Source: Nitrospirota bacterium (lineage in GTDB: Bacteria; Nitrospirota; Thermodesulfovibrionia; Thermodesulfovibrionales; UBA9159). From it: a stretch of 46,375 bases of DNA. The notes beneath the pieces are model-generated. The model had not been told where the DNA came from and made no database searches. It saw only the letters and a program-made list of their open reading frames with translations. The position numbers were made by a program, and so were the translations under genes. Below, piece after piece: positions 1-46,375 of this stretch. How positions within the stretch are numbered: position 1 is the stretch's first letter; every line of letters starts with the position of its first letter. The stretch lies in contig JAMCQB010000100.1 of NCBI GenBank assembly GCA_023382175.1, forward strand, positions 1 through 46,375, read 5' to 3'.

Positions 1-44
1 GCTGAAGAGTCGCCGTGGTAGGCGTTAAGGCCGAGGATCACCAT
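1..44 (-). CDS. Carbamoyltransferase (NodU/HypF-like family), N-terminal fragment, runs off window
   Basis: Minus-strand ATG at 44 translates to MVILGLNAYHGDSSA, resembling the NodU-family N-terminal motif; only 14 codons visible. Confidence 0.5.
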   Translation of the reverse strand, partial: MVILGLNAYHGDSS

Positions 45-47
45 TCT

Positions 48-539
48 CTATTTTTCACCTGCAAGATGTCTGGCTATATTCACCACTTCATCAGAAATCC
101 AATATCCCTGGTTTCTCAACTCATCAAGGAGTGGACTTATCTTTTCAAAAATACCTTTTTCTTTTGCCAGCAATAAAATCCCAATCAATCCCGTTGTGGG
201 TATATTCAGCTTTTCAGCCCCCAATCTTCCCGCGCGATCGTCAAGTAACAGGATAACATTCTCAGAGAATGTAAAGGCAAGTCCGATTGCCTGCCTTTCC
301 CCTTCATCCAAATCTGATAATATCTCTCTGATTGCTGGTTCTAAGGGTTTTAACTCAGTTACCCGAATGAAGTCACTGAGTGCTTTGTCTATCCTTTCTG
401 ATTCAATCCCAACTTTCCCTAATAGCTCTCTATGAACTGCAGGTGGGATTAACACCTCTCGTGCAATATCCTTAAGTATAAAAAGAGCGTCTATTTTAGC
501 CAGACCGATAATAGGACCTGTATCAGAAACTATCTTCAT
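48..539 (-). CDS. DUF3368 / PIN-like toxin of a type II toxin-antitoxin pair
   Basis: MKIVSDTGPIIGLAKI... LLLDDRAGR...; DTGP and DD-RA motifs of PIN-like DUF3368; stop/start overlap with the UPF0175 gene. Confidence 0.8.
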   Translation of the reverse strand: MKIVSDTGPIIGLAKIDALFILKDIAREVLIPPAVHRELLGKVGIESERIDKALSDFIRVTELKPLEPAIREILSDLDEGERQAIGLAFTFSENVILLLDDRAGRLGAEKLNIPTTGLIGILLLAKEKGIFEKISPLLDELRNQGYWISDEVVNIARHLAGEK

Positions 540-823
540 TTACTACTTATCTTTCTTGCCGCCTCTAAATCCTTTTGGAGCTCCCTCTCAATCTCCTCTG
601 GCGGATAATTGAAAATACTAACATGGTACCTCCCACATACCTCAAAGAATTCAACCCGTGACATTCCTGCCAATTCAGCCGCCTTCCCTGATGATATCTT
701 ACCGAGTTCAAACATCTTAAGTGCAGCCATTAAACGTATATGCTGTTCCATCTCTTCCTTTGTCATATGTACAGAATGTTCAAATCCGCTCGGGTATTTG
801 ATCTTAAGTTCCTCAGTCTTCAT
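536..823 (-). CDS. UPF0175 family antitoxin
   Basis: ALKMFELGKISSGKAAELAGMSRVEFFEVCGRYHVSIFNY is the UPF0175 signature; adjacent to DUF3368. Confidence 0.8.
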   Translation of the reverse strand: MKTEELKIKYPSGFEHSVHMTKEEMEQHIRLMAALKMFELGKISSGKAAELAGMSRVEFFEVCGRYHVSIFNYPPEEIERELQKDLEAARKISSK

Positions 824-1242
824 GTTTTACCTCCTGCATAATCTTATTATATATATCTGAACATCATCAATTAATATATCTTATCATTCTAACCACTTTT
901 AAACCAATTAACAACCTCAGATGGAAACCCGCAGAAAATAGAACCGTCCCCTTTACCTATTACACGAGAAAAGCCAGGAATAGTGCGATCCCGCAAAAGC
1001 CCCGAGGCCACTTTAGCTTGCCGGCAAAGAGCTAAGAGCGCAGAGCCATGAGCAATGAGTGAAAAGCTGACCAGCCAGCCGGTCCGCCATGAAGACTCCG
1101 AGACGGTGAGGTAGGAGAAGAAATAATAGATGAGGGCTTTATTCATGGGTCAGATCGAGTCTATCAATAAAGTCCTATTACGATCGAAAGTCCTTACGGG
1201 GCTCAGCCCCATACCCCAAAGAAATAAATAAAAAAGAAAAAT

Positions 1243-1989
1243 AAATAGGGACAGATACCATTTATCTAACCTTCTTGGGTCTCCCTTTTGACATTGCCTT
1301 CAGTCTCCTGCCTAATACACCCTCTATTTTCTCGATAAAGCCCTCGTCTCCACATGGTCTTCCTGTCCTCGTATTACTCCTGATAGTATTAATCAGCGCA
1401 TCGTCTTCTTTTTCCCCAAGATATCCAGGCCAATCCCGTATTTGCTCTGTCAAATAACAATCCCCAGATAACACAATGTCCGCCTCTTTATAAACATGAC
1501 TTCTCGCACTCGACCATTTATGATCATCCGGTTTTTCAACTATCTTTGCTCTTACAGGATTGTTTTCCACATACCTTACTGCTGCATATAAATACGCTTC
1601 ATTAAGCACACATGAGTAAAATCGTCCTTGCCATAAGTGTCCGACAGCTCCCATCTTTTGATTAAAATACTGTGAATATCTCATGTGAAGGCTATGAAAT
1701 GTCTTTGCAAGTGAAGTGCTTTCCATAGGAACTGCTATAAAATGGACATGATTGCTCATAAGACAATATGCCCATATCTTTAATTGATATTTTCTACTGT
1801 ACTGTTGTAACCATTCGAGATACTGTAAATAATCACCGTCTGACTCAAAAATCTTCTGACGATAATTGCCTCTTTGAGTTATATGGTGTGGATATCCAAC
1901 AGCAACAGGTCGAGATATTCTCGGCATGACTGTAATAATACCTTTGCATCACGATAAATGTAAATAAAAATGGTTTCTGTCCCTATTTT
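1243..1989 (-). mobile_element. RAYT gene bounded by a near-perfect inverted 21-nt motif
   Basis: Left AAATAGGGACAGATACCATTT (1243-1263); right AAATGGTTTCTGTCCCTATTT (1968-1988), reverse complement AAATAGGGACAGAAACCATTT. Confidence 0.75.
1262..1927 (-). CDS. REP-associated tyrosine transposase (RAYT, Y1_Tnp / IS200-like)
   Basis: MPRISRPVAVGYPHHITQRGN..., CLMSNHVHFIAVP (HUH), YVENNPVRAKIV. Confidence 0.9.
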   Translation of the reverse strand: MPRISRPVAVGYPHHITQRGNYRQKIFESDGDYLQYLEWLQQYSRKYQLKIWAYCLMSNHVHFIAVPMESTSLAKTFHSLHMRYSQYFNQKMGAVGHLWQGRFYSCVLNEAYLYAAVRYVENNPVRAKIVEKPDDHKWSSARSHVYKEADIVLSGDCYLTEQIRDWPGYLGEKEDDALINTIRSNTRTGRPCGDEGFIEKIEGVLGRRLKAMSKGRPKKVR

Positions 1990-1995
1990 AGGCAA

Positions 1996-3213
1996 CTATT
2001 CATGAGAATTTAAAACCTTGAAGCCTTCGCGGCTACAAAGGTAGTCGCGCTGGGCCTCCAGGACGTCCTCACCGATCATCTCCTTCACCAATTCCTTAAA
2101 CGTCATTTTCGGTTGCCAGCCGAGTTTCTTTCTCGCCTTTGACGCATCGCCGAGGAGCGTTTCCACTTCAGTGGGCCGGAAATAGCGGGAATCGACCTGG
2201 ACCAGCGTGTCTCCGACACGTAAAGGAGAGGTCGAGGTCAAGGGTGAGGTTGAGGTTGAGCGGGAAGAGGTCGAGGCTAAGGCTGAGGTTAAGGACTTAA
2301 TAATACCTCTTTCTTTTACTCCTTCACCTTTCCATTCCAGTTCTATTCCGATTTCTTTGAAGACTGCTTCGACGAATTCACGGACGGAGTGCTGTTCGCC
2401 TGTGGCGATGACGTAATCGTCCGGTTCCTTCTGCTGAAGCATGAGCCACATGGCCTCGACAAAATCCCTCGCATGCCCCCAGTCCCTCTTCGCGTTCAGA
2501 TTCCCCAGATAGAGCTTTTTCTGCAGTCCAAGCTTTATCCTCGCCGCAGCCCTGGTGATCTTCCTCGTCACAAAGGTCTCGCCTCTGACGGGGGATTCAT
2601 GGTTAAAGAGAATGCCGTTGCTTGCATGAATGCCGTAAGCTTCACGGTAGTTCACCACTATCCAGTACGCGTAGAGCTTTGCCGCTGCGTAGGGACTCCT
2701 GGGATAAAAAGGCGTGGTCTCTTTCTGGGGAATCTCCTGAACTTTCCCATATAACTCTGAGGTGGAGGCCTGATAGAACCTCACCTTCTTTGTCATATTC
2801 AGAATCCTCAATGCCTCCAGAAGCCTCAACGTGCCAAGGGCATCGGCATTGGCAGTATATTCGGGAGTCTCAAAGGAAACCTGCACATGTGATTGGGCCG
2901 CCAGGTTATAGAGCTCGTCGGGCTGTGTCTCCTGGATGATGCGTATGAGGTTCGTTGCATCCGTCAGGTCTCCATAGTGCATGAAGAACCTCGGATGCCC
3001 TTCGTGGGGATCAACATAGAGGTGGTCCACGCGCTGGGTATTGAAGAGAGAAGCGCGGCGTTTTATCCCGTGGACCACGTACCCCTTGTGCAAAAGAAAC
3101 TCCGCCAGATACGCGCCGTCCTGGCCGGTGACGCCGGTAATAAGCGCGACGCGCTTCTTACCGGAATTTTCACTGTTGAATGATGAATGTTGAATGCTCA
3201 CTTTCCTTTTCAT
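1996..3213 (-). CDS. gmd: GDP-mannose 4,6-dehydratase
   Basis: [19 protein letters not shown], Yxxx[27 protein letters not shown]; repeat-derived N-terminus and internal insertion. Confidence 0.95.
2222..2296. repeat. Hexanucleotide array inside gmd
   Basis: gagaggtcgaggtcaagggtgaggttgaggttgagcgggaagaggtcgaggctaaggctgaggttaagg; 6-nt period with GG recurring. Confidence 0.85.
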
Positions 3214-3371
3214 GTTCTCTCCAATATCAGAGCTTTTTCTGCGACGTGGTTTTCACAATCCTGGTCAGCACCGTAAACTCAAAGCTCATTTTCTCGATAA
3301 GATTTTCTTTTACCATAATTCATGATTCATAATTTAGCATTCATAATTGTTTTTATGACTTAATTCAAAAT

Positions 3372-4376
3372 TCAACATTGCCTTTTAAGGAAGTCTTCAT
3401 AGGCCAGTCTCAGCCCTTCCTTCAGCCCCGTTTTTGCTTTCCAGCCCATGGCGTTTATTTTCGTGCAGTCCACCAGTTTCCTCGGCGTGCCGTCCGGCTT
3501 TGAGTGATCAAAAACGATACCACCGTCAAAGCCCACCACATCCCTGACCATGTCGGCCAGTTCCTTTATCGTCACTTCCTCTCCCGAGCCAACATTCACT
3601 GTCTCATTGCCGGAATAGTTTTTCATTAGAAATACACATGCGTCGGCAAGATCGTCCACGTAGAGAAACTCCCTCAGGGGAGTTCCCGTGCCCCAAATAA
3701 CAACAGGTTCAGGTTGAGGCAAAAAAAAGGTCGAGGTCAAGGTTGAGGTTGAGCGATCCTTAGCCTTAACCTCGGCCTCAGCCTGCTCCGAGAGGAGCTT
3801 TGCTTCATGGAACCGTCTTATCAACGCCGGGATCACGTGGGAATTCATGGGATCGTAATTGTCATTTGGCCCATAAAGATTCGTCGGCATGCACGAAATG
3901 AAGTCGGTGCCGTACTGCCGGTTATAGGACTCGCAAAGCTTTATGCCCGCGATCTTTGCTACGGCATAGGGCTCGTTCGTAGGTTCGAGCTTGCCGTCAA
4001 GGAGATACTCCTCCTTCATCGGCTGGGCAGCAAGCTTGGGATAGATGCAGGACGACCCCAAAAAGAGCAGTTTCTTCACGCCTGCCTTAAATGCGCCGTG
4101 GATAATATTGCATTCGATCATCAGATTGGTATAGATAAACTCAGCGCGATAGGTGTTGTTGGCATATATCCCTCCCGCTTTCGCAGCAGCAAGGAAAATA
4201 TATTCAGGCCTTTCTCTCCGGAGACACTCCGTTACCGCCTTCTGGTCAGTCAGGTCCAGTTCTTTTGAGGCAGGGCCGATAATGTTCGTGAATCCTTCTG
4301 CCCTGAGCCGCCGCTCGATGGCAGAGCCCACCATGCCACGACGGCCGGCGATATAGATTTTAGAGTTCAAATGCAT
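3372..4376 (-). CDS. fcl: GDP-L-fucose synthase (GDP-4-keto-6-deoxymannose epimerase/reductase)
   Basis: [60 protein letters not shown] extends to 4466 but [14 protein letters not shown] at 4376 fits the family start. Confidence 0.93.
3725..3793. repeat. Palindromic hexanucleotide array inside fcl (direct arm then inverted arm)
   Basis: aaaaggtcgaggtcaaggttgaggttgagcg atc cttagccttaacctcggcctcagcctgctccgaga. Confidence 0.85.
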
Positions 4377-4392
4377 CGTAAGAGGAAAACGA

Positions 4393-4480
4393 TTTTGAAT
4401 GCTCAATGTTGAATATTGAATAAAGGAAATGCATGAAGCCATTTGTCCGCGTAATTCAACATTCAAAATCCAACATTGCT
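4393..4480. repeat. Palindromic heptanucleotide array, fcl-manC intergenic
   Basis: ttttgaa tgctcaa tgttgaa tattgaa (4393-4420) and inverted aattcaa cattcaa aatccaa cattgct (4453-4480). Confidence 0.8.
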
Positions 4481-5947
4481 CTATATTCTTCCATATACGT
4501 CATCCACCCTCACGATATCATCCTCTCCCACATACTCTCCGTTCTGCACCTCGATTATCTCAAGAGGCACCTTGCCGGGGTTTTCGAGCTTGTGGAGGGT
4601 TGATTTGGGCACATAGGCTGATTCATTCTCGTGGATGAATGTTTCCCTGCCGTCTATAGTGACCTTTGCGGCTCCCTTTATCACCACCCAGTGCTCGGAC
4701 CGGTGATGGTGCTTCTGGAGGCTGAGCTTCTCGCCGGGATTCACCACGATCCTCTTGATCTTATACCGCTCCCCTTCCTCAAGGATGGTGTAGCTTCCCC
4801 AGGGCCGGTATGTGGTCAGATGCTCGGAAACCTCCTTGCGGTTATCGATCTTCAGCTTATGTATCAGATCCTTAACCTTCTGGGAATGTCCTCGTCTGGC
4901 TATCAGAATGGCATCCCCTGTTTCGACGATAAGACAGTCCTCCAATCCTATGGTGGCGATCAACCTCTTGTCGCCGATTATCATGCTTCCTTTCGTGTCT
5001 ATGACTATCACATCTCCGCTTTTCGCATTTGACCTTTCATCCTTTTCAAGGATATCGAAAAGGGAGTCCCACGAGCCTATGTCATTCCAGTAGAGATCCA
5101 TGGGAATGGTCACCACGCTGCCTGAGTTCTCCATGACCGCATAGTCAATGGAGATATCCGGCATATGTGAAAAGCCGGAAAGCATATCATCAAAACTCTT
5201 TTCGAGCATCCCCCCTATTCTCGGTTCGTGCTTTTCCAATTCATCCATGAGCGTGCCTATGGAAAAAGCGAACATGCCCGAATTCCAGTAATAAGAGCCT
5301 TCCTTCAGGTACCGTTCCGCAGTTTCCGCATCAGGCTTTTCAGTAAACCTTTCCACCTCTAGGAAGCTCATAACTTCCGGCTCATGGCTCATTGCCCCCC
5401 TCTCCCTGCTCTTTGCTTTTATGTACCCATACCCTGTCTCGGGTCTTGTGGGCTGGATTCCGAAGGTGACGATATGGCCTTTCTTGGCGATCTCTTCTGC
5501 CTTGCGCAGGTATTCCCTGAACTTCTTCACAGGCTTGATTATGTGATCAGATGGAGATACAAAGATCACTTCGTCACGGCCACAGCCCAGCCTCTCCAGG
5601 CAGTACTTGACCCCGAGAGCTATTGCCGGGGCTGTGTTTCTCGCTGAAGGCTCCAGGAGCAGATGAAAAACAGTGTTGAGTGAGACGCGATGGTCAAGGT
5701 TTGAATGTTGAATGTTGAATGTTGGATTATCAAATAAAGGCGCCAAATCGGACATGACGTGGAATTTGTAGGCGCTGTTCGTCATCACAATAATGTCGTC
5801 GGGATTTACCACTTCCAGGAGTCTCTCGGCGGTTTCCTGAAGGAAGGACATCCTGTTGTCCAGTTTCAGAAACTGCTTGGGGTAATTTTTTCTGGACAGA
5901 GGCCAGAGCCTTGTCCCTGAACCCCCCGCAAGGATAAGCGCTTTCAT
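4481..5947 (-). CDS. manC: Mannose-1-phosphate guanylyltransferase / mannose-6-phosphate isomerase (bifunctional, type II)
   Basis: [41 protein letters not shown]-terminal cupin [45 protein letters not shown]. Confidence 0.95.
5701..5728. repeat. Heptanucleotide array inside manC
   Basis: ttgaatg ttgaatg ttgaatg ttggatt, encoding [11 protein letters not shown]. Confidence 0.85.
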
Positions 5948-5958
5948 AAATTCGCCAT

Positions 5959-6037
5959 AAAGGTCAAGGTTAAGGTTGAGGTTGAGAATAAGATTTGTGT
6001 TTGCATTGTCTTGACCTTAGCCTCAGCCTAAGCCTTA
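5959..6037. repeat. Palindromic hexanucleotide array, manC-manB intergenic
   Basis: aaggtcaaggttaaggttgaggttgag ... cttgaccttagcctcagcctaagcctta. Confidence 0.85.
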
Positions 6038-7443
6038 CCTTCCTGAGATTTTTCGATTTCCCTCTCCATAAATTGCTTGTAAGCAGCGAGGCTGTCTTCA
6101 TCCTCTGCTTCTACTCTCACAACAATTACCGGCTGGGTATTGCTCGATCTCAAAAGACCCCAGCCTTTCTCAAAGAGAACTCTTATTCCATCGATGGTAT
6201 TTATATCTTTAATGGGATACGGACTGCCGCCATTGTTTCTATATTCCTTGAATCTCAATACAACTCTCTCAACAACCTCCCTCTTTTTGTCATCAGGGCA
6301 GTCAATCCTGATCTCGGGAGTAGAGGACATCTTCGGGATATCGGAAAGAAGCCCTCTCATATCCATTCCGCTCTTTTTCATAATTTCGACCAGTCTTAAA
6401 GTGGCATAGAGGGCATCGTCATAACCGAAATAGTCGTCCCCTATGAAGATATGGCCGCTGAACTCTCCCGCGAGAAGGGCGCCCTCGTCCCGCATTTTCT
6501 GTTTTATCAATGAATGTCCCGTCTTCCACATTATGGGGATGCCTCCATGCCGCTGGATGTCATCGAACATCACATGGGAACACTTTACATCTCCGATGAT
6601 CCTGGCCCCGGGGTTTCCCTGGAGTATTTCACGGGAAAGGACTATCATGAGCTGATCACCCCATATAATATCTCCGTTATTGCTTACAACACCGATCCTG
6701 TCTGCATCGCCATCATATCCGATACCCACATCTGCCTTCGACTTCCTGGTCTCAGCGATTAAGTCCCTGATGTATTCAGGGACTGTAGGGTCAGGATGAT
6801 GGTTGGGGAAGCTGCCGTCCGGCTCACAATAAAGAGATATGACTTCACAGTTCATCTTTTCAAGGATATCAGGCACGATGATACCTGCGGTGCCGTTTCC
6901 CGCATCCACCACCACTTTCAGACTTTTATACCTACTGCCGCCTAGATAGGAAAATCTCTTCAGCATGAAATCCCGATAGGCGCCGAGAATGTCATAGTGC
7001 TCAACCTTCCCTTTTTGAGAGGACATAACCCAATTTTCGTGCAGGATTATCTCCTTCAGGGACTGAATATTATTGCCGTGGATCGTCTCCTTCCCCAGAC
7101 TGAGCTTAAAACCGTTGTATTCAGGGGGATTATGGCTTCCGGTAATCATAATTCCGCCATCCAGATCGAGATGGAAAAGGGAAAAGTACTGGACAGGGGT
7201 GGGACAGACACCAATATCGTAAACGTCGATGCCTGTGGAGATCATGCCCTCGATAATGCCTGAGGCCAAGTCCTCTGAACTTAATCTCACATCCCTTCCC
7301 ACGCTTAAATGTTTCGCAGTGGGGTTGGATCTTTTCACAAAAGAGCCGAAGGCACGACCAAGGGAGACAGCCGTGTCCCTGTCAATATCCTTCCCGGCGA
7401 TCCCCCGTATATCGTATTCTCTGAATATTCTTTCGCTGATCAT
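6028..7443 (-). CDS. manB: Phosphomannomutase/phosphoglucomutase
   Basis: FREYDIRGIAGKDI, GIMITGSHNPPEYNGFK, DGDADRIGVV, GEFSGHIFI, RSSNTQPVIVVRVEA. Confidence 0.93.
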   Translation of the reverse strand: MISERIFREYDIRGIAGKDIDRDTAVSLGRAFGSFVKRSNPTAKHLSVGRDVRLSSEDLASGIIEGMISTGIDVYDIGVCPTPVQYFSLFHLDLDGGIMITGSHNPPEYNGFKLSLGKETIHGNNIQSLKEIILHENWVMSSQKGKVEHYDILGAYRDFMLKRFSYLGGSRYKSLKVVVDAGNGTAGIIVPDILEKMNCEVISLYCEPDGSFPNHHPDPTVPEYIRDLIAETRKSKADVGIGYDGDADRIGVVSNNGDIIWGDQLMIVLSREILQGNPGARIIGDVKCSHVMFDDIQRHGGIPIMWKTGHSLIKQKMRDEGALLAGEFSGHIFIGDDYFGYDDALYATLRLVEIMKKSGMDMRGLLSDIPKMSSTPEIRIDCPDDKKREVVERVVLRFKEYRNNGGSPYPIKDINTIDGIRVLFEKGWGLLRSSNTQPVIVVRVEAEDEDSLAAYKQFMEREIEKSQEGKA

Positions 7444-7457
7444 TTCTCAATAAAGAC

Positions 7458-7499
7458 CGTAAAGCGTAAGGTGTAAACCGCATAGGGCATAGAGCAAAG
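7458..7499. repeat. Heptanucleotide array
   Basis: cgtaaag cgtaagg tgtaaac cgcatag ggcatag agcaaag. Confidence 0.7.
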
Positions 7500-7559
7500 C
7501 GCTACAGCAGAGCATATTCTGTAGTATTCCCTATAAAGTGAAAGACATGTAGCCCCCTA

Positions 7560-8591
7560 TTAAACTCCGAAATAAGACTTATACCACTCTACAAAACGCT
7601 GAATACCGGTTTCTATAGGTGTTTCGGGCTTAAAGCCAACATCCTTCATCAGATCGTCCACATCCGCATAGGTGGCGGGGACGTCCCCGGCCTGCATGGG
7701 CAACAGGTTTTTCTCTGCCTTCTTGCCCAGGCAATTTTCCAGCGCTTCAATGAAGTGCATAAGCTCTACAGGATTGTTGTTGCCGATGTTGTAGAGCTTA
7801 TACGGTGCATAGCTTGTGGCAGAATCGGGATCATCACCGGACCAGCGGGGATCAGGCTCCGGGACCCTCTCCATAACTCTCACCACACCTTCCGTGATAT
7901 CGTCGATATACGTGAAGTCCCTCCGCATTTTTCCGTAATTAAAGACATTGATGGGCTTGCCTTCCAGAATGGCCTTCGTAAAGAGGAACAGGGCCATATC
8001 GGGGCGACCCCATGGGCCGTAGACCGTGAAGAACCTGAGTCCGGTGCACGGTATCTTGTAAAGGCTCGCATAGGTGTGCGCCATGAGTTCATTGGCCTTT
8101 TTGGTGGCCGCATAGAGAGAAACAGGATGGTCCACGTTGTGATGGACTGAGAACGGCATCTTTGTATTTGCGCCGTAGACAGAGCTTGAGGAAGCAAAGA
8201 CGAGGTGCTTCACGTCGCTATGCCTGCAGCCTTCCAGGATGTTCAGGAACCCGCTGATGTTGCTGTCGATGTAGGAATAGGGGTTGATGAGAGAATAACG
8301 GACTCCTGCCTGGGCAGCCAGGTTCACCACAATGTCGAACTTCTCTTCCCTGAAGAGCCTTGCAATGCCTTCCCTGTCAGCAAGGTCGAGCCTCACCGGC
8401 TTGAAGTTCCTCTCCATGGTGATCTGTTTGAGACGCTTCAGCTTCAGGTTCACGTCATAATAGTCGTTCAGGTTGTCCAGTCCCACTACTTCATCCCCGC
8501 GTTCAAGAAGCCTCTTGCAGAGATGAAATCCGATGAATCCGGCAGCGCCGGTGACCAGGATTTTGTTCAATGTTCGATGTTCCACATTCAA
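7560..8591 (-). CDS. UDP-glucuronate 4-epimerase / NAD-dependent epimerase
   Basis: [83 protein letters not shown]. Confidence 0.9.
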
Positions 8592-8628
8592 GGTTTTAGT
8601 TTATTTGGTTTATCCAGTTTCTCTCGTT

Positions 8629-8958
8629 TTAAACTTCTTTCAGGCTGTCTGTTTCCTGCCTCAGCGCCTCGATCTCGTCCTTCAGCCGGTGGTATTCGTC
8701 GAGCTTCCTCTGGAGGAAGCTGTGGGTCTGGGAGAGCTTCGCGCTCATGCCCCTGGGGGTGAGGATGTACATATAGGCGATCTTGTTCCTTGAGTTCTTG
8801 AACCGGTCGGCCTTGATGTACCCTGCCCTGAGGAGCTCGTTCACAAGATAGTTCACCCGCCCCAGGCTCACCCCCATCCTCTTTGAGAGGTTCCGCTGGG
8901 AAAGGGTCCCGTCCTTTGCCAGTTCACGGAGGGCCTGAAATTGCTGGTCGTCCATCAC
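8629..8958 (-). CDS. EPS-associated MarR-family winged-helix regulator
   Basis: LRELAKDGTLSQRNLSKRMGVSLGRVNYLVNELLRAGYIKADRFKNSRNKIAYMYILTPRGM; coiled-coil C-terminus. Confidence 0.85.
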   Translation of the reverse strand: MMDDQQFQALRELAKDGTLSQRNLSKRMGVSLGRVNYLVNELLRAGYIKADRFKNSRNKIAYMYILTPRGMSAKLSQTHSFLQRKLDEYHRLKDEIEALRQETDSLKEV

Positions 8959-8964
8959 AAGAAA

Positions 8965-9111
8965 AGTTCAACGTTCGATGTTCGAGGTTCAACGTTCAAA
9001 TCAACAGAGACTGTTCAATACTAAAGGCTGTTCAACGTTTTCTATCAGTGGATCTCAGATAGCGTATAAAACCGTTAATCAGGCTGGTCAGCTTGAACTT
9101 GGAACGTTGAA
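8965..9111. repeat. Heptanucleotide array with inverted copies
   Basis: agttcaa cgttcga tgttcga ggttcaa cgttcaa (8965-8999); inverted gcttgaa cttggaa cgttgaa (9091-9111). Confidence 0.75.
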
Positions 9112-9142
9112 CTGTCTTGAGGCGTCTTCCGCCGCCTAAAGA

Positions 9143-9154
9143 CAAGCTACCGCC
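9143..9154 (-). promoter_or_regulatory. ops/JUMPstart-like element
   Basis: Minus strand reads GGCGGTAGCTTG, matching the RfaH ops core GGCGGTAG-N-N-TG; lies between the NusG-like and MarR genes on the transcribed strand. Confidence 0.6.
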
Positions 9155-9250
9155 AGTTCCTGACATGAACAGGACTGATAAATAAGGAATTTAGTGCGTT
9201 CAGGCACTGAACTAATATAAAACAACAAGGGGCAAAAATCAATAAAAAAC

Positions 9251-9292
9251 CGTCAGGCGTAAGGCGTCAGCTGTAAGGTGTGAGGGGTGAGG
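9251..9292. repeat. Heptanucleotide array overlapping the NusG-like 3' end
   Basis: cgtcagg cgtaagg cgtcagc tgtaagg tgtgagg ggtgagg. Confidence 0.85.
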
Positions 9293-9770
9293 CTTTCTTT
9301 ATCGACCTTTGGTCGATCTCGAGGCTGCAGGTGAGGGCATCGAGGAGGATCATGGCCCTTGCCTTCCCCGGCATGTCCCTCTGGAAGATGCCATAGAAGT
9401 CCTTGAAGGGACCTTCCTTAATCAGGACCCTGTCTCCTTTCTTGATGTCCTCGGGGACCGGCGCTACGATTTCGTCCCGCATCCTCTCGCGTATGGCCTG
9501 GATGATCTCAAGGGGGACCGCCAGGGGGTTTTCCTTGCCCACGATGTATTTCACTCCCCGGGTGTATTTGATCATGTGGCAGTGTTTTTCCCTGTCGAAA
9601 CAGGCAAAAATGTAGGAAGGGAAGAGCTGCTCTATGACATCAACATACTTCCTTCTCACCCGCTTCAGCGCCCTGATTTTAGGGGTGAGGGTCTCTATGT
9701 CCGCGTTGTTGAGGAACCGGGCTACGGAATCCTCGCATTTCGGCTTTGTATAAATGGCGTACCAATCCAT
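9267..9770 (-). CDS. NusG/RfaH-like transcription antitermination factor
   Basis: MDWYAIYTKPKCEDSVARFLNNADIETLTPKI...LFPSYIFACFD...VLIKEGPFKDFYGIFQRDMPGKARAMILLDAL (NGN + KOW). Confidence 0.9.
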   Translation of the reverse strand: MDWYAIYTKPKCEDSVARFLNNADIETLTPKIRALKRVRRKYVDVIEQLFPSYIFACFDREKHCHMIKYTRGVKYIVGKENPLAVPLEIIQAIRERMRDEIVAPVPEDIKKGDRVLIKEGPFKDFYGIFQRDMPGKARAMILLDALTCSLEIDQRSIKKASPLTPYS

Positions 9771-9778
9771 ATTAAAAC

Positions 9779-9877
9779 CGTAAGTCGTAAGTCGTCAGTC
9801 GTAAGGTGTGAGGCGTAAGGCGCAAGGCGTCAGTAGTGGACCAGGACCGGAGGCTCACGACTGACGCCTTACGTCTT
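9779..9877. repeat. Palindromic heptanucleotide array upstream of the NusG-like gene
   Basis: Eight exact 7-mers cgtaagt cgtaagt cgtcagt cgtaagg tgtgagg cgtaagg cgcaagg cgtcagt (9779-9834), then inverted ctcacga ctgacgc cttacgt ctt. Confidence 0.9.
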
Positions 9878-10592
9878 CCATAATCCTTCCGGGATTATGG
9901 AAAAAAAGCGCGTCAGCGATTTTCTCGCCGAAGTGTTTCTTCACTTCTTTATAGGCATTTGAGAGGATGGGTGGTCTTCTGTCATGATTGTGGGCGTCGG
10001 AGGCGACCATGTCCGCCAGTCCCCTTTCGATCATGGTGAAGCTTGCCCTCATGATCTCCCTGCCGAACCCTCCGGTGATGCTCATGGCGGTTATCTGGCA
10101 CATGGCGCCCATGTCCCGCAGTCCGCTCAATCCCTTATGGTCATGCATCAGGCGGAGATGCCTCTCGGGATGGGTGATTATGGGCGTGATCCCCTTGTGC
10201 CTCAGATTGAAGATGAGGGAATCAAGATGGGGGGGGACTATAAATTCAGGGAGTTCCATAAGCATGTAGTCCGAACCGTTCAGGGTGGGGATCTCTCCGG
10301 ATTCCATCCGATGTATGAGGTCAGGGATGACCCTCACATCCGCGCCGTAGAAGAGTTCCAGCCCCCCGGGCAGATGTTTTTTCAGATTCCCGACGGAGGA
10401 TATGATCTCTGAGCCCTTATTGGAATAGAGGCCGTCCAGAATGTGGGGAGTGGCAAAGATGCAGGATATGCCGTCCTTCTCTGCCACCTCCAGCATCTTC
10501 AGAGACTCCTCCATGGTGGAAGGACCGTCGTCCATTCCGGGCAGGATATGGCAGTGTATATCAATAAAATTCAATCTTATCTCCTGCAGCAA
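9855..10592 (-). CDS. PHP-family tyrosine-protein phosphatase (CpsB/CapC/YwqE-like)
   Basis: FIDIHCHILPGMDDGPSTMEESLKML, ITHPERH, VASDAHNHDRRPP. Confidence 0.9.
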   Translation of the reverse strand: MLQEIRLNFIDIHCHILPGMDDGPSTMEESLKMLEVAEKDGISCIFATPHILDGLYSNKGSEIISSVGNLKKHLPGGLELFYGADVRVIPDLIHRMESGEIPTLNGSDYMLMELPEFIVPPHLDSLIFNLRHKGITPIITHPERHLRLMHDHKGLSGLRDMGAMCQITAMSITGGFGREIMRASFTMIERGLADMVASDAHNHDRRPPILSNAYKEVKKHFGEKIADALFFHNPGRIMEDVRRQS

Positions 10593-12528
10593 TATGAAAT
10601 CTCTCCGCGACCCCTGCCCTGGTCTCCAGCGCCATCTTCGAAGGAACCGGTGATCTGTATTGTCTGCAGGACTTCGGGTCGGTGCAGGGATTCACATTCC
10701 TGTGAACAGCCGAAACCCTGTTATCGCCGTCAAAGAAGATGATGTCAAAAGGAATCTTCATATTCAGGGCATGGATCCATACATCTTCGCTTTTCTCATT
10801 CATAAAAAGGAGCGCCCTCTCTTCAGAGGGAAGGTCCCGGAACATCAGGCCAAGGGTAGTTTCGAAGGTTGTAGCAGCAACCTCAGCATAAAAACTCCCC
10901 TTCACCCCGCCGGTCCCGCCATCCAGAATCCTCACCTTTCTGAAATCCTTACCCGCAATGTAGAGCTTCACCTCATAGGGTCTGAATTCGTCAATGATAT
11001 TCCCGTCCTTCACCACATATCGTTTGCCGGAGAAATATTCATCGAAATACGTAACATCGCTCCCCATGCCCACCAGCCTGCCCTTCACCTCTTTGTCCAA
11101 CACATTCACCGCCATGATGATCTTCTGCTTCCCTGGGCTGAAGATCTTTGCATGCACAGGTTTTGTTCCGTCAGGAGCAAAGACATAAAGGGAGTCTGAA
11201 AAGAAGCCGGGCGTGCCTGAAGCCTCACCAAGGAAGTAGGGGCTGAGGGCTCCCACTTCCCGCATGAGGCGCTTCACGTCATCCAGATGCGAGCTGTTAA
11301 GTTTGAGGTCATAGTTGCTGTCCTTCACCGTATAGAAAAAGAGTCCCTTTGCGCCGTGGACAATGGCGAGATAACTCAATGCTTTCATCTCGGCATAGGT
11401 GGGTTCCCTGTCCCATCCCTTGCCCTTCCATCCCTGGCCTCCGAATATCTGAATGACGGCCCAGACCTCCCCTGCCCCTGCATGCTTTGCTTCGTCCATG
11501 CTCTTGCTGAGCCATATCACGGGGTTATGGGGAATGGGGTACTGGTCCATGAGGATGACGTCTGCTGCGGCCCTGTACGCCCTCACAAACTCCGGCCTCA
11601 CCATGGCCATGAAGGACGGATGGGTTGAGCCGGAATCCCGTATCTTTTTCACCTTCTTCATTATCTCTTCGGGGGGGACAGACCTGCCTTCAGGTTCGTC
11701 CTCCACATACCAGCCGAGGAGGGAAGAAAAGGCTGAGGCCGAGGCAAAGGCAGAGATCTTTTTTATGGCGGCATCATCATGCACGTTGGCCACGATCTTC
11801 AGGTCCGCCTTTACTGCGGAGTCCATTACTTCATTTAAATTTTTTTCGTTCACCCCGATGACAACACCGTTAAAACCTGCGTCCCTGACAAAGGGGAAAT
11901 CCTGCACCCTTGCGCCGTAGGCCACGAGGGGAAAGAAATCGGGCATGACAGGCTTGAACTTCTCGTCATGAACATTGACCCTCATTTCTTCAGCATCCGC
12001 AATCTTCACCATGGTGGGAGAAGAGAAGTAAAACGTCTCCGGATGATCGTTAATGAACTTAAGTGTTGTCGATTCATCCGGGGCAATGAAGAACAGGCCG
12101 AATTCCTGCCACGCGCCGAAGGTAAGGAGGTTGCTCATCCTTATCCTGGAGCCGAACAGCTCCAGTTCGGGAAAGACGCCGTCAACAAACTCTTCTCTGT
12201 AGACCCTGAAGGAGAGGCGATATCTCTTCCCCTTTTCGAGGCCTTCAAGACTGCACCACCATTGGCCGGACCTGTCCGCCCCTCCCTTTACTCTCAATGC
12301 CCTGAGAGGAGGAGAGCCTGCAGGACCGACGCTGAACTCGCTCTTCCTTACTCCCTCGATGTCGGAGCTTCCGTGCTCCCAGAAGAAAGGGGAAAGCCCA
12401 TCCCCCTCCGGCGTCAGGAACTCCGGATTGGGGACGAGGTTCTCCGCCCCAAAACTGCAGGTTGAGGTACAGGCAAAGGTAGAGATAAAAATAAAGACAC
12501 AGGCACAGGCAGAGACAAAGAGTTTCAC
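10561..12528 (-). CDS. Secreted TIM-barrel (glycoside hydrolase-like) protein with C-terminal DUF192-like domain
   Basis: N-terminal beta-sandwich-like region, barrel motifs GWYVEDEPEGR and VILMDQYPIPHNP, C-terminal TTLGLMFRDLPSEERALLFMNEKSEDVWIHALNMKIPFDIIFFDGDNRV (DUF192 pattern). GTG start. Confidence 0.7.
   Translation of the reverse strand: MKLFVSACACVFIFISTFACTSTCSFGAENLVPNPEFLTPEGDGLSPFFWEHGSSDIEGVRKSEFSVGPAGSPPLRALRVKGGADRSGQWWCSLEGLEKGKRYRLSFRVYREEFVDGVFPELELFGSRIRMSNLLTFGAWQEFGLFFIAPDESTTLKFINDHPETFYFSSPTMVKIADAEEMRVNVHDEKFKPVMPDFFPLVAYGARVQDFPFVRDAGFNGVVIGVNEKNLNEVMDSAVKADLKIVANVHDDAAIKKISAFASASAFSSLLGWYVEDEPEGRSVPPEEIMKKVKKIRDSGSTHPSFMAMVRPEFVRAYRAAADVILMDQYPIPHNPVIWLSKSMDEAKHAGAGEVWAVIQIFGGQGWKGKGWDREPTYAEMKALSYLAIVHGAKGLFFYTVKDSNYDLKLNSSHLDDVKRLMREVGALSPYFLGEASGTPGFFSDSLYVFAPDGTKPVHAKIFSPGKQKIIMAVNVLDKEVKGRLVGMGSDVTYFDEYFSGKRYVVKDGNIIDEFRPYEVKLYIAGKDFRKVRILDGGTGGVKGSFYAEVAATTFETTLGLMFRDLPSEERALLFMNEKSEDVWIHALNMKIPFDIIFFDGDNRVSAVHRNVNPCTDPKSCRQYRSPVPSKMALETRAGVAERFHIAAGDKIEFY
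12457..12521. repeat. Hexanucleotide array encoding the signal-peptide region
   Basis: gcaggttgaggtacaggcaaaggtagagataaaaataaagacacaggcacaggcagagacaaagag. Confidence 0.8.
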
Positions 12529-12890
12529 TTGTTTGATTCCCGCAAGAACAAAATAATTTTATTTAAATCGCCATATATTTCGCACAAAATCGTATCTAAT
12601 TCTTCGGCGTTTTTCTTCTTAAGATACCCAACTCTCATGCCATATTCGACATGGCTTTGGGTTTCGGTCAATGAGCCCCTCGCTACATAGTAAAAATTTA
12701 TTTTATCTAACGTATGATTTCTGCCAAATGCTTCAGCGATGTTTGCCGAAATACTGAGGGCGGACCTCCTTATTTGAGAAGTGAATCCGTAGTCTTCTTT
12801 GCGGGGCAATTTATCCGTAAGTCTGTGTATGGTTTCCGCGACTTCTGTCGCCCTTTGCCAAATCGGCATCTCTTTAAAGCTTCTATACAT
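12525..12890 (-). CDS. Four-helix bundle protein (S23 / 23S rRNA IVS-encoded family)
   Basis: FKEMPIWQRATEVAETIHRLTDKLPRKEDYGFTSQIRRSALSISANIAEAFGR. Confidence 0.9.
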   Translation of the reverse strand: MYRSFKEMPIWQRATEVAETIHRLTDKLPRKEDYGFTSQIRRSALSISANIAEAFGRNHTLDKINFYYVARGSLTETQSHVEYGMRVGYLKKKNAEELDTILCEIYGDLNKIILFLRESNK

Positions 12891-12913
12891 TTCTCTTCGG
12901 TCCTATTCTTAGT

Positions 12914-13008
12914 TAAAGTCTTTGTTGTTGTCTTTTTCTTTGTATTTGTATTTGTATTTTTCTATGCCTTTACCTATACCTATACCTATACCTATACCTG
13001 TTCTTTAC
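12914..13008. repeat. Hexanucleotide array
   Basis: ...tttgta tttgta ttt... tttacc tatacc tatacc tatacc tatacc tg... Confidence 0.85.
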
Positions 13009-14269
13009 TCATTGCCACTCCCAGCCCGAGGATGAGGGAAAAGAGGATGGCGTTGGAGGGGATATGGAGGTTGAAGTCGGTAATGCTGTGGACCGCCATG
13101 GTGGTTATGGAAGCGAAGAAGGCGGCTCCCAGGTATATGTCCCTGCCCTTCCACTCTGCCTTGACCATGATCCTGAAAAGGGAAAAGAAGAACGCTGCAG
13201 CAATAAGGGTTCCGATGATCCCTGCCTCCAGGAGAAGCTCAAGGTAATCATTATGCGCATGGTCCCAGTAGAGGGTGAGGCCATCCGGCTGATAGACCTT
13301 GAAGATGTGCTGGAATGTTCCCATGCCTGACCCGAAGAGGGGGAAATCCCTGAAGGCTGAAAGGGTCCCCTGCCATGCAGCAAATCTCTGTTCACCGGAC
13401 ACGTCCGTGCGCATGAACCGCTCAACGATGGGGGAGATGCCCAGGGAGAGAAGATACACAGTGAGAACAAGGACAAAGAGGAAGACCGGGATGAGCTTTT
13501 TCTTTGACATGCCCTTTGTGAAACTCACAAAGGAGAAGACGAGGAGGCCGGCAAAGAACGAGATGATGCCGCCCCTGGAGAGGCTGAAGAAAAGGCTTAT
13601 GGCCATCACCACCGCAAAGAAGCCGAACATCAGCCTTCTCTCTGTTTTCCTTGACCTGAAGGCGATGCCCAGGGAAAGGGGGATGATCATGCCCACAAAG
13701 CCTGCAAAATGGTTCCTGTTCACAAAAGGACCGAAAGGGGCGCCGCCGTAAGTGAGCTCCCTGAACCAGTATATCTTTCCGTTCCATGCGGCATGCTGTA
13801 TTATGCCGAATATGGCAAGTATGAATCCGAAAACCGCCAGCGTCCTGATGACTCTGTGTACGCCGTCCTCGCCCCTTATTCCGAAGGCTGCCGCTGAAAA
13901 AACCATGGCATAGATGAGCATACGGGAAAAGTCCATCTCTGTGGCAAAGGGATAGAGGGATATGCTGTGAAAGGCAGGAGCGGCCTTTGGAGAAAGGGTG
14001 ACGATATCCCTGAACTTTTCCTGGACCGCTCCAAGGATCGAAACAGGAAGGGGAAGGAGCTGGAAAAGGGGATAGAGGAGGCACAGCGCCAGGGAGATCA
14101 TGAGGCCTTTTCTCCCGGCAGAGGCGAAATCATCTTTTTCCTCGGTGCAAGCAAAGGAGATGAAGGCCAAGGCAATGAAGATGCTCACCAGGGCCATGGA
14201 CCACGGCTCCACAGCGCCGAAGAGAAGGGCGGAAATGATCACTGCGGCGATGAGGCTACCTTCTCTCAT
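12992..14269 (-). CDS. O-antigen ligase / Wzy-like polymerase
   Basis: Multiple TM segments; FVNRNHFAGFVGMIIPLSLG, LFGSGMGTFQHIF, DHAHNDYLELLLEAGIIG. Confidence 0.88.
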   Translation of the reverse strand: MREGSLIAAVIISALLFGAVEPWSMALVSIFIALAFISFACTEEKDDFASAGRKGLMISLALCLLYPLFQLLPLPVSILGAVQEKFRDIVTLSPKAAPAFHSISLYPFATEMDFSRMLIYAMVFSAAAFGIRGEDGVHRVIRTLAVFGFILAIFGIIQHAAWNGKIYWFRELTYGGAPFGPFVNRNHFAGFVGMIIPLSLGIAFRSRKTERRLMFGFFAVVMAISLFFSLSRGGIISFFAGLLVFSFVSFTKGMSKKKLIPVFLFVLVLTVYLLSLGISPIVERFMRTDVSGEQRFAAWQGTLSAFRDFPLFGSGMGTFQHIFKVYQPDGLTLYWDHAHNDYLELLLEAGIIGTLIAAAFFFSLFRIMVKAEWKGRDIYLGAAFFASITTMAVHSITDFNLHIPSNAILFSLILGLGVAMSKEQV

Positions 14270-15593
14270 AATCCACCTTCAGCACCTTAAGGGCTCCCCC
14301 TTCCCTTGCAAGGATCCACCGTATGTCCCCCTGCACAAGGGCCTCTCCGCCGGCATCCACGGACTTGTTTATGCTGTAGGAAGCGGCCACAATGACGTCA
14401 TCCCCGTTTTTCCTGAACTGGACATTTCTCAGGCTGTACCGGTATCTGCTTTTTTCAAAATTGTGCTTGTACGCCCTCTTGATCTCATCATAGTTCATCC
14501 TGCCGTTTTCCACGGCTGACCTCACATAAAGGGACATGAATTTTTCGATGTCTCCCTCTTCATAGGCCCGGGTATACCGGCTTATGAAAAGGTTCACCCA
14601 TCGTTCGATATTCTCCGGCTCAGCCTTAGCAACGCTCTGCTGTTGCGGCACGGGTGAAGGTCTGAGACCTCCCTCGCCGGCCGTGTCCTGGGGTTTTTCC
14701 TGTTTTTGCTCCTCTCCCTTTACCTTTGCCTTTACCTGGTTTTCTTCCTCTGCCTGTTTCTTTTCCTGTATTTGCTTCTCTTCCTCTGCCTTTACCTCTC
14801 CCTTTGCCTTTTCCCGTGTATTGATCTGTATCTCTATCTTTGCCTGTTTTTGTGCTTTTACCTGTGCCTGGGCCTTTTCTTGTACCTTTTCCTTTACCTG
14901 GGCCTTTTCTTTTACCTCTCCCTTTTCCTGTGCCTTTTCCTTTACCGGCGCCTGCTGCTGACCGTCCGCCTTATCGGTCACCCCTGCATGGTGGACGTGC
15001 CTTTGCTGCCTGTTTTCGAGGAATATGACCAGCAATATGACACCGGCAATGACCACGCAGGAGGGAATAATGAGCTTCGACAGAATGCTTCTCATCTTCG
15101 GTGACCCGAGGACGTGCTCCTCCGGAGGAGGCGTGCGAAATTTTCTGATCTCAGGCCGCAGGTGATGCCCCTCCGCTCTCCTCCTGTGGTATTCCCTTCT
15201 CTTTTCCGGGTTCTTCAATACGCTGTACGCCTCGTTGATCCTGGCGGCGCACGACGCTGCCTCTTCATCCCTGTTCCTGTCAGGATGGTACAGGAGCATC
15301 AGTTCCTTCCAGCGTTTATGGATATGGGATTCTGACGCGTTATGGGGCAGGGCAAGGGTGAGGTAATGGTCATTTTCCCTGTTGAAATGGAGCCTATAGA
15401 GGATTTTCGTGATCTGGCCGGAGATATACTCCCTGGAGATGCCCATGGACGACAGAAACTTCCTTGCCCCCTCAGTATCGTTCAGGATATCGATGAAGGC
15501 ATCGGAATGCCGAACGCCGTGGATGCAGAATCGCTCCCACGAAATGCCCGCCCGCACCTCGCCGATGAATTCCAGGGCCTCCTGATGGCTCAC
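14256..15593 (-). CDS. J-domain protein with TM segment, low-complexity linker and NTF2-like C-terminal domain
   Basis: WKELMLLYHPDRNRDEEAASCAARINEAYSVLKNPEKRREYH (HPD), TM VVIAGVILLVIF, K/E/Q/V-rich linker, C-terminal RYTRAYEEGDIEKFMSLY. Confidence 0.8.
   Translation of the reverse strand: MSHQEALEFIGEVRAGISWERFCIHGVRHSDAFIDILNDTEGARKFLSSMGISREYISGQITKILYRLHFNRENDHYLTLALPHNASESHIHKRWKELMLLYHPDRNRDEEAASCAARINEAYSVLKNPEKRREYHRRRAEGHHLRPEIRKFRTPPPEEHVLGSPKMRSILSKLIIPSCVVIAGVILLVIFLENRQQRHVHHAGVTDKADGQQQAPVKEKAQEKGEVKEKAQVKEKVQEKAQAQVKAQKQAKIEIQINTREKAKGEVKAEEEKQIQEKKQAEEENQVKAKVKGEEQKQEKPQDTAGEGGLRPSPVPQQQSVAKAEPENIERWVNLFISRYTRAYEEGDIEKFMSLYVRSAVENGRMNYDEIKRAYKHNFEKSRYRYSLRNVQFRKNGDDVIVAASYSINKSVDAGGEALVQGDIRWILAREGGALKVLKVDYERR
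14695..14952. repeat. Long degenerate hexanucleotide array encoding the J-protein linker
   Basis: tttacc tttgcc tttacc tggttt tcttcc tctgcc ... ttttcc tgtgcc ttttcc tttacc; 6-nt phase kept for about 250 nt. Confidence 0.85.
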
Positions 15594-16840
15594 TGCTTTT
15601 TCACCTCGGACAGGGAGAGGGAATCTATCCAGGCATCGCCGCTTATCTTGCTGTCAAGCTTGTCGGACTTCTCCCTCGCTATCACGACCCTCACCGCCTT
15701 GCACGTGGATGGCGTTGCAAATTCCAGTTCCGTCTTCTTCCACATGGTGGTGCCCGTAACAGGCTCTGTCTTCACAGCAAAGGGGTCGCAGTGGAGCCCG
15801 GAAACCCCGAAGATGATGCCATTTCGCGTGGTGAGCTTTTCGGTCTTTATGTATCCGCTCAATTTATACCTCTTCCCCGGCGCCACCGGGACGATCTCCT
15901 GGGCGATGGCGATGCCGGGGTTGGACTGCCCATCGAAATTCACGCTCAGGGACGTATCACTGAGCCACTTGACGTCCTTGTCCCTGAATACCCTCACTCC
16001 CCCGGCTTTGCCGATCCTCCAGTCAAACCCGCCATTCTCCGGGGGGAGCTCGAAATCGCCGTTCCAGAGGAACTCCCCTGCGGGCCTTGACCCTTCCACC
16101 ACCCTGAACATCTTCACAAAATCATCCCATTCCTTCAGGGCCTTATCCACCTCGCTGCTTCCCAGGAGGAAATCGATGTATCTGAGATAGTCCTCCCGCT
16201 GTGGATTCATGTCCTTCATCCTTTTCCAGACCTCCATGGATTCGTCCAGCAGTTTATTAGAAGCGAGGAAGCCGAGATACCGCTGGTAAAAGGCATACTC
16301 TGCAGGAACAAGATTTTCGAGGAGATATGCCGGATTCACTCCCATGGCGTAACAGAGGGAATAGACGCTCTCCTGCTCCTCCGGGACCATGGAGATGAAT
16401 CTCCTGAACAACCGCATGGCTTCTGCCGTGTGCCCCTCCAGGAGGAAAAAGACACCGGATTCCCATATGATGGTGGAGTTGTTCCTGTCCAGGGAGACCG
16501 CCTTTCTTGCTGCAAATTCGGCCTTCTCCTTCATGCCGGTGTCCCGGTATGCCTTGGCAATGGCGAGCCACGTCCGTCCGTCCGTGGGGTTTCTCTCCAG
16601 GGAAAGGACGTAGCTCTTTAAGGCTTTTTCTATGTTGGGACGGTCGTGGACATTGTAGGCCAGCAGGCCGGAGAGGTAATGGTACCGGGCATCTTCACCG
16701 GTTATCCTTGAGGCCAGCGAGACGCTCTTTTCGATGATTTCAGGATTTCCCGGGAGAAAGTACTCCGAGAGAGCGGGCCTGAGGAAAAGCATCACGGGGA
16801 TGAGCGCCATGGCCGTTGAGACGATCCTGAAAAGCGCCAT
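15590..16840 (-). CDS. TPR-repeat protein of the EPS locus
   Basis: ALKSYVLSLERNPTDGRTWLAIAKAYRDTGMKEKAEFAARKAVSLDRNNSTIIWESGVFFLLEGHTAEAMRLFRR; C-terminal CBM-like domain. Confidence 0.75.
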   Translation of the reverse strand: MALFRIVSTAMALIPVMLFLRPALSEYFLPGNPEIIEKSVSLASRITGEDARYHYLSGLLAYNVHDRPNIEKALKSYVLSLERNPTDGRTWLAIAKAYRDTGMKEKAEFAARKAVSLDRNNSTIIWESGVFFLLEGHTAEAMRLFRRFISMVPEEQESVYSLCYAMGVNPAYLLENLVPAEYAFYQRYLGFLASNKLLDESMEVWKRMKDMNPQREDYLRYIDFLLGSSEVDKALKEWDDFVKMFRVVEGSRPAGEFLWNGDFELPPENGGFDWRIGKAGGVRVFRDKDVKWLSDTSLSVNFDGQSNPGIAIAQEIVPVAPGKRYKLSGYIKTEKLTTRNGIIFGVSGLHCDPFAVKTEPVTGTTMWKKTELEFATPSTCKAVRVVIAREKSDKLDSKISGDAWIDSLSLSEVKKQ

Positions 16841-19131
16841 TACGCGTTGTCCCCGTGCCTCCTTTTTTTCTTCCTTTTGCCTTTCCGGCCAGCCTCCTCA
16901 TCATAATAGTAGGAGGAGTAATAGGAATAGGAGCCGTACCTGAGGTCGGATTCCTTGATGCCGTTCAGGACCACGCCGAGGATCTTGGCGTTCACCCCGT
17001 AAAGGAGTTTCTTGGTCTGGGTCACCAGGTCTCTGGGCGTGCTCCCTGACCTCACCACCACGATCACCCCGTCAGTCAGCGTGCTCAGTATGATGCTGTC
17101 GGAAAGCCCCAGCAGCGGGGGCGAGTCAATGACCACAAAGGAATAGAGGGTGAACAACCCATTGATGAGATCCCTCATCCTGTAGGAGCTGAGGAGCTCC
17201 GAGGGGTTGGGAGGGATGATCCCTGCAGGGATGATGTCAAGGTTCTCGACCTTTGTCCTCTTTATGAGGCCGTCACCGAATTCTATGTTCCCGGTGAGGA
17301 AGGATGAAAGACCGTTAAGGGGATCCACATCAAATATCTTGTGAAGCTGGGGATTGCGCATGTCCGCGTCGATGATAAGCCCTTTTCCGTAGGAGTGGGC
17401 CATGGTGATGGCGGTGTTTACCGCTGTGGTAGTCTTCCCTTCTCCCTTTCTTGCCGATGTGATGAGCATACTCTTGGGGGGTTTCACCGCAGAGGAGAAC
17501 TGAATATAGGTGCCGATGGCCCTGTATGCCTCGGAAAGGGTGGATTTCCCGTCTTCGTGGGTGATCATAGGCCTGGTGGAGGAATCCACGTTTTCCGTAA
17601 CATTCGGGACGATGCCCAGGGAAGGAAGCGCCATTCCCTTTTCCACGTCGTCAGGATGTTTCACCGTGTTGTCCAGGTACTCCACAAAGAAGGCGAGCCC
17701 AACGCCTCCGAACAGACCGGTGATGAGGGCGATGAGGAGGTTCAGGGTCTTCTTCGGTTTATGGGGGCTCTGGGGTGTCTCTGCCCTGTCCAGAACCTGG
17801 ATATTGCTTGAGGTGAGACTCGCCGAGATGCCGGTCTCCTTCAATCTCTGGAGAAGGCCGTTGTAAAGTTCCCGGTTCGTCTCCGCCTCCCGTTTCAGGA
17901 TCTGGTACTGCACCATTTTCTCGTTGAGCGTCAGGGCCTCTGTCTTGTATTTGTCCAGGGTGGATTTGAGGTAGTTCTCCCTCTTCACCGCAGCCTCGTA
18001 ATCCCTCTTTATCCCCGATACCGTCTTTGCGGTCTCCGCAGATATCCTGGTCTTTATCTGGTTGATCTGCTCCCTCAGCCTCACCATCCTGGGATAGTCA
18101 GGCTTGTAGACCCTGGAAAGCTGGGAGTACTCGGCTTCCGCAGTGGCATAATCTTTCTTCATCGCCTGGATGAGGGGGTTGTTCAGCACCGTTGAAATGG
18201 ACTCGGCATCACCCTTCTCCACCTCCCGGTACATGGCTTCCTTGGATATCCTGTCCGAGGTGGCCTGCACCAGCTGCGTGGAGAGTTCGGAGAGCTTCTG
18301 GGTGATCATGCTCTTGCCGTCTGAAGAATCCTTTGACCCGTGCGTGCCCTCGGTGAGGAATATGATGCCGTTCTGCGCCGCGTATTTGTTCAGCGCTTCT
18401 TCAGCCCTTTCCACCCTCGCCTTCATCTCCTCAAGCTGCTTTTCGAGCCATTCCCTGGCCTGCTGGGTGGCGTCGAACTTGCTTTCGATATTGAAGTCTA
18501 TGTAAGACTTTGCCACGGCGTTGGCGATGTTTGCGGACATCACCGGGCTGTAGCTGTCGAAACTCACCTTCACCAGCATGGACTTCTGCTGGGGCTCCAC
18601 ATTGAGCCTCGAAAGGAACCTGTTCACTATCCCGGGATCTATGCCTTCCTCAGCATTCCGCCTGTCGGTATTTTCCGCAGCCACCGGCGCTGCTGCTGAT
18701 GCCTTTTGTGCGCCCGCTGCCGCGCCCCCGAACTCGGGGTTCTGGTCCAGCTTCAGCTGCCTGATGACCCTCTTTGCAAGGTTCCTGCTCTTCAGGATCT
18801 TGTACTGGGTCTGGTAATAATCGTCCGCCGCCCTTTCGACCTCGATCACATCCTTGAACTGAAGGACATTGGGATTTTCCTTATCGATCTTTATGGTGGC
18901 GGTTGACCGGTAGACAGGGGTCATGAGAAACGTTCCGATGAGGACCGTAGTGACGGTGATGATGAGGAAGGTGATGGCGGTCCATTTTCTTCTCATAAGG
19001 ACGTGGAGGTAGTCCCTGAGATGGACTTCTTCCTCCTGCTGCTGGGGGTAATTCAGGGGAAAGGCAACAGGATATTCTTCCGTCTTCTGGATGTTCGTGT
19101 TTACCGGCCTGTTCTCATCCGTTCCGTTCAT
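16840..19131 (-). CDS. Polysaccharide copolymerase with BY-kinase domain (Wzc-like)
   Basis: Wzz N-terminus, coiled coil, Walker A TSARKGEGKTTTAVN, Tyr-rich tail YGSYSYYSSYYYDEE. Confidence 0.93.
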   Translation of the reverse strand: MNGTDENRPVNTNIQKTEEYPVAFPLNYPQQQEEEVHLRDYLHVLMRRKWTAITFLIITVTTVLIGTFLMTPVYRSTATIKIDKENPNVLQFKDVIEVERAADDYYQTQYKILKSRNLAKRVIRQLKLDQNPEFGGAAAGAQKASAAAPVAAENTDRRNAEEGIDPGIVNRFLSRLNVEPQQKSMLVKVSFDSYSPVMSANIANAVAKSYIDFNIESKFDATQQAREWLEKQLEEMKARVERAEEALNKYAAQNGIIFLTEGTHGSKDSSDGKSMITQKLSELSTQLVQATSDRISKEAMYREVEKGDAESISTVLNNPLIQAMKKDYATAEAEYSQLSRVYKPDYPRMVRLREQINQIKTRISAETAKTVSGIKRDYEAAVKRENYLKSTLDKYKTEALTLNEKMVQYQILKREAETNRELYNGLLQRLKETGISASLTSSNIQVLDRAETPQSPHKPKKTLNLLIALITGLFGGVGLAFFVEYLDNTVKHPDDVEKGMALPSLGIVPNVTENVDSSTRPMITHEDGKSTLSEAYRAIGTYIQFSSAVKPPKSMLITSARKGEGKTTTAVNTAITMAHSYGKGLIIDADMRNPQLHKIFDVDPLNGLSSFLTGNIEFGDGLIKRTKVENLDIIPAGIIPPNPSELLSSYRMRDLINGLFTLYSFVVIDSPPLLGLSDSIILSTLTDGVIVVVRSGSTPRDLVTQTKKLLYGVNAKILGVVLNGIKESDLRYGSYSYYSSYYYDEEAGRKGKRKKKRRHGDNA

Positions 19132-19147
19132 TTATATTCCCCCCATG

Positions 19148-20164
19148 TTAATATAACCGCGCCCCGAAGGAGACGATCCCTCTTACCGTGTTCAGGAACC
19201 CGCTCAGGAAATTCTTCACGCCGCTCTTGGGCACGATAATGATGTCATTTTCCTTGAGCAGGATGTCCTTGCTACCGCCGTCCCTGACGGCATCGTAATC
19301 CGCGGTGAGGACCACCCTGTCCCCTTCACCGTTGTCCCTCAGTATTTTGATGTCCGATCTGTCAGCCTCGTACCTCAGGCCCTCTGCCACTGCAATCGCC
19401 TGGACAAGGGTGGTCTTTCCCTGGATCTGGAAGGACCCGGGTTTGTTCACAGCGCCGTCCACAAAAAAGATACCGCCCTTGGGAACATTGACCACGTCAC
19501 CGCCGAAGACAGGGATATTGAGAGTGATGTTCCCCCTTTCCAGGAGCTCGGTAAGGTCCACCACAATGGTCTCTGTCTTCGAAATCCCCTGCTTCTCAGC
19601 ATTGAGGGGCCTCAGGATGTAACAGATGCTCCCCGCCTCCTTTGTGAGGCCTCCTGCCAGGGAGAGCATCTCCAGAAGATACCTCTGTCCGGTGACCGCA
19701 TACACCTGGGGATTCGTCACCGCTCCGATCACCCCGATCTTCTGCGCCTTGTATTCCTTCACATACACGCTCACCAGGGGCTCTTCCATGTATCTGTCGA
19801 GCTTCTCCACTATCTCGGCCTCCAGTTGAAGGGGCGTCAGTCCCTTTGCCTTGATCTGCCCGATGAGGGGAAGCCCGATGTAGCCCTGGGAACTGACCCT
19901 CACTGTCCGCTTCAGTTCTTCTGCCTGGAACACGTCAATTTCGAGGAGGTCCTCGGAACCGATCACATAATCGGCATTGGGGTCCACGTTCTGCATCATG
20001 GCGGAGTTGAACATCAGGGCATTCAGTTTGTCCGGTTTGGAGCTTCTCGCCATCTGGGCATCTATCTGGTGAACGTTGACTTCCCGGTTCCCGCCGCATC
20101 CTGCAATGAGGGACAGGAGAAACGTCGTCCATAGTAAATATGTGATATTAAATTCTTTCATCAT
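19148..20164 (-). CDS. Polysaccharide export outer-membrane lipoprotein (Wza-like)
   Basis: Lipobox LIAGC; YVIGSEDLLEIDVFQAEELKRTVRVSSQGYIGLPLIGQIKAKGLTPLQLEAEI, SLBB-like repeats. Confidence 0.92.
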   Translation of the reverse strand: MMKEFNITYLLWTTFLLSLIAGCGGNREVNVHQIDAQMARSSKPDKLNALMFNSAMMQNVDPNADYVIGSEDLLEIDVFQAEELKRTVRVSSQGYIGLPLIGQIKAKGLTPLQLEAEIVEKLDRYMEEPLVSVYVKEYKAQKIGVIGAVTNPQVYAVTGQRYLLEMLSLAGGLTKEAGSICYILRPLNAEKQGISKTETIVVDLTELLERGNITLNIPVFGGDVVNVPKGGIFFVDGAVNKPGSFQIQGKTTLVQAIAVAEGLRYEADRSDIKILRDNGEGDRVVLTADYDAVRDGGSKDILLKENDIIIVPKSGVKNFLSGFLNTVRGIVSFGARLY

Positions 20165-20297
20165 ATAGTCTTATTTTATAGGACACAGAAGCATCAAGTC
20201 AGAAACAGCCCGAGGGAATAAGAACACTACAGGAAGAGAATAGAAAAACAGCTTATGCCGTTCAGATGCCGTCTTACATGCCTCGCTGAATGTGCGG

Positions 20298-21089
20298 TTA
20301 TGGAATATAAGGACTTGCGACCCCTTTTACTTTTGTCCTGCTGTTCACATATAAGTATGTCCCGCCCAGAAGGGCAGCGCCGCCAAGAGGGACGAAGGGC
20401 GACAGCACCGGCTCTCTTTTTTCATCGCCAGGGGTTGGAGAACCTCCCCGAGGCGCAGCTTCGGGCTCGGCCAGCTGAGCAGGTGTTGCACGATGACCGC
20501 TCCCCTCCCCCGCAATATAAACCGAGTTTCCTGGGGTGACGGTGTGGGCTGCGGCTCCCCTGGCATCTCTCACCATGATGGTCCCGCTCATTGCAGTGAT
20601 CGTGGTCCCTTTTCCGTCATATCCCACGGTGCCCCTTATATAATCCTGCGAGGTCGTGCTCACCTTCTGGATAATGTTCGGCTGCACCTGGGTCTGTACG
20701 GTTGCGGTCGGTGTGGTCACCGAGAAAGAAATTCCCCTGGGCATGCTGAAGGCTATCTTCCCCTTGCTCAGGTCCACAGCATAGGTTCCCCGGGCGCCGG
20801 TCACAATGATCTCGGAGTTCTTTCCGATCTCCATTCTGGCCCCGTCCCTGAAGATGGAAGACATCATGCCGTCCCCTGACCTGAGGTGTGAACCGTCCAT
20901 CAGGGGATATGCCTTGTCGCTTATGGATATCCATTTATTAAAGGCGGCCTTCATCTCTGTACTGCCTTTGCCCACCACATCGCCGAGGATGGTAACTGAA
21001 GGCTCAATGGAAAAGGCAAACTGACCGGATAATAAAAGTATTCCCATTACAAGGGATATGACAACTCTATACTTCTGCTTTCTGTCCAT
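20298..21089 (-). CDS. FecR-domain secreted protein
   Basis: Signal peptide; DGSHLRSGDGMMSSIFRDGARMEIGKNSEIIV, GKIAFSMPRGISFSVTTPTATVQ. Confidence 0.8.
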   Translation of the reverse strand: MDRKQKYRVVISLVMGILLLSGQFAFSIEPSVTILGDVVGKGSTEMKAAFNKWISISDKAYPLMDGSHLRSGDGMMSSIFRDGARMEIGKNSEIIVTGARGTYAVDLSKGKIAFSMPRGISFSVTTPTATVQTQVQPNIIQKVSTTSQDYIRGTVGYDGKGTTITAMSGTIMVRDARGAAAHTVTPGNSVYIAGEGSGHRATPAQLAEPEAAPRGGSPTPGDEKREPVLSPFVPLGGAALLGGTYLYVNSRTKVKGVASPYIP

Positions 21090-21218
21090 CTTTCTACCCC
21101 TTTCACACCTTTCACATTCTGACCATATTTATACCTGTTTCTTTGCGAATTGTCAATAAGTATTTACCCTTATGTGCATTCCTCTTGTCTTGGAAACAAC
21201 TGACTGGTGACAATGCAA

Positions 21219-21281
21219 GTCATTCCTGCGGAAGCAGGAATCCAGATAAAAAACTAGATTCCGGGTCAAGCCCGGAATGAC
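21219..21281. repeat. Dispersed-type palindromic repeat (two nested hairpins with outer GTCATTCC/GGAATGAC)
   Basis: gtcattcctgcggaagcaggaatccag ataaaaaacta gattccgggtcaagcccggaatgac. Confidence 0.85.
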
Positions 21282-21363
21282 AATCAAAGGAAAGGGACTT
21301 CTGATGCACCACACGACTGGCATTTTGTCACCAGGAAGAATTTCTGGTATAGTGGGTGACAGG

Positions 21364-24357
21364 ATGAGAACACTTATTACCGGTTTACAATTACTCACCG
21401 TCCTCTTTTCGGGGATCACCATTGCTGTATTCCTTTGGCCTTCTCCTTCTTTCTCAGGGGACACGAACGGGAAGATCCCGGAGATCTCCACGGCAATATC
21501 CGTTGACATGGACCACAAAACAGTGGAGGGGAAGTCAGTCATCACCTTTCATGGGAGTAAAGAGGCAGTAATCCGGACCAGCTCTTTGAAGATAAAATCC
21601 GTAAAGTTCAACGGCATCCCTCTGGAGCCGGTGTACAGGGAGGGAGCCTTTACGATCAAGGCAGAGAAGGACAGCGTGCTGGAGATGGAATACACGTGCG
21701 TTTCCAGGGAGGATGGCCCGTGCATCATGGGAGAAAAGGGCATATTCCTCACCGGGGACTGGTATCCGTCCATGGAGGGGCTGGAATATCACCGGCTCAC
21801 AGCCCTGGTGCCGGAGCATTTCACTGCAGTCTCTGAGGCAGAAGTGATTGAGGTCGAAAAGAAGCCTGAAGGGAACCTTTACTCCTTCTCCTTCCCCCAT
21901 CCAGTTGAGGGACTGAACTTCATAGCCGGCAGGTTCAGCATAAAAAAAGATACCTTCAGGGACATTGAGCTCTCGGCCTATTTCTTTCCTGAGGATGAAG
22001 GACTTGCCGACACCTATCTTGAGCATACAAAAAAATATCTCGAACTCTATGAGGGTGTTGCAGGGAAATTTCCTTTCAGGAGATTTTCTGTGGTGGAGAA
22101 TTTCCTGCCCACCGGTTATTCCATGCCGACCTTCACCCTCCTTGGACAGGACGTGGTGAGGCTCCCCTTCATTGTGAGGACGTCCCTGGGCCATGAGATA
22201 CTCCACCAGTGGCTCGGGAATTCCGTATATGTTGACTACGAAAAGGGCAACTGGTCTGAGGGGTTGACCACCTATCTTTCAGACCACCTCTACGAGGAGT
22301 GGGAAGGGAGGGGATGGCAATACAGGAAACAGATACTCATCGACTATGAAAGCTATGTGATGCCGGACAATGAATTCCCCCTGGAGGACTTCAGAACCAG
22401 GACCGATTTTGCCTCCAGGGCCATCGGCTACGGTAAGGGCGCCATGGTCTTTCACATGCTCAGGAGGCTGGTGGGCGATGAAGTCTTTTCGAAGGCCCTG
22501 CGGAACTTCATTGAGGCAAACAGCTTCAGGAAAGCCTCATGGGATGACATCCGGGTGGCCTTTGAGACTGAATCAGGAAAGGACCTCCGCCTTTTCTTCA
22601 AGGGATGGATCAAGGAGAAGGGATATCCCTCCTTGGAGGTGAAGGAACCCGACATAAGTCCGAAGGGCCTTCAGTACGCAGTCTCCTTTGATGTCCTCCA
22701 GAAGGAGAAGACATATGTCTTTGACCTTCCCGTCCAAATAAAGACGGACAAGGGGGATACAAAACAGGTCTTAAGGATAGAGAATGAAAAACAGAGCTTC
22801 TCAATGATCACCGACGGTTCTCCGGAGAAGCTTGTCCTTGATGAAGACTACGACGTCTTCAGAAAACTCACCGGGAAGGAGACGCCTCCTGTGATAGGAA
22901 AACTCCTCAGTGAGGAGAAGGGCGTGCTGGTACTTCCCCGGGAGGAGCAGTTATCCATGTATTCAGGGTTGGTGAAGTTTTTCGAGGAAAAGGGATACAA
23001 GGTGAAAAAGCCCGGGGAGATCAAGAACGAGGATTTCAGGGATTCCCCTCTCATTGTCCTGGATGGCGGAAGCCCCCTGGTAAAAAGACTCTTCGCCAAA
23101 ATCGGAATGCCGGCCCGGGGCTTTGCCCTTACGGTGAAGAAGAATCCTTTTGATCCCTCAAAGGTGGCGGCTGTTGCCCATGCCTCATCAAAGGAAGAGG
23201 TGGACGCCTCCCTTCCCAAGATATCCCATTACGGGAAATACAGCATGATCTCCTTTGATCTGGGGAAGAACACGGAAAAAAAGATTGACGAAAGTGAAAG
23301 GGGGTGGATCATGCCGCTCAGGGAGACCATAACAGGCGTCAGGACATCCGCTGCCGTGAACCTTGCGGATATCGTCGGGAACGTCTCGGACCGGAAGATC
23401 GTCTATCTGGGTGAGCAGCACGATAAATACGAGCACCACGTGGCACAGTTCGAGGCCATCAGGGAGCTCTATGTGAAGAACAGGAAGATCGCCATCGGCA
23501 TGGAGATGTTCCAGAGACCGTTCCAGAAGGCGCTGGATGATTACATCGGGGGGAAGATAGAGGAAAGGGAGTTCCTGAAATCATCGGAGTACTTCAAGCG
23601 GTGGGGCTTTGACTACAACCTGTATAAGGACATCCTGAGGTTTGCCAGGGAGGAGAAGCTCCCGGTGGTGGCCCTGAATATGAGAAGCGAGATCGTGGAA
23701 AAGGTCTCGAAAAAGGGTATCGATTCCCTCACCGAAGAAGAAAAGAAGGAATTGCCCGAAACCATGGACATGGCGGACGAAGACTACCGGCAGAGGCTGA
23801 AGGAGGTCTTCGACCGGCATGAGGCAGCCGCGGGCATGGACTTCTTCAACTTCTACCAGTCCCAGATCATCTGGGATGAGACCATGGCCCGGTCCATTGA
23901 CGAGTACCTGAGGAAAAACCCTGACCGGCAGATGGTGGTCCTTGCAGGGGGAGGCCATCTGGCATTCGGCTCCGGCATTCCAAAGAGGGCCTTCAGGAGG
24001 AACAGACTGGAGTATGCCATACTCCTCAATGATGACTCGGTTGAGAAAAAGATCGCGGACTACATACTCTTCCCCCAGCCGCTCACTGCGGTAAAAGCGC
24101 CGAAGCTCATGGCGCTTCTGAAAAAAGAAGACAACAGGGTGAGGATCATCGGGTTCGGCGAACACAGTGTCGCACAAAAAGCAGGTCTTCAGAAGGATGA
24201 TATCATCGTCGCCCTTGACGGCGAGAAGGTGAGCAGCGTAGAGGAGATGCAGCTCTTCCTCTTTTACAAAAAGCGGGGAGACAGCATTACGGTCACTGTC
24301 CTAAGAAAGAGGTTTCTCTTTGGCGAGCGGGAGCTGCGGATCGAGGTAACCCTTTAA
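21364..24357 (+). CDS. Secreted M1-type peptidase fused to ChaN-like domain and PDZ domain
   Basis: Signal peptide MRTLITGLQLLTVLFSGITIAVFLW; GHEILHQWLGN...E (HExxH); ChaN-like IVYLGEQHDKYEHHVAQFEAIRELY...GMEMFQRPFQ; PDZ VAQKAGLQKDDIIVALDGEKV. ORF starts upstream at 21277 inside the palindromic repeat. Confidence 0.82.
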   Translation: MRTLITGLQLLTVLFSGITIAVFLWPSPSFSGDTNGKIPEISTAISVDMDHKTVEGKSVITFHGSKEAVIRTSSLKIKSVKFNGIPLEPVYREGAFTIKAEKDSVLEMEYTCVSREDGPCIMGEKGIFLTGDWYPSMEGLEYHRLTALVPEHFTAVSEAEVIEVEKKPEGNLYSFSFPHPVEGLNFIAGRFSIKKDTFRDIELSAYFFPEDEGLADTYLEHTKKYLELYEGVAGKFPFRRFSVVENFLPTGYSMPTFTLLGQDVVRLPFIVRTSLGHEILHQWLGNSVYVDYEKGNWSEGLTTYLSDHLYEEWEGRGWQYRKQILIDYESYVMPDNEFPLEDFRTRTDFASRAIGYGKGAMVFHMLRRLVGDEVFSKALRNFIEANSFRKASWDDIRVAFETESGKDLRLFFKGWIKEKGYPSLEVKEPDISPKGLQYAVSFDVLQKEKTYVFDLPVQIKTDKGDTKQVLRIENEKQSFSMITDGSPEKLVLDEDYDVFRKLTGKETPPVIGKLLSEEKGVLVLPREEQLSMYSGLVKFFEEKGYKVKKPGEIKNEDFRDSPLIVLDGGSPLVKRLFAKIGMPARGFALTVKKNPFDPSKVAAVAHASSKEEVDASLPKISHYGKYSMISFDLGKNTEKKIDESERGWIMPLRETITGVRTSAAVNLADIVGNVSDRKIVYLGEQHDKYEHHVAQFEAIRELYVKNRKIAIGMEMFQRPFQKALDDYIGGKIEEREFLKSSEYFKRWGFDYNLYKDILRFAREEKLPVVALNMRSEIVEKVSKKGIDSLTEEEKKELPETMDMADEDYRQRLKEVFDRHEAAAGMDFFNFYQSQIIWDETMARSIDEYLRKNPDRQMVVLAGGGHLAFGSGIPKRAFRRNRLEYAILLNDDSVEKKIADYILFPQPLTAVKAPKLMALLKKEDNRVRIIGFGEHSVAQKAGLQKDDIIVALDGEKVSSVEEMQLFLFYKKRGDSITVTVLRKRFLFGERELRIEVTL

Positions 24358-25596
24358 AATCTCCACAGCCCTGCCCACAGCGCCGGCCTTTTCATTGTAG
24401 AGCGCCTTTGCCCTCTCCCCCATGGCCTTCCTTTTTGCCGGGGACCTGAGGAGCTCTTTGATCACCTCATACAACCCCTCAGCATCGGTCTTTATGGCGC
24501 CGCTGCCAATGTAAAAGTCCTGGATAAAGGGGAAATTCTCCATGTGAGGCCCGCAGACCACGGGCTTCCCCCAGAAGGCAGGCTCAAGGGGATTGTGACC
24601 TCCGACCTTGTAGAAACTCCCGCCCATGATCGCAACATCGGATATGCCGTAGGAAGAGGCCAGCTCGCCCATGGTGTCGAGGATCACGATCCTCCCCTTT
24701 ATCGTTCCCTGTTCAACGTTCACCGCGCCGATTTCAGACCGCTTCACGCAGGGAAGCCCCAGCGAATGTATCATATCCTCAACTTTTCTGAACCGCTCAG
24801 GATGCCTCGGGGCGAGGATGAGATTCATCTCGGGGAAATCCTTCCTCAGTCTCTCAAAAACAGAGGCCATCAGTTCTTCTTCCCCTTCGTGGGTGCTTCC
24901 CGCCAGCGCCACCGGATGGCCCAGTGAGTTCGCCCATTCAGGCAGTTTCTCTGCAGGTCTTGTGTCGAACTTGAAATTCCCCGTCACCCTGACCTTATTC
25001 CCCTCCACACCCAGTTCCCTTATCCTTTCCTCATAGACGCGGTCCTGCATGCAGAAGAGCTCCACGCACGCCAGCACATCCCTTATAAAGAATTTGATCC
25101 GCCTGTAGCCTTTGAAGGAATTCTCGGAAAGCCTTCCGTTCAGCACCAGGATAGGGATGCCCTCCTGTTTAAACGTACGAAAGATATTGGGCCACAGTTC
25201 TGTTTCCACAGTGATAAAGAGCGCAGGCCGTATCCTCTTGAGAACCCTCCTGACGATATGCACAAGGTCAAAGGGGAGATAAATGATTTGGGCAAGGTCT
25301 GAAACCCTTTCGCAGGCGACCTTCTGGCCGGTGTCCGTTACGGTGGAAAGGACAAGAGGGATGGAAGGGTATCTTTCCTTCAGTTCTTTTATGAACGGCA
25401 CTGCCGAGATGACCTCCCCCACCGAGACCGCATGGACCCAGACCGGCGATGGATGTCCTTTGGCAGGAGAAGGCGAGAGAAAGCCCGTTCTCTCCCTGAG
25501 CCATCGGGAGCGGAGATCCCTCGGCCTCTTCAGATACTCAAAGGGAGCCAGGAAGAGCAGAACCACAGAATAGAGGAGGCTGTAAATGAGATACAT
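24301..25596 (-). CDS. waaA: 3-deoxy-D-manno-octulosonic acid transferase
   Basis: RLRERTGFL-like start, WVHAVSVGEVISAVPFIKEL, ETELWPNIFRTFKQEGIPILVLNGRLS, GSTHEGEEE, GGHNPLEPAFWGKPVVCGP. Confidence 0.93.
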   Translation of the reverse strand: MYLIYSLLYSVVLLFLAPFEYLKRPRDLRSRWLRERTGFLSPSPAKGHPSPVWVHAVSVGEVISAVPFIKELKERYPSIPLVLSTVTDTGQKVACERVSDLAQIIYLPFDLVHIVRRVLKRIRPALFITVETELWPNIFRTFKQEGIPILVLNGRLSENSFKGYRRIKFFIRDVLACVELFCMQDRVYEERIRELGVEGNKVRVTGNFKFDTRPAEKLPEWANSLGHPVALAGSTHEGEEELMASVFERLRKDFPEMNLILAPRHPERFRKVEDMIHSLGLPCVKRSEIGAVNVEQGTIKGRIVILDTMGELASSYGISDVAIMGGSFYKVGGHNPLEPAFWGKPVVCGPHMENFPFIQDFYIGSGAIKTDAEGLYEVIKELLRSPAKRKAMGERAKALYNEKAGAVGRAVEILKGYLDPQLPLAKEKPLS

Positions 25597-27366
25597 TTAG
25601 AGGGGTCGCTCCGAAGGCACGGAGGATTGCGATGCAAGATGTTCCAGGGCCGCGTCGTCAAACTGCAGGCTGTAGAGCTTCTTGTAGATCCCGCCGGCTG
25701 CCAGCAGCTCCTCATGGGTGCCGGACTCCACGACCTTGCCCTTGTCCATTACGATGATCCTGTTCGCCCTTCTCACCGTGGAAAGCCTGTGGGCGATCAC
25801 AAAGGCGGTCCTGTCACTCATAAGGTTCTCCAGGGCCCTCTGCACCATGATCTCTGAGGCGGTGTCAAGGGATGATGTAGCCTCATCCAGAATAAGGATA
25901 GGCGGGTTTTTCAGTATGGCCCGTGCTATGGAAAGCCTCTGCTTCTGTCCTCCCGAAAGCCTCACGCCCCTCTCCCCCACCACGGTGTCATAGCCATCGG
26001 GGAACTGGGTGATGAAATCATGGGCATATGCTGCCTTTGCCGCATTGAAGAGCTCCTCTTCCGATGCGTCGGGTTTACCGTATATGATATTCGCTCGTAC
26101 CGTATCATTGAACAGGATAATGTCCTGGCTCACGATTCCGATGAGGGAACGGAGGGATTTCAGCGTCACCTTCGATATATCAACACCGTCCACAAGAATT
26201 CTTCCTTCCACGGGCACAAAGAACTTTGGGATCAGGTCTACAAAGGTTGTCTTGCCCGCGCCGCTCCTTCCCACAAGGGCTATGATCTCCCCCTTCTTCA
26301 CCGTGAGGGAGACGCTGTTCAGCGCATCGTCCTCCGTCCCTTCGTAACGGAAGGAGACGTTGTCAAAGACGATCTCATTCGTGAATCCCTCAAGGGGAAC
26401 GGCGCCGTCCTCTTCCTTCGCTTCGTCCAGAAGCTTGTCGATCCTGTCAAGGGGCGCGCTGGCCTGATGCAGAGAGTTGTTGGCAGAAACAAGCCTTCGC
26501 GCAGGCGTATAGATCAGGAATATGGCTGCCAGGAAGGAAAAGAAATCTCCGGCGGTAATTGCTCCCCTGATGACCAGGTTGCCTCCGTACCAGAGGACAA
26601 AGGCGATGCCGAACCCTCCCACGAATTCCATCATCAGGGACGTGGCCTCGATGATCCTCTGCGACCGCATCACCTCACGGTAGAAATCGTGGTTCCTGTC
26701 CCTGAACCGTTTCATCTCGTCTTCCTCGCGACAGAAGGACTTTATGATCTTGCTCCCCGAGAAGCTTTCGGTAAGCATCTCGGTGATCTCTTCGATCTTC
26801 TCCTGGGTCATGCGACTGACCCTCTTCAGCCTCTTTCCGAGCCTCGACACAAAATAGAAGGCCACCGGCAGGACGATGAGGGAGAGGAGGGTAAGATCCC
26901 AGCGCCGGTATGTGGCAACGCCTATGAGAACGATGATCGTTCCGGTCTCAACAAAAATGTCCTTTATCGTGTAGGAGAGCAGACCCTGGACAAAACCTGC
27001 GTCATTGATCACCCTGGAGACCATGGCGCCGGTGGAGTCCTTGTGGAGGTAGCTCATGGGGAGATAGAGCATGTGGTGAAAGAGTCTGTTCCTGATGTCC
27101 CTCACCACCTTAGCCCCGGCCGACCGCATGAGATAGGAATGGAAGAAGGAAAAAACTCCCCTGCCGAGATAAGCGCCCATCACGCCAAGGCTCAGGAGAA
27201 TGAGGAAGGTCGGCTCCCTGCTCACAAAGACCTTGTCCACCGCGGGTTTCACGAGCCATGCCAGCGAACCGTTCAGCCCCGAGACAATGACGCTGCAGAC
27301 ACCGGCAACCACCAGACGTCCCCAGTAGGGTTTCACAAGAGCGAGTATCCGCTTAAAGTCCTTCAC
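25597..27366 (-). CDS. msbA: Lipid A export ABC transporter MsbA-like
   Basis: Six-TM plus NBD: VGRSGAGKTTFVDLIPKFF, VRLSGGQKQRLSIARAILKNPPILILDEATSSLDTASE; in lpxB-msbA-waaA order; GTG start overlapping lpxB. Confidence 0.92.
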   Translation of the reverse strand: MKDFKRILALVKPYWGRLVVAGVCSVIVSGLNGSLAWLVKPAVDKVFVSREPTFLILLSLGVMGAYLGRGVFSFFHSYLMRSAGAKVVRDIRNRLFHHMLYLPMSYLHKDSTGAMVSRVINDAGFVQGLLSYTIKDIFVETGTIIVLIGVATYRRWDLTLLSLIVLPVAFYFVSRLGKRLKRVSRMTQEKIEEITEMLTESFSGSKIIKSFCREEDEMKRFRDRNHDFYREVMRSQRIIEATSLMMEFVGGFGIAFVLWYGGNLVIRGAITAGDFFSFLAAIFLIYTPARRLVSANNSLHQASAPLDRIDKLLDEAKEEDGAVPLEGFTNEIVFDNVSFRYEGTEDDALNSVSLTVKKGEIIALVGRSGAGKTTFVDLIPKFFVPVEGRILVDGVDISKVTLKSLRSLIGIVSQDIILFNDTVRANIIYGKPDASEEELFNAAKAAYAHDFITQFPDGYDTVVGERGVRLSGGQKQRLSIARAILKNPPILILDEATSSLDTASEIMVQRALENLMSDRTAFVIAHRLSTVRRANRIIVMDKGKVVESGTHEELLAAGGIYKKLYSLQFDDAALEHLASQSSVPSERPL

Positions 27367-28529
27367 GCCTCACGCCTCACGTCTTGCGCCTCACGGTCTT
27401 TCCATCCCGCCATCTCACCGATCATTTCCGCAACCCTCCGGGACGGCCTTTTCCCGAAAAAAACTTCCCGAACCCTTCTGAATGCAGAGACCTTAGAGGT
27501 CCTGTACGTTTCATCATACAAAATCTTCCTGCATTGTTTCATTATATTCTCTTTATTTGCCTCATGCTGAATGAGTTCAGGGATGACCTCCCTCCCGGCG
27601 ATGATGTTCACAAGGGATATGTATTTCACCTTCAGCATCCTCTTCGCCAGGAAGTATGTCAACGGGGAGACTTTATAAACAACCACTGTGGGCACGCCCA
27701 TAAGCGCAGCCTGGAGGGTGGCGGTGCCCGATGCGATTATTGCCATGTCCGAAGAGGCGAGGGCCTGTATCGCCCCGCCTCGCGCCACTTTCACCCCTTC
27801 TTTTCCAAGGGCGTCAAGGGAAGCACGGAACCTTTCCGGTTCTATGTTCGGCGCAAGGGGGAGGACGAACCTGCATTCCTTGAACTCCCTCTTCGACTCC
27901 GTTACAACGTCAATGAACAAAGGCAGGAGGGTCTTCAGTTCATTGGGCCTGCTTCCCGGCAGAAGGGAGATTATGGGATTACCTGTTTTGGCTTTTGAAC
28001 GTTGAACGTCAGGGTTTTCGGTTTCGTATTCCTCTATCTCTTCCATTATGGGATGCCCCACAAATTCACAGGGGATGCCGGCGCTTTTGTAGATCTCCTC
28101 TTCAAAGGGAAGGAGCACCGCGACCCTGTCCGCGATCTTTCCCATGGTCTTCACCCTCCCCTTCCGCCATGCCCAGACCTGGGGGCTTACATAATACAGC
28201 ACTTTTATTCCCCGCCTTTTCGCGACCCGTGCCACTCTGAAATTGAATTCAGGGTAGTCGATGAGGACCAGGACATCAGGCGAACATTCGGTCAGGGCTT
28301 TTACCGCACGTCTATATGATTCATGGACCTTTTGTAGAGAAAGGAGCGCCTCTGTTAAGCCCAGGGCGCTTGATATGCCGGAGAGAAGCTCAACGCCTGC
28401 ATCCTTCATCCTGTCCCCGCCGATACCCACGAGCCTTGTCCCGGGCCACGCAGACCTCAATGCCGTTGCGAGAAGGGAACCGTAAAGTTCACCGGAACTC
28501 TCCCCTGCCACGATCATGACGGTCTTCAT
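27363..28529 (-). CDS. lpxB: Lipid-A-disaccharide synthase
   Basis: IVAGESSGELYGSLLA, YYVSPQVWAWRKGRVKTM, SLLPGSRPNELKTLLPLF, ASGTATLQAALMGVPTVVVYK. Confidence 0.95.
   Translation of the reverse strand: MKTVMIVAGESSGELYGSLLATALRSAWPGTRLVGIGGDRMKDAGVELLSGISSALGLTEALLSLQKVHESYRRAVKALTECSPDVLVLIDYPEFNFRVARVAKRRGIKVLYYVSPQVWAWRKGRVKTMGKIADRVAVLLPFEEEIYKSAGIPCEFVGHPIMEEIEEYETENPDVQRSKAKTGNPIISLLPGSRPNELKTLLPLFIDVVTESKREFKECRFVLPLAPNIEPERFRASLDALGKEGVKVARGGAIQALASSDMAIIASGTATLQAALMGVPTVVVYKVSPLTYFLAKRMLKVKYISLVNIIAGREVIPELIQHEANKENIMKQCRKILYDETYRTSKVSAFRRVREVFFGKRPSRRVAEMIGEMAGWKDREAQDVRREA
27364..27398. repeat. Heptanucleotide array at the lpxB/msbA junction
   Basis: cacgcct cacgcct cacgtct tgcgcct cacggtc. 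Confidence 0.85.
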
Positions 28530-28586
28530 TGTAAAATTCCGGATTCAGCGATGAGGAAGGTTGGCTTGAGATGCACTTGTTGGTGA

Positions 28587-28726
28587 TGCTTTATGGTTCT
28601 TGAAGAAAAATTTATCCGGCGGTTCCGGCCGGCCACAACGCAATTGGCAGGCAGAATGCCGACTTGCGGACCTGGAGAGCTGTCAATGAGGACTATTATA
28701 AATTTTTCGGAAAGGATCATGAAGCA
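28587..28726. repeat. Long imperfect inverted repeat between the DegT gene and lpxB
   Basis: tgctttatggttcttgaagaaaaatttat (28587-28615) versus reverse complement of 28698-28726 tgcttcatgatcctttccgaaaaatttat: 23/29 identical. Confidence 0.6.
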
Positions 28727-29824
28727 CTATCCCGCGACACTTTTTATGATCTCCGCGATCTGCTCGATGCTCGATTCCTCAAGCTCCGGATACATGGGCA
28801 AAGAGAGTACCTCCCTTGACGCCTGTTCGGCGAAGGGGAAATCACCCTCTTTGTGACCGAGAAAACCGAGGGCCTTCTGGAGATGAAGGGGCTGCGGGTA
28901 ATAGACCACAGAGGATACGGAATGCTCCTTAAGAGCCTTCTGTATCCTGTCCCGGTCCCCGGAAAGGATCGTGTACTGGTTATACACGTGGTAAGCGCCC
29001 TCTTTTTCGGAAGGGCACCGCACTGAGTCGCAGAGGGCGGCACGATAGAATGAGGCATTCATCCTCCGCTTTTTGTTGTATTCATCCAGCCTCTTTAACT
29101 TCACCAGGAGTATGCCAGCCTGTATCTCATCGAGCCTGCTGTTAAAGCCCACGGATTCGTGGACGTAGGAGCCCTTTGAGCCGTGATTCCTGAGACCTTT
29201 TATGGAATCGGCCAGTTCACTGCTCTTAAGCGTAATCATGCCCCCATCTCCATACGCGCCGAGATTCTTGCTGGGATAGAAGCTGAAACACCCCGCATCC
29301 CCGAAACTGCCGACTTTCTTCCCCTTGACCGCTGCACCTATGGCCTGGGCGCAGTCCTCGATTACAAAGAGGTTATGCCTCCCCGCAATCTCCATGATCT
29401 TCTCCATATCGCAGGGGTGCCCAAAAAGGTGGACGGGCAGGATCGCTTTGGTCCTCGGGGTTATCTTCTCCTCGATCTTGCTGCAATCCATATTGAACGT
29501 GTCCAGTTCGATATCCGCAAAGACCGGTTTTGCCCCTGTGTAGACAATGGCCTCAGCTGTGGCAAAAAAGGTGAAGGGGGTAGTGATCACCTCATCGCCG
29601 TCCCCGATGTCAAGGGCCTCCATGGCCAGATGAAGGGCGTCCGTCCCTGATGCGACCCCTATGGCCTGGGAAACCCCTGTGTACTCCGCCATCTTCCCTT
29701 CAAATTCACGGACCTTCGGTCCCAGAATATACTGCGAACTCTCCAGTATCTGGCTCATCATCAAAAATATCTCTTCCCTGATCCCTGAAAACTGCTTCCC
29801 CAAGTCGACCATAGGTATCATCAA
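28727..29824 (-). CDS. DegT/DnrJ/EryC1 aminotransferase (candidate GnnB-like)
   Basis: [78 protein letters not shown]. Confidence 0.92.
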
Positions 29825-30732
29825 TGCCTCTCCATTACCGAATTTATTTCCAGCACCACACTCAGAGCGTTTCTTCCCTCAATACCCGAGACCTTCGGCC
29901 GTTCCCTGGTCCCGATGCAGCGGATAAAATCCTTCAGCTCCTCTTTAAGGGGTTCACGGTATTCAGGCCTGACAATCTCCGCATCCCCCGGCTCGGTGGG
30001 GGAACGCAGTTCCACCGTGGATGTCTGGTAATCCAGCTCCATGTATGCGTTCTTTTGAAATACCTTGAGCATCCTCTGCTTTTCACCGGCAATGCGGCTC
30101 GCGGTGAGGGATGCCACCGCGCCGTTTTCGAATTCGAGCCATGCCCTGGCCTCATCGATCTTTTCTGTTACGAGAGAAAATCCAAAGGCGCTGATGCTCT
30201 TCACAGGGGAACGGACAAGACCTAAGATTATGTCGATGTCGTGGATCATGAGATCCAGGGTAACATCAACGTCAAAGCATCTGTTGAGGAAAGGAGAGAC
30301 CCTCACCGCCTCCAGAAATCTCGGCTCTTCGATCATACGCGTCAAAGCGACGACTCCGGGATTATACCGTTCCAGATGTCCGACCTGGAGGATGCGGTCC
30401 CGTTTCGCTGCCTCGCTGATGAGCTCGTCCGCTTCGGATACTGTGGTCGTGATGGGCTTTTCCACGAGGACGTCTTTCCCGGCCCTTATACAATCCAGGG
30501 CAACCTCAAAATGCTGGGAAGTGGGCACCGCTATGCTCAATGCATCTACGTCATTCAAGGAGTCCTGATAATTACGATAGGCTCTCGAGGCATATTTTCC
30601 TGCCACTTCCTGCGCCCGTTTTTCGTCGGTGTCCACCACCCCCGCAAGCTCCGCATCCTGCAGTTCCGAATAGATCCTCGCGTGGTGCTGTCCCAGATAT
30701 CCGGCGCCCACCACAGCTACCCTCAGAGCCAT
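29821..30732 (-). CDS. Gfo/Idh/MocA oxidoreductase (candidate GnnA-like UDP-GlcNAc 3-dehydrogenase)
   Basis: [53 protein letters not shown]. Confidence 0.9.
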
Positions 30733-30804
30733 AAATTCCTTTCCATAAGATTTGCCGGATATTTTGCACTAAACGCATGCATTTGAGCAAGCACTTAAAC
30801 AGGA

Positions 30805-30971
30805 CGTAAGGCGCAAGACGTGAAGTGTGAAACGCAAAAGTGTGAGACGTAAAACATAAAGGGTCAAGTGGTAAAGCGGCGAAAAGGTCAAGAGGAAACG
30901 GACTCAGGGAAAAGCCTTTTGACCTTTTTGTCTGTTAGCCTGTTTACGATTTACACCTTACCCTTTGCGGT
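30805..30971. repeat. Heptanucleotide arrays in direct then inverted orientation
   Basis: cgtaagg cgcaaga cgtgaag tgtgaaa cgcaaaa ... tgtgaga cgtaaaa cataaag; inverted tttacga tttacac cttaccc tttgcgg. Confidence 0.7.
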
Positions 30972-30989
30972 CTTTTGGTCGACTGAGAG

Positions 30990-31229
30990 CTATGAGCCAT
31001 GAGCCGCTTCAGTTTGCTCCTCTTCCTTCCAGACCACAATGGCGATCTCGGGACACATCTGCGCGCACAATGCGCAGCCGTTGCACATTTCCAGGGTTTC
31101 CACTTTTGCAGGGAAGTATCCGCTGGAATTGAATTCCCTGTCCATGACGATGACGCCCTTGGGGCAGGCAAGCACACAGTACTTGCATCCCTTGCACAAC
31201 TGCCGGTCTATGGAAATCTTTCCTTTCAT
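30990..31229 (-). CDS. 2x[4Fe-4S] ferredoxin (KorD/VorD-like)
   Basis: CKGCKYCVLACPKGVI and CNGCALCAQMCPEIAI. Confidence 0.85.
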   Translation of the reverse strand: MKGKISIDRQLCKGCKYCVLACPKGVIVMDREFNSSGYFPAKVETLEMCNGCALCAQMCPEIAIVVWKEEEQTEAAHGS

Positions 31230-32890
31230 ATGAGCTTCTCCTGCGGCCGCAATTCCCTCCCCAGAAGCTCCCGTGCATGCCTGAGGGAAATGTCCGTCAC
31301 CTTTCCGCTGAGCATACGCGCAATCTCTTCTTCCCGTTCCTTCGGCGAAAGTTTTTTTAGTTTAACATATACTCCCTCTTTCCTCTCCCCTTTTTCGATC
31401 ATGATATGATGGTCGGCCATTGCCGCGATCTGGGGAAGATGGGTGATGCACAGCACCTGATGCCTCTTCGCGAGGTTCTTCAGCCTCCTGCCGACGCTCT
31501 CCGCCGTCCTGCCGCCGATGCCGGCGTCCACCTCGTCAAAGATCAAGACAGGGATACTGTCAACCTCTGCCAGTGTCCCCTTCAGTGCGAGCATGATCCG
31601 GGAAAGCTCCCCCCCGGAAGCAACCCTGCTCAGGGGTTTCGGCGGTTCTCCCTTGTTTGCGGTAAAGAGAAATTCCACGCCGTCCATTCCTGTGGAGGAC
31701 AGGGGAGCGGGCTTTATCCCGACCGCAAAATCAGCCTTCTCCATAGCCAACTCTCCCAGTACCCCCTTCACACTGTAGGCTATCTTTTTCGCAACCTCTT
31801 TCCTCTTTACAGAGAGCCGGGAGGCAAGGTCATTGAGTCTCTTATCCTTCCCGGCCAGCTCATTTTCCAGCTCCCTCACCCGTTCATCTGACAGGGTGAG
31901 TCTCTCCAACTCCTCTGCCGCCCCATCCCTGTGCTTCAGTATCCCTTCGATCCCCTCGCCGTACTTTTTCTCCAGTCTCTTTATGAGGTCGAGCCTCTCC
32001 TCTATGCTCTCAAGCCTTTGGGGGTCACCGTCATATCTGTCCTTATGCCGCCTCAAGGAGACCGTTGCATCCTCCACCAGCGGCAGCGCTGATTCAAGGA
32101 GATCCAGAGTCTCTGCTACCCCGTGATCTATCCTGGATATCTCCTTGATCATGGCAACAGCTGCAGAAAGCTTTTCCGAGGATGAGCCTTCACCGCTGTA
32201 AAGGAGGAGATATGCGCTATCCGCCAGTTCTTTCAGTTTTGCAAAATTCGCGAGGATTGCCCTCTCTTCCGTCAACGCCTCCTTTTCTCCGGCCTTCAGG
32301 GAAGCAGCGTCGATCTCGCTTATCTGAAACTTCAGCAGATCGAGCCGCTGTTCCTTCTCCCTGATATTCGACGTGAGGGTGGACAGTTCGTGCTTGAGGG
32401 ACTGGACCTCGTGAAACATCCCCTCCAGTTCCGTACGTTCATCCAGGAGCTTTCCGTAAGCATCAAGCATTGTTCTCTGGTTATCGGTGAAAAGGAGACT
32501 CTGGTGTTCGTGCTGACCATGGATATCCACCAGGGATCTCCCGATTTCGAGGAGGGTCTGGACATTCACCATGGTATCGTTGACATACGCCCTGCTCTTT
32601 CCTCCCGAGGAGAGATTTCTTCTGAGGATGACGCCGTTTTCAGAAGGGATGCCGAGCCGCTCCAGATGCGGGCCGGCGGGAACGTCGAAATAGGCCTCCA
32701 CTGTTGTTTCGTTCTTTCCCGTCCTGATGGCGTCCGTCTGTGCCCTGGCTCCCAGGGTGAGGCTGAGGGCGTCCACGATGATGGATTTGCCTGCTCCGGT
32801 CTCACCTGTCAGGACATTGAATCCCGGTTCAAAGCGTATGGCGAGGGTGTCGATAATAGCAAAGTCCCTGATCCGCAACTGCATCAGCAT
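31226..32890 (-). CDS. recN: DNA repair protein RecN
   Basis: LRIRDFAIIDTLAIRFEPGFNVLTGETGAGKSIIVDAL, VDIHGQHEHQSL, SGGELSRIMLALK, FDEVDAGIGG. Confidence 0.95.
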   Translation of the reverse strand: MLMQLRIRDFAIIDTLAIRFEPGFNVLTGETGAGKSIIVDALSLTLGARAQTDAIRTGKNETTVEAYFDVPAGPHLERLGIPSENGVILRRNLSSGGKSRAYVNDTMVNVQTLLEIGRSLVDIHGQHEHQSLLFTDNQRTMLDAYGKLLDERTELEGMFHEVQSLKHELSTLTSNIREKEQRLDLLKFQISEIDAASLKAGEKEALTEERAILANFAKLKELADSAYLLLYSGEGSSSEKLSAAVAMIKEISRIDHGVAETLDLLESALPLVEDATVSLRRHKDRYDGDPQRLESIEERLDLIKRLEKKYGEGIEGILKHRDGAAEELERLTLSDERVRELENELAGKDKRLNDLASRLSVKRKEVAKKIAYSVKGVLGELAMEKADFAVGIKPAPLSSTGMDGVEFLFTANKGEPPKPLSRVASGGELSRIMLALKGTLAEVDSIPVLIFDEVDAGIGGRTAESVGRRLKNLAKRHQVLCITHLPQIAAMADHHIMIEKGERKEGVYVKLKKLSPKEREEEIARMLSGKVTDISLRHARELLGRELRPQEKLI

Positions 32891-33013
32891 GCTACAAAAA
32901 TACCACAGAGGAATGGGGAAATTCCAACTTCTAAACTTTAAATTACGAACTGGAGTGGAAAATCGGAATGCACGTCCCGCAAAGTGGCATCTGGCACGAT
33001 TTTTTCTAAATGC

Positions 33014-33059
33014 GCCCAAAAATTTTGGGCTTGACAAAAGAATCTCTTCTTGATACCTT
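33014..33059 (+). promoter_or_regulatory. Candidate HU promoter abutting a perfect palindrome
   Basis: GCCCAAAAATTTTGGGC (33014-33030) directly followed by TTGACA (33031-33036), 17-nt spacer, TACCTT (33054-33059). Confidence 0.5.
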
Positions 33060-33108
33060 TATCTCAATACGGAATTATCAAGTACTACCAAAGAAAGGGG
33101 GGACCTAG

Positions 33109-33381
33109 ATGACTAAGGCGGAGCTTATCGACAAGATAGCTTCTGGCGCCGGGTTCAGCAAGGCAGATGCTTCCAAGGCACTTGATTCCACGCTGAATGC
33201 TGTTAAGGCGTCATTGAAGAAAGGCCAGAAGGTGACACTGGTGGGATTTGGAACCTTTTCAGTAGTGAAGAGGAAGGCTCGGAAGGGGCGGAACCCGAGG
33301 ACAGGTGCGGTAATAACCATTCCTGCTGCCAAGACTCCAAAGTTCACATCCGGCAAGGCGCTCAAGGATGCAGTAAGATAA
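33109..33381 (+). CDS. hup: HU-family DNA-binding protein
   Basis: [73 protein letters not shown]. Confidence 0.97.
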
Positions 33382-33410
33382 TTATTATTTTTCCCTCAAT
33401 GCAAAAATGA

Positions 33411-33445
33411 AAAAGGGGACAGGAAACTGTCCCCTTTTTTTTCAC
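33411..33445 (+). terminator. Rho-independent terminator with GAAA tetraloop
   Basis: AAAAGGGGACAG GAAA CTGTCCCCTTTT followed by a T run; 12-bp perfect stem. Confidence 0.9.
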
Positions 33446-33532
33446 CTCTTTTTCTGCTATCCTTTGCTTATAAGGTTCTTTATCCTCTGTGAAACGTAAA
33501 CCGCCTTCACAGAGGAGGAAAGGAGGGTTTCC

Positions 33533-33838
33533 ATGCTTGCGGAATTCAGTATCGTCCCGGTGGGTGTCGGCAGCAGCATTGGCGATCAGCTGGCCGAGGT
33601 CCTGAAGATCGTTGATGCCAGCGGGCTTCCCTATAAGATCAATCCCATGGGCACGGTGGTCGAGGGTGAGTGGGATGAAGTGATGAAACTCATCAAGACG
33701 TGTCACAAGACCGTCATGAAAACGGGGGAGCGGGCAATCACCACCATTGCCATTGACGACAGAAAGGGGAAGCCGAAGAGGATTGAGGAGAAGGTGAAGT
33801 CCATCGAGAGAAGGATAGGAAAGTCACTGAAAAAATGA
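33533..33838 (+). CDS. MTH1187 family thiamine-binding protein
   Basis: MLAEFSIVPVGVGSSIGDQLAEVLKIVDASGLPYKINPMGTVVEGEWDEVM. Confidence 0.9.
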   Translation: MLAEFSIVPVGVGSSIGDQLAEVLKIVDASGLPYKINPMGTVVEGEWDEVMKLIKTCHKTVMKTGERAITTIAIDDRKGKPKRIEEKVKSIERRIGKSLKK

Positions 33839-33878
33839 GACTGCCTTTGCCGGTTCTCTGATCGAGAGGAGGGAACAA

Positions 33879-34976
33879 ATGTCTGAGAAGATCACTGTCA
33901 GTGTCATAAAGGCGGATGTGGGCGGGTATGTGGGCCATTCGTCTCTCCATCCGGACCTGTTGAAAACCGCTGAGGACAGGTTGTCCAATGCCACGGAAAA
34001 AGGGGCGCTCACAGACTACCATGTAACAAGGTGCGGTGACGACCTGGAGCTCATCATGACCCATCAGCACGGGGTGGATAACGAAAAGGTTCACAAGCTG
34101 GCCTGGGATACCTTTGTCTCATGCACGGAAGTGGCAAAGGAACTGAGGCTCTACGGTGCCGGCCAGGACCTGCTTAAGGACACCTTCACCGGTACAGTGA
34201 AAGGGATGGGCCCGGGTGTGGCCGAGATGGAGTTTGAGGAGAGGAAAAGTGAACCCCTCATCATCTTCATGGCTGACAAGACCTCTCCCGGCGCATGGAA
34301 TCTTCCCCTCTTCAGGATATTCGCAGACCCCTTCAATACCGCGGGGCTCGTGATAGACCCTGCAATGCACGAAGGATTCACGTTTGAAGTCGTGGACGTG
34401 TACGAGAATAAGAAGATATTCCTGTCTGCTCCCGAGGAGATCTATGACCTCCTGATGTTCATCGGCGCCATGAGACGGTTCATGATAAAAAACGTGTACA
34501 GAAAAGACGGCGTGATCACCGCATCCGCTTCAACGCAGAAACTGAGCCTCATCGCGGGCCGCTATGTGGGCAAGGACGACCCGGTCCTCATCGTAAGATG
34601 CCAGTCAGGACTGCCCGCGGTGGGTGAAGTGCTGGAACCCTTCGCCTTTTCCCATCTTGTGGAAGGATGGATGCGGGGTTCCCATCACGGCCCCCTCATG
34701 CCTGTGCCCTTCTATGAGGCGAACCCTTCACGGTTCGACGGACCGCCCCGGGTGATCGCAGCAGGTTTTCAGTTGAGCGGGGGCAAACTCATCGGCCCGA
34801 GGGATCTCTTTGATGATCCTGCCTTTGACCACGCAAGGAAGCAGGCCAATGAGATCGCCAATTATCTCAGGCATCACGGCCCCTTCGAACCTCACCGTTT
34901 GGGCCTCGATGACATGGAATACACCACCATGCCCCAGCTCATGAAAAAACTGGAAAGCAGGTTCGTCCCGGAATAA
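33879..34976 (+). CDS. fbp: Fructose-1,6-bisphosphate aldolase/phosphatase (archaeal-type, class V)
   Basis: ITVSVIKADVGGYVGHSSLHPDLL, MADKTSPGAWNLPLFRIFADPFNTAGLVIDP, HHGPLMPVPFYEANPSRFDGPPRVIAAGFQL. Confidence 0.93.
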   Translation: MSEKITVSVIKADVGGYVGHSSLHPDLLKTAEDRLSNATEKGALTDYHVTRCGDDLELIMTHQHGVDNEKVHKLAWDTFVSCTEVAKELRLYGAGQDLLKDTFTGTVKGMGPGVAEMEFEERKSEPLIIFMADKTSPGAWNLPLFRIFADPFNTAGLVIDPAMHEGFTFEVVDVYENKKIFLSAPEEIYDLLMFIGAMRRFMIKNVYRKDGVITASASTQKLSLIAGRYVGKDDPVLIVRCQSGLPAVGEVLEPFAFSHLVEGWMRGSHHGPLMPVPFYEANPSRFDGPPRVIAAGFQLSGGKLIGPRDLFDDPAFDHARKQANEIANYLRHHGPFEPHRLGLDDMEYTTMPQLMKKLESRFVPE

Positions 34977-35034
34977 TAAAGGGCGAAAGGGTCCTTTAAG
35001 CAGGACCGGGTCGGAATGAGTTTTTTTCCTCACT

Positions 35035-35058
35035 CGACCACTTGACCACTTGAACCCT
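35035..35058. repeat. Octanucleotide array between convergent genes
   Basis: cgaccact tgaccact tgaaccct. Confidence 0.6.
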
Positions 35059-35072
35059 TTTTTGTTGAAGAC

Positions 35073-35399
35073 TCACTTTTTGAACAGGTCGTCCAATCTC
35101 TTCAGGGCATTCGCCTTCTCTTTTGCAGAGCCTGAGACGGCCCGCCCTTCACTGAAGACAAAGTAGTCGCAGAAGTTCGCCTTGTCCCTGGACCGCTGGA
35201 ACTCGGCCTTCGGTTCGAGACATTTATTATGGGCGGTGACGGAGTAGAACCTGCAGTTCATACAGATATGCAGGTCGCCCCCGCAATGGGGACAGACAGC
35301 CTTCCTCGATAAATATTTATCGATGTCCAGTTGCCTGCTGCATAATGCGCACATCTTCACGTCAACCTCCCTTTGGCCAATGAAGACTCGATCTTTCAC
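35073..35399 (-). CDS. Zinc-ribbon protein, uncharacterised
   Basis: CALCSRQL...CPHCGGDLHICMNCRFYS. Confidence 0.7.
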   Translation of the reverse strand: MKDRVFIGQREVDVKMCALCSRQLDIDKYLSRKAVCPHCGGDLHICMNCRFYSVTAHNKCLEPKAEFQRSRDKANFCDYFVFSEGRAVSGSAKEKANALKRLDDLFKK

Positions 35400-35439
35400 T
35401 CGAATCCTTGTCCCGAAAATATCTAAAATGCATTTTTTA

Positions 35440-35513
35440 CCACAGAGGTCACAGAGGAGACTGAGAAAGATCTAATTTTTTTTAATTTTCTACGAACTCT
35501 GTGTTCTCTGTGG
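35440..35513. repeat. Palindromic nonanucleotide array, copy 1
   Basis: ccacagaggtcacagagga ... ctctgtgttctctgtgg. Confidence 0.8.
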
Positions 35514-35691
35514 CTAAATTTTCATCCCCCTTTGTGAGCCAAAGGCTCGTGTGGGTTTGACCCCCAGATCCCTCGAATCCTTTTCATGATTTTACCATAT
35601 TGCCGTTCCATGGAGCTGACCGCAGCTGCATCGCCGGCTCCGGGGATATTGAGCTTTGATGCGGAAAGGATGTAAACTATTCTATCCGAAT

Positions 35692-35766
35692 GCCGGGGTA
35701 GCTCAGTGGTAGAGCAGCTGATTCGTAATCAGCAGGTCGAGGGTTCGATGCCCTTCCCCGGCTCCA
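35692..35766 (+). tRNA. tRNA-Thr (anticodon CGT), CCA encoded
   Basis: GCCGGGG...CCCCGGC acceptor stem; GCTGA-TTCGTAA-TCAGC anticodon arm gives CGT; GTTCGAT T-loop; 3' CCA. Confidence 0.95.
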
Positions 35767-35796
35767 GTTATTTTGAACCGATTACGCTCAGAAGTA

Positions 35797-36195
35797 TCAG
35801 GGCCCCTGGTATTTGAGTTCGGATGCAGAGCCTGATGCAAACTGTTTCAATATCTCCGGGATCTTGTTGTATTCGGTGAATTTGTCCACAAGAAAATCCG
35901 CTTTTTCAGATACCTTCCTCTGATACCTTGAATAGGCATCGCTGGTGAGCATTATCACCCTGGGGACAGGACTGATCTTCCTGATGCTCTTGATGAGGTC
36001 AATGCCGAAATGCCATTGGGCCTTTGCATCCATGATAATTGCATCGGGCTTCATTATGCGTATGAACTTCAACGCGATGAGAGGGTCTCCCGCCTCGCCA
36101 AGAATCCGGATTCCGGGGAGCGCCGGAATGAGTTTTCTGAACCACCTGCGAAAAAAAGGAGACTCATCCACAATGATAATTCTCAATTTCTTCAT
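35797..36195 (-). CDS. Single-domain response regulator (CheY-like)
   Basis: KLRIIIVDESPFFRRWFRKLIPALPGIRILGEAGDPLIALKFIRIMKPDAIIMDAK. Confidence 0.85.
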   Translation of the reverse strand: MKKLRIIIVDESPFFRRWFRKLIPALPGIRILGEAGDPLIALKFIRIMKPDAIIMDAKAQWHFGIDLIKSIRKISPVPRVIMLTSDAYSRYQRKVSEKADFLVDKFTEYNKIPEILKQFASGSASELKYQGP

Positions 36196-36442
36196 CTCTG
36201 TGCCTTCTTTCTGATATGATGATACAGAAGAAAGATTAAATTCCGATTAACTCTTGATTAAATTTCTTTAACCTCTCTACGCTGAATCGTGAAAGCCTGT
36301 CAAAGCGTATTTCTCATAATCTGTTGACCGCGAGCTCAATCACCCCACCCGGCCTCGTTCTCTTCGATGGCATTTGGCGACCCTATATCCAGCTCGGCAA
36401 TTCTGTTTGAACGATTTACAGGGCCAAAAAACATCTGTTATT

Positions 36443-37039
36443 ATGCAAAACAGCAATGAGAATAACCGCTGGAAGATGAAGATGAAGGAATTCCGTTGTT
36501 CCTGTACCGGCTGCGGAAAGAAGCCTGAATTCGCCTCGGCAGGCATATGGATCGAGACAGAAAGCGGCATGCTCTGCGATTCATGCTGGAAGGAGGCGGT
36601 CAGGATAAGCGGCCTCTCTCCGGGAAAGAGCGCCGAGGGAGAGAGCGAGTTCTGCTGTTTCTGCGCCCTCTGCAAGCGGACGCCGCCCGACCCTGATTAC
36701 AAGATGTGGATAGGGACAGAGAAGGGGTGCATCTGCGAAAAGTGCTGGAAGGAGGTCATCGCCGGGATCCTTGGCGAGAAGATAGAGTCAGCCCTCCTTG
36801 AGAAGAAACCGGTAAGCTCAGAGCCCCTTGATGTCCAGCTGGGCTGTTGCCTCCTGAATAAGAGGCTGCTCAATAAAGCCCTGGACGCGCTCCTGCAGGG
36901 TGAGGTCCTCAAAATAATCGCCGAGAACACCGAGACGATGAAGTCCATGGTGGAGAAATACGCCGGGGCAAAAGGCTGCACCATCACCGGGATAACGGAC
37001 AGGAACGGCACCTGCCTTATCAGCATCAGACGAACGTAG
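36443..37039 (+). CDS. Duplicated CxxC zinc-ribbon-like protein with TusA-like C-terminal domain
   Basis: CSCTGCGKKPEF..CDSCWKEAV and CCFCALCKRTPP..CEKCWKEVI duplicated; C-terminal LDVQLGCCLLNKRLLNKALDALLQGEVLKIIAENTETMKSMVEKYAGAKGCTITGITDRNGTCLISIRR. Confidence 0.55.
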   Translation: MQNSNENNRWKMKMKEFRCSCTGCGKKPEFASAGIWIETESGMLCDSCWKEAVRISGLSPGKSAEGESEFCCFCALCKRTPPDPDYKMWIGTEKGCICEKCWKEVIAGILGEKIESALLEKKPVSSEPLDVQLGCCLLNKRLLNKALDALLQGEVLKIIAENTETMKSMVEKYAGAKGCTITGITDRNGTCLISIRRT

Positions 37040-37067
37040 CTTACCAGGAACCTGCATCTTTCCGGAA

Positions 37068-37454
37068 TTATTTCGGAGGAGATATCATTATGGACTTGCC
37101 TTTCACGGTTTTCACGAGGTTGTGGTTCTCCACAAGGAAATCGAGCACCTCATCCCACGATACCTTTGTCATCTTCAGTGTGATCTTCCCCTGTATCCGC
37201 TTATCCACGGTCAGCGTGTAGCCGTCCTGCCGGGCTATGTCGGACAGAACGGTGAGTACGCCGGTGAGATTTGCTTCATTGAAATCAAGGGTGACTTTCC
37301 TGCCGGTATATTTGACCGATGTCTCGATGCCTTTTTTGCCGGTGTACTTCTCCAGGTCTTTATTCGTATAGATTTTCTTGCTCGCTCCAAAAACAGAGGA
37401 TACAGCAAACAACACCAGCAGAGTCAGAGCAAACATCATCATCCGTTTCATCAT
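37068..37454 (-). CDS. Secreted stand-alone STN / secretin N-domain-like protein
   Basis: Signal peptide; VTLDFNEANLTGVLTVLSDIARQDGYTLTVDKRIQGKITLKMTKVSWDEVLDFLVENHNL. Confidence 0.75.
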   Translation of the reverse strand: MMKRMMMFALTLLVLFAVSSVFGASKKIYTNKDLEKYTGKKGIETSVKYTGRKVTLDFNEANLTGVLTVLSDIARQDGYTLTVDKRIQGKITLKMTKVSWDEVLDFLVENHNLVKTVKGKSIMISPPK

Positions 37455-37543
37455 TGAACTCTTCCTTAAATCCTAAAAACCATTATAGCATGACATGGCA
37501 AAAAGCAATTTTTCATGGAATGCTCAGGCAGGTGAATTTTACC

Positions 37544-37572
37544 TTGACATTGCAGCATTGGGGATGTATTTT
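37544..37572 (+). promoter_or_regulatory. Sigma70-type promoter of the LPP20 operon
   Basis: TTGACA, 17-nt spacer, TATTTT; about 80 nt upstream of the first ORF. Confidence 0.6.
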
Positions 37573-37652
37573 CAAAGCAGGAACAAAATTGACTAAGGAA
37601 TGGGGAGTTTAATGGCATTTCTTAGAAAATCCGACACAGGAGGGATCAAACA

Positions 37653-37832
37653 ATGAAGCGCTTTCTCAGTCTTCTCTTATTGTTCATTCTGCTTTCTCTG
37701 TCTCTGAGCGGTTGCTATATCTATACAAAGGAACCGCCGCCTGAGCCCGTGATCGTCATATCGCCCGATGGGCCGCCGCCTCCACCTCCGCCGCCGCCTG
37801 CAGGAGCGGTCGGGCCGGCGCCGCGATATTGA
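37653..37832 (+). CDS. Small proline-rich lipoprotein, not in the supplied ORF track
   Basis: SD GGAGGG; MKRFLSLLLLFILLSLSLSGCYIYTKEPPPEPVIVISPDGPPPPPPPPPAGAVGPAPRY*; lipobox SLSGC. Confidence 0.75.
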   Translation: MKRFLSLLLLFILLSLSLSGCYIYTKEPPPEPVIVISPDGPPPPPPPPPAGAVGPAPRY

Positions 37833-38323
37833 AGATGTCAGGTTCGGGCATGAAGATCACGGTATCCGTTTTCCTGCTTGCTGTTCTGGTTTTTCCTGCT
37901 CTGCTTCTGTCAGTTGAGTTCGGGGGCGGCCAGGACCGCGCTGACAATGATACCCTTGTGGTGAGCGGCATCGGGTATCCGCCCATAAAGGCAGAGAACG
38001 CTGCCCAGGCCCGTTTGATGGCGAGGAGGGCAGCCATTCTTGATGCATACAGGAATGCCCTGGCAGGCACGGGATCATCAAATAACGATGAACAGGCGTT
38101 CTATGCCGGTCTGTCAGGTTTTGTGAGGGGGCTGACCATAGAAAGGGAAGAATACCTGGAAGACGGCGGGGTAAGGATTTTTGCGAAAGTCCCCGGCAGA
38201 AGCGTTGCCGTAACGCCACGGGCAACTCGTGAAGGCGTTACCGAAAAAGGTCTGGCGGGGCCATCAGCGGTTCCCCTGAACGAATGGTATAGAATCATAG
38301 AACGCGCAGTAAGATTCCAATAG
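37829..38323 (+). CDS. Secreted LPP20-like protein
   Basis: VVSGIGYPPIKAENAAQARLMARRAAILDAYRNALAG...LSGFVRGLTIEREEYLEDGGVRIFAKV; TTG or downstream ATG start. Confidence 0.75.
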   Translation: MKMSGSGMKITVSVFLLAVLVFPALLLSVEFGGGQDRADNDTLVVSGIGYPPIKAENAAQARLMARRAAILDAYRNALAGTGSSNNDEQAFYAGLSGFVRGLTIEREEYLEDGGVRIFAKVPGRSVAVTPRATREGVTEKGLAGPSAVPLNEWYRIIERAVRFQ

Positions 38324-38341
38324 AATATAAGGGAGGGTTGT

Positions 38342-39103
38342 ATGGAAAAGAGGCTGCGTCGGATATTCGGAGTATTCCTTTCGGTGGCTATTCTTGCTGT
38401 CATGCTTTCCCTGGCTGGAGAGGGAGGCGCCCAGCTGGATCCACAGAAAAGGCTCATGGCCAAAAGGGCGGCCAAGGTGGACGCCCTGAGAAACCTGGCA
38501 GAGATTGTATATGGGGTCCGGATCAATTCCAGCACAACAGTGAGGGATTTCGTGACGCAGTCTGACGTCATTCGGGCGAGGCTTGATTCAGTAATACAGG
38601 GCGCAAGGGAAGTGGATTATGTGGAGCGCCCTGACGGTACTGCAGAAGTGACAGTGGAAATAACCCTGGGGCAGGTGGAGGACATCCTCGGACGAAGACT
38701 TTCGTATAATTACCAGACATTCTCTGCAACGGGCTATGGAGCGCCATCCGGATCTTACGTGGAACCTGCGCCTCCTGCGCCTGCTTTAGACTATGTGAGG
38801 GCAAAGGGCTATGGGATAGAACCGAAGGATCCATCCATGACCTCTGCAGAGAAGACCCTCATGGCAAAGAGGGCTGCAAAGGTGGATGCCCTGAGAAACC
38901 TGGCAGAGCAGGTCAGGGGAGTGAGGATAACCAGCGATTCCTATGTCAGGGACTTCATCACCCAGAGCGATGAAATGAGAGCTAGGGTCAATACCTTCAT
39001 TCAAGGGGCAAGGGTCGTATCGGAGCGGCAGATGCCCGACGGCAGTTATGAAGTGGAAGTGGAAGCCGAACTGGAACCTTTAAGGAGAATCTTTTCGAGA
39101 TGA
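38342..39103 (+). CDS. Secreted protein with two tandem LPP20-like domains
   Basis: KRLMAKRAAKVDALRNLAEIVYGVRINSSTTVRDFVTQSDVIRARLDSVIQGAREV and KTLMAKRAAKVDALRNLAEQVRGVRITSDSYVRDFITQSDEMRARVNTFIQGARVV. Confidence 0.85.
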   Translation: MEKRLRRIFGVFLSVAILAVMLSLAGEGGAQLDPQKRLMAKRAAKVDALRNLAEIVYGVRINSSTTVRDFVTQSDVIRARLDSVIQGAREVDYVERPDGTAEVTVEITLGQVEDILGRRLSYNYQTFSATGYGAPSGSYVEPAPPAPALDYVRAKGYGIEPKDPSMTSAEKTLMAKRAAKVDALRNLAEQVRGVRITSDSYVRDFITQSDEMRARVNTFIQGARVVSERQMPDGSYEVEVEAELEPLRRIFSR

Positions 39104-39540
39104 GGAGGGATGAGATGTTGAAAGTGAGAGCAGTCGTTATTCTGGCAGTCTTTCTCGTTATGGCAGTAGCGGGTTGTTATGTACAGCAGGTTCCGCCGGC
39201 ACCGGAGCCCAGGGCTGAGTGGGTTCCCATAAAGATATCAGCCAAGGGAGCGGGGGCGCCGCCCGCGACAGCGGTGAATCAGGCACAGGCGAGGCTCATG
39301 GCGGAAAGGGCTGCAAAGGTGGATGCCATGAGAAATCTCCTTGAGCAGGCCTATGGAGTAACCATATCCTCCAACACCACGGTGAGGAACTTCATCACGG
39401 AGAACGATACCATAAGAGCAAGGGTTGACGCGTACATCAGGGGCGCAAAGATTGTTGACACAAGGTACCTGAGTGACGGCAGTGTCGAAGTCGAGATGGA
39501 ACTCACCCTCGGATATGAGTTCAGGAGGATCTTCCCGTGA
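39100..39540 (+). CDS. LPP20-like lipoprotein
   Basis: Lipobox MAVAGC; ARLMAERAAKVDAMRNLLEQAYGVTISSNTTVRNFITENDTIRARVDAYIRGAKIV. Confidence 0.88.
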   Translation: MRRDEMLKVRAVVILAVFLVMAVAGCYVQQVPPAPEPRAEWVPIKISAKGAGAPPATAVNQAQARLMAERAAKVDAMRNLLEQAYGVTISSNTTVRNFITENDTIRARVDAYIRGAKIVDTRYLSDGSVEVEMELTLGYEFRRIFP

Positions 39541-40820
39541 AAAGGGTTACTTCCCCTCATCTGTCATTGCGAGGGACGGAGTCCCGAAGCAATCTTATCG
39601 GTCCAGGGCAGACCATCCCGTCTCATTCACACAAAGATTGCTTCGCTTCGCTCGCAATGACAATATTGGTAGCGCTTTTTGTAATACCCTGCGTAATTGC
39701 CTATTCACAACCCTATGCTGAAGGGGGTGAACTCATCACTGCAGACGGTATGGCAGCCATAATCGGCAGCAATACGGTAATTGCCCGGGACAAGGCCATT
39801 GACGACGCCCTGAGAAAAGCGGTGGAGCAGGCAGTGGGCACCGTGGTATCCTCCGACACCATGACCGAGAACTACAAGGTCATACACGATAAGATCCTTG
39901 CCCAAACCGCAGGGTACATCGAACGGTATAAGGTGCTCTCGGAGAAGTCCCAGGGGGACGTGTATGTAGTGACCATACAGGCCGAAGTGGGCAAGGCTAA
40001 CCTCATGAACGACCTCCGCGCCCTGGGTCTCCTCCACGTCCTCAAGGAAAAGCCGAAAGTCATGGTGCTCATCGATGAAAAAGTGGGCGGCATGTACGGG
40101 ACCACAGGATGGGAGAGCGTGGGACAGGCTGAATCCACCATCATGGAAAAATTCATCGCCGCGGGATTTAATGTGGTGGACCCCGCCGCGGTAAAAGCGA
40201 ACATAACGAGGGACAAGGCCCTCAGGATCCTTGAAGGAGATCCTGCAGCCTCGGCAGCAGAAGGCCTCAAATATGGAGCCCAGGTCGTTATCACGGGCAA
40301 GGCCTTTTCAAAGAATGCGGGAGGTAAGATCCTCGGGACAAGGATGCAGTCCATGCAGGCGACCCTTCAGGCCCGTGTAGTGAGGACCGATACGGCGAAG
40401 GTCATCTCATCAAGGAGCGCAACAGGGGCACAGGCTCACATTGATGAACTGCAGGGCGGGGCCCTTGCGATCAAGGAGGCAAGCGAACAACTGGCCGATG
40501 CGTTGATACAGGACATCGTTAAACAGTGGAGCGGAGAGGTGTATGGCCGTTCCCAGGAGATGACCATCATGATCAGCGGGCTCTCCTCATACAACCAGCT
40601 GGCCGCCATCAAGAAGTTCCTCGAAAAGGAGGCGCAAGGAGTGAAGGCGGTGCACCAGAGGAGTTTTACCGGAGGCGTGGCAGAGTTATCCCTGGATTAC
40701 GGCGGCAAGTCAAGCAATATCGCTGATGAGCTTGCGAACAGGAAATTCCCCGGGTTCAGACTGGAGCCCACCAATGTGACACCAAACAGGATCGATGTGA
40801 GGTCACTCAGACAAAAATGA
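39537..40820 (+). CDS. FlgT-like secreted protein (LPP20/FlgT-N-like domain plus CsgG/TolB-like domain)
   Basis: SD AGGAGG and GTG start; ADGMAAIIGSNTVIARDKAIDDALRKAVEQAVGTVVSSDT; PKVMVLIDEKVGG...AAGFNVVDP...ALRILEGDPAASAAEGLKYGAQVVITGKAFS. Confidence 0.75.
   Translation: MKRVTSPHLSLRGTESRSNLIGPGQTIPSHSHKDCFASLAMTILVALFVIPCVIAYSQPYAEGGELITADGMAAIIGSNTVIARDKAIDDALRKAVEQAVGTVVSSDTMTENYKVIHDKILAQTAGYIERYKVLSEKSQGDVYVVTIQAEVGKANLMNDLRALGLLHVLKEKPKVMVLIDEKVGGMYGTTGWESVGQAESTIMEKFIAAGFNVVDPAAVKANITRDKALRILEGDPAASAAEGLKYGAQVVITGKAFSKNAGGKILGTRMQSMQATLQARVVRTDTAKVISSRSATGAQAHIDELQGGALAIKEASEQLADALIQDIVKQWSGEVYGRSQEMTIMISGLSSYNQLAAIKKFLEKEAQGVKAVHQRSFTGGVAELSLDYGGKSSNIADELANRKFPGFRLEPTNVTPNRIDVRSLRQK
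39563..39661. repeat. 99-bp palindromic dispersed-type repeat inside the FlgT-like CDS
   Basis: gtcattgcgagggacggagtcccgaagcaatctt ... aagattgcttcgcttcgctcgcaatgac. Confidence 0.9.
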
Positions 40821-41797
40821 TGAAAGCATCCCGTCTCGCCGGCTTAGCCTTTGTCTCAGGCGGCATTATCCTTTTTGCCTCTGCAGGAGGCGCCACCGCA
40901 GCCGCCGAAAAGGAAGTGGGCAATGTTAAGGATATGAGGGGTTCTGCCAGTATTCTGAGGGAAAAACAGACAGTTGACGCCCGGAAAAACGAGCCCATCT
41001 TCAAGGCTGATACGGTAAAGACCTCTGACAAGTCAAAGATGAAGCTGTTGTTCATCGATGATTCGCTGCTCATGATCGGTGAAAACTCGAAGGTCCTGGT
41101 ATCGGTACACCTGGACAAGAGGGGCAAGACCAATGTATTCAACCTTGTGGACGGGGTAGTGAATGTCATTGTCGGGAAATCGGGGCTGGAGATTCACACC
41201 CCCACGACAGTCTCAACGGCCCGGGGGACTTCCTATGTGGTCTGGGTCGAAAATGATGGAGCGCAGAAAACCGGGGTGGCGGTCTCGGAGGGAAGAGTCG
41301 AGGTAAGGAACAAAGAGGAAACCCTTGCGGAGAAGGTCGTTGTCCCTGCCGGAAAAATGTCCTTCGTTGAGAAAGGAAAGATACCGACGCCGGCGGTGGT
41401 GGCTCCCCCTGAAGTCATCCAGGTTCTGTATAAAAAGACTCTTGAGCAGGAAGAAATATGGGGGCCGGTGATCCTCAGGGCAAAGGGGAGCGCCATCCCG
41501 CCTCCTGACGCCATAAGTCCTGCACAGGCCCGGCTGATGGCGCTCAGGGCAGCCAAGGTGGAGGCATTGAGAAATCTCCTTGAACAGTCATACAGCGTCA
41601 CCATTGTCTCTGATTCCACAGTGCAGGATTATGTACTCAAGAACGACACCATAAAGGCGAAGGTTGACGGCTTCATAAAAGGGGCGTGGGTATCGGAAGA
41701 GAGACTCCTTGCCGACGGCAGCTACGAGGTGGAGATGGAAATAGGACTGGGTATCGGCTTCAGAAGGATGCTTCTGGAGCAGGGAGACATAAAATAA
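40817..41797 (+). CDS. FecR domain fused to C-terminal LPP20-like domain
   Basis: VKTSDKSKMKLLFIDDSLLMIGENSKVLV...HTPTTVSTARGTSYVVW (FecR) then ARLMALRAAKVEALRNLLEQSYSVTIVSDSTVQDYVLKNDTIKAKVDGFIKGAWV. Confidence 0.85.
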   Translation: MMKASRLAGLAFVSGGIILFASAGGATAAAEKEVGNVKDMRGSASILREKQTVDARKNEPIFKADTVKTSDKSKMKLLFIDDSLLMIGENSKVLVSVHLDKRGKTNVFNLVDGVVNVIVGKSGLEIHTPTTVSTARGTSYVVWVENDGAQKTGVAVSEGRVEVRNKEETLAEKVVVPAGKMSFVEKGKIPTPAVVAPPEVIQVLYKKTLEQEEIWGPVILRAKGSAIPPPDAISPAQARLMALRAAKVEALRNLLEQSYSVTIVSDSTVQDYVLKNDTIKAKVDGFIKGAWVSEERLLADGSYEVEMEIGLGIGFRRMLLEQGDIK

Positions 41798-41834
41798 CCA
41801 TGCCCACAAGGCGTACGAACAGGAGCGGATCGGT

Positions 41835-42248
41835 ATGAGAATGTCAGGGATCTTTATTGCGGCCATTGTCTTTGTTCTCCTTCTTTCTTGTCCCGGATAC
41901 TCCGGGGACATCGAAAGGGCAAATGAACTTGGAGAGGATTTTCAGAGACAGATGCCCTGGTCAAAGGAAAAGCCCCGGAGCGGCGAGACCCCCGGACAGG
42001 CCCAGCCAAGGGATTACGTTGCTCCCCCGGAAAGGGAAAAAAACGAACCACCATCCCAGCCCCAAGGTGGCGATTATCCCGTGTGCTACAACCCTTATAC
42101 GCGGGCATATGAAAACTGTTATCCCCAGGATTCCGAATACTGGCGCCTGAGGTACAGTTCTCCGGATTTCCGTTTCTGGTGGGAACACGGCCGGTCCTGT
42201 CCTTCCGGATACTACTTCAGGCCGGGCCGGGGCTGCTACCGGTATTAG
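41835..42248 (+). CDS. Small secreted Tyr/Cys-rich protein, unknown function
   Basis: Signal peptide MRMSGIFIAAIVFVLLLSCPGYSG; C-terminal DYPVCYNPYTRAYENCYPQDSEYWRLRYSSPDFRFWWEHGRSCPSGYYFRPGRGCYRY. Confidence 0.65.
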   Translation: MRMSGIFIAAIVFVLLLSCPGYSGDIERANELGEDFQRQMPWSKEKPRSGETPGQAQPRDYVAPPEREKNEPPSQPQGGDYPVCYNPYTRAYENCYPQDSEYWRLRYSSPDFRFWWEHGRSCPSGYYFRPGRGCYRY

Positions 42249-42284
42249 GCGCCATTTCCGGCATGGCTAAAGATTTTCCGCGTG

Positions 42285-42314
42285 TTGATTTGTTGATTTT
42301 GGCTGTTCTATAAT
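42285..42314 (+). promoter_or_regulatory. Sigma70-type promoter of the csgG-like gene
   Basis: TTGATT, 18-nt spacer, TATAAT. Confidence 0.6.
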
Positions 42315-42378
42315 TTGACAGAACCATACGTCATCGCATGGCACATGAAGATAAGGAAAAATTAAAGGGGGAGAGTGT

Positions 42379-43380
42379 ATGAGAAAAAAACCGTTATTGT
42401 TCCTGGTCTGTATCATGTTTGCTTTTAGTGTCACCATGTCCTCCGCTTATGATCAGGGTTCCGGCATGAAGGCCGGGAGTCGAGAGGTGATGATGCTTGC
42501 ACAGGCAAATCCTTCTGATTCCCCGGAGCATGTATGGCCTGCGTACACCGGACCGAAGAAGAGGATCGCAGTGACAAAGTTCGAAAACAAAGTTACCGGG
42601 GTGTACGGCAACTGGAAGCTGGGTGAAGGATTCTCAGAAATGCTCACTACGGAACTGATGAAAACAGGTCAGTTCGTCGTGGTGGAACGCCAGGCCCTCC
42701 AGGATGTGCTCGGAGAACAGGAGCTGGGCCAATCAGGGTTAGTAAAGAAGGAGACTGCTGCAAAGGTTGGACAGATCCTTGGTGCCCAGATCATTGTCCG
42801 GGGTGTAGTATCGGAATTTACCCTCAATGAGTCGGGGGGAGGCGCAGGCATCGGCATCGCCGGCTTCAGACTCGGCGGCAGATCATCCAACGCCCATGTT
42901 GCTGTTGATATCAGGCTCGTTGATACCGCCACCGGACAGGTCCTGCAGTCCCACAATGCGGTGGGAAAGGCAGAATCCAGCGGTGTCAGTGTGGGAGTCT
43001 CGAGGGGAGATGTGGATTTCGGCGCAGACACTTTTAAGAACACCCCCCTTGGTCAGGCAACACGGCAGGCGATCCGCGACGCGGTCCAATTCATTATCCT
43101 CAATATGGAAAAAATGCCTTTTACCGCCAAAGTGATAAAGATTGAGGGGAACAAGGTTTACATAAACGCAGGTTCTCAGATGAATATCAGGAATGGGTTT
43201 AAATTCTATGCCTATTCGGTGGGAGAGGATATCGTGGATCCTGACACCGGATTGAAACTGGGTGCGGATGAAAAACTTGTGGGAACCGTGGAAGTGAGGG
43301 ATGTCCAGGAAAAGTATTCCATCGGATTTCTGTCATCCGGGGGCGGACTCAAGCGGGGAGACGTGCTGAAACTTCAGTAG
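42379..43380 (+). CDS. CsgG-family outer-membrane secretion/assembly protein
   Basis: KKRIAVTKFENKVTGVYGNWKLGEGFSEMLTTELMKTGQFVVVERQALQDVLGEQELGQSGLVKKETAAKVGQILGAQIIVRGVVSEF. Confidence 0.9.
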   Translation: MRKKPLLFLVCIMFAFSVTMSSAYDQGSGMKAGSREVMMLAQANPSDSPEHVWPAYTGPKKRIAVTKFENKVTGVYGNWKLGEGFSEMLTTELMKTGQFVVVERQALQDVLGEQELGQSGLVKKETAAKVGQILGAQIIVRGVVSEFTLNESGGGAGIGIAGFRLGGRSSNAHVAVDIRLVDTATGQVLQSHNAVGKAESSGVSVGVSRGDVDFGADTFKNTPLGQATRQAIRDAVQFIILNMEKMPFTAKVIKIEGNKVYINAGSQMNIRNGFKFYAYSVGEDIVDPDTGLKLGADEKLVGTVEVRDVQEKYSIGFLSSGGGLKRGDVLKLQ

Positions 43381-43390
43381 AAACTCTTTT

Positions 43391-43471
43391 AGCCACAGAG
43401 ATCACAGAGGTCACAGAGAAAAACTTTCTTTTCAGTAAATTAACTCTGTGCTCTCTGCGTGCTCTGTGGCA
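43391..43471. repeat. Palindromic nonanucleotide array, copy 2
   Basis: gccacagagatcacagaggtcacagagaa ... ctctgtgctctctgcgtgctctgtggc. Confidence 0.8.
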
Positions 43472-43495
43472 AATTTCGCTTAATTTTTTTGCGCC

Positions 43496-44248
43496 TCACC
43501 TCTTGTGGCACTTCCCGCAGTCAGTGGAGGGGAAAGCCTTTTCCCCGTTATGGCAGGAGCCGCAGTATTTACCGTTATACATGGCGTCCATGGTCATCTT
43601 CTTCTGAGTCCTCTTCATCTCGAAGACCTTTGGATGGCAATTGTCACAGGGAAATATCTGGGTGTGGAATTCGTGGCTGAAAGAGACATTGCCTATGCTT
43701 TCCACCTTGTAAGTGACAGGCTTCTTGAAGGCATTCATCTCGTGGCACCGCCCGCAATCAGAAGATGAGAACGCCTTCTTCCCGTTATGACATGCTCCGC
43801 AGTATCTTCCCTGGTAGATGGCATCCATGGTCATCCTGCTTGTGCCCTTTTTCATCTGGAAAATTCCTGTATGGCACTCCTTGCATCCCAGCTTTGCGTG
43901 GGACTCATGGTTGAATTTCGCAGGGAACCCTGATGCAGCATACGTAAACGTCTTTATGTTGTGGCAGGTATTGCAGACGGACAAGTCTGTCTTCATGAAA
44001 CGGTGCGCCTCAAAGCGGTGGCACTGGTTGCAGTGATATCCCGTCGTCATGTGAATACTGTGGGAGAAGGCCCCTTTCTCGGGAGACACGAACTTCTGAT
44101 ACGAGTGGCACTTGAAGCAGGGGAGTTCTCCCACGGCCTCATCCCTGCTGATGATCCTCTCCTGGGGTTTCTCCACCTTTTCCTTTTCCCTATGGGGAGA
44201 ACATGAGACAGAAAGAACAAGGAGACAAATGTATATAACCCACTTCAT
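43496..44248 (-). CDS. Multiheme c-type cytochrome lipoprotein (nine CxxCH)
   Basis: CFKCH, CNQCH, CNTCH, CKECH, CGACH, CGRCH, CDNCH, CGSCH, CGKCH; lipobox LSVSC. Confidence 0.92.
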   Translation of the reverse strand: MKWVIYICLLVLSVSCSPHREKEKVEKPQERIISRDEAVGELPCFKCHSYQKFVSPEKGAFSHSIHMTTGYHCNQCHRFEAHRFMKTDLSVCNTCHNIKTFTYAASGFPAKFNHESHAKLGCKECHTGIFQMKKGTSRMTMDAIYQGRYCGACHNGKKAFSSSDCGRCHEMNAFKKPVTYKVESIGNVSFSHEFHTQIFPCDNCHPKVFEMKRTQKKMTMDAMYNGKYCGSCHNGEKAFPSTDCGKCHKR

Positions 44249-44272
44249 CTATATGCCCTCCATCTCATCATC

Positions 44273-45016
44273 CTAAGGATTCCCGGGATTCTTGAAGGCC
44301 TCGGGGTTTTCCTTGAGTTCCAGTTCGTATTCCAGAGGGTGCTCGTGCTTGAATGCATCCATTGAGATCTTGCCTGTAATCCAGGTCATGCTCATGGGGA
44401 AATTTTCCCATTTCAGATGTTCAGAGTAGAAGTGCATGATGAGAATATAGGTAATGGCAAGGAGCGCTTCATCACTGTGAAGGACGAAGAAGACCTCCCA
44501 TATCCAGTTCGCGCTCCACTGGGGCAAAAAGATCGCCGCTTTTGTCGGAAATGCGAGTACCAATCCCGAGAGACCGATGATGGCCATGCCCCAGAAAGGC
44601 GCCCAATAATCGAACTTCTGGATATAGTTGTATCTCCCGAATTTCGGCTTCGTTTCGCTCAACCCCACAAAATAAAGAATATTCTGCATAGCATCCTTCA
44701 CATCCTTTGGAAGAGGAACTATGGTTGTCACTGGATCGAATTTCATCTTTCCAGTGAGCAATGAATAGGTTACGTATATGCAATGCCATAGGAAATCAAG
44801 GACCATTGTTACACCTGCAACTCTGTGAATAATGCCTGCCGTCTTCGGTCCTCCCCACAAACGTATCCACCAGCCTGCATGCTCAAGAGCAGGCTCAGGG
44901 TATTTAAGGGACCAGCCGGTAAATGCGAGGAGCAAGAATGTTACGAGCAGGATGACATGCTGAATCCTGAAGGTTACGTTGAATCGCTGAAATTCTTGCG
45001 TTTTTGCATCAGTCAT
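44273..45016 (-). CDS. Membrane cytochrome b (FdnI/cyt b561-like)
   Basis: RFNVTFRIQHVILLVTFLLLAFTGWSLKYP..., IIHRVAGVTMVLDFLWHCIYVTYSL, LHSDEALLAITYILIMHFYSEHLK. Confidence 0.88.
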   Translation of the reverse strand: MTDAKTQEFQRFNVTFRIQHVILLVTFLLLAFTGWSLKYPEPALEHAGWWIRLWGGPKTAGIIHRVAGVTMVLDFLWHCIYVTYSLLTGKMKFDPVTTIVPLPKDVKDAMQNILYFVGLSETKPKFGRYNYIQKFDYWAPFWGMAIIGLSGLVLAFPTKAAIFLPQWSANWIWEVFFVLHSDEALLAITYILIMHFYSEHLKWENFPMSMTWITGKISMDAFKHEHPLEYELELKENPEAFKNPGNP

Positions 45017-45947
45017 GGGGTTCCTCCTTCCTCTTTCTGAAAACACGGTCTCTGATATCTGCGAATGCCTCCAGGAAAACATGGAATATGACAAAGGCTA
45101 TGGTCCCTGCGGTCAGTATGATAAGCCCCTTTTCGGCGTAGAAGGGAATCGGGTTGTGCTTGCCGACGGGTTTATGAGTTATCGCAGCAACAAACTTTTT
45201 ATTTGCCCCCGGATGGCATTTCCCACAAGTTGCTATCCTGTTATCCCATGCAACAGGGGATTGAGGGTCATCCCATTTCTTTATGTCATGAGCACCATGA
45301 CAATCAACACATGTTGGTGCGCCTGGAAGTCCCAATTTGTATTTTTTCCCGTGAAAACTTTCATCATATTTTTCCACGATGTGCGTCCCGAGATTGTATT
45401 TCTTGGCAATCTCCTCCTTGTCGTGGCATTCGCCGCAGGTCTTTACAATATTCCACTTGTTGACCGAAGAATCTTTTGATTCACTGGGCATGATGTAGTG
45501 TGGAGAACCATGACAGTCGATACAGAGAGCGCCGTCAGACTGCTTCTTTTCCATAACATTCTTGCCGTGAACGCTTTCCGATACCCGCTTATAGATATCA
45601 CCATGGCATTCACTGCATGCAGCATAGGCCACAGGATCCACCTTTGCTTTCGGAGAGACGAGGCCAGCTAACTCTGACAAGCTTTTTGAGACATCTCCCT
45701 TTGGCGGTTCATGGGGGTTATCCTTGAATGTCTTATGGCATGTGGTGCATCCGATCCCGCCATGAACAGACTGGGAGAATCGTGCTTCGTCAATCTGGAC
45801 ATCTATGAGCACTCCCTTGTCGGTCCTGATCTTGCCTTTCATTGTGCTGTGGCAGGCAAGGCAGGTAAATGTTTCGGCAGATGCTGGCGGTGAAAGAAAA
45901 TACAGTGATCCCAATAGGAGCGCCAGTAACAGCAAAACCTTTTTCAT
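45009..45947 (-). CDS. Membrane-anchored multiheme cytochrome c (seven CxxCH)
   Basis: SD GGAGGA, signal peptide MKKVLLLLALLLGSLYFLSPPASA; CLACH, CTTCH, CSECH, CIDCH, CGECH, CVDCH, CGKCH; C-terminal TM. Confidence 0.92.
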   Translation of the reverse strand: MKKVLLLLALLLGSLYFLSPPASAETFTCLACHSTMKGKIRTDKGVLIDVQIDEARFSQSVHGGIGCTTCHKTFKDNPHEPPKGDVSKSLSELAGLVSPKAKVDPVAYAACSECHGDIYKRVSESVHGKNVMEKKQSDGALCIDCHGSPHYIMPSESKDSSVNKWNIVKTCGECHDKEEIAKKYNLGTHIVEKYDESFHGKKYKLGLPGAPTCVDCHGAHDIKKWDDPQSPVAWDNRIATCGKCHPGANKKFVAAITHKPVGKHNPIPFYAEKGLIILTAGTIAFVIFHVFLEAFADIRDRVFRKRKEEPHD

Positions 45948-46207
45948 GTATCCTCCTCTATGTGACAGTCTGACAGGCAACGCCTGCATAAAAGAATTAT
46001 CCGTTCTGTTGGATGGTTTCTTCTTTGACAGGTGAAAGAAGGCCCCTAAAGAGCCAAAATGAGAAACTTCCGGAAACGTTCTTCTCCTTTTAGAATGCAC
46101 TTCTTTTGGTCCCCTCCATCCAGAAGTGATCAATGAACACGATTTTACAATGAGCCATCTAAATTTTCAATTAAAAAATCTTATGGATTTATAACTTTGG
46201 GGAGGTT

Positions 46208-46236
46208 ATAAAAGGGGGGAGGCGTGAGACCTCCCC
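46208..46236 (-). terminator. Candidate terminator of the right-edge minus-strand gene
   Basis: GGGGAGG CGTGAGA CCTCCCC stem; minus strand continues into TTTTATAA. Confidence 0.6.
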
Positions 46237-46247
46237 TCTTCATCGAA

Positions 46248-46375
46248 CTATTCAGCCTTGACGTGCGCTTCCTCTGCAGGCGCCTTTGCCCTGGCCGCGC
46301 TTGAGAGCGCCTCAGTGAGATAGCCTACCATTGTCCCGAATATGGCTCCCACTACAATGGTTACCGATGCAATGC
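46248..46375 (-). CDS. C-terminal fragment of a small membrane protein
   Basis: Minus-strand frame IASVTIVVGAIFGTMVGYLTEALSSAARAKAPAEEAHVKAE*; runs off window. Confidence 0.55.
   Translation of the reverse strand, partial: IASVTIVVGAIFGTMVGYLTEALSSAARAKAPAEEAHVKAE

Follow-up and report, generated by a model that had tools for sequence, protein, structure and literature searches.

The window (the whole 46,375-nucleotide stretch of DNA analyzed here) raises the question of how an array of short tandem repeats came to encode the core of a predicted signal peptide. A sequence-only reading had described the N terminus of the protein encoded at 10561-12528 (the target) as the direct product of a hexamer array and had proposed that this array was recruited as an export signal. 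On the plus strand the array is a degenerate hexamer with the consensus AGGYAN, composed of the units AGGTTG, AGGTAC, AGGCAA, AGGTAG, AGATAA, AAATAA, AGACAC, AGGCAC, AGGCAG, and AGACAA; read on the minus strand it gives LFVSACACVFIFISTFACTSTC, which makes up nearly all of the N-terminal hydrophobic core of the target. The start codon of the target is GTG at position 12528, and the frame reads (M/V)KLFVSACACVFIFISTFACTSTCSFGAENLVPN. By inspection of the sequence, no in-frame ATG, GTG, or TTG was found between the array and the mature domain, so the start cannot be shifted past the array. A start 3' of the array, the objection named in the sequence-only reading, is therefore ruled out, and with the GTG at 12528 as the start the array is coding if the target is translated.

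Identity at a lag of 6 bases in the array-coding DNA was 0.68, compared with 0.36 in codon shuffles, none of 5,000 of which reached 0.68, and the array-coded N terminus is as originally described in both sequence and position. Ranked by how repetitive their first 26 codons are, the target came first of the 482 ORFs in the sampled portion of the genome (approximately 0.57 Mb, from an assembly that is 86.8% complete with 2.6% contamination). A scan for arrays with 6- to 9-bp units identified 12 in 570 kb, five of them inside the window, and none in locally shuffled sequence. The second hexamer patch reported within the same gene is also real; it has some four GCCTNN units, falls in a loop that is longer or shorter depending on the ortholog, is short, and lies outside the cassette described below.

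A putative Sec signal of the target would comprise a lysine at position 2 ahead of the core, the hydrophobic core itself, and SFG/AE ahead of NLVPNP. Each of the three close orthologs has a hydrophobic segment at its N terminus, immediately ahead of the conserved NL(V/I)PNP motif, and in the target the array takes the place of this segment; its best 12-residue hydropathy is 2.80, compared with 2.79 to 3.47 in the orthologs. The proposal of recruitment therefore appears largely right in that the array supplies a segment that is hydrophobic in the orthologs, and it is incomplete as to where the array came from, as the array is one arm of an inverted pair.

A complete S23 gene ends where the target begins; it matches PF05635 ("23S rRNA-intervening sequence protein") with 112 bits (cut-off, 33.8) and TIGR02436 ("four helix bundle protein") with 109.7 bits (cut-off, 24). 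The match to this family is full length and above the curated cut-offs in both cases, and relatives with solved structures are 2gsc (71 bits) and 2rld. The S23 stop codon overlaps the target start codon (GTGA). Beyond the S23 gene lies a second hexamer array, of the same unit family, which begins within the stop codon of an O-antigen-ligase gene and aligns with the first as an inverted pair over 60 bp without gaps at 72% identity; the array that codes for the predicted signal-peptide core is therefore one half of an inverted repeat, its 3' arm, and the cassette formed by the arms and the S23 gene sits between the ligase gene and the target (Table 1). No mobility enzyme was recognized among the nine window proteins scanned, and the S23 protein had no PADLOC match.

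Table 1. Features of the S23 cassette and its neighbors in the window
Feature	Coordinates	Strand	Description
CpsB/CapC phosphatase gene	9855..10592	-	3' of target; wzy - target - cpsB order conserved in relatives
Target gene	10561..12528	-	655 aa; array-coded N terminus, central domain without Pfam match, C-terminal DUF192
Second short GCCTNN hexamer patch	11721..11757	-	Codes AFASASAFSS in a variable-length loop
3' arm of S23 cassette	12459..12518	+	Hexamer array; codes predicted signal-peptide core of target on minus strand
S23 / 23S_rRNA_IVP four-helix-bundle gene	12525..12890	-	PF05635, TIGR02436, PDB 2gsc; lies between the arms
5' arm of cassette	12928..12999	-	AGGTAT-type hexamer array in inverted orientation to 3' arm (12928-12987 aligned)
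Wzy_C O-antigen-ligase gene	12992..14269	-	5' of S23; last codons (...KEQV stop) enter the 5' arm

Comparison with relatives revealed both occupied and empty states of this site (G000 denotes this genome, other G numbers its relatives' genomes, L numbers loci, and C numbers contigs). In G001 and G060, wzy abuts the target with neither an S23 gene nor an array between them, and the signal peptide of the target is an ordinary one. No significant periodicity was seen in the corresponding segments of the orthologs in L002 and L003, so that the comparison of orthologs suggested in the sequence-only reading gave nonrepeat signal peptides. In G005, the ligase and the target are fused via a short repetitive stretch and the first S23 codons (MMKNFRFQDLEIWKEALQ), followed by an ordinary hydrophobic segment, and the truncated S23 start is likely a deletion remnant. 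The NL(V/I)PNP mature start is retained in each of these cases. A second cassette in this genome, on contig C65, separates a MOSC-domain gene from a mog-like gene and has 30-bp arms with a unit unlike that of the window (AGTGTCAGTGATTAGTGTCAGTGTCAG). Nothing occupies this junction in G001, G002, and G004, and in G003 an S23-less inverted array hairpin is found there. Thus, occupied and empty states, as sought for a mobile element, were found among relatives at both the wzy-target and the MOSC-mog junctions.

The empty-site comparison implies that the native signal peptide of the target was displaced by the cassette. It is very probable that an S23 cassette sits at the ligase-target junction with its 5' arm starting in the ligase stop codon and its 3' arm replacing the start and signal core of the target. 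The cassette would have landed at the start of the target gene, whose native start and signal-peptide core would have been taken over by the 3' arm. Translation of the target would then begin at the GTG overlapping the S23 stop, probably via translational coupling; the pyrimidine-rich sense strand of the 3' arm would encode a run of hydrophobic residues, after which come a cleavage region that could be used (SFG/AE) and the mature NLVPNP domain. Selection may have retained an arm sequence that was still able to export the target protein.

To examine the generality of this anatomy, 113 nonredundant S23 loci were compiled. This genome and its family contributed 12 and the order 28; the other 73 are named loci spread over many phyla, among them Bacteroidota, Nitrospirae, Rhizobiales, Planctomycetes, Omnitrophota, and Parcubacteria, the named sample being ranked by likeness to a hand-written S23 family consensus and biased to typical S23 proteins. 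Chryseobacterium balustinum and Epilithonimonas caeni are among the S23-bearing species covered. The score of each locus came from a local alignment in which the flank upstream of the S23 gene was compared with the reverse-complemented downstream flank. The median inverted score was 35, compared with 16 in 1,880 control intervals from the same loci (Mann-Whitney p about 1e-56, a value that assumes independent loci, a few of which are near relatives); 88% of the 113 S23 loci exceeded the control 95th percentile and 69% the 99th, leaving about 31% of S23 genes below the latter. As a gene-level control, 136 neighboring ORFs were scored in the same way, and all eight with a score of at least 30 were themselves S23 genes. 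After removal of the 12 S23-like ORFs, the remaining 124 neighbors reached a maximum of 28, which was exceeded by 76 of the 113 S23 genes. Chance flank similarity was rejected by the interval, cross-locus, and gene-level controls. Nine S23 loci had direct arrays only; direct flank similarity was not enriched overall across the S23 loci (p = 0.35), and direct arrays were rejected as a general rule.

The arms are tandem arrays. Among the 73 strong arms that are periodic, the best lag was 7 in 55 and 8 in 14, and the remaining arms had a lag of 6 or 9; the unit is thus 6 to 9 bp, mostly 7 bp, and usually locus specific. In G005 and G006 the arms matched only their own partner (of the loci compared, L054 and L057 are one cassette), so the unit is mostly a property of the locus, and a single repeat family shared by all cassettes of a genome was rejected. 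Related genera can share a unit at seemingly orthologous cassettes, as seen with a NuoD-like gene downstream in Phyllobacterium, Mesorhizobium, and Pseudaminobacter. The L054/L057 cassette, on contig C32 of G005, seemingly lies between CRISPR-like repeats (TGAGAAGAGAAACCTTGATGAATAAAGGAT), and a figure of newly found associations in a CRISPR survey includes 23S rRNA IVP (PMC10910872). No 23S rRNA motifs were found in the 113 S23 loci, and an Rfam scan of 20 loci returned two tRNAs only; the idea that the arms are remnants of rRNA intervening sequences was rejected, as no 23S was found at S23 loci. A search of the freely accessible literature identified no reports linking S23 genes with inverted short-tandem arrays.

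At least four other cassettes have a 3' arm that forms the N terminus of a protein, a predicted signal peptide in two cases, and the same is seen at two sites of this genome that lack S23. Part of the predicted signal peptide MNFLKKRNHILLTTYYLLFFFVTCSLAAEP of L109 (Omnitrophota) is encoded by a heptamer arm, and a nonamer arm in L157, from the order relative G039, codes for MKLFKLKLFYLFHLLPLLTLFPLLFVACAPV, which resembles a lipoprotein signal. The signal peptide of L218, the G082 ortholog of the L157 gene, retains a nine-base pattern (codon-shuffle p = 0.0008) with no S23 gene immediately 5' of the gene; those of L219 and L220 are ordinary. At L079 the arm became the N terminus of a GalE-like protein, and at L053 in G006 it became that of FabD, with the whole S23 gene still at the site. 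Further repeat-encoded N termini, for which the sequence-only reading suggested a search, were found at two S23-less sites in the sampled part of this genome. One is fabD itself (L187, 1700-1865 of contig C11), with an octamer-array N terminus; between its arrays lies a stretch that can be aligned to the 3' end of S23 in the orthologous cassette of G006 (approximately 26 identities in 34 columns, 0 of 2,000 shuffles). The other (L196, 10229-10735 of contig C20) is a TPR-like lipoprotein, FLLRVTSCALLFNFLLLAGCS, with the lipobox LAGC, whose predicted signal peptide is encoded by an arm of an S23-less inverted heptamer array and is the second array-coded one in this genome.

As other arms became the N termini of the cytoplasmic proteins GalE and FabD, signal-peptide coding appears to be a by-product of where an arm lands and not specific to the window array. 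Open sense frames of 3' arms were hydrophobic (mean hydropathy above 1.2) in 15% of cases, compared with 8% for random segments and 4% for 5' arms, and their share of charged residues was 17%, compared with 27% and 31%, respectively; the 5' arms are purine rich in the sense strand (mean, 0.64). An open, in-frame 3' arm would therefore be biased toward hydrophobic coding.

Several further arrays were observed in the window and in this genome. At 5960-6035 of the window, an inverted hexamer array hairpin (AAGGTTAAGGTTGAGG ... CCTCAGCCTAAGCCT) with no S23 in its loop lies between two genes. A 250-bp degenerate hexamer array at 14695-14946 encodes a KEKAQVKEKAQ-type linker in a DnaJ-domain protein two genes 5' of S23. 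Heptamer arrays at 3160-3213 and 3314-3400 surround the start of the 1996-3213 gene, the nearer one encoding an N-terminal extension ahead of the apparent native sugar-dehydratase start. A NusG-like gene (arrays at 9251-9293 and 9779-9830) and a MarR/HTH gene (8564-8582 and 8966-8999) are flanked by heptamer arrays that are direct, not inverted, with the units CGTAAGG and GTTCAAC, respectively. On contig C86 (L038, 5687-5793), about 18 near-perfect TTTACC units lie between nuoI and nuoJ, directly 5' of nuoJ, so that AGGTAA units on the coding strand abut the nuoJ start codon. On contig C74 (L039, 5279-5345), an inverted hexamer array with a short, S23-less loop lies between convergent genes and resembles a terminator.

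Because AGGYAN also occurs elsewhere in the contig and the genome, the window arm could reflect a local hexamer tendency, and it might have grown by plain microsatellite slippage within a signal peptide of the usual kind, its resemblance to the upstream array being due to chance or to that tendency. AGGYAN/GCCTNN hexamers at 14695-14946, 11721-11757, 5960-6035, and 2228-2294 and on contigs C74 and C86 are consistent with such an origin. However, the array lies exactly at the S23 boundary and is inverted relative to the array on the opposite side, as in most S23 loci; the cassette-free orthologs lack the hexamer; and arms built from other units at other S23 genes likewise turn into N termini. 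We therefore regard slippage as very unlikely. Scarcely less doubtful is the view that the target is not exported and that the array is just an N-terminal addition that the protein tolerates, as FabD and GalE do. Arms do serve as the N termini of cytoplasmic enzymes in L053, L079, and L187, but all three close orthologs of the target have N-terminal hydrophobic segments, and the array equals these in hydropathy and has a lysine ahead of the core.

Two other alternatives accept the cassette and concern what the arms do or which part came first. The arms may work in RNA, as a stem around the S23 ORF in a polycistronic mRNA that is perhaps cut by RNase III; the Coxiella 23S intervening sequence, in which an S23 ORF lies in a 28-bp terminal inverted-repeat stem cut by this enzyme, provides a precedent (PMC4990558). 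The cassette RNA folds with its arms paired at a minimum free energy of -140.4 kcal/mol (z, -3.76; none of 100 shuffles as stable). Selection for pairing in the sense RNA should leave an excess of G-U-compatible arm mismatches, yet these numbered 67, compared with 76 A-C mismatches (p = 0.50); since this wobble asymmetry gave no signal, selection on a sense RNA stem is unsupported, and S23 genes with direct arrays cannot form such a stem. A role in RNA is thus possible while leaning toward the unlikely. The order of events may also have been the reverse, with array hairpins arising first and S23 genes inserting in their loops, just as rRNA intervening sequences are located in helix loops. S23-less inverted arrays are present at gene junctions, one of them at the MOSC-mog junction that S23 occupies in this genome. 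At least one S23-less site is instead a deletion remnant (fabD in this genome, whose interarm sequence matches the G006 S23 3' end), and no array hairpin is present at the wzy-target junction of the S23-less relatives G001 and G060. As a general account, we consider this order rather unlikely; as S23-less array hairpins exist (window 5960-6035, L039, L173, and L196), arrays do not depend on the presence of S23 and may come first in some cases.

For the preferred reading, insertion of an S23 cassette, the arms look like mirror copies produced or kept at the DNA level. In L010, for example, the order of unit variants is common to both arms, with 0.93 identity in register compared with 0.58 at a one-unit shift. 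Such a shared order suggests inverted copying or conversion and not independent slippage; in the window the contrast is weak, the in-register identity of 0.72 being barely above the unit-shifted 0.67. More broadly, we tentatively propose, with somewhat less than even confidence, that non-rRNA S23 genes are widespread mobile elements whose inverted arrays are made anew at each insertion, with a unit that differs from locus to locus but is shared by both sides, and that repeatedly rewrite the ends of neighboring genes, donating N termini and even working signal peptides to them.

The function of S23 proteins is not settled, and descriptions of the rRNA intervening sequences that carry S23 treat them as selfish elements whose origin is unclear. 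Most of the S23 genes examined, across many phyla, share an anatomy of inverted short-tandem arrays; these arrays have locus-specific units and offer a way to find S23 cassettes and their remnants. They also point to a testable link between a small S23 protein and the generation of tandem arrays, which is otherwise ascribed to polymerase slippage. Finally, they suggest a route from noncoding repeat DNA to protein starts, signal peptides among them, whose intermediate stages are visible as the full cassette, the S23 remnant, and the array only.

Among known systems, simple-sequence repeat contingency loci carry short tandem repeats at or within the start of genes for surface and secreted proteins. 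The window array differs from these in its degenerate units, drawn from a 6- to 9-bp range, in its inverted arms around another gene, and in showing no sign of frame switching. The intergenic heptamer direct repeats TAACTGA of Beggiatoaceae, for which mobility is suspected, are similar in placing short tandem units near start codons, with some entering ORF ends (PMC4679880). However, they consist of one unit genome-wide, almost always in direct orientation, and the paper describing them contains no S23 or four-helix term (PMC4679880). Avd of diversity-generating retroelements belongs to a homologous four-helix family (PMC10053308). The window S23 protein is a distant homologue, scoring 24.8 bits against NF033474, far under the Avd cut-off of 80, and no reverse transcriptase was found among the nine window proteins scanned; it does not belong to Avd. 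The closest system is the 23S rRNA intervening sequence with an S23 ORF, of the Coxiella and Leptospira type, which has a long terminal inverted repeat and a sporadic distribution and has been called a selfish element (PMC4990558). The window cassette likewise has its S23 ORF inside terminal inverted repeats, with arms of 60 bp, and a sporadic distribution. It lies not in a 23S rRNA gene but between Wzy_C and the target, and the S23 cassettes described here differ in occupying protein-gene junctions and in having short-tandem arrays with a locus-varying unit as their repeats. Non-rRNA S23 cassettes are, by this analogy, best seen as relatives of the rRNA intervening sequences, sharing an S23 ORF set within a long terminal inverted repeat.
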